Of a stretch of DNA of 38,596 nucleotides, positions 1 to 38,596 are shown one piece after another; the stretch's first letter is position 1; the number at the start of each line of letters is the position of its first letter. Source of the stretch: Alphaproteobacteria bacterium (GTDB taxonomy: Bacteria; Pseudomonadota; Alphaproteobacteria; SMXS01); contig JANQQJ010000030.1 of the NCBI GenBank assembly GCA_028284945.1, positions 1 to 38,596 of the forward strand, written 5' to 3'. The notes beneath the pieces are model-generated. The model made no database searches. It saw only the letters and a list, made by a program, of their open reading frames with translations, and was not told where the DNA came from. The translations under genes were made by a program, and so were the position numbers.

Positions 1-99
1 GTTTAGGTGGGTTCACCTAAACCGATAAACGTGATCTAGATTCAACAAGTTAGAGCGGGATCGGACGGAAAACCGGTATCCACTTTTCCTGATCCCGCT
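1..99. repeat. Palindromic intergenic repeat element at the left edge
   Basis: Two inverted repeats lie just beyond the thrS stop codon. The first is a perfect 9-bp stem (GTTTAGGTG at 1-9, CACCTAAAC at 14-22) with a 4-nt loop. The second has 9-bp arms AGCGGGATC (54-62) and GATCCCGCT (91-99), with an inner pair GGAAAA (67-72) and TTTTCC (84-89). The layout resembles the mosaic palindromic repeats dispersed between genes in many alphaproteobacteria; that family assignment is from memory. The second palindrome would also form a strong hairpin at the 3' end of the thrS message. The element is cut by the window edge, so its full length is unknown. Confidence 0.6.
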
Positions 100-2034
100 T
101 TAGGCAGGCGGCTGCGCTTCTTCCACCAGCGCGGTAACAGCCTCATCCAGGCTGGTGACAGTCTGATCCTTCGAGCCCAGCCGGCGGATCGAAACCGTGC
201 CTTCTTCGGCTTCTTTCTTGCCGACGACCAGCATCACCGGAACCTTGGAGACGCTGTGCTCGCGGACCTTGTAGTTGATCTTCTCGTTACGCAGGTCGAT
301 CTCGGCGCGCAGGCCTGCTGCCTGGACGGCCGACAGAACCTCGCGTGCATAGTCGTCGGCGTCGGAGGTGATGGTCGTCACCATCGCCTGCAATGGCGCC
401 AGCCAAAGCGGGAATCGTCCGGCATAGTGCTCGATCAGAATGCCGATGAAGCGTTCTAACGACCCAAACAGGGCGCGGTGAAGCATCACAGGCGGGCGCT
501 TCTCGCCGTCGGCGCCGACATAAAAGGCGTCGAGGCGTTCAGGCAGGTTAAGGTCGACCTGCAGCGTGCCGCACTGCCAGTCGCGTCCGATAGCGTCCCG
601 CAGAACGAACTCAAGCTTAGGCCCGTAAAACGCGCCTTCGCCGGGATTGGTGCTGTATTCAAGGCCCGTTGCATCCACCGCGGCCTTCAGCGCTTCCTCG
701 GACTTGTCCCAGATTGCATCGGAGCCAATGCGCTTCTCGGGCCGGTCGGAGAACTTGATCCGCACATCGTCGAAGCCGAATTCGCTGTAGATGTCCAAGA
801 TGAGCCGGCACACGATTCGGCACTCATCGGTGATCTGCTCTTCCGTGCAGAAAATATGCGCGTCGTCCTGCGTAAAAGCGCGTACGCGCATAAGGCCATG
901 CAGGGCGCCCGACGGTTCAAAACGGTGCACCTTGCCGAATTCTGCAATACGCATGGGCAGATCACGGTAGCTCTTGATCCCCTGCCTATAGACCTGGACG
1001 CCTCCGGGGCAGTTCATCGGCTTCAGCGCATAAACACGGTCTTCCTTGGCTTCGGTCGTGAACATGTTCTCGCCGAACTTGTCCCAATGGCCCGACCGTT
1101 CCCACAGGCCCTTGTCCATGATGTCCGGCGTATTGATCTCCACATAGCCTGCCCTGGTCTGACGATGACGCATATAATCAATAAGGGTCTGGAACAGCGT
1201 CCAGCCCTTGGGGTGCCAGAAGACCGACCCCTGCGCCTCCTCCTGCAGATGGAACAGATCCATCTCGGCGCCAAGGCGACGATGATCGCGCTTCTCAGCT
1301 TCTTCGAGCCGGTGAAGATAGGCCTTCAGTTCCTTGTCGTCGCGCCAGGCGGTGCCGTAGATGCGCTGGAGCATTTCATTGTTGGAGTCCCCACGCCAAT
1401 AGGCACCGGCTACCTTGGTAAGCTTAAAGGCGCTACCCAGCTTGCCTGTAGACGGCAAATGAGGGCCAGCACACAGATCGATAAACTCGCCTTGTCGATA
1501 GAGCGAGATGTCTTCGCCTTCCGGAATGCCCGCAATGATCTCGGCCTTATAATCCTCGCCCATATTCTTGAAGAGCTTAATGGCGTCTTCCCGGTTCCAG
1601 ACCTCGCGGACAATCTCCTCATCGCGTCCGACGATCTCTTTCATGCGGGCTTCGATGACCTCAAGGTCTTCCGGCGTGAATTTCTCTTCGCGGGCAAAGT
1701 CGTAGTAGAAACCGTTTTCGATGGCAGGACCGATGGTAACCTGTGTATCCGGGTACAATTCTTGAACCGCCTCAGCCATCACATGGGCCGCGTCATGCCG
1801 CAGCAGTTCCAGCGCGTCATCATCCTTGCGGGTGATAATCTCGATTGCCGCATCCTGGTCGATGGCGCGCTGCAGATCCCATTGGGCGCCGTTGACGCGC
1901 ATGGCGAGTGCTGCCTTGGCTAGGCCAGGCCCAATATCCGTCGCAATTTGGGTGCCAGTGACCGGCCCGTCATAGTGCTTCTGTGAGCCATCGGGCAGGG
2001 TAATTGTCACTGGATTGGGGGCAGCCTGGTTCAT
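100..2034 (-). CDS. thrS: Threonine--tRNA ligase
   Basis: Charges tRNA-Thr with threonine in the cytoplasm. The 644-residue product has the normal family length. Order of domains: TGS domain (about 1-70), editing domain with H80xxxH84 plus C188 and H192 that clear mis-attached serine, class II catalytic core, and C-terminal anticodon-binding domain (about 540-640). The catalytic zinc ligands are visible as C342 (in NCPGG), H393 (DDAHIFC) and H519 (MLHRAL). The frame stays open upstream to 2106, but ATG at 2034 is chosen because GGAAG sits 5-10 nt before it and the protein then begins as family members do. It stands alone and diverges from the DUF898 operon. Function is certain. Confidence 0.97.
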
Positions 2035-2063
2035 GATCTTCCGTCGCTTTAAATTTGGTGCAG

Positions 2064-2091
2064 ACCCTATTCCTAATCGTTTCGCTGTCAA
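2064..2091 (-). promoter_or_regulatory. Candidate sigma-70 promoter of thrS
   Basis: On the minus strand a perfect TTGACA (2086-2091) is followed after 16 nt by TAGGGT (2064-2069), a weak -10 with 3 of 6 matches. Its position 30 nt before the chosen thrS start is sensible. The -35 is convincing and the -10 is not. Confidence 0.4.
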
Positions 2092-2101
2092 GCGGTCAGA
2101 G

Positions 2102-2150
2102 GGCACCTTGGTGCCGGCCCGGTTGATGCCTGATCAAGCATTGCTATAGT
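2102..2150 (+). promoter_or_regulatory. Candidate promoter of the DUF898 operon with an upstream palindrome
   Basis: TTGATG (2123-2128) and TATAGT (2145-2150) are separated by 16 nt, giving 4 of 6 and 5 of 6 matches to sigma-70 hexamers, and lie 30 nt before the DUF898 start. Immediately upstream is a perfect palindrome, GGCACC-TT-GGTGCC (2102-2115), placed where an operator could affect both divergent promoters. The palindrome's function is unknown. Confidence 0.5.
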
Positions 2151-2180
2151 CGGCCACGGATTTCAGCGTGGCGGACAACA

Positions 2181-3329
2181 ATGGATAAAATGGAACCCTA
2201 TTTCGGGCAGCCTCGGGAGCCAGTGCCCGCGCCCGAGGCCTCTGGGCCAGAGAAGCTTGACTGCGATGCCGATGGCGGCGAGCTGTTCGGCATTCATGTG
2301 ATCAGTTTGTTTTTGACGATCATCACGCTGGGCATTTATCGCTTTTGGTGGAAAACCCGCGTGCGCCGCTACATGTGGTCGCACTTCCGCTACAAGGACG
2401 ATGCGTTCGAATATACCGGCACGGGGTTGGAGCTGTTTGTCGGGTTTGTGATTGTTCTGTTTTTGGTGGTCCTGCCAATTACAGGACTGAACATCGCAGC
2501 GTTCTGGCTGATGGAAAACGGAAACGAGGTCCTCGGCGGTCTCATCCTGGGTCTGTTTTACATTATTGTCGCTGTGCTGTTTGGCGCCGCCATATATCGG
2601 GCCCTCATGTACCGATTGTCGCGGACGTTATGGCGTGGCATTCGCGGTGGCTTAACCGGGTCCAGTTTCGGGTACTCGTTTCGCTATTTTGGCTACACGT
2701 TGCTGCAGATCGTCACGCTGTGGCTTGCGACGCCTTATGTCACGATCAAGCTGTTCGAATATCAGCTCAACAATGTTTGGCTTGGCAGTGGCCGCCTTCA
2801 GTTTCATGCGGACTGGCGGCCCCTGTTCAAGATTTATCTGTTGCCGGGCATCATATTCGGGATCGGCTTCGCGGTTCTGATCTTCGGATATGTCGACATG
2901 CTGATGACACAGATGGAGCTTACCGAAGCGCTTGAAGCCGACAATCAGGAGCGTGCGGACGAGCTGCTCCAAGAAATGGCGTCACCCGGTGGATTGATTG
3001 CTCTCGGTCTGTTGGTGCTATTCGTCGGTTGGATCGCCTTGTTTTGGTACAACGCAGCGCTTTACCGCACCATCCTGGCCGGCAGCAGCTTTGAAGGCGT
3101 GGCCTTCTCGGGCAAACTTACCGGTGGCCGCTTTCTGAAATTCCACCTGTTTAATTGGTTCATTCTGGCCGTGACCGGCGGCATCGCCTATCCGTGGGTT
3201 CAGGTGAGGTGGCTTAATCTGATCGTCGAGGTGGTCGAGATTCATGGCGAACCTGACTTCACCAAAATCGCCCAGAGTACCGAGGATATGCCGAAATTCG
3301 GCGAAGGCCTCGCTGAAGCCTTCCTCTAG
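2181..3329 (+). CDS. DUF898 family (YjgN-like) inner-membrane protein
   Basis: A 382-residue polytopic membrane protein of unknown biochemical role. After a short Pro-rich N-terminus comes the hallmark start of the family: GELFGIHVISLFLTIITLG, then an aromatic/basic stretch with YRFWWKTRVRRYMW (about residues 33-67). Several hydrophobic segments follow (near 85-110, 117-140, 168-185, 218-240, 270-290, 310-330). The same residue pattern recurs in the second half (ALYRTILAGSSFEGVAFSG), suggesting an internal duplication. Only 5 bp separate it from the M48 peptidase gene, so the two are co-transcribed; that pairing suggests a role in membrane or envelope protein quality control, which is inference. 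Family confident, function unknown. Confidence 0.85.
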   Translation: MDKMEPYFGQPREPVPAPEASGPEKLDCDADGGELFGIHVISLFLTIITLGIYRFWWKTRVRRYMWSHFRYKDDAFEYTGTGLELFVGFVIVLFLVVLPITGLNIAAFWLMENGNEVLGGLILGLFYIIVAVLFGAAIYRALMYRLSRTLWRGIRGGLTGSSFGYSFRYFGYTLLQIVTLWLATPYVTIKLFEYQLNNVWLGSGRLQFHADWRPLFKIYLLPGIIFGIGFAVLIFGYVDMLMTQMELTEALEADNQERADELLQEMASPGGLIALGLLVLFVGWIALFWYNAALYRTILAGSSFEGVAFSGKLTGGRFLKFHLFNWFILAVTGGIAYPWVQVRWLNLIVEVVEIHGEPDFTKIAQSTEDMPKFGEGLAEAFL

Positions 3330-3334
3330 TTCAG

Positions 3335-4429
3335 ATGGCCAGGCAATTCAGCGGGACGCTCTATGATGGCCAATCCGCGGCGGGGATCGATGTAATGGTC
3401 GAGATCGTGTCCGTCGGGCTGATGCTGACCAAACCCGACGGCAGCACAGATATCTGGCCCTATGACTCTTTCACCGTCATGTCCGCCAAGCGCGATGGTA
3501 ATAGGATTGCGGTGTCCCGTGTGGGCGCGTCAGACGAACGTTTGACAATTGCCGGCAGCGGGGTCCGCGACGCGCTCGATATCTATGCGCCGCAGCATCG
3601 GCGCAAATCCGGCCGCGATACGAAGCAAGCCATTTTGGTGTCGCTGGCGATCATTGCCACACTCGCCGGGCTTTATTTTGCCTATCCGGTCCTGAAAAAC
3701 GCTGTGGTTGCCGTCATTCCGGAGAGCTGGGCCGTTGCATGGGGTGAGGCGGTTGTCGATTCAGTACCGGGTACGGGTGACACCTGCGATGATCCGGCCG
3801 GCATGGCGGTGCTGCAGCGCCTGACAGAGGCACTGACCGTGAATGCTGATCTGCCCTACGACGCGCGGGTGCGGGTGGATAAGTCGCGCACGGTCAATGC
3901 GTTTGCCGCGCCCGGCGGCCAGGTTGTGTTGCTCAGCGGGCTTATCACCGATGCGGAGACGATGGATGAGGTAGCCGGGGTGCTGGCGCATGAACTGGGC
4001 CATGTCAGGCACAAACATGCGCTGAAACGTCTGATCGATATCTTTGGCATTCAAATTGTCTTCTCAGGCATAGGCGGCGACCTGGGTACGGCCGGAGGCT
4101 TGATCATGGTGCTGAGCTATGGCCGTGACGATGAGCGCGAAGCAGACGAAACCGGCATAGAAATTCTAAAGAAAGCGGGTATGCCGGCAGATGGACTGGT
4201 GCGCTTCTTTGACCGGTTGGCGACAAAGCGGGCCGAAATGCCCAATTTCAGTGACTTCCTGTCAACGCACCCATCGCTCAATGAACGGTCGATGGCGACC
4301 CGGGCAATGGTCGGCGATTATGTTGGTAAGATGCCGTTCTCGGAAGAGGATTGGCAGGCGCTTCGCTGGATTTGCGGTGATCCCGATGCTGACAACGAAG
4401 AGGCGGAGGAGGCAGAAGGCACAGAATGA
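3335..4429 (+). CDS. Membrane-anchored M48 family zinc metallopeptidase
   Basis: A 364-residue protease. The N-terminal ~90 residues form a soluble domain, followed by one transmembrane segment (about 97-119) and then the M48 catalytic domain. The zinc site is H219-E220-L-G-H223 with the downstream glutamate of EREAD (near 267) as third ligand. The motif THPSLNER near the C-terminus is also typical of M48 proteins. Family members such as HtpX and BepA degrade or process misfolded envelope proteins; this one is neither by architecture, since it has a cytosol-type N-terminal domain and a single membrane anchor. It sits between the DUF898 gene (5-bp gap) and the hydrolase gene (4-bp ATGA overlap), so translation is probably coupled. 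Confidence 0.9.
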   Translation: MARQFSGTLYDGQSAAGIDVMVEIVSVGLMLTKPDGSTDIWPYDSFTVMSAKRDGNRIAVSRVGASDERLTIAGSGVRDALDIYAPQHRRKSGRDTKQAILVSLAIIATLAGLYFAYPVLKNAVVAVIPESWAVAWGEAVVDSVPGTGDTCDDPAGMAVLQRLTEALTVNADLPYDARVRVDKSRTVNAFAAPGGQVVLLSGLITDAETMDEVAGVLAHELGHVRHKHALKRLIDIFGIQIVFSGIGGDLGTAGGLIMVLSYGRDDEREADETGIEILKKAGMPADGLVRFFDRLATKRAEMPNFSDFLSTHPSLNERSMATRAMVGDYVGKMPFSEEDWQALRWICGDPDADNEEAEEAEGTE

Positions 4430-5175
4430 CAGATCGGACCGAGACCCTTGCTGTTGGTGGGAACCAGATCGTTTGCCGTGTGCGCGACGGGCGGCAACCG
4501 GGCATGATTTTCCTCGGTGGCTTCATGTCAGATATGACCGGCTCCAAGGCGACCATGCTCGACGACTATTGCCGCCGGCGGGGCCGCGCCTTCGTGCGGT
4601 TCGACTATTCCGGACACGGTGTGTCGAGCGGCGACTTCAAAGATGGGACCATCGGCCAATGGGCGAAAGATGCCATTGCTGTGTTCGATGAGCTGACCCA
4701 AGGGCCACAGATCGTCATCGGTTCCAGCATGGGTGGGTGGATTGCGCTGCTACTGGCGCGGGCCAGGCCAGAGCGGATCGCGGGGTTTATCGGAATCGCT
4801 GCCGCACCTGACTTTACCGAAGACATGATGTGGGCCGACTTTGATGAAACCATCCGCGAAACGCTGCGGACCGAAGGGCTCTACTACCAGCCCAGCGATT
4901 ATGATGATCCCTATCCAATCACCATGCGATTGATCGAAGAGGGGCGGGAGAATTTCGTTTTGCGCAGTCCGCTAGCGATGGACTGTCCCGTGCGCCTTAT
5001 CCAGGGCATGCAAGACAATGATGTGCCCTGGCAGACCGCGCCGAAGCTCGCAGAGCACCTCACCGCTGATGATGTAGAGGTGATCTTGGTCAAGAACGGC
5101 AATCACAGCCTGTCTGAACCGGATGATCTGGCACGGCTGGAAACAATCCTGGACGGCTTGTCGGGTGCTGACTGA
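4426..5175 (+). CDS. Serine alpha/beta hydrolase (ABHD10-like)
   Basis: A 249-residue cytoplasmic hydrolase with no signal peptide. The nucleophile elbow is G-S-S101-M-G-G, the acid is probably D197 in QGMQDNDVPW, and the histidine is H227 in NGNHSLS, so a full Ser-Asp-His triad is present. The oxyanion-side motif LGGF lies near residue 30. Overall sequence style recalls ABHD10-type thioesterases/esterases, but the substrate cannot be read from sequence. The start codon overlaps the M48 stop (ATGA), making it the last gene of a three-gene operon. A palindromic repeat 11 bp after its stop may end transcription. Confidence 0.85.
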   Translation: MTDRTETLAVGGNQIVCRVRDGRQPGMIFLGGFMSDMTGSKATMLDDYCRRRGRAFVRFDYSGHGVSSGDFKDGTIGQWAKDAIAVFDELTQGPQIVIGSSMGGWIALLLARARPERIAGFIGIAAAPDFTEDMMWADFDETIRETLRTEGLYYQPSDYDDPYPITMRLIEEGRENFVLRSPLAMDCPVRLIQGMQDNDVPWQTAPKLAEHLTADDVEVILVKNGNHSLSEPDDLARLETILDGLSGAD

Positions 5176-5186
5176 TACGCTCACCT

Positions 5187-5294
5187 GTCATTGCGAGGAG
5201 GTTTGAGCGAGGCGAAACCGACGAAGCAATCCAGTAGACAATGATACGAGGTTAGGAATCTGGATTGCTTCGCCCCTGTGGGTCTCGCAATGAC
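5187..5294. repeat. Nested inverted repeat (MITE/REP-like) between convergent genes
   Basis: Outer arms GTCATTGCGAG (5187-5197) and CTCGCAATGAC (5284-5294) match perfectly over 11 bp. Inner arms CGAAGCAATCCAG (5222-5234) and CTGGATTGCTTCG (5260-5272) match perfectly over 13 bp. The left spacer (24 nt) is longer than the right (11 nt), and the centre is 25 nt. Similar GTCATTGCGAG...GCAATCCAG palindromes are, as I recall, scattered through genomes of several bacterial phyla. It fills nearly the whole gap between the converging hydrolase and SDR genes and could act as a two-way terminator. Confidence 0.8.
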
Positions 5295-5303
5295 GATGCT
5301 CGA

Positions 5304-6170
5304 CTATGCGCCTTGAGCAAGCAGGGCGCGTAACCCCTCACGGTAGTTTGGATAAGCGAGCCGTACGCCGAGCTCATCCTTCATTCTGGCGTTCTTCACG
5401 CGTTTGCTTTCGCCGTAGAAGCTTTGCGCCATGGGCGACAGGTCGGCCTCTTCAATGGGCGTTAACGGCTCTACAGGCACACCCAGCAGCTCGCAGGCAA
5501 AGGCCGTCACGTCCTGTGGCGGGGCCGGTTCGTCGTCGCAGAGATTATAGGCTGATCCGGGATTGGGCTTTTTCATGGAAGCGATAACACCCGATGCCAG
5601 ATCCTCGACATGGATTCGGGAAAAGACCTGCCCTTCTTTGTATAGCCGCCGCGTCCGGCCGGCACGTACGGAATCTAGCGCGCTGCGTCCATGCCCGTAA
5701 ATGCCGGGCAGGCGAAACAGATGTACAGGCAGGCTGGCTTGCTCGAAATGCGCCATCCAGCCGAGTTCTGCATCGGCGCGGCGCTGGCCACGGGGGCCGG
5801 CAGGCGAGCGTGGCGTATCCTCATCGACCCAGCCACCCTGATGGTCGCCATAGACCCCTGTCGTTGAAAGATAGCCAATCCAGTTGAGGCCTGACAGGTC
5901 TGCTATGTCGCCGCCATGATGCGTCAACACCGCGTCTCCATCCTCACCCGGTGGGACGGAATGCAGGATGTGGGTGGCCCCGTTCAGCGCCGCTTTGGCG
6001 TCTTCAAGCGGCATATCCGCATCGAACAGGAATGCCCTGATGCCAGCTGCGTCGAGCGCGGCCTTTTTCTCGGCCGTGCGGCACGTGCCGGCGATCTGCC
6101 AGCCCTCGTCCAACAGCCGCAGGCTGATCACTTGCGCGGTATAACCCATACCAAAGACGAAAAGTCGCAT
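5304..6170 (-). CDS. Atypical SDR / NAD(P)-binding epimerase-like protein (YeeZ-like)
   Basis: A 288-residue Rossmann-fold protein. The N-terminal dinucleotide motif is MRLFVFGMGYTAQ, with R31 in TCRT placed to prefer NADP. The middle carries STTGVYGDHQGGWVDE, the usual extended-SDR strand with the serine/threonine part of the active site. The expected YxxxK catalytic pair is replaced by RGQRRADAE, so it falls in the atypical SDR group, where catalysis is unproven. The start ATG has GGGA 7-10 nt upstream. It is monocistronic, divergent from the TPR gene, and converges on the hydrolase operon. Related genes often lie near queG and gst in alphaproteobacteria, to my knowledge. Confidence 0.8.
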   Translation of the reverse strand: MRLFVFGMGYTAQVISLRLLDEGWQIAGTCRTAEKKAALDAAGIRAFLFDADMPLEDAKAALNGATHILHSVPPGEDGDAVLTHHGGDIADLSGLNWIGYLSTTGVYGDHQGGWVDEDTPRSPAGPRGQRRADAELGWMAHFEQASLPVHLFRLPGIYGHGRSALDSVRAGRTRRLYKEGQVFSRIHVEDLASGVIASMKKPNPGSAYNLCDDEPAPPQDVTAFACELLGVPVEPLTPIEEADLSPMAQSFYGESKRVKNARMKDELGVRLAYPNYREGLRALLAQGA

Positions 6171-6226
6171 GCGGGTCCCAAAGCCTCTATATCTTCTGCG
6201 CGACTAACCTAATCCATAATCGCGGC

Positions 6227-7126
6227 ATGCCCAGCCTTAGAAAATCTCTTCCAATTGCTTTCTTCTGTGCGCTCGTATCGCCGATGGCGGCGCTGGCGGA
6301 CAATTACGAGCAGTGCCTGATCATCGCGAACAACAACCCGGATCGTGGCTATGAGATCGCGGCAGAGTGGCGCGACTATGGTGGTGGCGCGCGCGCTGAA
6401 CACTGTCTGGCAATCGCTTTGGTCGGTCAGGGCAAGCATGAGCGGGCGGCCGAAATTCTCGATGACATGGCGCGCGGTATAGAGGCCGATCCGGCCTCTA
6501 AAGGACGGTCGGCACAGGATATTGCATTGCAACGGGCGGATCTGCTCGCTCAGTCGGGCAATGCCTGGCTTTTGGCCGAGGCGCCGGACAAGGCCTATAT
6601 CAGTTTCACCGATGCGATGGCTGTCCCGGAACTCCCGTCGGATTGGCGGACCGAAACCCTGATAGACCGCGCCCGTGCCGCGGCCGATTTGAATGACCAG
6701 GAATCGGCTGTCGAGGATTTGACCGAGGCGTTGGCGCTGGCCGGACCGCGCGCGGATATTCTTACCTATCGGGCAGCTGCGCAAAGAGCCTTGGGTGCGG
6801 TGGTCAAGGCCCGTGCCGATGTTGAACAGGCGATCGAGCTTGATCCCAATCACTTTGAAGCCTGGTTTGAACGCGGTCATTTGAACCACCAGGTGGGTAA
6901 TGAGGATGCGGCAATCGTCGACTGGTTGCAGGTCACCTATCTGGCGCCCGATACACCCGCGGCGCTGGCCGCAGAGGCGAACATCAAGAGTGTACGTGAG
7001 GCACGTGCAAACCCCGCGAAAGATGAGGCTAGGCCGTCCACTCCTGACGAACAGCCGAATCCACTTCGCCCGGTAGATGGTCATCTTGAAGCGCCGCTAC
7101 CCGATCCTGAGGCGCCAGCGCCTTAA
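6227..7126 (+). CDS. Exported tetratricopeptide repeat protein
   Basis: A 299-residue protein with an N-terminal signal peptide (basic MPSLRK, hydrophobic core to about residue 20, likely cleavage after ALA near 24). The rest is helical TPR repeats: AADLNDQESAVEDLTEALALAG and AIELDPNHFEAWFERGHLNHQVGNEDAAIVDW are clear units. The last ~45 residues are Pro/Glu-rich and disordered. Role unknown; TPR proteins in the periplasm usually scaffold partners. The final 98 bp are antisense to the 3' end of queG. No clear ribosome-binding site precedes the ATG, so the start is the most plausible rather than proven. Confidence 0.8.
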   Translation: MPSLRKSLPIAFFCALVSPMAALADNYEQCLIIANNNPDRGYEIAAEWRDYGGGARAEHCLAIALVGQGKHERAAEILDDMARGIEADPASKGRSAQDIALQRADLLAQSGNAWLLAEAPDKAYISFTDAMAVPELPSDWRTETLIDRARAAADLNDQESAVEDLTEALALAGPRADILTYRAAAQRALGAVVKARADVEQAIELDPNHFEAWFERGHLNHQVGNEDAAIVDWLQVTYLAPDTPAALAAEANIKSVREARANPAKDEARPSTPDEQPNPLRPVDGHLEAPLPDPEAPAP

Positions 7127-8159
7127 GTGCCCAGACCGCCATGGCGCGAACCAGCGGTGAATGATCCTTCAATCGGGCCTCGATAACGGGCACAGCCGAT
7201 GGGTCGCCGCTATTACCCAGGGCGATTAGTACATTGCGTATGAACCTGTCCCTTCCAATCCGTTTGATCGGCGAGGCGGTGAACAAAGCGCGGAATTCGC
7301 TGTCGTCCAGCGCTACCAACTCGATCAGTTTAGGGGCGAACAGGGTGTCACGTGGATGGAATGCAGTTTCTGATGTGATCCGGGCATATTTGTTCCAGGG
7401 ACAGACCGCCAGACAGTCATCACAGCCATAGATCCGGTTGCCCATAGGCTTGCGGAATTCACGGTCAATATGGCCTTTGTGTTCGATTGTCAGATAGGAA
7501 ATACAGCGACGCGCGTCGAGCCTGTAGGGCGCGGGAAATGCGTTGGTCGGGCACACATCCAGGCAGTTGGAACAGGTACCGCAATGGTCCGTTTCCTGTG
7601 CATCTGGCGGCAGGTCCATGGTGGTAAAGATTGCACCGAGAAACAGCCAGGACCCGAACTGTCTTGAAACCAGATTTGTGTGTTTGCCCTGCCAACCAAT
7701 CCCGGCAGCCGCTGCCAGCGGTTTTTCGGCGACGGGTGCAGTATCGACAAAAACCTTTATGCCTGAACCGTATTCTTCGCCGATCCAGCGGCCCACACGC
7801 TTGATGCGTTTCTTGATCACGTCGTGATAGTCGCGATTTTGCGCGTAGACGGAGATCACGCCTGTGTCCCGCTGGTCCAGCCGGTGCATCGGGTCTATGG
7901 CAGGGCCATAATTCAGGCCCACCATGATGATGCTGCGCACTTCTGGCCAAAGCGTTCTGGGGTCGCCGCGCCGGTCGGCCTTGTCTTTCAACCAGGCCAT
8001 GTCGCCCTGCCAATCCTGGTCCAGGAAGTCGCTCAGCCGCTCGGGAACATCGGGTACGGCGTCGGGCCTAACAAAGGCGATTTGGTCGAAGCCCTCCTCA
8101 GCGAGCCTTAACCGGATTTCCTGGGCGGCTGCCGTAAGGTCAGAAATCGAGGTCGTCAT
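7029..8159 (-). CDS. queG: Epoxyqueuosine reductase
   Basis: Last step of queuosine biosynthesis: cobalamin-dependent reduction of epoxyqueuosine to queuosine in the tRNA wobble position. The 376-residue product has the candidate catalytic aspartate D139 in VDTAPVAEK, a first 4Fe-4S cluster set C193-C196-C199 with C253 or C203, and a second set using C203/C219 with C246-C249-C253 (the bacterial ferredoxin-like arrangement CGTCSNCLDVCP and CDDCLAVCPW). A HEAT-repeat tail (DPSAVPVIEARL...) binds tRNA. The frame is open 16 codons further upstream, but ATG 8159 gives the normal N-terminus. The start overlaps the gst stop by 20 bp, so the two genes form an operon. Confidence 0.95.
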   Translation of the reverse strand: MTTSISDLTAAAQEIRLRLAEEGFDQIAFVRPDAVPDVPERLSDFLDQDWQGDMAWLKDKADRRGDPRTLWPEVRSIIMVGLNYGPAIDPMHRLDQRDTGVISVYAQNRDYHDVIKKRIKRVGRWIGEEYGSGIKVFVDTAPVAEKPLAAAAGIGWQGKHTNLVSRQFGSWLFLGAIFTTMDLPPDAQETDHCGTCSNCLDVCPTNAFPAPYRLDARRCISYLTIEHKGHIDREFRKPMGNRIYGCDDCLAVCPWNKYARITSETAFHPRDTLFAPKLIELVALDDSEFRALFTASPIKRIGRDRFIRNVLIALGNSGDPSAVPVIEARLKDHSPLVRAMAVWALKALAPQDRVAALQDDHLPGEVDSAVRQEWTA

Positions 8160-8808
8160 AATGTTTCGGCGGCGGCAGGCCGGGGATGCGGTCGGCCAGC
8201 AGGGCACGGAAGCTAGGCCTTGATTTCACCCGGGCATACCAGTCCTTGGCGCCCTGATAGTCCACCCAAGGCACATCACCCAGATAATCCAGGCAGGATA
8301 GGTGGCTCGCTGCGGCGATGTCGGCCAGCGAAAAGACCTCGCCTGCCAGCCAGTTCCGGCGTTCGATCAGATAGGCAATATATTCCAGGTGATAGCCGAC
8401 GTTGCTGCGGCCCGCACGGATGGCACTGGAATTGGGTTCACCCATTTTCATGAAGCGTTTCATCACCTTTTCGTCGACCAGATTCCGGGTGACCTCGCGG
8501 TTGAACTTCAGATCGAACCACAGGGTCAGCCGCCGTACCTCAGCGCGCTGCGACGGTTCTCGCCCGATTAGTGGCCGGTCTGGCCAGCAGTCTTCGAGGT
8601 ACTCGCAAATCGGCTGACTGTCGGCGACGGTGGTGCCGTCCTCATCGATGAGGACGGGTACGGTACCGGCGGGATTGAGCGCTAGAAATTCCGACCGCCG
8701 TTCCCATACAGGTTCCGAGACCAGTTCTGCTTCAAGGTGTTTCTCCGCAAGTGCCAGGCGGACCTTGCGCGAGAAGGGCGAAAGCCAAAGGTGATAAAGT
8801 TGGCGCAT
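8140..8808 (-). CDS. Glutathione S-transferase family protein
   Basis: A 222-residue cytosolic protein. The thioredoxin-like N-terminal domain begins YHLWLSPFSRKVRLAL, with a serine near position 10-13 as likely glutathione-activating residue. It contains the cis-proline segment GTVPVL and the glutathione-contact triplet DSQ before an all-helical C-terminal domain (from about 85). The substrate cannot be told from sequence; family members detoxify electrophiles or reduce peroxides. It is the first gene of a pair with queG, overlapping it by 20 bp, and diverges from uppP. Confidence 0.88.
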   Translation of the reverse strand: MRQLYHLWLSPFSRKVRLALAEKHLEAELVSEPVWERRSEFLALNPAGTVPVLIDEDGTTVADSQPICEYLEDCWPDRPLIGREPSQRAEVRRLTLWFDLKFNREVTRNLVDEKVMKRFMKMGEPNSSAIRAGRSNVGYHLEYIAYLIERRNWLAGEVFSLADIAAASHLSCLDYLGDVPWVDYQGAKDWYARVKSRPSFRALLADRIPGLPPPKHYDDLDF

Positions 8809-8886
8809 GGGTGGCCGGGTGACCCTAAAATTCGTTAGACCGTGGCGACACTACCATACAAGTTTGGCGGCTCACAGATGTCGGCA

Positions 8887-8915
8887 TTGGCGTTCTTCAC
8901 ATCCATTGTTATAAC
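8887..8915 (+). promoter_or_regulatory. Candidate sigma-70 promoter of uppP
   Basis: TTGGCG (8887-8892) and TATAAC (8910-8915) are separated by the ideal 17 nt, placing transcription start near 8922, about 20 nt before uppP. The -10 lies inside GTTATAAC and the sequence TGTTATA resembles one half of the zinc repressor (Zur) box known in alphaproteobacteria; the second half is missing. Confidence 0.6.
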
Positions 8916-8941
8916 CCGGACAAACGTCAGGTAGGCGCCCT

Positions 8942-9745
8942 TTGAGCCTTTTTCATCTTATTCTTGTTGCGCTGGTTCAGGGCATTACTGAGTTCCTGCC
9001 CATCAGCTCGTCTGCGCATCTGATCCTGTTGCCGAAGGCCACGGGCATGCCCGATCAGGGCCCGGTAATCGACGTGGCCGTTCATGTTGGCACCCTGCTT
9101 GCCGTGGTGATCTATTTTCGCGGCGATATCCTGACCGCATTGAAAGGTGGGGTCGCTGACGGGAATACACCCGGCAAACGTCTTTTCTGGGCGCTGATCC
9201 TTGGAACGATCCCCGTTGTGGTCGCAGGCATGCTGCTGAAGCTTACGGGGGTCGATGTCGCTCTGCGGAGCCTGGTTGTCATCGGATGGGCGACACTGGG
9301 CTTCGGCATCTTACTTTGGATTGCCGACCGTTTTTTCCCTTTGGTTCGCCCGCTCGAAAAAATCGGCTTGAGAGATGGCCTACTGATCGGACTGGCGCAG
9401 GTCCTAGCGTTGATTCCGGGCGCCAGCCGCGCGGGCGTTACGATCACTGCGGCCCGCGCGCTGGGTTTTGACCGAGAGGGGGCGGCCCGGTTTTCGATGT
9501 TATTGGCGATCCCGACAATTGCAGCAGCAGGGGTCCTGACCGGTGGTGGTCTCGTCGCAGACGGCAATGTCGCGCTTGGCCTTGATGCATTGATAGGCGC
9601 TGCCCTTTCATTTGTCGCCGCCTATGCCGCAATTGCCCTCTTTCTAAGATGGGTACGCCATGCGACAATGACCCCTTTCGTGATATACAGGGTTGTCCTT
9701 GGGGTCATCCTGATCGCGATTGGCCACGGATTCGTCGATGTTTAG
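8942..9745 (+). CDS. uppP: Undecaprenyl-diphosphate phosphatase (BacA type)
   Basis: Integral membrane enzyme that dephosphorylates undecaprenyl diphosphate so the lipid carrier can be reused for peptidoglycan and O-antigen; loss sensitises cells to bacitracin. The 267-residue sequence shows the two active-site motifs: QGITEFLPISSSAH (about 14-27) and PGASRAG (about 159-165), with multiple membrane helices. The start codon is TTG at 8942, supported by the family N-terminus MSLFHLILVALVQG and an AGGTAGG sequence upstream; no ATG fits. Its last 8 bp overlap the next gene. Confidence 0.95.
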   Translation: MSLFHLILVALVQGITEFLPISSSAHLILLPKATGMPDQGPVIDVAVHVGTLLAVVIYFRGDILTALKGGVADGNTPGKRLFWALILGTIPVVVAGMLLKLTGVDVALRSLVVIGWATLGFGILLWIADRFFPLVRPLEKIGLRDGLLIGLAQVLALIPGASRAGVTITAARALGFDREGAARFSMLLAIPTIAAAGVLTGGGLVADGNVALGLDALIGAALSFVAAYAAIALFLRWVRHATMTPFVIYRVVLGVILIAIGHGFVDV

Positions 9746-10040
9746 AAAGCGACACGCCAGATCGTTTAAGGGAGCGGCACTTGCTGGTGTCGTGACCTAT
9801 TTGCTGGCGCTTTTCGGCCCCATTGCCCACGCTGACGAATTCGGCGCGGAACCCCATGACCACCATGATGAGCCCTGTCAGGTCTTCGAACTTCTCGATA
9901 CTTTCGGCGCGAGCCTGACACCGGCTGAGGTTGAAATAGGTGTTCCGGCGTTTCCGCCTGTTACTTATCTGATCACGGCAACCCGCGACGAGCGTGAGCA
10001 GAGCTACACGCCCTACGCGTCGCGCGCGCCTCCAGTCTAG
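9738..10040 (+). CDS. Small exported His/Cys protein upstream of the TonB receptor
   Basis: A 100-residue protein starting at ATG 9738, overlapping the uppP stop by 8 bp. A Sec signal peptide covers about residues 1-32 (RKRHAR then a hydrophobic core, ALFGPIAHADE). The mature part carries the metal-ligand-rich patch PHDHHDEPC and ends in PYASRAPPV. The layout recalls small DUF2946-like proteins that accompany metal-related TonB receptors and also end in RxPP; this is a resemblance, not a confirmed family call. It probably binds or senses a metal in the periplasm. An in-frame TTG at 9720 is possible but spoils the signal peptide. Confidence 0.65.
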   Translation: MFRKRHARSFKGAALAGVVTYLLALFGPIAHADEFGAEPHDHHDEPCQVFELLDTFGASLTPAEVEIGVPAFPPVTYLITATRDEREQSYTPYASRAPPV

Positions 10041-10118
10041 CACCCAAGTCTCATTTCGATTTGGTCTTAGTTCGTCTCTGTCGTCATCGGCGGAGCGTTT
10101 AGATATTGGAGTACGCAC

Positions 10119-12296
10119 GTGAAACACTATGCGAGGGTTTTACCCCTTGTCGCACTCATGCCGTTGACGGCTTGGGCGCAAGGCGACGCACCCACCCCTG
10201 TCGTCGATGACGTTATTGAAATCAGCGCTGTTCCCTATGGTGCAGACAGCGAAAGTCTCACCCAAGGTGTCTCTATTCTGCAGGGGGATCTGTTGAACCG
10301 GGAGATAGAGGCGTCGATCGGTGAAACCTTGTCGAGCCTGCCTGGCATTTCCTCAACCTTCTTCGGGCCTGCTGCGTCGCGGCCGATTATTCGCGGCCAG
10401 TCCGGACCCAGAGTCCGCATTTTGATTGGCGGTATTGGCAGCATTGATGCGTCATCTGTGAGCCCCGACCACGCTGTTGCCGGTGAGGGCCTGTCGATTG
10501 AAAAGGTCGAGATCATCAAGGGACCGAGTACGCTGCTCTATGGCCCCAGCGCCGTTGGCGGTGTGGTCAACATTCTGGATGGCCGCATTCCGACGGAAAT
10601 GCCCGAGGACGGTTTCGAGGCTGCCGGGCGTGCTTTCTATGGCACCAACGCCGATGAACGCGGTTTTGCTGCCAGCGTAACGGCGGGCGTTGGCGAAAAC
10701 ATCGCGATTCACCTGGATGGATTCCACCAGGAAGCAGACTCATACAGGGTGCCGTTGGGCGCCATTCTCGAAGAGGATGACCACGACGACGACCATGATG
10801 ATGACCACGACGACCATGATGATGATCATGACGACGATCACGGCGATGAGCATGGGGATGAGCACGATCATGAAGACGAGAATCCCCGCATTGTCGAGAA
10901 CAGCGACTATCGCGTGACTTCCGGAACGGCGGGCGTCTCCTTCATCGGCGACTCAGGCTTTTTCGGCATTTCGGTATCCCATCTGGACAGCAATTACGGC
11001 ATTCCGGGGGGACACGGTCACGGCCACGAAGAAGACGGTCATGACGATGAGCACGATGATGATCATGGCGACGAACATGATGACGACCATGAAGATGAAC
11101 ACGGTCACGATGACGAGCATGGTGAGGAAGAAGAGGAAATCGTTCGCCTCGATCTGAAGCAAACCCGCATCGACATTATGGGTGGCCTTGATACGGATTT
11201 CCTGATCTTCAAGGAAACCAAGGTCCGGTTCGGTTGGGCCGACTATGAGCACACTGAGTTTGAAGGTGATGAAGTCGGCACGGTCTTCACCAACAAGGGC
11301 TGGGAAGGCCGGATCGACCTGGTTCAAAAAGACGATGGTGCGTGGTCGGGCGGCATGGGCTTCCAGGCGCGTGAGCGGGACTTCGCTGCCATCGGTGAAG
11401 AAGCCTTTACGCCACCGTCCAAAACCACTGAGTGGGGGTTATTCACCGCACAAGAGGTCGAAATCGGTGACGTCACGCTACAGGGCGGCCTTCGCTACGA
11501 CCACACGCGGGTGAAGCTTGATGCCGGAAATCAAGCGCGGAACTTTGATCAGTTCAGTATCTCCACCGGTGCCGTATGGCAGGTTGCCGATCCGTTCCGG
11601 TTGACGGTGCATCTGTCACGCACAGAGCGGGCGCCCACGGCTGAAGAGCTGTTCTCCAACGGTCCACATCTGGCGACGAACAGTTTCGAAGTTGGTGACC
11701 CGACGCTGTCTAAGGAAACGGCTTACAGCGCCGAAATTGGCGCTCACTATCATGGCGATGTGGTCGATTTTGAAGCGTCGTTCTATTACACCGGCTATGA
11801 GGACTACATCTTCCTCTATCAGACTGGTGGAGAAGAAGACGGCCTGCCGATCTTCATGTTCAACCAAGCCAACGCGACGTTTTATGGTCTGGAAGCTGAA
11901 CTCTCCGTTGAGATCGTCGAGGGGTTAAGGGGGCGGACACAGGTTGATTGGGTCCGCGCCAAGGTCAATGCAACCGACGAACCTTTGCCGCAGATTCCGC
12001 CGCTCAGCTTTGCCGCCGGCCTGGATTACTCGAGCAACCAGTTCGATGTGGGCGCGGAGGTCCGGTATGTTGATGCGCAAAATCGGGTGGCCATGTTTGA
12101 GGAGCCGACGGACGATTACACGTTGTTCAACGCCTATTTGACGTGGCGGCCGTTCTCCAACGTCGACGGCGTCAGTTTCAGTGTGCGCGGACGGAATCTG
12201 TTCAACAAGATTGCGCGGAACCACAGCTCGTTCATTAAGGACGCGGCGCCGCTACCTGGCCGGGACGTCCGGTTCTCAATTAACGTCGACCTCTAG
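10119..12296 (+). CDS. TonB-dependent outer-membrane receptor, ZnuD-like (probable zinc uptake)
   Basis: A 725-residue receptor with signal peptide (1-20, cut near AWA-Q), a possible TonB box around DVIEISA (31-37), a plug domain (about 48-155, with RPIIRGQSGPRVRILIGG and VEIIKGPSTLLYG), and a 22-strand-type barrel ending PLPGRDVRFSINVDL. Two extracellular-loop segments are extraordinarily His/Asp-rich: residues 219-254 with 9 His and 299-340 with 11 His. That is the signature of ZnuD-type zinc receptors, whose His-rich loops collect metal. The start is GTG with GGAG 8 nt upstream. It follows the small His/Cys gene by 78 bp and converges on the NDUFA9-like gene 7 bp away. Copper or nickel as substrate cannot be excluded. 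Confidence 0.88.
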   Translation: MKHYARVLPLVALMPLTAWAQGDAPTPVVDDVIEISAVPYGADSESLTQGVSILQGDLLNREIEASIGETLSSLPGISSTFFGPAASRPIIRGQSGPRVRILIGGIGSIDASSVSPDHAVAGEGLSIEKVEIIKGPSTLLYGPSAVGGVVNILDGRIPTEMPEDGFEAAGRAFYGTNADERGFAASVTAGVGENIAIHLDGFHQEADSYRVPLGAILEEDDHDDDHDDDHDDHDDDHDDDHGDEHGDEHDHEDENPRIVENSDYRVTSGTAGVSFIGDSGFFGISVSHLDSNYGIPGGHGHGHEEDGHDDEHDDDHGDEHDDDHEDEHGHDDEHGEEEEEIVRLDLKQTRIDIMGGLDTDFLIFKETKVRFGWADYEHTEFEGDEVGTVFTNKGWEGRIDLVQKDDGAWSGGMGFQARERDFAAIGEEAFTPPSKTTEWGLFTAQEVEIGDVTLQGGLRYDHTRVKLDAGNQARNFDQFSISTGAVWQVADPFRLTVHLSRTERAPTAEELFSNGPHLATNSFEVGDPTLSKETAYSAEIGAHYHGDVVDFEASFYYTGYEDYIFLYQTGGEEDGLPIFMFNQANATFYGLEAELSVEIVEGLRGRTQVDWVRAKVNATDEPLPQIPPLSFAAGLDYSSNQFDVGAEVRYVDAQNRVAMFEEPTDDYTLFNAYLTWRPFSNVDGVSFSVRGRNLFNKIARNHSSFIKDAAPLPGRDVRFSINVDL

Positions 12297-12303
12297 GAAG
12301 TCC

Positions 12304-13263
12304 TTAAACGCCTGCGTCGACAGGGTGTTCGTCAAACTGCCCATGCCGGCGGAACCGGTGCAGGTAGGCGGGCACAATAGCTTCCACGCTTGTCGGGGTG
12401 ATGCCCAAGTCAGTCAGTGACTTGGCATCACCACCGGCGACGTTGTCCGTCTTCAACAACTCAACTTGATTGGGTGTCAACGGCGGATTGGGAATCATTT
12501 GTGCGAAGAAGGCCATGAACTTGGCGAGCCCGAAGGGTATCGACACCAGCGGCTTGGATCGCTGAATTTCGTGCAGTATGAGCTCCAGGATTTCCCGGAA
12601 CGAATAGACCGTCGGCCCGCCTAATTCATAGGTCGTCCTGCGCGAATCAGGCGCGTCAAGCACCGCTGTCGCTGCATCGGCCACGTCGCAGACATAGACG
12701 GGCTGGAACTTGGTTTCACCGCCACCGACGAGCGGCAATGCAGGCGCGATACGGGCCATGGCTGCAAACCGGTTGAAGAAGTCGTCTTCCGGACCAAAGA
12801 CAATGCTGGGACGGAGGATTGTGGCCTCGGGAAATGCGTCCAGAACGGCTTTCTCACCCTCGGCCTTTGTGCGGGCATAGGGCGCGCTGGATTTCGGATC
12901 GGCGCCAATTGCAGACATCTGAATAAGCCGGGACACGCCGGCCTTTGCCGCGGCTGCCGCAACAGTTGCCGCGCCATCGGCCTGCAGAGCCTTGAAAGTC
13001 TGTGGGCCTGATTGGTGCAGAACACCGACAAGGTTGACGACGATATCTGAGCCCTCGACTGCTCGCTCAATGGACGCTGGGACTCTGATATTCGCTTGAA
13101 CGGGGAGGACCTGGCCGACGTCTCCCATGGGCTTCAGAAACAGCGCATCATTCGGGTTGCGTACGGCGACGCGAATCCGCGTGCCACGCTTGGCTAGATT
13201 GCGGACAATATAGCGGCCAACGAAGCCGGAGCCGCCGATCACAGTCGCCTGTTCAGGTCTCAT
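12304..13263 (-). CDS. Complex I NDUFA9 subunit family / NAD-dependent epimerase-like protein
   Basis: A 319-residue atypical SDR. The N-terminal Rossmann motif is GGSGFVGRYIV (about 9-19), followed by NLVGVLHQSG and a YARTKAEGE stretch where the catalytic Tyr and Lys would be (Y-A-R-T-K). Relatives are homologues of the mitochondrial complex I accessory subunit NDUFA9, which binds NADPH structurally. ATG 13263 is chosen over an upstream frame extension to 13395 because it starts right before the Rossmann strand and has AGGA about 12 nt upstream. Monocistronic here; in relatives it often neighbours uppP, to my knowledge, which would make the receptor pair in between an insertion. Confidence 0.85.
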   Translation of the reverse strand: MRPEQATVIGGSGFVGRYIVRNLAKRGTRIRVAVRNPNDALFLKPMGDVGQVLPVQANIRVPASIERAVEGSDIVVNLVGVLHQSGPQTFKALQADGAATVAAAAAKAGVSRLIQMSAIGADPKSSAPYARTKAEGEKAVLDAFPEATILRPSIVFGPEDDFFNRFAAMARIAPALPLVGGGETKFQPVYVCDVADAATAVLDAPDSRRTTYELGGPTVYSFREILELILHEIQRSKPLVSIPFGLAKFMAFFAQMIPNPPLTPNQVELLKTDNVAGGDAKSLTDLGITPTSVEAIVPAYLHRFRRHGQFDEHPVDAGV

Positions 13264-13446
13264 AAACCGGTTATCCTTGTGAAAAACCGCCGTAAGATAC
13301 CGCTGGACTGCCTGAATGCCAGCGCAAATTTCTCTTGGCAGGCGATTGCCGCGGGTATCTCTTGATCCATCGGTGTGGCTTTGCCATGTTGACAACGCTC
13401 GCGCAGGGCTTTAGCCACTGCATCCTCTCGTCATAGACGGAGCCGT

Positions 13447-13533
13447 GCCCAGGTGGCGGAATTGGTAGACGCGCTAGCTTCAGGTGCTAGTGGCCGTATG
13501 GTCGTGGAAGTTCGAGTCTTCTCCTGGGCACCA
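13447..13533 (+). tRNA. tRNA-Leu (anticodon CAG)
   Basis: An 87-nt tRNA with long variable arm. The acceptor stem pairs GCCCAGG (13447-13453) with CCTGGGC (13523-13529), followed by discriminator A and an encoded CCA. The anticodon stem CTAGC/GCTAG frames the loop TTCAGGT, giving CAG at 13481-13483, which reads CUG, the commonest leucine codon in such genomes. The T arm contains GTTCGAGTC. A perfect TTGACA lies at 13389-13394 but its partner -10 is weak. RNase D begins 20 nt downstream. Confidence 0.97.
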
Positions 13534-13553
13534 TTTACACAGGCCCTCAAAAC

Positions 13554-14165
13554 ATGACGGTTACGCTGTACAAAAATGACCTTCCCGACGGCCTCGACCT
13601 GGGGCCGGTTGTGGCAATCGATACCGAGACGATGGGGTTGAACCCGGTGCGCGATCGGCTGTGCCTGGTTCAACTGTCATCCGGTGATGGCAATGCGCAT
13701 TTGGTGCAGGTGCCCCAGGGGCGGATCGAGGCACCGAATCTCGCGCGTATGCTGGGCGATCCGAACGTCCTTAAGCTGTTCCACTTCGCCCGGTTCGACA
13801 TTGCGATGTTGTTCAACGCGTTGGGCGTGATGACGACACCGGTTTATTGCACCAAAATCGCATCCAAGCTGGTCCGGACCTATACCGACCGGCATAGCCT
13901 GCGCGAACTGTGCCGGGAGATTCTGGGTGTCGACCTGTCCAAACAGCAACAAAGCTCGGACTGGGGTGCGGCAGAGCTGACAGAGGCGCAACAGAACTAT
14001 GCCGCCTCTGACGTGCTCTATCTGCACGGCCTCAAAGAACGGCTGGACGACATGCTGGCGCGTGAAGGGCGGGCTGATCTGGCGCAGGCTTCGTTCGACT
14101 ACCTGCCGACGCGCGCTCTGTTGGATCTGGGCGGCTGGCCGGAAATCGATATTTTCGCGCACTGA
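13554..14165 (+). CDS. rnd: Ribonuclease D-type 3'-5' exoribonuclease (single domain)
   Basis: A 203-residue DEDDy-superfamily exonuclease. Metal ligands are D23 and E25 (AIDTETMGL), D82 (HFARFDIAML) and D153 with Y149 (NYAASDVLYL). Full RNase D is about 375 residues with two HRDC domains; this protein stops after the catalytic domain, as is usual for the short form in alphaproteobacteria. It trims tRNA and other small RNA 3' ends. The gene starts 20 nt after tRNA-Leu and is probably on the same transcript, and is closed by a strong terminator at 14237-14266. Confidence 0.9.
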   Translation: MTVTLYKNDLPDGLDLGPVVAIDTETMGLNPVRDRLCLVQLSSGDGNAHLVQVPQGRIEAPNLARMLGDPNVLKLFHFARFDIAMLFNALGVMTTPVYCTKIASKLVRTYTDRHSLRELCREILGVDLSKQQQSSDWGAAELTEAQQNYAASDVLYLHGLKERLDDMLAREGRADLAQASFDYLPTRALLDLGGWPEIDIFAH

Positions 14166-14186
14166 TCACGCTGCCTTGTCACATCG

Positions 14187-14212
14187 TTGGCACACATGTT
14201 GCTTGATACAAT
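14187..14212 (+). promoter_or_regulatory. Sigma-54 (-24/-12) promoter motif overlapping an extended -10
   Basis: TTGGCACACATGTTGCTT (14187-14204) matches the sigma-54 consensus TTGGCACG-N4-TTGCW except for one base, and the invariant GG and GC are exactly 10 nt apart. Transcription would start near 14214. Directly overlapping is TGATACAAT (14204-14212), an extended -10 element for sigma-70. The motif points towards lptC-lptA-lptB-rpoN, so sigma-54 could regulate its own gene. Confidence 0.55.
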
Positions 14213-14266
14213 GCGCTTGGGCGCATAGATATCGTTAAGGGGCCGTCATGGCCCCTTGTTGGTTTT
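14211..14266 (+). ncRNA. Possible short RNA or leader between the promoter motif and lptC
   Basis: Immediately after the promoter motif is a perfect hairpin ATGCGC-TTGG-GCGCAT (14211-14226), a 10-nt linker, and then the terminator hairpin ending in TTGGTTTT at 14266. A transcript starting near 14214 would therefore be only about 50 nt unless it reads through. It could be a small RNA, an attenuated leader of the lpt-rpoN operon, or just spacer. There is no direct evidence of expression. Confidence 0.3.
14237..14266 (+). terminator. Intrinsic terminator after rnd
   Basis: A perfect 8-bp stem AAGGGGCC (14237-14244) and GGCCCCTT (14250-14257) with a 5-nt loop is followed by GTTGGTTTT. It ends the tRNA-Leu/rnd transcript 72 nt after the rnd stop. 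It also lies between the sigma-54 motif and lptC. Confidence 0.8.
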
Positions 14267-14295
14267 GTGATGCCCGCAACAATTGGTCAGACTGA

Positions 14296-14910
14296 ATGGA
14301 GCAGGTCTACTCAATCACGGCACCGGATCGCTATACGCGGTACGTTAGACTTGCCAAACGCTTGTTGCCGGCGGGGGCTGCGGTGATTGTGCTGGCGGTC
14401 GCGATTTGGCCGTTGACGCAGGGATCCAAGTCTGGGTTCACCCTGGCGTTTGAGGAAATGACGCAGTTTGACGATACGGCACGCATGGTCAAACCCCGTT
14501 TCGTCGGTACCGACATGGACGAGCGATCGTTTTCGATCACGGCCGAATCCGCTTACCACGATGCGGGCGACAATGAGATGGTGATGATGGATACCATCGC
14601 CGCAGATGTTCGGCTGACCAGCGGCGCCTGGCTTGCGCTCGATGCCCCGACAGGCGTGTTTTACCCGAAGGGCGAGGTCCTGGATTTGTCAGGTCAGGTA
14701 AATGTATTCTCTGACAGTGGGTTGGAAGTCCATACCCGCCAATTGCGCCTGGATTTGTCGTCCGGGACAGGACAGGGTGAGGCAGAGGTTTACGGCCAGG
14801 GACCGTTTGGTGTGTTCGAGGCCGGTGGTGTTGAAGTCGATGTCAAAGGCGAGTTCGTTAGATTGTCCAACGGTGTGGAAATGACGGTCTATCCCCGGGC
14901 GGTAGACTAG
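14296..14910 (+). CDS. lptC: LPS export system protein LptC
   Basis: Bitopic inner-membrane protein that hands LPS from the LptB2FG transporter to LptA. The 204-residue product has one N-terminal membrane helix (about 27-41, AAVIVLAVAIWPL) and a periplasmic beta-jellyroll domain with the FTLAFEEMTQFDD...PRFVGTDMDERSFSITAESA pattern typical of alphaproteobacterial LptC. It is 8 bp upstream of lptA. The gene order lptC-lptA-lptB supports the call more than raw motif strength, because LptC diverges quickly. Confidence 0.88.
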   Translation: MEQVYSITAPDRYTRYVRLAKRLLPAGAAVIVLAVAIWPLTQGSKSGFTLAFEEMTQFDDTARMVKPRFVGTDMDERSFSITAESAYHDAGDNEMVMMDTIAADVRLTSGAWLALDAPTGVFYPKGEVLDLSGQVNVFSDSGLEVHTRQLRLDLSSGTGQGEAEVYGQGPFGVFEAGGVEVDVKGEFVRLSNGVEMTVYPRAVD

Positions 14911-14918
14911 GAGGCGGC

Positions 14919-15476
14919 GTGATTAGACTTCTCACAGGCATGGGTTCAGCACTTTGCGCCGTTCTGATCGTCGGGGGCACGACTATGGCCGCGCAAACCG
15001 GGTTCAGCGGTCATGACGGTAACGACCCGATCCGGTTCGCTGCCGACCGTCTGGAAGTGCGCAAGGAGGGCCGTGTCGCGACATTTGTCGGTGAGGTCGA
15101 GGCACAGCAGGGTGACCTCACACTCTTGGCCAATGAAGTGCGGGTCTACTACACCAGCGGCAGCGATGACGAGAATGATACCGGTGGCCTGGGTGGGTCC
15201 GTCTCCCGGATCGATACAAGAGGCGATGTACGGTTGAGTTCGCGCGGTGATACGGCTGTGGCCGACTGGGCTGTCTATGACATTGAGCGGCAATTGGTCA
15301 CCATGGGCGGTCAGGTGGTGCTTAAACAGGGCGACGCTGAATTGCGTGGGACCCGGCTGGAACTGGATTTGGAGAGCGGCCAAAGCCGCTTTGTCAGCGT
15401 ACCAGCGGTCGGTGGTGACACCCGGGTGCGTGGCGAATTCACGCCCAAGCGCAACAATGATGAGACAACCCCTTAG
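14919..15476 (+). CDS. lptA: LPS transport periplasmic protein LptA
   Basis: Forms the periplasmic bridge carrying LPS to the outer membrane. The 185-residue product has a signal peptide (1-25, ending TTMAAQ) and an OstA/LptA beta-jellyroll domain (about 35-160) with the repeating pattern of alternating hydrophobic strands ([39 protein letters not shown]). The C-terminus is charged and disordered. The start is GTG, with GGAGG 4 nt upstream, and the previous gene ends 8 bp before. Followed after 14 bp by lptB. Confidence 0.92.
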
Positions 15477-15490
15477 GGTATGCTGACCTA

Positions 15491-16294
15491 ATGTCGAATC
15501 CGCAAACAGCTTTAGAAGAGATCGCAGACGAGGCCGCTGTCGAAGCGCCCGTTGCCGTCGGTTTAACCGGTCACGAGGGGCTCTCGATTTCCGGGGTAGA
15601 AAAGGCGTTTCGCGGCCGCCCGGTGCTGCAGGATATCGCGCTTGATGTTCATCGCGGCGAGGTGATCGGCCTTCTGGGACCTAACGGTGCCGGCAAAACA
15701 ACGTGCTTTTACACGATTGTGGGGCTGATCCGGGCGGATGCGGGGCAGATCGTGCTGGATGGCCGCGACGTTACAGATCAGCCCATGTATCGGCGCGCCA
15801 GGCTTGGGATCGGTTATCTACCGCAGGAAGCGTCGATTTTTCGCGGCATGTCGGTCGAAAACAATATCCTGGCTGTGTTGGAACTGGTCGAAAAGGACCG
15901 GGCCGCGCGTGAGGAGATGCTCGACAGTCTGCTGGATGAGTTTGGCATCACCCGGCTTCGCCATTCGTCGGCGCTATCGCTGTCGGGCGGTGAACGACGC
16001 CGGGTTGAGATTGCGCGTTGCTTGGCAGCCAAGCCGAACATCATCTTGCTTGATGAGCCGTTTGCCGGCATTGACCCCATAGCGATTGGTGATATCCGCG
16101 ACCTGGTGGCGCATTTGAAAGACCGGGGGATCGGCGTGTTGATCACGGATCATAACGTGCGTGAAACCCTGGATATCATCGACCGGGCCTACATCATCTA
16201 TGACGGTCACGTGTTGATGAGCGGAACGCCGGACGAAATCGTCGCCGACGAAAACGTCCGCAGAGTCTATTTAGGAGAGAGGTTCCGCCGGTAG
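15491..16294 (+). CDS. lptB: LPS export ABC transporter ATP-binding protein LptB
   Basis: ATPase that powers LPS extraction from the inner membrane with LptF/LptG (not encoded here). The 267-residue product contains Walker [10 protein letters not shown] (63-71), Q-loop region [12 protein letters not shown] signature [14 protein letters not shown] and Walker [14 protein letters not shown], then the switch histidine in TDHNVRET. It has about 28 extra N-terminal residues compared with the ~240-residue E. coli protein; an internal start is not obvious, so the longer form is kept. Followed by rpoN after 55 bp containing a small hairpin (GCGGGG/CCCCGC, 16301-16319). Confidence 0.96.
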
Positions 16295-16349
16295 GTCGGG
16301 GCGGGGCGCCAAACCCCGCTGGGTTCTGACGACCGGCTCCTGATCGAAC

Positions 16350-17879
16350 ATGGCATCGGGAATGCGACAAAGCATGCGGCAAGGCCAGAATCTGGTCATG
16401 ACGCAACAGCTGCAGCAGGCGATCAAACTGCTGCAGCTCTCGACGCCGGAATTGGCGGCCTATATCGAACAGCAGGTCGAAGGTAACCCGCTTCTGGAGC
16501 TCGATGAGCGGGGGACGGATCAGGCCGATGCTCAAGCCGACGCGCCCCTGCGAAGCCAGCGAGAGCTCACGACGACGGATCGTGCGCTGGATGGCACACT
16601 GCCTATCGATCACGGCAGCGGATCACAGGTAAGCCGGGACAACACTTTCACCAATGACGACCGGACCGCGGTAGCGGGCGAAACCGATGGCCGCTGGCTG
16701 GAAGCCGGGGGTCAGTGGTCGTCGTCTTCTGTTGGCGGCGAGGGGCTACCTCCACCCGACGTGGCGGACCGCTTGCCGGGGGAACGCCCGCCGCTGCGTG
16801 ACTTCTTGCATGAGCAACTCGCGCTTTCGGCCATGGAGGCCGACGCGCAGATGATCGGCCGATATCTGATCGATACGCTGGATGACGCCGGCTATCTGAC
16901 AGACGACCTGGATGACATTGCAGATCGGCTAGGCTGCACGGCAGACGAAATCGAGGCGGTCTTGCCCGGGCTGCAGGACTTTGACCCGCCTGGTATTTTT
17001 GCCCGGTCGCTGTCGGAGTGCCTGGCGCTGCAGCTCAAGCAGCTGGACCGCTTTGATCCGGCGATGCAGACCCTTGTTGAAAATCTTGAAGCGCTCGCCG
17101 AAGGCGAAGTTGTCGCGTTACAACGCCAATGCGGCGTCGGTGAGGAGGATTTTGCCGATATGCTGGCGGAAATCCGCGCTCTCGACCCCAAGCCCGGGCA
17201 AGCGTTTGAAGGCGCGGCAGCGCAGATCGTCGTACCGGATGTATTTGTTTGGCAAAACGACGATGGCGGTTGGTCAATCGAGCTTAACTCCGATGCGCTG
17301 CCGAAAGTGTTGCTCAATCGCCGTTACTATGCGGAGGTTAAGGCGGCATCCCGGTCGAAAAAGGACAAAGCGTACCTGTCTGATTGCTTCGGCAACGCAA
17401 GCTGGTTGATCAAGGCACTCGATCAGCGGGCACAGACGATCCTCAAAGTTGCGACAGAGCTGGTGAGCCAGCAGGAAGGTTTCTTTCTGCACGGCGTGGG
17501 TCATTTGAAGCCCTTGACCCTGCATCAGGTGGCGGACGAGATCGGCATGCATGAAAGCACGGTAAGCCGGGTGACAGCGTCAAAGTTCCTGACCTGCCAA
17601 CGGGGCACGTTCGAGCTGAAATATTTCTTTACGTCAGCGATCAACGCCACAGCCGGCGGGGAAGCGCATTCGGCGGAATCCGTCCGCCAGCGGATCAAGG
17701 TATTGGTCGACGAGGAAGACCCAAAAGCGATATTATCGGACGATAAGATCGTCAGCCTGCTACAGGGCGAGAATATCGACATCGCCCGACGCACGGTTGC
17801 CAAATACAGGGATGCATTGCACATCCCCTCATCGGTGCAACGCCGCCGGATAAAAGCCTCTCAGGTGCCACGCCCTTAG
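16350..17879 (+). CDS. rpoN: RNA polymerase sigma-54 factor
   Basis: Alternative sigma factor that recognises -24/-12 promoters and needs AAA+ activators. The 509-residue product has the Gln/Leu-rich region I (MTQQLQQAIKLLQLSTPEL, residues 17-35), an acidic variable region II (about 50-140), the core-binding domain (about 140-300), a helix-turn-helix (about 389-414, TLHQVADEIGMHESTVSRVT) and the RpoN box ARRTVAKYRD (479-488). All functional regions are intact. It is the fourth gene after lptCAB, and the operon has a sigma-54 motif upstream, so positive or negative autoregulation is possible. Confidence 0.97.
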   Translation: MASGMRQSMRQGQNLVMTQQLQQAIKLLQLSTPELAAYIEQQVEGNPLLELDERGTDQADAQADAPLRSQRELTTTDRALDGTLPIDHGSGSQVSRDNTFTNDDRTAVAGETDGRWLEAGGQWSSSSVGGEGLPPPDVADRLPGERPPLRDFLHEQLALSAMEADAQMIGRYLIDTLDDAGYLTDDLDDIADRLGCTADEIEAVLPGLQDFDPPGIFARSLSECLALQLKQLDRFDPAMQTLVENLEALAEGEVVALQRQCGVGEEDFADMLAEIRALDPKPGQAFEGAAAQIVVPDVFVWQNDDGGWSIELNSDALPKVLLNRRYYAEVKAASRSKKDKAYLSDCFGNASWLIKALDQRAQTILKVATELVSQQEGFFLHGVGHLKPLTLHQVADEIGMHESTVSRVTASKFLTCQRGTFELKYFFTSAINATAGGEAHSAESVRQRIKVLVDEEDPKAILSDDKIVSLLQGENIDIARRTVAKYRDALHIPSSVQRRRIKASQVPRP

Positions 17880-17905
17880 ACTTGGCCGCGCGTGAGGCAG
17901 GCAAA

Positions 17906-17934
17906 TTGACACGGCCCGGGGAGGTCACTATGGT
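17906..17934 (+). promoter_or_regulatory. Candidate sigma-70 promoter of hpf
   Basis: A perfect TTGACA (17906-17911) is followed after 17 nt by TATGGT (17929-17934, 4 of 6). Transcription would begin near 17941, 76 nt before hpf. This would let hpf and ptsN be expressed independently of rpoN. Confidence 0.55.
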
Positions 17935-17937
17935 CCC

Positions 17938-17955
17938 GCCGCCTGACCAGGCGGC
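17938..17955 (+). other. Hairpin between rpoN and hpf
   Basis: GCCGCCT (17938-17944) and AGGCGGC (17949-17955) form a perfect 7-bp stem with a GACC loop. No T-run follows, so it is a poor intrinsic terminator. It could stabilise the rpoN 3' end or sit at the extreme 5' end of the hpf message. Confidence 0.4.
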
Positions 17956-18016
17956 AAGCTGGCCGTTCGGCGATTTAGATGATCGATCGCCGATGGCCGC
18001 AAGATAGAAAGAACCA

Positions 18017-18589
18017 ATGGACGTACAAGTAAACGGCAAGCAAATCGACGTCGGCGAAGCGCTACGCGGCCACGTCGTTGACAGGATTGAAGAGCGGGTC
18101 AGCAAGTACTTCGACCGCGCGGTTGATGCCCATGTCACTTTTTCACCCGAAGCCCATATGATCCGCGTGGATTGTTCGGTTCATGCCGGTCATGGAATCG
18201 ATATGCATAGCCACGCGTCCGCGGAAGATCCGTATGTCAGCTTCGACCAGGCGCTGGACAGAATCGAAAAACGTCTGCGCCGTTACAAGCGGCGGCTTGT
18301 CGACCACCACCATGGTGGCAAGGGCGAGCTTGAAACAATTCCGGCAGCCAGCTATGTCTTGGCAGGGGATGATGACGCGGCAGAAGAGCCAGAAGACCTC
18401 CAGCCGGTCATCGTTGCAGAAACGCGTACGGATATTCCCACGACGACAGTGGGAACAGCGGTAATGCGGATGGACCTGGCGGGGTCGCCGGTCTTTATGT
18501 TCCGTAATTCAGCCCACGGGGGCTTGAACGTGGTTTATCGACGGGCCGATGGCAATATCGGCTGGGTAGATCCAGGGCAAGAGGACTAG
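18017..18589 (+). CDS. hpf: Long-form ribosome hibernation-promoting factor
   Basis: Binds the 30S decoding channel in stationary phase and dimerises ribosomes into inactive 100S particles. The 190-residue length marks the long form. The S30AE domain occupies about 1-100 with the basic stretch KRLRRYKRRLVDHHH; a linker (about 105-130) precedes the C-terminal dimerisation domain (about 132-188, AVMRMDLAGSPVFMFRNSA). It lies between rpoN and ptsN, as in most proteobacteria, and probably has its own promoter as well. Confidence 0.95.
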   Translation: MDVQVNGKQIDVGEALRGHVVDRIEERVSKYFDRAVDAHVTFSPEAHMIRVDCSVHAGHGIDMHSHASAEDPYVSFDQALDRIEKRLRRYKRRLVDHHHGGKGELETIPAASYVLAGDDDAAEEPEDLQPVIVAETRTDIPTTTVGTAVMRMDLAGSPVFMFRNSAHGGLNVVYRRADGNIGWVDPGQED

Positions 18590-18631
18590 CTGGGCCAAGC
18601 CTTTATCGGCTCAGCATCAGACGGACGCCGG

Positions 18632-19093
18632 ATGGAAATCGAACAAATCCTAACGCCTGAATCAGTAGTCGACTCCCTTCGGGCGTCGAGCAAACGTCAG
18701 GCATTGCAGGAGTTGTCGGAACGGGCGGCCGTCATTACCGGGATCAGTGGCCGGGAACTGCTAGAGACGATTCTGGGCCGCGAACGCCTGGGAACCACTG
18801 GCGTTGGGCATGGGGTCGCCATTCCGCATGGCCGAATCGACAAGATCGATCGGCTTTACGGCCTCTTTGCCAGGCTCGCGGAGCCGATCGATTTTGAAGC
18901 CATCGATGATGAGCCGGTCGACCTGATCTTCATGTTGCTGGCACCGGAGAGCGCTGGTGCTGATCATCTCAAGGCCCTTGCCAAGGTGTCGCGGCTGCTG
19001 CGCGACAAATCGATCTGCGACAAGCTGCGTGGCAGTGACAGCGCTGATGCGCTATACATCCTGTTGACGGATACCCAGGCCGACGCAGCCTAA
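18632..19093 (+). CDS. ptsN: PTS IIA-like nitrogen regulatory protein
   Basis: EIIA-Ntr, the terminal phosphate acceptor of the nitrogen phosphotransferase system, which regulates potassium transport, nitrogen and carbon functions. The 153-residue product has the phosphorylated histidine H66 in GVGHGVAIPHGRI, followed by the PTS_EIIA_2 fold. It is 42 bp downstream of hpf and is the last gene of the rpoN cluster; it converges on the DUF1150 gene with 9 bp between stop codons. Confidence 0.96.
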   Translation: MEIEQILTPESVVDSLRASSKRQALQELSERAAVITGISGRELLETILGRERLGTTGVGHGVAIPHGRIDKIDRLYGLFARLAEPIDFEAIDDEPVDLIFMLLAPESAGADHLKALAKVSRLLRDKSICDKLRGSDSADALYILLTDTQADAA

Positions 19094-19115
19094 ACCTCAC
19101 GGTTAATGAAGGCTG
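19086..19115. terminator. Possible two-way terminator over the ptsN / DUF1150 stop codons
   Basis: A nested inverted repeat, CAGCCT (19086-19091) with AGGCTG (19110-19115) and AACC (19093-19096) with GGTT (19101-19104), spans both stop codons. There is no T-run on either side, so termination is only a suggestion. Confidence 0.3.
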
Positions 19116-19318
19116 ACAACCTCTAGCTCATGCTCAAGCGCGGCCGCTTTGGCGTGGGCCGGACTTTCCATCAGTCCGATCGGCTGACCGGTTGCGTTGT
19201 GGACCGCAAAAGCTGTGACGCCGTTCTCGACAACCGGTTTGATATAGATGACGGACTCCATGCCCAGTTCGGCAAAGGCCTGTGGTGACAGGGTTTTCAG
19301 TGTTTCGGTGCGTTGCAT
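19103..19318 (-). CDS. DUF1150 family protein
   Basis: A 71-residue soluble protein of the alphaproteobacterial DUF1150 family, function unknown. The characteristic segment is LGMESVIYIKPV followed by AFAVHNATGQPIG and a conserved A-A-A pattern near the end (AHAKAAALEHELEVVSLH). It is 24 bp behind hsp20 and has a good AGGAG-type ribosome site in that gap (AAAAGGAGAGGTCAG). Sharing the hsp20 transcript suggests a heat-stress-linked role, which is inference. Confidence 0.88.
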   Translation of the reverse strand: MQRTETLKTLSPQAFAELGMESVIYIKPVVENGVTAFAVHNATGQPIGLMESPAHAKAAALEHELEVVSLH

Positions 19319-19342
19319 CTGACCTCTCCTTTTGAAGCTGAT

Positions 19343-19756
19343 CTATGCGGTTGAGTTGATAGTGATTTTGCGGACGTCCGGCTCAACCTTGGGGCGGGTG
19401 AGTTCGATCGCCAGCAGGCCGTTTTTCGTATCGGCGCCTGTTACTTCGATACCGTCTGCCAGAACGAAGCGGCGCTGGAACTGCCGGGCCGCAATGCCGC
19501 GATGAACATAAACGGTTTCGGTGTCCTGCGGCCGCTTGCCGACGATTACCAGTTGATTGTCCTCGACCGTGACGGAAAGGTCGTCCGCGGCAAACCCCGC
19601 GACCGCCAGGACGATCCTCCAGGACGTTTCACTGACCTGCTCGATGTTATAGGGCGGATAGCCGTCATCGGCGGACTTGGCCGCGCGGTCGAGCATCTTT
19701 TCGAGCCTGTCAAAGCCGAGCAGAAAGGGGCTCGAAAGACCTACGGGTCGGCTCAT
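19343..19756 (-). CDS. Small heat shock protein, Hsp20/IbpA type
   Basis: ATP-independent chaperone that holds unfolded proteins in oligomers. The 137-residue product has an N-terminal region with SSPFLLGFDRLEKMLDR and the alpha-crystallin domain from about 35 to 125: PPYNIEQ, WRIVLAVAGFAADDLSV, the RGIAARQFQRRFVLADGI segment, and NGLLAIELTRP. The frame is open up to 19876, but ATG 19756 is chosen because AAGGAGA sits 7 nt upstream and the N-terminus then matches the family. Expression is probably heat-controlled twice, by a sigma-32-like promoter and by a thermometer leader. First gene of the hsp20-DUF1150 operon. Confidence 0.95.
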   Translation of the reverse strand: MSRPVGLSSPFLLGFDRLEKMLDRAAKSADDGYPPYNIEQVSETSWRIVLAVAGFAADDLSVTVEDNQLVIVGKRPQDTETVYVHRGIAARQFQRRFVLADGIEVTGADTKNGLLAIELTRPKVEPDVRKITINSTA

Positions 19757-19836
19757 ATTGGTGTCTCCTTGCATGAAGCGAGAGCTGTTGGCGCTGTTTG
19801 GCGCCAGATACAGCGGCCCGAAGGGTGGCGCCGCGG
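19757..19836 (-). promoter_or_regulatory. ROSE-like RNA thermometer in the hsp20 leader
   Basis: On the mRNA, UCUCGCUU (19783 down to 19776) pairs perfectly with the Shine-Dalgarno AAGGAGA (19770-19764) leaving exactly one bulged G and a 5-nt loop. UCGCU within it fits the UYGCU motif that defines ROSE thermometers, which melt near heat-shock temperature and free the ribosome site. Upstream stems support the multi-hairpin layout: GGCGC/GCGCC (19790-19805) and GCGGC/GCCGC (19813-19834). The leader length (about 80 nt) and the small-heat-shock context both fit. Confidence 0.72.
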
Positions 19837-19842
19837 CCCCAT

Positions 19843-19871
19843 ATTTGGGGGTCCTATTGCAGTCGTTCAAG
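19843..19871 (-). promoter_or_regulatory. Sigma-32 (RpoH)-like promoter of hsp20
   Basis: Reading the minus strand, CTTGAAC (19871-19865) and CCCCAAAT (19850-19843) are 14 nt apart. They match the heat-shock sigma consensus CTTGAA and CCCCATNT with a single mismatch in the -10. Transcription would start near 19836. No comparable sigma-70 pair overlaps it on this strand. Confidence 0.65.
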
Positions 19872-19892
19872 GGCATTGCTGCAGTGCACTAT

Positions 19893-19920
19893 TTGCGCCC
19901 CGGTGACGCATCAGTATAGT
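19893..19920 (+). promoter_or_regulatory. Candidate sigma-70 promoter of the Sel1/SPOR gene
   Basis: TTGCGC (19893-19898) and TATAGT (19915-19920) are 16 nt apart, 32 nt before the chosen start. The -10 is good (5 of 6), the -35 is weak (3 of 6). It is divergent from the hsp20 promoter with 21 bp between the two -35 elements. Confidence 0.45.
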
Positions 19921-19951
19921 GGCGGCGACGGTTGCTCCTGGGGTCTCGATA

Positions 19952-21256
19952 ATGGATATCCGCCAGATATTGTGGTCATGGCGCGAAAATCCCCGAATTA
20001 TGGGGGTTGCTGGCCTGTTTGCCGTTTTGGTCATTTTCATCGCAGCAAAGCCGAATATGGCCTTGGCAGACTTCGAAGATGGCGTTGCGGCGTTCCAGCG
20101 GGGGGACTACGCCGCGGCGGTCGCTGAGTGGGAGCCATTGGCCGCACAGAACAATGCAAGTGCCTTGTTCAATCTGGCGCAGATGTATCGGCGGGGGCTG
20201 GGTGTTGAGGCTGAACCGGCATTGGCCGAACGCTATTATCGTCAGGCGGCGCTGCTGGGCCATGTGGCAGCCCAGGCCAATCTGGGCTCACTCTACTTCA
20301 CCAAAAAACCGCCGCAGCCCAAGGAAGCCATCTATTTCTGGCGTCAGGCCGCCCGGCAGGGCGACGCCGTCTCGCAGTATCAGCTGGGTGTGCAGTATTT
20401 CAACGGCGAGTTCGTCGTGCGTGACCGGGTGGAGGGCTACGCCTGGATGGTGCTGGCCGCAGACAAGGGGCTGGCCGATGCACGAAAGGCGCTTGCCGAA
20501 ATGCGCGGCTTCATGTCGTCGGAAGAACTGGAGCAAGGGGTCCAGCTCGCGCTCGAGATCCAGGAAGGGACTGGACAGGGCAGGACGGCATCTGCGGGGA
20601 CAATCCGGTCAATACCGCTCGGGTCCGAACAGGCGACTGCGCCGCCTGCTCCGACACCTCAAGTCGTTCCGGCGTCAAAGCCTGCCCCTGAGCAACCGGT
20701 TCAGGCCGAAAAACCAACCTCAATACGCGATATGCCGCCGGCACCAAGCCGGGCGGTTGCGCAGATACCTAGAACCCCTGATCCCGTGTCACCGCCACCC
20801 AAGGCTCAGGCTGCGGCCTCTATCGAGCACAAAGTCGAGCGCAAACCGGTCCAAGTGCCCAAACCGGCTTCAAAACCTCCGGCGCCAAGTCCTAAACCGA
20901 TTGCCACTGTCCAGGCACCTCCGCCGCCAGCCCCTGTTCCGGCACCTGCCCCCGTGGCACAGCCGCCAAAACCCGAACCGGTTGCGGTGAGGCAGGCGGA
21001 CCGCTGGCGCGTTCAGATCGCGGCTCGGCGCACGCAAGCAGATGCGCAGGATGCGATCGATAAGGCGACCGCCAGGCACGAGTCTTTGCTCGCTCAGCAG
21101 ACGGGCCAAATCTACCGGGCCGACCTGGGTGAAAAGGGTGTGTTTTACCGGGCCCAGTTCAGCCCGTTTGCAGAGCGCGCTGACGCAGCGTCACTGTGTC
21201 AGAAGCTGTCTGCCGCTGGCACGGAGTGCTTCGTAACCCGGGCGCCGGGTTCCTGA
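19952..21256 (+). CDS. Exported Sel1-repeat and SPOR-domain protein
   Basis: A 434-residue envelope protein. An N-terminal hydrophobic segment (about 18-36) ends in MALAD and could be a cleaved signal peptide or an anchor. Sel1-type repeats follow (about 36-190; units such as NNASALFNLAQMYRRGLGV and DAVSQYQLGVQYF), then a long Pro/Ala/Lys-rich linker (about 215-345) that can span peptidoglycan, and a C-terminal SPOR domain (about 350-430, RWRVQIAARRTQADAQ...) that binds denuded septal peptidoglycan. Likely linked to cell division or wall remodelling. ATG 19952 is preferred over GTG 19919, which would put a non-signal extension in front. Confidence 0.85.
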   Translation: MDIRQILWSWRENPRIMGVAGLFAVLVIFIAAKPNMALADFEDGVAAFQRGDYAAAVAEWEPLAAQNNASALFNLAQMYRRGLGVEAEPALAERYYRQAALLGHVAAQANLGSLYFTKKPPQPKEAIYFWRQAARQGDAVSQYQLGVQYFNGEFVVRDRVEGYAWMVLAADKGLADARKALAEMRGFMSSEELEQGVQLALEIQEGTGQGRTASAGTIRSIPLGSEQATAPPAPTPQVVPASKPAPEQPVQAEKPTSIRDMPPAPSRAVAQIPRTPDPVSPPPKAQAAASIEHKVERKPVQVPKPASKPPAPSPKPIATVQAPPPPAPVPAPAPVAQPPKPEPVAVRQADRWRVQIAARRTQADAQDAIDKATARHESLLAQQTGQIYRADLGEKGVFYRAQFSPFAERADAASLCQKLSAAGTECFVTRAPGS

Positions 21257-21271
21257 GAGATTAGAGAGCGG

Positions 21272-21538
21272 TTAATCCACGTCCGGCATCGGTTCCATGG
21301 CGCTGTCATAGACATCATCGATCAACTGGCCCAGTTCAGCCATATAGGCCTCGTTGGCGGCGCGCCTGATATGGACGCCCAGCATCTGCATCGGTGACAT
21401 CCAGCCATGGGTTTTGAGCGAGGCCATTGTCCGCGATAGCCGGGCGCGATGACTCACCTGTTGGTTGGCGGAGAACTTGTTCCAGTCCTCGCCCCAATAG
21501 GCTCTGCAGGCGGCTTCGACGATTTGGCCTTCGTTCAT
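21272..21538 (-). CDS. Small conserved-looking protein of unknown function
   Basis: An 88-residue protein I do not recognise. It is soluble and mostly helical, with aromatic N-terminal segment AACRAYWGEDWNKF, a basic middle (SHRARLSRTMASLKTHGWMSP) and an acidic end (DDVYDSAMEPMPDVD). ATG 21538 has AAAGAG about 8-13 nt upstream; GTG 21547 is an alternative three codons earlier. It converges on the SPOR gene with 15 bp between stops and lies in the same direction as the zincin gene upstream. Codon use and length argue for a real gene, but evidence is modest. Confidence 0.6.
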   Translation of the reverse strand: MNEGQIVEAACRAYWGEDWNKFSANQQVSHRARLSRTMASLKTHGWMSPMQMLGVHIRRAANEAYMAELGQLIDDVYDSAMEPMPDVD

Positions 21539-21601
21539 CCCTGGCACTCTTTATAGTCAATTGGCGCTAGCATAACCGCGCTCGTATCCAGTCCCAATGG
21601 T

Positions 21602-22030
21602 TCAATTGGCGGGGTTTTCGGCACCGGCTGATGCCTCGGCTTCCATCTCCTCCATATCCTGATCGGAAAACCCCATGTGATGTCCGATCTCGTGGATCAG
21701 GACATGGGAAATCACGTCGCGGGCGGTAAAGCCCTCTGCATCGGCATAGGCCAGGATCGGTGATCGGTAGAGCAGAATGACGTCCGGTGGGCCATCCCAG
21801 CCGTCCAGGCTGCGCGTGACGATATCGACACCGTCATAGAGCCCCAGAAGGTCATAAGGGCTTTCGAGCCCCATATCGCGGTGAACATCTGAGGAAGGAA
21901 ACTCCTCGACCAGAATGGCGACATTGGCACAACTGGCCCGGAATCGCTTGGGCAGGCCGGCAAAGGCGTCTGCGGCGATCGCCTCGAACTCCTGCATGCT
22001 CATGGCGGGCTCGTTTTCGACGTTAGACAC
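21602..22030 (-). CDS. Metallopeptidase family protein (Zincin_1 type)
   Basis: A 142-residue small zincin-like protein. The metal motif is H-E-I-G-H-H-M-G-F-S-D near residue 117, the signature of the Pfam Zincin_1 group of short bacterial proteins of unknown substrate. The preceding segment (YDLLGLYDGVDIVTR...PDVILLYRSPILAYA) is also family-typical. The frame starts with TTG at 22033 and GTG at 22030; GTG is preferred because GGAGA lies 5 nt before it. An ATG at codon 10 is also possible. Probably monocistronic or with the small gene downstream. Confidence 0.82.
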   Translation of the reverse strand: MSNVENEPAMSMQEFEAIAADAFAGLPKRFRASCANVAILVEEFPSSDVHRDMGLESPYDLLGLYDGVDIVTRSLDGWDGPPDVILLYRSPILAYADAEGFTARDVISHVLIHEIGHHMGFSDQDMEEMEAEASAGAENPAN

Positions 22031-22082
22031 CAAATCTCCGGCTCTCTGGTTTATGCTGCTCTAAGATAGGACCGGTAGAGCG

Positions 22083-22102
22083 TTGCGCAATATCACGCAA
22101 TA
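22083..22102 (+). promoter_or_regulatory. Operator-like repeats upstream of the cupin gene
   Basis: CGCAATA occurs twice as a direct repeat exactly 10 bp apart (22086-22092 and 22096-22102), and the same bases form an inverted repeat TTGCG-N8-CGCAA (22083-22100). One-turn spacing is typical of a dimeric regulator site. No regulator gene is adjacent, and I see no convincing promoter pair here. Confidence 0.35.
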
Positions 22103-22164
22103 CGGACAGGTGCACCGTCTGCTAGGGTGGCCAGCCTGTCGACTAGAAAAAAGGGGAGAGAAAT

Positions 22165-22608
22165 ATGGCACTGCCGCAAGACGTGAATCCGATCAACAGC
22201 GAAGTGATGGACACGCTGGTCCGGGCATCAGAGACGGATTGGGTTCAAACCGCCGACAAGGCTTTCACCAAGGTGCTTTACACCGGGTCTGAAAGTGGCT
22301 CCTGGGCTGTGCTGTTCCGCTGGCTTAAAGGGTACGTGGCGGCACCTCACAAGCATCTCAGCGGATCGCATACCTTTATTCTCAGTGGCAAGCTTCAGGT
22401 ACGCGACGGCGTGTTGAACGCTGGCGACTATGTCTATGAGGCCAATGGCATGCTGCACGGCGAGACGACGGCGCTGGAAGACACCGAATATCTGTTCATC
22501 TGCAATGGCCCAATCATCTTTTTCGACGACGAAAAATTTCTTGGCTATACCGGTTGGGAAGAAATGCAGCGGATGGCAGAGCAGCAGTCTCCAACGCCTC
22601 GGGGGTGA
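22165..22608 (+). CDS. Cupin-domain protein (dihydroxyacetophenone dioxygenase-like)
   Basis: A 147-residue single cupin. Likely metal ligands are H62 and H64 (PHKH), possibly H69 (SGSHT), and H98 (MLHGET), the classic two-motif cupin site. The pattern of a GSWAVLFRW strand followed by a late GPIIFFDDE strand recalls the small 2,4'-dihydroxyacetophenone dioxygenase-like cupins that cleave aromatic ketones, but many such proteins have other roles. The start has GGGGAGAG 4-11 nt upstream. It precedes the thiolase/DUF35 pair by 131 bp in the same direction, so a shared catabolic function is possible. Confidence 0.8.
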   Translation: MALPQDVNPINSEVMDTLVRASETDWVQTADKAFTKVLYTGSESGSWAVLFRWLKGYVAAPHKHLSGSHTFILSGKLQVRDGVLNAGDYVYEANGMLHGETTALEDTEYLFICNGPIIFFDDEKFLGYTGWEEMQRMAEQQSPTPRG

Positions 22609-22739
22609 TTGTCTCGTCAGGATCGATCTTGAGGATGGGCCGTTTGGGCCTGTAGGGTCTGTCAAGCAATGACCAATCCATTCGGGGAGCGCGGTTTCCA
22701 GTCTCAATCTGCCGGGGACCGCTGGATAAAGGACAGAAA

Positions 22740-23909
22740 ATGCATCTGTTAAGAGGCGCCGCTGCGATCGTCGGCGCGGCCGATACTGAAGTTGGTGTCG
22801 TGCCAGACAAGAACCCAACGCAACTATGCGCGCAGGCGATCCATGGCGCGCTCGCTGATGCCGGGCTTAGCCTGGCCGACGTTGACGGGCTCATCACCGC
22901 GAATTCGATGGCTGAACCCTATATGTACCATGCGGAAATGATGGCGGAGTATTTGCAGATATTCCCCCGTCACACATTGAGCCTGGGGGCCGGGGGCGGT
23001 GCGTCCTTTGCGGCGCTTCATCAGGCCGCATCGGCGATTGTGACCGGTATGGCAACCACCGTTGTGGTGGCGATGGCCGATTGCCTGCGAACCGGATTGA
23101 GCCGTGATCAGGCGATGGCCATGCAGTCGGCCAGTGGGCACCCGCAGTTCGAACGGCCCTATGGCCCCACCGTGCCGGCGTTCTATGGCCTGGTCGCCCG
23201 CGCCTATATGAACACCTATGGCACCGGGCCGGAGCATTTCGCTGCTGTTGCGGTCAATGCCCGTGACCATGCGTCCCGGCACGAGGGCGCGCAGATGCGT
23301 GAGCCGATTGCCGTTGAGGATGTCCTGAACAGCCGCATGATCGCCGACCCATTGCGGCTGTTGGATTGTTCGCTGGTGTCAGACGGCGGGAGTGCGGTTG
23401 TGTTGACATCGGCCGAGCTGGCCCGCGACCTGAAGCAGAAACCGGTTTATCTGCTCGGCGCGGGTGAGGGACATAGCTACGAACACATTAGTGCCAGCGA
23501 CAATCTGGTGAGCTCAGGGGCTGCTGATGCCGGCCGCCGCGCCTATGAAATGGCGGGGATGGGACCCGGCGACATCGATGTTGCCGGGATTTACGACTGT
23601 TTCACCCCTGTCGTGCTGATTGAGCTGGAGGATCTTGGTTTCTGTGGCAAGGGCGAGGGGGGCGACTTCGTCGCCGAAGGGAACCTCGGGCTAGGCGGGT
23701 CGTTGCCAACCAACACCCATGGCGGCCTGTTATCGCACAGCCACTCGGGCAATCCCGGGTCGATGTTCGCGCTGTCTGAATGCGTCTTTCAACTGCGACA
23801 GCAAGCGGGCAACCGCCAGGTAGCGGACGCGCAGACCGCGCTGGTGCATGCCCAGGGGGGTATTCTCTCCAGCCATTGTACCGTCATTTTGGGCACTGAG
23901 GTCAGTTAG
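22740..23909 (+). CDS. Thiolase-fold protein (lipid-transfer/SCP-x type) lacking the nucleophilic Cys
   Basis: A 389-residue member of the thiolase superfamily, closest in style to nonspecific lipid-transfer thiolases. Active-site landmarks: the loop that normally reads C-A-S-G is G-A-S-F here (LGAGGGASF, residues 83-90), so the acyl-accepting cysteine is absent; the HGG motif is present (NTHGGLLSHSHSG, near 328). A cysteine near the C-terminus (SSHCTVILG) is retained. Loss of the first cysteine is seen in Ltp2-type acyl-CoA aldolases, which need a DUF35 partner, and a DUF35 gene follows 12 bp downstream. Therefore carbon-carbon lyase activity on an acyl-CoA is a better guess than thiolysis. 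Confidence 0.88.
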   Translation: MHLLRGAAAIVGAADTEVGVVPDKNPTQLCAQAIHGALADAGLSLADVDGLITANSMAEPYMYHAEMMAEYLQIFPRHTLSLGAGGGASFAALHQAASAIVTGMATTVVVAMADCLRTGLSRDQAMAMQSASGHPQFERPYGPTVPAFYGLVARAYMNTYGTGPEHFAAVAVNARDHASRHEGAQMREPIAVEDVLNSRMIADPLRLLDCSLVSDGGSAVVLTSAELARDLKQKPVYLLGAGEGHSYEHISASDNLVSSGAADAGRRAYEMAGMGPGDIDVAGIYDCFTPVVLIELEDLGFCGKGEGGDFVAEGNLGLGGSLPTNTHGGLLSHSHSGNPGSMFALSECVFQLRQQAGNRQVADAQTALVHAQGGILSSHCTVILGTEVS

Positions 23910-23921
23910 GGAGGCGATGAA

Positions 23922-24338
23922 ATGAGTATTCATGAAGGTAAAAATCTGCCGCGCCCCACGCCAGAGACCCAGCCCTTTTGGGATGCAGCCAGGGAGCACC
24001 GGCTGCTGATCCAGCAATGTGCCGACTGCAACACGCATCAGTTCTATCCACGGTCTTACTGTACCAATTGCGGCAGCGGTAATCTTGACTGGGTCGAGGC
24101 GGACGGACGCGCGACAATTGTGAGTTACAGCGTGATCGACCGACCTGTCTCAAAAGCCTATTCCGATCCCAACTCAGCGATTCTTGCGCTCGTTAAGCTG
24201 ACCGAAGGCCCGCAGATGATGACAAACATCGTCGATTGCGACCCTGCGGACATTGCGATCGGCGATCCCGTCACCGTCGTCTTTGAAGATTGGACCGACG
24301 AGATATCGATCGTGAAATTCAAACGGCAAGAAGGCTAG
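23922..24338 (+). CDS. Zn-ribbon/OB-fold protein (DUF35 family)
   Basis: A 138-residue two-domain protein: an N-terminal helix (RPTPETQPFWDAAREHRL), a rubredoxin-like zinc ribbon with C33-C36 and C47-C50, and a C-terminal OB fold (about 60-135; ATIVSYSVIDRP, DPVTVVFEDW). Such proteins bind acyl-CoA and form stable complexes with thiolase-fold enzymes. The gene starts 12 bp after the thiolase stop with an excellent GGGAGG ribosome site, so the two are co-translated partners. Confidence 0.93.
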   Translation: MSIHEGKNLPRPTPETQPFWDAAREHRLLIQQCADCNTHQFYPRSYCTNCGSGNLDWVEADGRATIVSYSVIDRPVSKAYSDPNSAILALVKLTEGPQMMTNIVDCDPADIAIGDPVTVVFEDWTDEISIVKFKRQEG

Positions 24339-24354
24339 ATTTCTCGGGGTAGAA

Positions 24355-24430
<76 letters not shown>

Positions 24431-24436
24431 ACGGGT

Positions 24437-24455
24437 TGACGGTTCTCTACCGTCA
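24437..24455 (-). other. Hairpin ahead of tRNA-Ala
   Basis: TGACGGT (24437-24443) and ACCGTCA (24449-24455) form a perfect 7-bp stem with a 5-nt loop just upstream of the tRNA 5' end. In the precursor it would form a leader stem-loop that RNase P processing removes, or it may help end the FYDLN transcript. Confidence 0.35.
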
Positions 24456-24464
24456 GGGGGCGGG

Positions 24465-24492
24465 ACTATACGCCGCCGCCCCTTCAAATCAA
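24465..24492 (-). promoter_or_regulatory. Candidate sigma-70 promoter of tRNA-Ala
   Basis: On the minus strand TTGATT (24492-24487) and TATAGT (24470-24465) are 16 nt apart, placing the start about 28 nt before the tRNA. A GC-rich inverted repeat (GGGGCGG 24457-24463, CCGCCCC 24476-24482) brackets the -10. Confidence 0.45.
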
Positions 24493-24496
24493 GACG

Positions 24497-24862
24497 CTAT
24501 TTGTTGTCTTCCTTGTCGTCCCCATCAACGGAAACGTCCAGCGCGACATCATCGTCGTCGTCGTCGTCATCGACCTCAAGCAATGAGTCGATATCTTCGT
24601 CATCATCGCCGTCATCGAGATCATCATCGTCGTCAAGGACAGCGAGTTCGTCATCCTCGTCCTCTGCGTCCTCTTCAACCTTGGGCTTGGCCGCTGGTTT
24701 CGGCGTGGGGTCAGGTGCGGTCCGCCGGGGTTTCAGGATAACCTCGGGCTGAAATTCGGCGCCGCAGGAGATGCAGGTGATGGGACTGTCGTTTCCCAAG
24801 TCGTAAAAGCGAGTCGCACATTTCGGGCACTGGCGCTTCGTTCCCAATTCTGGCTTGGTCAC
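24497..24862 (-). CDS. FYDLN acid domain protein (TIGR02300)
   Basis: A 121-residue alphaproteobacterial protein. The N-terminal ~40 residues form a zinc ribbon, C-x2-C and C-x2-C (RQCPKCATRFYDLG, ITCISCGAEF), containing the family-naming FYDLN-type motif, here FYDLG followed by N. The remainder is an extremely acidic tail with long Asp/Glu runs. Function unknown; an RNA/DNA mimic or protein-interaction role is conceivable. The start is GTG 24862, as the family begins TKPELGTKRQCP, with GGAGA upstream. Much longer upstream open frame is ignored because it shows no family similarity. Divergent from aroA. Confidence 0.9.
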   Translation of the reverse strand: MTKPELGTKRQCPKCATRFYDLGNDSPITCISCGAEFQPEVILKPRRTAPDPTPKPAAKPKVEEDAEDEDDELAVLDDDDDLDDGDDDEDIDSLLEVDDDDDDDDVALDVSVDGDDKEDNK

Positions 24863-25017
24863 TCTGAGGGTCTCCGGTTCATGGGCTGGGAAATTCGGGG
24901 CATTCCATTGCCATGAAGCACAGGCCCCTGTCAAAGCCCTATTTGCGCTTTCTGCCGGGTTCTGGTGGCCGCGGTGATGCTGTGATAGAGAAGCGCCGAA
25001 ATTACAACGGACGATCA

Positions 25018-26340
25018 ATGACTCAATGCCGCTCAAATTCCGTGTCTGGCCTTTCGGGCCGGTTTGCCACGCCGGGGGATAAGTCCATGTCGCACCGGGC
25101 GCTGATGCTTGGTGCGTTGGCAGTAGGCGAAACCCGGATTTCCGGGCTTTTGGAAGGCGCTGATGTGTTGGCAACTGCCGATGCGATGCGGGCCATGGGC
25201 GCCCAGATTGAAAGGAGTCCCGACGGAATCTGGTCTGTTCACGGCGTAGGGGTTGGGGGTTTGCGCGAACCGGCTTCAGCAATTGATATGGGGAACTCGG
25301 GCACCGGTGTTCGGCTTCTCATGGGACTGGTCGCGAGCCAGCCTATACGTGCCGTTTTCGTCGGCGATGAGTCGCTTTCACGCAGGCCGATGGAGCGGGT
25401 CATGAAGCCACTGCGCCAGACAACTGCGCAGTTCACCGCCGCAGAAGGCGGTTGCCTGCCTATTACTGTTGAGGGCGCGATCAATCCACTACCCCTCGAC
25501 TACGAGGTCCCGGTGCCGTCGGCGCAAGTCAAGTCGGCGGTGTTGCTTGCAGGGCTTAATACGCCTGGCACGACGTCTGTCCTGGAACGGGAGGCGACTC
25601 GTGACCATACGGAGAACATGCTGCGCCACTTTGGCGTTGACGTTCAGGTCGAGGATGCCAGTGCAGGCCGAAGAATTTCGCTGACTGGCCCTGCAGAACT
25701 ATCCCCGGCATCTGTCGCAGTGCCAGGCGACCCGTCGTCTGCGGCATTTCCATTGGTAGCGGCGGTGATTACCCCAGGCTCTGACCTGACAATGACAGGC
25801 GTCCTGATCAACCCTCTTCGTGCCGGTCTTTTCGACACTTTACGCGAGATGGGGGCCGATCTCAGTTTCGACAACGAGCGGGTGGAAGGTGGTGAAAAGG
25901 TTGCCGATATCCGCGCCCGCTTCAGCCGGCTAAAGGGGGTTACCGTCCCGGCTTACCGTGCCCCTAGCATGATCGATGAGTTTCCCATCCTGGCGATCGC
26001 GGCCGCATGTGCTGAAGGGACGACGGAAATGGATGGGTTAGCGGAGCTGCGGGTCAAGGAGTCTGATCGCTTGGCTGCGGTTGCAACCGGGCTCTCGGCG
26101 AACGGCGTGCGCGTCGAAGAATTCGAAGCCGGCCTTACCGTTCATGGGGCTGGTGGGCTGGTGCCGGGGGGTGGCTTCGTCGAGACCTTCATGGATCACC
26201 GGATTGCCATGGCTTTCCTCGTGCTGGGCTGTGCCGCAGCAAACCCTGTGACCATTGATGAAGCCGAAATGATCGCAACCTCTTTTCCAGATTTTGAAGC
26301 GCTGATGACGAAGGCGGGTGCCAGTCTGGAGCGCGGGTGA
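25018..26340 (+). CDS. aroA: 3-phosphoshikimate 1-carboxyvinyltransferase (EPSP synthase)
   Basis: Sixth step of the shikimate pathway: joins phosphoenolpyruvate to shikimate-3-phosphate. The 440-residue product has PGDKSMSHR (19-27), [11 protein letters not shown] (91-101), [13 protein letters not shown], the APSMIDEFP catalytic Asp region, and [10 protein letters not shown]. The sequence follows the class II (CP4-like) pattern. At the position where CP4 carries Ala (GNAAT) this enzyme has glycine G95 (GNSGT), the ancestral, herbicide-sensitive residue. ATG 25018 is chosen over the frame opening at 24913. It overlaps cmk by 4 bp (GTGA). Confidence 0.97.
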
Positions 26341-26963
26341 TTATTGCCATCGATGGGCCCTCGGCGGCCGGTAAGGGCACCCTGGCCAAAGGGCTGGCGG
26401 CGCATTTCGGCCTGCCGCATCTGGATACGGGCGCGCTCTACCGAGCGGTAGCGCTCAGGGTGCTTGATGCCGGTGGAGACCCAGGTGACGAGAGTGCTGC
26501 GGTTCAGGCCGCGCAAGGGCTTGCGTTGGAAAACCTGACGGACCCTAGGTTACGAGACGAAGCGACGGGTTCCGCTGCATCGAGGGTTGCAGCGATTCCA
26601 GCGGTACGCGAGGTATTGGTGGCATTTCAGAGAGACTTTGCCGGCCAGCCGGGGGGCGCGGTTTTGGATGGGCGCGACATTGGCACGGTTATCTGTCCCG
26701 ATGCGGACGTGAAGCTCTTCGTAAGCGCTTCACCTGCGGCACGGGCAGAGCGCCGGGCGCTTGAGATGAAGGCCAAGGGTCAACCCGCTGACGTGGCGGA
26801 AATCGAGCGTGATATCGCCCGGCGCGATGAACGTGATTCGAATCGGGCGCAGTCACCGCTAAAACCCGCAGAAGACGCGCACTTGCTCGATACGACGAAT
26901 TTGGATATAGAGGCGGCGCTTATGGCGGCGATCGCCATCGTGCAGGCCTGCCGCACGCCCTAG
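26337..26963 (+). CDS. cmk: Cytidylate kinase
   Basis: Phosphorylates CMP and dCMP with ATP. The 208-residue product has the P-loop GPSAAGKGT (7-15), the CMP-site [21 protein letters not shown] and the lid [13 protein letters not shown] with its conserved arginines and serine. The start codon is GTG within the aroA stop (GTGA overlap), so the two are translationally coupled. Followed by rpsA after 59 bp, the standard proteobacterial order. Confidence 0.97.
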
Positions 26964-27022
26964 AGGCAGGAAGACCGCGGGACAAAACCACGCGGCCGGA
27001 AATAGAATACTTAGGAGCATTA

Positions 27023-28795
27023 ATGTCCGACGCGACAGTTGCGGGCGCTGGCAGCGCCCTTCGTGATGAATTTGCCGCCCTTTTAGATGAATCATTCGGG
27101 AAACGGGACGCCATAGAGGGTTCCGTAATCACCGGTAAGGTCGTTGGAATCGAAAATGACCTGGCGATCATCGATGTGGGTTTGAAGGCTGAAGGCCGTG
27201 TGCCGCTGCATGAATTTGCGCCGCAGGGTCAAGAAGCCGAAATCAGCGTCGGTGACGACGTTGAAGTCTATCTTGAACGGATGGAAAACGCGCTGGGTGA
27301 GGCTGTTATCAGCCGCGAACGCGCGCGCCGTGAAGAGGCCTGGGACCGGCTTGAGAATGCCGCAGATGGCAGCTCACGCGTTGAAGGGGTGATCTTCGGA
27401 CGCGTCAAAGGCGGGTTCACTGTCGATTTGGATGGTGCTGTTGCGTTCCTGCCGGGCAGTCAGGTTGATATCCGCCCGGTACGCGACATCGCGCCGCTGA
27501 TGGGGATCCCTCAGCCGTTCCAGATTCTCAAGATGGACCGCCGCCGCGGCAACATCGTTGTTTCACGCCGGGCCGTTCTGGAAGAGACACGGGCCGAACA
27601 GCGCACCGAATTGCTGGCCGATCTGCACGAAGGCCAGGTGCTTGAGGGCGTGGTCAAGAACATCACCGATTATGGCGCGTTTGTTGACCTGGGTGGCATT
27701 GATGGCCTGCTTCACGTGACCGACATGTCGTGGCGCCGGATCAATCACCCGACCGAGGTCGTCAACATTGGCGAGACCCTTAACGTTCAGGTGATCAAGG
27801 TTAACCCGGAAACCCAGCGCATCAGCCTTGGCATGAAGCAGCTGGAAGCCGATCCCTGGGATAGCATCGAGGCGAAGTATCCGGTCCGCACGACCTTTAC
27901 CGGCCGTGTCACCAACATCACCGACTATGGCGCTTTTGTTGAACTGGAGCCCGGTGTTGAAGGCCTGGTTCACGTCTCTGAGATGAGCTGGACCAAGAAG
28001 AACGTCCATCCGGGCAAGATCGTGTCGCAAAGCCAGGAAGTCGACATCATGATTCTGGATGTCGATCCGGCCAAGCGCCGCATCAGCCTGGGTCTCAAGC
28101 AGGTTCAGGACAATCCGTGGGATACCTTCGCAGCCAGCCATCCGGAAGGCACCGAGGTGGAAGGCCAGGTCAAGAACATCACCGAATTCGGTCTGTTCAT
28201 CGGCCTCGAAGACGATCTCGACGGTATGATCCATCTGTCGGATCTGGACTGGAACCGCAGTGGCGACGAGGTCCTGCAGGAATACAAGAAGGGCGACACC
28301 GTCAGGGCCGTCATTCTGGACGTCGATGTTGAAAAAGAGCGCATCGGTCTGGGCATCAAGCAGCTCAGCGAGGATCCGTTCGCCTCTGTTGCCGGCATGA
28401 AGCGCGGTGAAATCGTAACCTGTACGGTGACCGCAGTTCAGGAACCCGGCCTTGAAGTCACCTTCGGCGATTCCGAATATCCGGGTTATATCCGCCGCGG
28501 CGACCTCGCGCGTGATCGCGGTGATCAGCGTCCGGACCGGTTCGCCCCGGGCGACAAGGTCGACGCCATGGTCACCAATATGGACCGCTCGTCCCGGCGC
28601 GTCGCCTTGTCGATCAAGGCGCTGGAGATCCAGGAAGAGAAGCAGGCCGTCGAGCAGTATGGTTCGACCGATGCGGGCGCCAGCCTTGGCGACATTCTGG
28701 GCGCGGCCATGGACAAGGCGCGTGGTGACGCTGCCCCAGAGGGTGGTGACGCGGAAACCTCAGAGTCAGATGCCGGTGAGGACGACAAGAAATAG
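27023..28795 (+). CDS. rpsA: 30S ribosomal protein S1
   Basis: Binds mRNA at the ribosome and aids initiation on structured leaders. The 590-residue product has six S1 domains at about 35-100, 118-184, 205-275, 290-362, 377-448 and 464-532; domains 3 to 5 share the closely repeated core VKNITDYGAFVDL / VTNITDYGAFVEL / VKNITEFGLFIGL. The C-terminal ~40 residues are acidic. AGGAG is 6 nt before ATG. A CCGCG/CGCGG stem (26975-26995) lies in the leader, where S1 is known to control its own synthesis in other bacteria. Confidence 0.97.
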   Translation: MSDATVAGAGSALRDEFAALLDESFGKRDAIEGSVITGKVVGIENDLAIIDVGLKAEGRVPLHEFAPQGQEAEISVGDDVEVYLERMENALGEAVISRERARREEAWDRLENAADGSSRVEGVIFGRVKGGFTVDLDGAVAFLPGSQVDIRPVRDIAPLMGIPQPFQILKMDRRRGNIVVSRRAVLEETRAEQRTELLADLHEGQVLEGVVKNITDYGAFVDLGGIDGLLHVTDMSWRRINHPTEVVNIGETLNVQVIKVNPETQRISLGMKQLEADPWDSIEAKYPVRTTFTGRVTNITDYGAFVELEPGVEGLVHVSEMSWTKKNVHPGKIVSQSQEVDIMILDVDPAKRRISLGLKQVQDNPWDTFAASHPEGTEVEGQVKNITEFGLFIGLEDDLDGMIHLSDLDWNRSGDEVLQEYKKGDTVRAVILDVDVEKERIGLGIKQLSEDPFASVAGMKRGEIVTCTVTAVQEPGLEVTFGDSEYPGYIRRGDLARDRGDQRPDRFAPGDKVDAMVTNMDRSSRRVALSIKALEIQEEKQAVEQYGSTDAGASLGDILGAAMDKARGDAAPEGGDAETSESDAGEDDKK

Positions 28796-28840
28796 TCGAT
28801 TACCGTTTCCGGCCTGAGCTGGAAAAATTTGCAAAAGCTT

Positions 28841-28876
28841 GCCCCCTGGCCTGTTCTCAGGTTGGGGGGCTTACTT
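28841..28876 (+). terminator. Intrinsic terminator after rpsA
   Basis: GCCCCC (28841-28846) pairs with GGGGGC (28865-28870), with an inner CCTG/CAGG stem (28850-28861), followed by TTACTTT. It is 46 nt beyond the rpsA stop and separates it from sppA. Confidence 0.65.
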
Positions 28877-28923
28877 TATGATGCCATTGTGTTTCTTTGC
28901 GTGGCCGGTAACGGAGAATCTGG

Positions 28924-29826
28924 ATGACGGTCGATGTTGATGCGCTGATTGATCGCCGCAAAATGAAGCGTCGGCTTTTGTTTTGGCGGCTCGCTGCTGT
29001 AGCGCTGTTGCTTGTACTGGTCATTGCCCTTGTTGGCGGCGATCGGGGCGATAGCGGCCCGCGCATTGCCAGGGTCTCCGTCGATGGAATCATTGTTGGC
29101 GATGTCCAGCGGGATCAGATGCTTGAAGACATTGCCTATGATCCTGACGTTCAGGCCGTCCTGCTCTCTATCGATAGCCCGGGCGGTACGGCTGTCGGAT
29201 CGGAAGTGCTGTACAAGAAGCTGCGCGTTATTGCTGCTGAAAAACCCGTCGTTGCGACCATTCGCTCGGTCGCGGCTTCGGGTGGTTATATTGCCGCACT
29301 CGCCTCTGAACACATTGTTGCCAACGAAAACTCCGTGACGGGATCGATTGGCGTGATCTTCCAGATTCCGGAATTTTCCGGCTTGCTGGAGGACATCGGC
29401 GTGACCGTGAACGAAGTCAAAAGTGGCACGCTAAAAGGTGGCCCGTCGCCCTATAAGCCGATGAGCGATGAAACGAGGGCGGAATTGGAGGGCATGGTCG
29501 AAGATGCCTTCATCTGGTTCAAGGACCTTGTGCAGGAGCGGCGCGGTTTGTCGGATGAACAGCTCGTCGTGGTCAGCGATGGCCGTGTTTTTTCGGGCAG
29601 GCAGGCGGCAGCCAATGGGCTGATTGATCAGCTGGGGGGCGAAACCGAAGCACTGGCCTGGCTTGAGGATACATATGGCATCGCCGATGATATCCCGGTG
29701 ATCGATGTAGAACCGATCGAAGACCTGCCATTCCTAGCGCAAACAATGGCTTGGATCACGGGAGACGCGTATTTCGCCGATCGGCTTTCGCTTGACGGGT
29801 TGTTGACCCTCTGGCACGCTCATTAA
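28924..29826 (+). CDS. sppA: Signal peptide peptidase SppA (short form)
   Basis: Membrane-bound serine protease that degrades leftover signal peptides. The 300-residue product is the short, single-domain form. One N-terminal membrane helix (about 19-37) is followed by the protease domain. The catalytic dyad is S119 (SVAASGGYIA) and K171 (SGTLKGGPSPYKPM), both in the expected spacing for this S49 group, and DSPGG marks the oxyanion region. It lies between the rpsA terminator and ihfB, an arrangement common in alphaproteobacteria. Confidence 0.95.
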   Translation: MTVDVDALIDRRKMKRRLLFWRLAAVALLLVLVIALVGGDRGDSGPRIARVSVDGIIVGDVQRDQMLEDIAYDPDVQAVLLSIDSPGGTAVGSEVLYKKLRVIAAEKPVVATIRSVAASGGYIAALASEHIVANENSVTGSIGVIFQIPEFSGLLEDIGVTVNEVKSGTLKGGPSPYKPMSDETRAELEGMVEDAFIWFKDLVQERRGLSDEQLVVVSDGRVFSGRQAAANGLIDQLGGETEALAWLEDTYGIADDIPVIDVEPIEDLPFLAQTMAWITGDAYFADRLSLDGLLTLWHAH

Positions 29827-29883
29827 TGGATTAGCGTGGCCTCGAGGGGTGGCCGTGCGTCCTCGACCCAGGGGGTGTGTCGA

Positions 29884-30162
29884 GTGATTAAGTCAGAACT
29901 GGTTCAAAAGCTCGCGGAAGAGAATCCGCATCTTTACCACCGTGCAGTGGAACGTATCGTATCGACGATATTTGACGAGATCGCCAATGCGCTGGCGCAT
30001 GGAGATCGCGTGGAATTGCGCGGTTTCGGGGCGTTTTCGGTGAAACAGCGCCCGGCGCGCGTCGGCCGCAATCCGCGTACCGGCGAAGCGGTGCATGTGC
30101 CCGCCAAGGCCGTACCGTTCTTCAAGACCGGCAAGGAACTGCGCGAGCGCTTGAACAAATAG
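29884..30162 (+). CDS. ihfB: Integration host factor subunit beta
   Basis: DNA-bending protein that pairs with IhfA and is needed for sigma-54 promoters and recombination. The 92-residue product starts at GTG 29884 ([16 protein letters not shown]), giving the standard length; the frame upstream to 29836 adds only 16 unmatched residues. The DNA-contacting beta arm is seen as [23 protein letters not shown] with the minor-groove proline, followed by [17 protein letters not shown]. 57 bp after sppA. Confidence 0.96.
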
Positions 30163-30216
30163 GTTTTTTCAAATCGTAGCGTTGCGAGTCGGCGTCACTC
30201 GCGATAGGTTCCGCGC

Positions 30217-30522
30217 GTGCGTCGGATAAAGCTCATTATTGTCGTGCCCATCGCAATCATTGTGATTGCGCTTTCCGTTTCTAATCGACAAGACGTGGTG
30301 ATCAACCTGTGGCCGCTGCCCTGGACGATTGACGTGCCGCTTTACATGCTGGGTTTCTTGCTATTCGCCGCAGGCGCGCTGACCGGCGGGCTGGCTGTCT
30401 GGTCGTCCCGCATGCGCCGGAACCGGCGTCTCCGCAAGGCGCATGAACAACACAAGCCTGCGCCGCCTGTCGATTCCGAAACACCCCCATCGTCCGCTCC
30501 CCCCATGCTGAGGTCATCATGA
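30217..30522 (+). CDS. LapA-domain (DUF1049) inner-membrane protein
   Basis: A 101-residue membrane protein with two hydrophobic helices (about 5-22 and 40-63) around the family signature SNRQDVVINLWPLPWTIDVPLY, then a basic cytoplasmic segment and a Pro-rich tail. In E. coli LapA helps control LPS assembly through LpxC turnover; here the paralogue's role is unproven. The start is GTG. The stop overlaps the pyrF start (ATGA). Confidence 0.85.
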   Translation: MRRIKLIIVVPIAIIVIALSVSNRQDVVINLWPLPWTIDVPLYMLGFLLFAAGALTGGLAVWSSRMRRNRRLRKAHEQHKPAPPVDSETPPSSAPPMLRSS

Positions 30523-31232
30523 ACACACACAATCCTGTCTTTTGTGCACTCGATACATCCGAACTCGCGGTCGCCATCAAATGGGCAAATCACCTGATGG
30601 GATCAGTGGGTGGCATGAAGCTAGGGCTGGAATTCTTTGGTGCGCAAGGACCGGCCGGGGTGAGGGCGGTGGCCGATACCGGTATGCCGATTTTCCTCGA
30701 TCTGAAATTCCACGATATTCCTCAAACTGTGGCTGGTGCGATTTCGTCGGTGACTCCAATGGGACCGGCCTTCATCACCATTCATACCCAGGGCGGACGC
30801 GCCATGATGGAGGCTGCGGCAGAGGCAGCAACGAAAGCCGCGCAGGCCGCGGGCGTCAACCGGCCTAACCTACTGGGTGTCACCGTGCTGACCAGCCTGG
30901 ATGAAGGCGATCTGGGCTCTATCGGGGTCGAAAGCCAGATGCAGGATCAAGTGATCCGGTTGGCCGAATTGGCCCAACAAAGTGGACTGGACGGCATTGT
31001 GTGTTCGCCGCTTGAAATTGCCGCGGTCCGCCAAGCTTGCGGGCCTGACCTGACCCTTATGGTTCCGGGTATCCGCCCGGCAGGCGTGGGTGTCGGCGAC
31101 CAGAAGCGAGTCATGACGCCTGAACAGGCGCTGGCTGCTGGGGCAAATCATCTGGTCATTGGCCGTGCCATTACCGGCGCCGACGACCCAGCCGCTGCCG
31201 CCCAGGCGATTGCGACGGCGATTGCTGCCTGA
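30519..31232 (+). CDS. pyrF: Orotidine 5'-phosphate decarboxylase
   Basis: Last step of UMP synthesis. The 237-residue TIM barrel has the catalytic array D61-x-K63-xx-D66 (FLDLKFHDIPQT), the phosphate-gripping loop VPGIRPAG and the final GRAITGA motif. It overlaps the lapA-like gene by 4 bp and is followed 83 bp later by trpF behind a new promoter. Confidence 0.97.
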   Translation: MNTHNPVFCALDTSELAVAIKWANHLMGSVGGMKLGLEFFGAQGPAGVRAVADTGMPIFLDLKFHDIPQTVAGAISSVTPMGPAFITIHTQGGRAMMEAAAEAATKAAQAAGVNRPNLLGVTVLTSLDEGDLGSIGVESQMQDQVIRLAELAQQSGLDGIVCSPLEIAAVRQACGPDLTLMVPGIRPAGVGVGDQKRVMTPEQALAAGANHLVIGRAITGADDPAAAAQAIATAIAA

Positions 31233-31262
31233 CAAGGCTGCTGAACAAAGCAACGCCGCCTA

Positions 31263-31290
31263 TTGCTCTTGTAAAGCCAACCCCTATATT
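31263..31290 (+). promoter_or_regulatory. Candidate promoter of the trpF-trpB-trpA-accD-folC operon
   Basis: TTGCTC (31263-31268, 3 of 6) and TATATT (31285-31290, 5 of 6) are 16 nt apart, about 26 nt before trpF. No leader peptide or trp attenuator is visible in the 83-bp gap. Confidence 0.45.
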
Positions 31291-31315
31291 CCCGTGATCT
31301 CTCGCGGGGCCCCCT

Positions 31316-31966
31316 ATGACCGTTAATGTCAAAATCTGCGGTATTAACACTGTCGATGCGCTGGTCGCCGCTGAACAGGCAGCGGCCAGCCATATTGGCC
31401 TGAATTTCTATCCGCCGTCGCCGCGTTTCATAGGTCCTGAACAAGCGCAAAACCTGTCATCGCGCGTGCCCCATGGCATTATGCGCGTTGGGGTTTTTGT
31501 TAATCCAGACAATGACTTACTGACCAGGACACTGGCATCTGTATCGCTTGATTACGTACAGTTACACGGCTCGGAGTCGCTGGACCGGGTACGTGAAATC
31601 AAACAGCACTTTGACAAGCCTGTTATCAAGGCTGTTCCGATCTCCGATGCCACTGACGTCCAGACAGCGCACGCCTTTGAAGATGTGGCGGATTTCTTGC
31701 TGTTCGACACGAAACCGCCTAAATCTATCGCTGCTTCGATGCCGGGTGGGACGGGGCTGGCCTTCGACTGGGACCTGCTTACAGGTGAGAGTTGGAGCAT
31801 CCCCTGGTTCCTTGCAGGCGGGTTGACGCCGGAGAACGTGGCGGATGCCGTTCGGCAAACCGGGGCCGCCTATGTGGATGTCTCATCAGGTGTTGAAAGC
31901 GAACCGGGCGTCAAAAGCCCGGAAAAGATCATGGCGTTTACCAAAGCAGCGCAGGGCGCATCATAA
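31316..31966 (+). CDS. trpF: Phosphoribosylanthranilate isomerase
   Basis: Third step of tryptophan synthesis, an Amadori rearrangement. The 216-residue TIM barrel begins [14 protein letters not shown] with the catalytic cysteine in KICG, has VQLHGSE and the catalytic aspartate in LFDTKPPK, and ends with the phosphate site [10 protein letters not shown] and [14 protein letters not shown]. Its TAA overlaps the trpB ATG by one base. Confidence 0.97.
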
Positions 31967-33186
31967 TGAACAAGCCTGACCGGCCGAATTCGTACCGAAC
32001 TCTTCCCGACGAGGCCGGGCACTTCGGAATCTTCGGTGGCCGTTATGTTGCTGAAACGCTGATGCCGCTGATTCTGGATCTTGAGCAGGCCTATGAGGCG
32101 GCCAAGGCCGATCCGTCTTTCAAGTCGCAGATGGACGACTTGATGGCCAACTATGTCGGCCGGCCCAGCCCGCTTTACTTTGCCGAGCGGCTGACCGCCC
32201 ACTATGGCGGCGCGAAGATCTACTTCAAACGTGACGAGCTGAACCACACCGGCGCGCACAAGATCAATAATTGCATCGGTCAGATCCTGCTGGCCCAACG
32301 CATGGGGAAATCGAGGATCATTGCTGAGACAGGCGCCGGGCAACATGGTGTGGCCACGGCGACCGTCGCCGCACGGTTCGGCCTTGAATGCAAGGTGTTC
32401 ATGGGCGCAACCGATATTGAGCGGCAGCAGCCCAATGTGTTCCGCATGAATCTCCTCGGCGCAGAAGTTATTCCGGTGAACTCCGGCTCGAGCACGCTCA
32501 AAGACGCAATGAACGAGGCGCTGCGCGATTGGGTAACCAACGTCGAAGATACCTATTATCTGATCGGCACGGCTGCCGGCCCGCATCCATACCCGGCGAT
32601 GGTGCGCGACTTTCAGTCGGTGATCGGACAGGAAGCGCGTGAGCAGATTTTGAAGGCTGAGGGCCGGTTGCCGGATTCATTGGTCGCTTGTATTGGCGGT
32701 GGCTCGAACGCGATCGGCCTTTTTCATCCCTTCCTGGATGATGTCGATGTATCCATGGTGGGTGTTGAAGCCGCTGGTCACGGGATCGATAGTGGTGAGC
32801 ACGCAGCATCAATCAGCGCGGGCAGCCCTGGCGTGTTGCATGGCAACCGCACTTATCTGCTGCAGGACGACGATGGCCAGATCAAGGACGCGCATTCTAT
32901 TTCCGCGGGGCTCGACTATCCGGGTATTGGGCCCGAACACAGCTGGCTTTCAGAGTCCGGTCGGGTTGACTATGTCGCCGTGACCGACGACGAGGCGCTG
33001 GCGGCCTTTCAGGATTGCTGCAGGCTGGAAGGGATTATCCCGGCGCTGGAGCCGTCGCACGCGCTCGCCCATGTTGCGCGCACTGCCCCTGACCTGTCGA
33101 ACGACCACATCATGGTGGTCAACCTTTGTGGCCGTGGCGACAAGGACATCTTCACCGTGGCAGACGCGCTTGGAGTAACGATTTGA
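31966..33186 (+). CDS. trpB: Tryptophan synthase beta chain
   Basis: PLP enzyme that condenses indole with serine. The 406-residue product has the Schiff-base lysine K99 (HTGAHKINN), the catalytic glutamate in the AETGAGQHG segment, and the phosphate-binding loop [11 protein letters not shown]-terminal [10 protein letters not shown] is conserved. Coupled to trpF (1-bp overlap) and trpA (4-bp overlap). Confidence 0.98.
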
Positions 33187-34031
33187 CCGAGGCAGCAGGA
33201 CGCATCGAACGCTGTTTTGACGCATTGCGGGCGCAGGATCGTGCGGCCTTTGTGGCCTTTATTACGGCGGGCGATCCAAACCCGGAACAATCCCAGCAGG
33301 TGCTGAATGGCTTACCGGCGGCGGGGGCTGACATCATTGAACTCGGCATGCCGTTCAGCGACCCGATGGCCGATGGGCCGTCGATTCAAGCGTCGAGCCA
33401 GCGTGCTCTGAAGGCAGGGCAAACCCTCCGTGGAACGCTGGATATGGTAAAGGCGTTTCGAGAAAACGATGCGGAGACGCCGATCGTTCTGATGGGCTAT
33501 TACAATCCGATCTATCACTACGGTGTCGACCGGTTTCTAACCGAAGCTGTCGATGCCGGGGTCGATGGACTGATCATCGTGGACCTTCCGCCAGAAGAAG
33601 ACGCTGAACTTTGCGAACCGGCCATTGCAGCGGGGATCCGCTTCATCCGTCTGCTGACACCGACGACAGATGACGCCCGGCTGGATACGGTGCTGCAGAA
33701 CACCAGCGGCTTTCTGTACTATGTCTCGGTGGCGGGAATCACCGGGGCAGCCATGGGTGCACAGCAAGCTATTGAAACGGCCCGCCAGCGCATAGCGGAG
33801 AAGAGTGCGCTGCCCGTTGTTGTTGGCTTCGGTATCAAGACGCCTGACCATGCTGCCAGTGTCGGTCAGGTTGCTGACGGGGTGGTGGTAGGGTCGGCCA
33901 TCGTCGATCAGATTGCGGGCGCCGTGGACGAGTCCGGCGCCATTACCGATGCTGATATTGGACATGTGCTAGGTTTCGTCGGGTCTCTGGCCGACGGGGT
34001 GCGAAGCGCGCGGCAAAGGGGGGCTGCATGA
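33183..34031 (+). CDS. trpA: Tryptophan synthase alpha chain
   Basis: Cleaves indole-3-glycerol phosphate and channels indole to TrpB. The 282-residue TIM barrel has catalytic E53 and D64 ([16 protein letters not shown]) and the flexible loop [10 protein letters not shown]. The start is TTG at 33183, overlapping the trpB stop as TTGA; the only alternative would run 60 bp into trpB and is rejected. Its own stop overlaps accD (ATGA). Confidence 0.96.
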
Positions 34032-35005
34032 ACTGGTTCAAGAATGTCCGGCCGAAGCTAACAAGTGTCTTTAAGCGGGAAGGCAAGACGGATACGGACG
34101 TCAAATGGCACACCTGCGTCAATTGCGGCCAGATGGTCTATATGAAGGAGTTTGTCGAGGCGCTGAAGGTTTGTCCGCATTGCGATCACCACCACCGGGT
34201 CGGGCCGAAAGAACGTTTCGATGCGTTGTTTGACGATGGGGCATTCCAGGAAATTTCGGTGCGGCCCGGCGTTGACGACCCCCTTAAATTCAGGGATCAG
34301 ACCAAGTACCCGGAAAGACTGAAGAATAGCCGCAACAAGACGGGGCAGCATGATGCGATTGTCGCCGCGGCCGGTTCCATCGGGGGCCAGCCTGCAGTCG
34401 TGGCGGTTCAGAACTTTGCCTTTATGGGCGGGTCACTTGGCGTCGGTGCTGGCGATGCGTTTGTTACCGCTGCCAAGCGGGCGCTGGCAGACGAAGCCGC
34501 ATTTGTGATGATTGCCGCGGCAGGCGGCGCTCGCATGCAGGAAGGGACCCTGTCGCTGATGCAAATGCCGCGCACGACCGTTATGGTCGAAATGCTGCGG
34601 GAGGCCGGGTTACCCTATATCGTTGTTCTGACTGACCCGACGACCGGCGGCGTGACTGCATCATATGCCATGCTGGGCGATATTCAGATCTCTGAGCCGG
34701 ACGCGCTGATTGGTTTCGCCGGACAGCGGGTGATCGAAAGCACAATCCGTGAACAGCTCCCTGAGGGCTTTCAGCGTGCCGAGTACTTGCTGGAACACGG
34801 CATGATCGACATGGTCGTTCACCGCAGCGAGCTGCGTGACAAGATTGCCATGTTGCTTGGTCTGCTGATGGGGGGGCACGTCGAATCAGAGCCTGAGGCC
34901 GAGGACGACATCGACTCAGGCGAAGAGATAGATGAAGACGCGACGCTGCCGTTGCCGGGCGATGTCGTTACGCCGGTCCAGTCCGAGGATTCGCCGCGAC
35001 AGTGA
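34028..35005 (+). CDS. accD: Acetyl-CoA carboxylase carboxyltransferase subunit beta
   Basis: Carboxyltransferase half-subunit (with AccA) that makes malonyl-CoA for fatty-acid synthesis. The 325-residue product has the N-terminal zinc ribbon C30-C33-C49-C52 and the crotonase-type core with [13 protein letters not shown] and [17 protein letters not shown]. The last ~35 residues are acidic. Overlaps both neighbours by 4 bp, so it is embedded in the trp-folC operon. Confidence 0.97.
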
Positions 35006-36207
35006 CAAGTAGCGATATTCTGGAGCGGTTTTACGACCTGCACCCGAAGCTGATCGACCTTTCGCTGGGGCGCATTGAGCGGCTGCTTGCCCGGCTGGGC
35101 CATCCAGAACAGAAACTACCACCGATCATTCATGTCGCCGGAACCAATGGCAAGGGCTCCACGATTGCTTTTATGCGCGCCGTCTTGGAGGCGCATGGCG
35201 AGCGGGTTCAGGCTCTGACCTCGCCGCATCTGGTGCGGTTTCATGAGCGTATCCGCCTGTCTGACGGGCTGATCAGCGAGGACCGGCTGATTGATGTCCT
35301 GTCGCGCTGCGAAGAGGTCAATGCGGGCGATCCGATCACCTATTTCGAGATGACCACCGCCGCTGCCTTCCTGGCCTGTGCCGAGGATGACGCAGACTAC
35401 TGCCTCGTCGAGGTGGGGCTGGGTGGACGGTTCGACGCAACCAATGTGATCGAAAGCCCGGTGGCAACAGTAATTACACCCATCGGCTACGACCATCAGA
35501 GTTTTTTGGGCGATACGCTAACTGAAATCGCGCATGAGAAAGGGGGTATCCTGAAACACGGCATACCGGGCTTTATTGGTCTGCAACCGCCCGAAGCTAT
35601 GGCTGAAGTCACGCGGGTTGCACAGCAGGTCGGCGCACCACTCACGGTTTGCGACGAACCGGTTCAGGAAGGTTCACCCGGCCTGTTAGGCCCGCATCAG
35701 CGGCAGAACGCCGCGCTGGCGCTTGGTTGCCTGAAAGGGATTGGCTATCCGTTGAAGCCGGAGAATGTGGCGGCAGGGCTAGCCGCTGTCGATTGGCCTG
35801 CGCGATTACAGCGCATTGAGTCGGGGCCTCTTGGAGAGTTACTTACGGACGATGCTACGCTCTGGCTCGATGGCGGCCACAACGCGGAAGCGGCGGTTGC
35901 CATTGCAGACGCTTTCAGCGGTCAAAAGTTGACGCTCATTGTTGGCCTGATGGCGAACAAAGACGCGGAAGCTTTCTTGTGCGGCATTTCACCTATTGTG
36001 GATTCGGTGATAGCGGTTTCCATTCCAGGTGAGGCGTCGCACGATCCATTTGATCTGGCGGCTCGCGCGGCGTCTTTGGGGCTCCCCTCTGAAGCTGCAG
36101 AAGATATTTCCTCGGCGCTGAGGCGGGCGCCGGGTGGCGATGTGCTTATCTGCGGGTCGCTATATCTGGCCGGACAGGTACTCGCGGACTCTGGCCTCAA
36201 TCCATAA
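35002..36207 (+). CDS. folC: Bifunctional dihydrofolate/folylpolyglutamate synthase
   Basis: Adds glutamate to dihydropteroate and then to folates. The 401-residue Mur-ligase-fold enzyme has the P-loop HVAGTNGKGST (44-54), the metal/ATP motif EVGLGGRFDATNV, and DGGHNAEA in the C-terminal domain. The start is GTG overlapping the accD stop (GTGA). A terminator begins at its stop codon. Confidence 0.96.
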   Translation: MTSSDILERFYDLHPKLIDLSLGRIERLLARLGHPEQKLPPIIHVAGTNGKGSTIAFMRAVLEAHGERVQALTSPHLVRFHERIRLSDGLISEDRLIDVLSRCEEVNAGDPITYFEMTTAAAFLACAEDDADYCLVEVGLGGRFDATNVIESPVATVITPIGYDHQSFLGDTLTEIAHEKGGILKHGIPGFIGLQPPEAMAEVTRVAQQVGAPLTVCDEPVQEGSPGLLGPHQRQNAALALGCLKGIGYPLKPENVAAGLAAVDWPARLQRIESGPLGELLTDDATLWLDGGHNAEAAVAIADAFSGQKLTLIVGLMANKDAEAFLCGISPIVDSVIAVSIPGEASHDPFDLAARAASLGLPSEAAEDISSALRRAPGGDVLICGSLYLAGQVLADSGLNP

Positions 36208-36236
36208 AAAAGGGCATCCCGAAGGACGCCCTTTTT
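36207..36236. terminator. Bidirectional terminator between folC and trxA
   Basis: AAAAAGGGC (36207-36215) pairs perfectly with GCCCTTTTT (36228-36236); the 12-nt loop can add a TCC/GGA stem. Because the arms are A-rich and T-rich, each strand ends in a U-run, so it can stop folC from the left and trxA from the right. The folC stop codon is part of the left flank. Confidence 0.85.
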
Positions 36237-36252
36237 GACTCTATGAGAAGGA

Positions 36253-36573
36253 TCAAACTGATTCGTTGATCCATTCGACAATCTTGTTCTTTGGCAGCGC
36301 ACCCACTTTGGTGGCCTGAATTTCACCGTCTTTGAACAGCATCAGCGTGGGGATGCCACGGACGCCATAGCTGGTCGGTGTGGTCGGGTTCTCATCGATG
36401 TTGAGTTTGGCAACCGTCAACGAACCGTCCATATCCTGCGCGATTTCGTCGAGCGCTGGAGCGATCTGCTTACACGGGCCGCACCACTCTGCCCAATAGT
36501 CTACGAGTACGAGACCTTCTGCGCTGAGTACGTCTGCCTGGAAGCTGTCGTCGGTAATTTTCTTCGTCGCCAT
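36253..36573 (-). CDS. trxA: Thioredoxin 1
   Basis: Cytosolic disulfide reductase. The 106-residue product has the active site W-C31-G-P-C34-K and the cis-proline in RGIPTLMLF, with normal length. It follows addA by 75 bp in the same direction but has its own promoter candidate. Order addA-trxA facing folC is typical of alphaproteobacteria. Confidence 0.98.
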
Positions 36574-36612
36574 GGGATATTCCTTGTTGGAGTGAGTCCA
36601 AGTGTGGCACCG

Positions 36613-36641
36613 AACGTAGGGATGGCCTATCCCAGCGTCAA
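36613..36641 (-). promoter_or_regulatory. Candidate promoter of trxA
   Basis: On the minus strand TTGACG (36641-36636, 5 of 6) and TACGTT (36618-36613, 3 of 6) are 17 nt apart, 40 nt before the trxA start. Confidence 0.45.
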
Positions 36642-36648
36642 GGTGCTC

Positions 36649-38596
36649 TCACGCAGCTGTGAGCAGGGCAATCTGTTCGTCCAGCATCTCTTGCGGTAAC
36701 TCCATCAGAACCGGACCGTCGGTCCATAACAACGCGCAGCGAATGGGGCGGTCCGGATAGACTTGTTCGATGAGGGCGCGATAGGCAGCCATCTGCTTGC
36801 GATAAAGGATCGGAACGCCCTCAGCGCGCTGCGGGGGCGGGCGGTTGGTCTTGTAGTCGACAATCAGCACCGCGTTGTCCGTGACGGCCAGCCGGTCGAT
36901 CTGCCCACTGACGGCTTCTTTGCCGATCAGGCCTGTAACCGGCACCTCGGCGGCGCTTTCGTCACTGAAGAGGGCGTTGAAGTCAGGGTCGTCCAGAATC
37001 TCTAACACTTCACCGGCCCATTCCTGCCGTGTCGTGTCTTCAAGGGCGAAGCTGGCTTGTGCCAGATAGGTCTCGGCCGCAGCTGCCCGTTGCGGCGGTG
37101 GAATGTCTGGCAAGAACTGCAAAAGTCGGTGAACCAGATTGCCGCGTAAGAACCGATCACGATTATCAGCGGCCAGTGGGCTTCTGACCGGCATCTCCGG
37201 CAATACGGGGCGCGACGGCGCGAGCGGGCGGCTGGGCGAGGGCTCTGTAGGCGCGGGGGCGTAGAGCCAGTCCGGTGGATCGGTATGCACCGCTGGCACG
37301 ACAGTTGTGTCCTCATCCCCGTCGGATAATGTACCCGTGGCATAGCGTAGGACGGGGACATTATCGACGTCATAAGCCTCCACCACCTCCAGCCGCTCGA
37401 ACGCCGCTTCAATCAAATTGTACCAACAGTGATCAGGGCGGCCCCGTTGGGGTTCATAGCCGCAGATATAAAGTCGGTCCGCTGCGCGTGTCAGTGCGAC
37501 ATAGAGCTGTCGGTTGTATTCCTGATCGCGCAGCGCGACGGACTTGTCATGCGCGTCTGCCGCTGCACCGACCCGGTTGGCGCTGGATACCGGCCAGAGC
37601 ATGGTTGGTGAACCATCCGGAGCGTCCGCCCAATAAACATTGGGCGGCTGCGTCGGCGCGCCACAAGTGTCTGGCAGGAAGACGATTGGTGCTTGCAAGC
37701 CTTTGGCGCCATGCACAGTCATCACGCGCACCTCGCCGCGAGACTGTTCCATCTCCCGTTTGACCTCGGTTTCGGCGGCTTCGATCCAGTGGATGAAGCC
37801 CTGCAGCGAAGGCGCATGGGTACGCTCAAAATCCATCGCGAGCGCCAGCAGCTCATCCATCGGGTCCAGCGCATCCGGGCCCAGGCGGGCAAGCATGGCG
37901 CGGCGTCTGCCGCTATCCAGCACCCACGAGAAGAATTCGAAGGGCGGGACATAATCCGCGCGATCAAGGCAGGCGGTAAGAAAGCGGCGCGCCTCTGCGA
38001 TTTGCGGATTATCCCTATTGCTGGCTTTCAATGATTGCCAGAGTGGTCCGTCCCGCTCATAGGCAAGGTCAAAAAGTTGATCCTCATTCAACCCCACCAA
38101 CGGGGACTTAAGCACGGTGGCGAGCGTCAGGTCATCCTCCGGCATCAGGACAAATTTGCCCAGGGCCAGCAGGTCCATGACGGCCAGTTGTTCGGTCAGG
38201 ATCATCCGGTCGACACCCGCAACCGGGACATTGTGCCGCTTGAGTTCGCGGACCATAGCGGCGAAGAAGTCATTGCGCCGCCGCACCAGAATCATGATGT
38301 CGTCGGGCTGGATTGCGCGGCCTCTTGAGGTCAGTTCCTCGCGCGCGTTCAGCCAGTGAGTGATTTGCCGGGCGATTTTCCGGGCCAGGCGCACATCGGG
38401 ATCAGTGATGTCGAGCCGCTTGATAGGTGGCTCCCACCCCTCTGATTTCTCAACCGCCTCGGGCAGTTCCGGCGGCCAAAGCTCAACAAGTCCGGCAACA
38501 CCGGCGCGGTGCGCCTGGTGTCTGATCTCGCGCTCCTGATCGCTGAAGATCATGCCATTGCGGGCGGTTTTGCTCTCAAACACCGTATCGACCAAC
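36649..38596 (-). CDS. addA: ATP-dependent helicase/nuclease AddA, C-terminal part (gene cut by window edge)
   Basis: AddAB resects double-strand breaks for recombination. About 648 codons of an expected ~1150 are present; the N-terminal Walker A half lies beyond the right edge, so no true start is here. Visible parts: UvrD-type helicase motif V (VMTVHGAKGLQAPIVFLPDT), motif VI (YNRQLYVALTRAADRLYICG), a Pro-rich linker, and the C-terminal RecB-type nuclease with GQIDRLAV...LIVDYKTNR, the Asp and D-Y-K of the PD-(D/E)XK site. The frame is intact throughout. addB is expected further right. Confidence 0.95.
   Translation of the reverse strand, partial: LVDTVFESKTARNGMIFSDQEREIRHQAHRAGVAGLVELWPPELPEAVEKSEGWEPPIKRLDITDPDVRLARKIARQITHWLNAREELTSRGRAIQPDDIMILVRRRNDFFAAMVRELKRHNVPVAGVDRMILTEQLAVMDLLALGKFVLMPEDDLTLATVLKSPLVGLNEDQLFDLAYERDGPLWQSLKASNRDNPQIAEARRFLTACLDRADYVPPFEFFSWVLDSGRRRAMLARLGPDALDPMDELLALAMDFERTHAPSLQGFIHWIEAAETEVKREMEQSRGEVRVMTVHGAKGLQAPIVFLPDTCGAPTQPPNVYWADAPDGSPTMLWPVSSANRVGAAADAHDKSVALRDQEYNRQLYVALTRAADRLYICGYEPQRGRPDHCWYNLIEAAFERLEVVEAYDVDNVPVLRYATGTLSDGDEDTTVVPAVHTDPPDWLYAPAPTEPSPSRPLAPSRPVLPEMPVRSPLAADNRDRFLRGNLVHRLLQFLPDIPPPQRAAAAETYLAQASFALEDTTRQEWAGEVLEILDDPDFNALFSDESAAEVPVTGLIGKEAVSGQIDRLAVTDNAVLIVDYKTNRPPPQRAEGVPILYRKQMAAYRALIEQVYPDRPIRCALLWTDGPVLMELPQEMLDEQIALLTAA

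Follow-up and report, generated by a model that had tools for sequence, protein, structure and literature searches.

The locus considered here raises the question of whether the short leader of a small heat shock gene, hsp20, is an RNA thermometer that could cover its Shine-Dalgarno sequence (SD) when cool and uncover it on heating. The first-pass annotation of the window (the whole 38,596-nt stretch analysed, contig JANQQJ010000030.1) had proposed control by a ROSE-type element. On sequence grounds we consider it very probable that the leader is a ROSE-like RNA thermometer. The proposal draws support from a motif and covariation among relatives, from the type of gene, from a leader of about 78 nt, from an RpoH-like promoter and from a further upstream hairpin with a bulged G. 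ROSE-like elements are defined by the sequence U(U/C)GCU paired imperfectly with the SD in a 3′-proximal hairpin; in known members a bulged G is predicted along with UYGCU, control needs no more than a short hairpin, and deleting the bulged G abolishes it (PMC3669281, PMC11342760).

The gene is of the expected type, encoding a small heat shock protein (PF00011), and the chosen start at 19756 (minus strand) is consistent with the N-termini of relatives. An alternative in-frame ATG at 19876, giving 177 aa, is unlikely since it overlaps the promoter -35 box. A DUF1150 gene begins 24 nt past the hsp20 stop on the shared strand, and the two probably form one operon. Upstream of hsp20 lies CTTGAA-N15-CCCCAAATAT, which resembles the RpoH promoter consensus; promoters of the CTTG..CCC-A/T type were found upstream of 44 of the 80 relatives' genes, against 0.7 in shuffles. 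From the promoter-like sequence we infer a transcription start near 19834 and a leader of about 78 nt, a length that fits the ROSE reading. Elsewhere in the window (16350-19093, plus strand) genes for rpoN (sigma-54), an S30AE ribosome hibernation factor and a PTS EIIA-type protein (ptsN) stand consecutively, heading towards the hsp20-DUF1150 pair. Coordinates of the features are collected in Table 1.

Table 1. Features of the hsp20 locus, in window coordinates
Feature	Position	Strand	Basis
-35 box CTTGAA, candidate RpoH (sigma-32)-like promoter	19866..19871	-	consensus likeness
-10 box CCCCAAATAT, candidate RpoH-like promoter	19841..19850	-	consensus likeness
Upstream hairpin I, GCGGC[G]CC ACCCUUC GGGCCGC, bulged G 19829	19813..19834	-	predicted fold, R2 match, conserved design
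Upstream hairpin II, core UGGCGC CAAACA GCGCCA	19785..19812	-	predicted fold
Anti-SD arm UCUCGCUU, ROSE motif UCGCU, bulged G 19779	19776..19783	-	motif kept in relatives; R2 alignment
SD arm AAGGAGA, predicted to be masked by the anti-SD arm	19764..19770	-	flanking pairs covary
hsp20 (small heat shock protein) CDS, the controlled gene	19343..19756	-	PF00011, 67 bits, 1.7e-18
DUF1150 gene downstream of hsp20	19101..19318	-	PF06620, 44.7 bits

The annotated SD helix, said to have 7 bp and exactly one bulged G, is exact: 5'-UCUC[G]CUU CAUGC AAGGAGA-3' (19783 to 19764, minus strand) gives seven Watson-Crick pairs with a single bulged G at 19779. It lies directly upstream of hsp20, 7 nt from the start codon. 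The anti-SD arm does contain UCGCU, at 19781-19777 and opposite AGGA, which fits UYGCU. Taken by itself the leader sequence is just mildly unusual, since 1.4% of dinucleotide shuffles with the SD side held fixed yield a bulged-G helix with 7 or more bp. The significance of the predicted SD hairpin comes from relatives, not from the single sequence.

Relatives were sampled as 80 alphaproteobacterial hsp20 loci (57-66% protein identity) together with 18 loci of the window's own family, including both paralogs. Of 79 leaders, 67 have T[CT]GCT within the 45 nt preceding the start, where dinucleotide shuffles give 8.2; the same loci served for a control in which 10 of 220 SD-bearing ORFs had UYGCU. 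The bulged G opposite the SD (G19779) is also kept. In MAFFT alignments of all leaders (A1 and A2) the SD arms were misaligned in many rows. Covariation was therefore counted on anchored arms, with the motif fixing the 5′ arm and the first AGG the 3′ arm irrespective of pairing, and the control consisted of arms swapped between leaders. Pair g-3, three positions outward from the bulge, is present in 56 of the 62 distinct leaders, as C-G in 35, G-C in 9, U-G in 9, A-U in 2 and U-A in 1; with arms swapped the figure is 37.8 (sd 2.6), and 56 is not reached in any of 2000 swaps, in a statistic that ignores shared ancestry for loci drawn from several orders. Pair g+3 is formed in 54 leaders, against 46.1 in swaps (0/2000 as high), and g-4 in 31, against 23.1 (5/2000 as high). 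Pairs beyond g-4, and g+4, found no covariation support in the swap test, so that the conserved helix is put at about six to seven pairs. A set of 28 aligned leaders showed two-sided changes in 5 pairs, against 0-2 in slid controls, with an alignment that had been fitted to the structure. The annotation would have been refuted by two outcomes together, no covariance-model hit and no preserved UYGCU/SD pairing in relatives. The first holds for the Rfam models, but the pairing is preserved: the motif persists in most leaders, and a pair adjacent to it covaries.

Two further stems had been placed upstream of the SD hairpin, and both are recovered, at 19834-19813 (hairpin I) and within 19812-19785 (hairpin II). 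Hairpin I has five outer pairs and a bulged G at 19829. A Y[G]CC...GG hairpin lies upstream in 76 of 89 leaders when four or more outer pairs are required (5.8 in shuffles) and in 68 of 89 when five or more are (2.1 in shuffles); the consensus of the Rfam family RF00435 likewise has the bulged-G Y[G]CC...GG feature in its first hairpin. Hairpin II sits where relatives have a GGGYGCC...GGGCCC hairpin. As a separate observation, hairpin I (19813-19834, and the equivalents in relatives) repeats the Y[G]CC/GG design of the SD hairpin and is conserved at least as strongly.

The search with Rfam ROSE covariance models went against the annotation, giving zero matches to the hsp20 leader in the window. 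With Rfam release 15, ROSE matches were absent from the window at the gathering threshold and at E 10. The test itself works, because accepted rhizobial-type leaders used as RF00435 positive controls (L107-L111, the hsp20 leaders of Agrobacterium, Rhizobium, Mesorhizobium, Microvirga and Paracoccus) score 56-71 bits; the window leader does not reach the RF00435 gathering threshold of 45 bits. RF02523 (ROSE_3; gathering threshold 43 bits) had no match in the window at E 10 or in the rest of its genome at E up to 1. Across the window and 60 relatives' loci, scanned at gathering or relaxed thresholds, sub-threshold ROSE matches appeared in two relatives and in the second hsp20 gene of the same genome, with none in the window. 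The two relatives were L046 (Ferrovibrio, 33.8 bits) and L030 (30.9 bits), both matched by RF02523. An order-level search with RF02523 added nothing, the order comprising just the same ten genomes.

We also built covariance models of our own. R1 was made from the leaders of nine relatives, and its matches in 318 kb were almost exclusively hsp20 leaders. R2 extended it to 28 leaders, the window's family being left out. In 19700-19900 (201 bases) the two best R2 matches lie on the correct strand and correspond to hairpin I (16 bits, 19790-19835) and the SD hairpin (5.6 bits, 19765-19784). Searched across the genomes of the family, R2 had no significant match at genome scale and is thus too weak for genome-wide use.

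Folding calculations bear on other readings of the leader. Its folding energy is not exceptional (z-score -1.2). In ViennaRNA the probability of the SD helix spans 0.02-0.69 as the 3′ end and the temperature are varied, and nowhere from 25 to 42 C does the helix open sharply; for three of five control leaders of known ROSE type the prediction is just as poor, and the calculation was weighed neither for nor against a thermometer. The z-score, and the fraction of shuffles that equal the helix, are what could be said for the 7-bp match being chance complementarity in a GC-rich leader, a reading that we give practically no credence since motif conservation, covariation and the upstream hairpin in relatives contradict it. 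A thermometer of another design could instead hide the start codon in the helix GCUUCAU/AUGAGC, with the SD in a loop and the ROSE-like pairing secondary. Once the RNA extends 30 nt into the coding sequence, ViennaRNA favours that helix (probability 0.77 at 30 C), yet the preference vanishes when the 3′ end is placed elsewhere (0.04-0.45 at 30 C). Nor is the helix conserved: five of the nearest relatives begin with GTG and none has a complementary CAU there, while the anti-SD arm is retained. Masking of the AUG was rejected as the main mechanism, and we regard this design as improbable.

The same low probability attaches to control by RpoH transcription only, in which the leader structure would be incidental or would merely protect or stabilise the mRNA. 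The RpoH-like promoter could account for heat induction on its own, but a neutral leader would not be expected to covary or to retain UYGCU opposite the SD in so many relatives. A fourU thermometer was rejected as well: that class has four consecutive U paired with the SD, the anti-SD arm here is UCUCGCUU, and the leader lacks UUUU.

As a ROSE-like thermometer the leader would work as follows. At cool temperatures UCUC[G]CUU-CAUGC-AAGGAGA would cover the SD and block ribosome binding. The bulged G would weaken the SD helix, so that it would open at heat-shock temperature and the chaperone be made, probably along with the DUF1150 protein. Folding of the 3′ hairpin may be assisted by one or both of the stable upstream hairpins, of which the first has a bulged G of its own. 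RpoH probably raises transcription simultaneously, and control would then be double. The melting, its temperature and its effect on translation belong to this proposed mechanism.

The predicted hairpin, the motif with its conservation and covariation, the upstream hairpin and the promoter-like sequence come from sequence comparison, and they bear on the class of the element. The leader has the broad ROSE-like features, namely a position 5′ of a small heat shock gene, UYGCU paired imperfectly with the SD, a bulged G, one or more stable hairpins further upstream (for a total of two to four) and compensatory changes, and it falls short of the RF00435 and RF02523 scores. It is for these reasons named ROSE-like and not a member of RF00435; as predicted, it is a divergent ROSE-like element beyond the reach of the Rfam models.

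With RF00435 (Bradyrhizobium hspA ROSE1, Agrobacterium hspAT type) it shares a small-heat-shock leader of about 80-100 nt, a 3′ hairpin with U(U/C)GCU as anti-SD and a bulged G, and an upstream Y[G]CC...GG bulged-G hairpin. It differs in having no Rfam match, in reading UCGCU where the rhizobial elements have UUGCUC, and in a short (7 bp) 3′ hairpin that includes neither the AUG nor the long lower stem of RF00435. The short ROSE-like thermometers of Pseudomonas ibpA resemble it in the short 3′ UYGCU hairpin over the SD with the AUG unpaired, the GC-rich stable upstream hairpin, the sigma-32 promoter and the leader of 60-80 nt (PMC3669281). They belong to another bacterial class and have two hairpins whereas the window has three, with a bulged G in its upstream hairpin. 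ROSE_3 (RF02523) is linked through its sub-threshold matches to relatives L046 and L030, unlike the window leader itself, which has none.

ROSE-like thermometers ahead of alphaproteobacterial small heat shock genes are already established. The finding is ordinary in kind: by 2005 the ROSE-type elements predicted in alpha- and gammaproteobacteria already numbered more than 40 (PMC4166951), and Gluconobacter is listed with an Rfam ROSE ahead of hsp20 (PMC5756330). The gain is modest: one more ROSE-like member, well beyond the Rfam models, and a second conserved bulged-G hairpin. Nearly all sampled hsp20 leaders of the DUF1150-operon type, in several alphaproteobacterial orders, keep the motif and show compensatory changes, which suggests that Rfam annotation underestimates ROSE elements in alphaproteobacteria. 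It is conceivable, if rather doubtful, that Rfam misses a distinct ROSE subclass made up of the hsp20 leaders of Rhodospirillales, Acetobacterales and Rhodobacterales, in which one and the same bulged-G element, Y[G]C/GG, occurs at least twice in tandem and the upstream copy either responds to temperature itself or adjusts how the SD hairpin melts.

The closest genomes vary the SD hairpin, and two of the variants, in the nearest genus and in leader L011, count against the ROSE reading. In the nearest genus (g2, seven genomes) it reads UGCCC[G]CUUC-GAAGG(A)GGCA, which retains the bulged G and GCUU and has a C in place of the first U of UYGCU, giving CCGCU. Our strict bulged-G helix finder missed this genus because the SD arm also has a bulged A. 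One leader of g3 has UGUUC[G]CUUA/UGAGGAGCA. In another, L011 (g3, one of nine family leaders), neither UYGCU nor a bulged-G SD hairpin was found at the assigned start; either the hairpin has been lost or the start is wrongly assigned, both being possible.

The window's own genome has a second hsp20 paralog (G000:C26:27498-27899, minus strand), with a leader at 27926-28016 (L002 1929-2019) in which the hairpin is CUUGUU[G]CUC-AAUG-GAGAAUGAG. No other stretch of the genome matches an Rfam ROSE model as well as this leader (35.3 bits, E 0.002; cut-off 45), and so both small heat shock genes found there appear to carry ROSE-type hairpins, the paralog's nearer the canonical form. Just behind this second hsp20, at L002 1404-1469 (minus strand), lies a sub-threshold match to BjrC68 (RF02353; 24.9 bits), perhaps a terminator-like stem.
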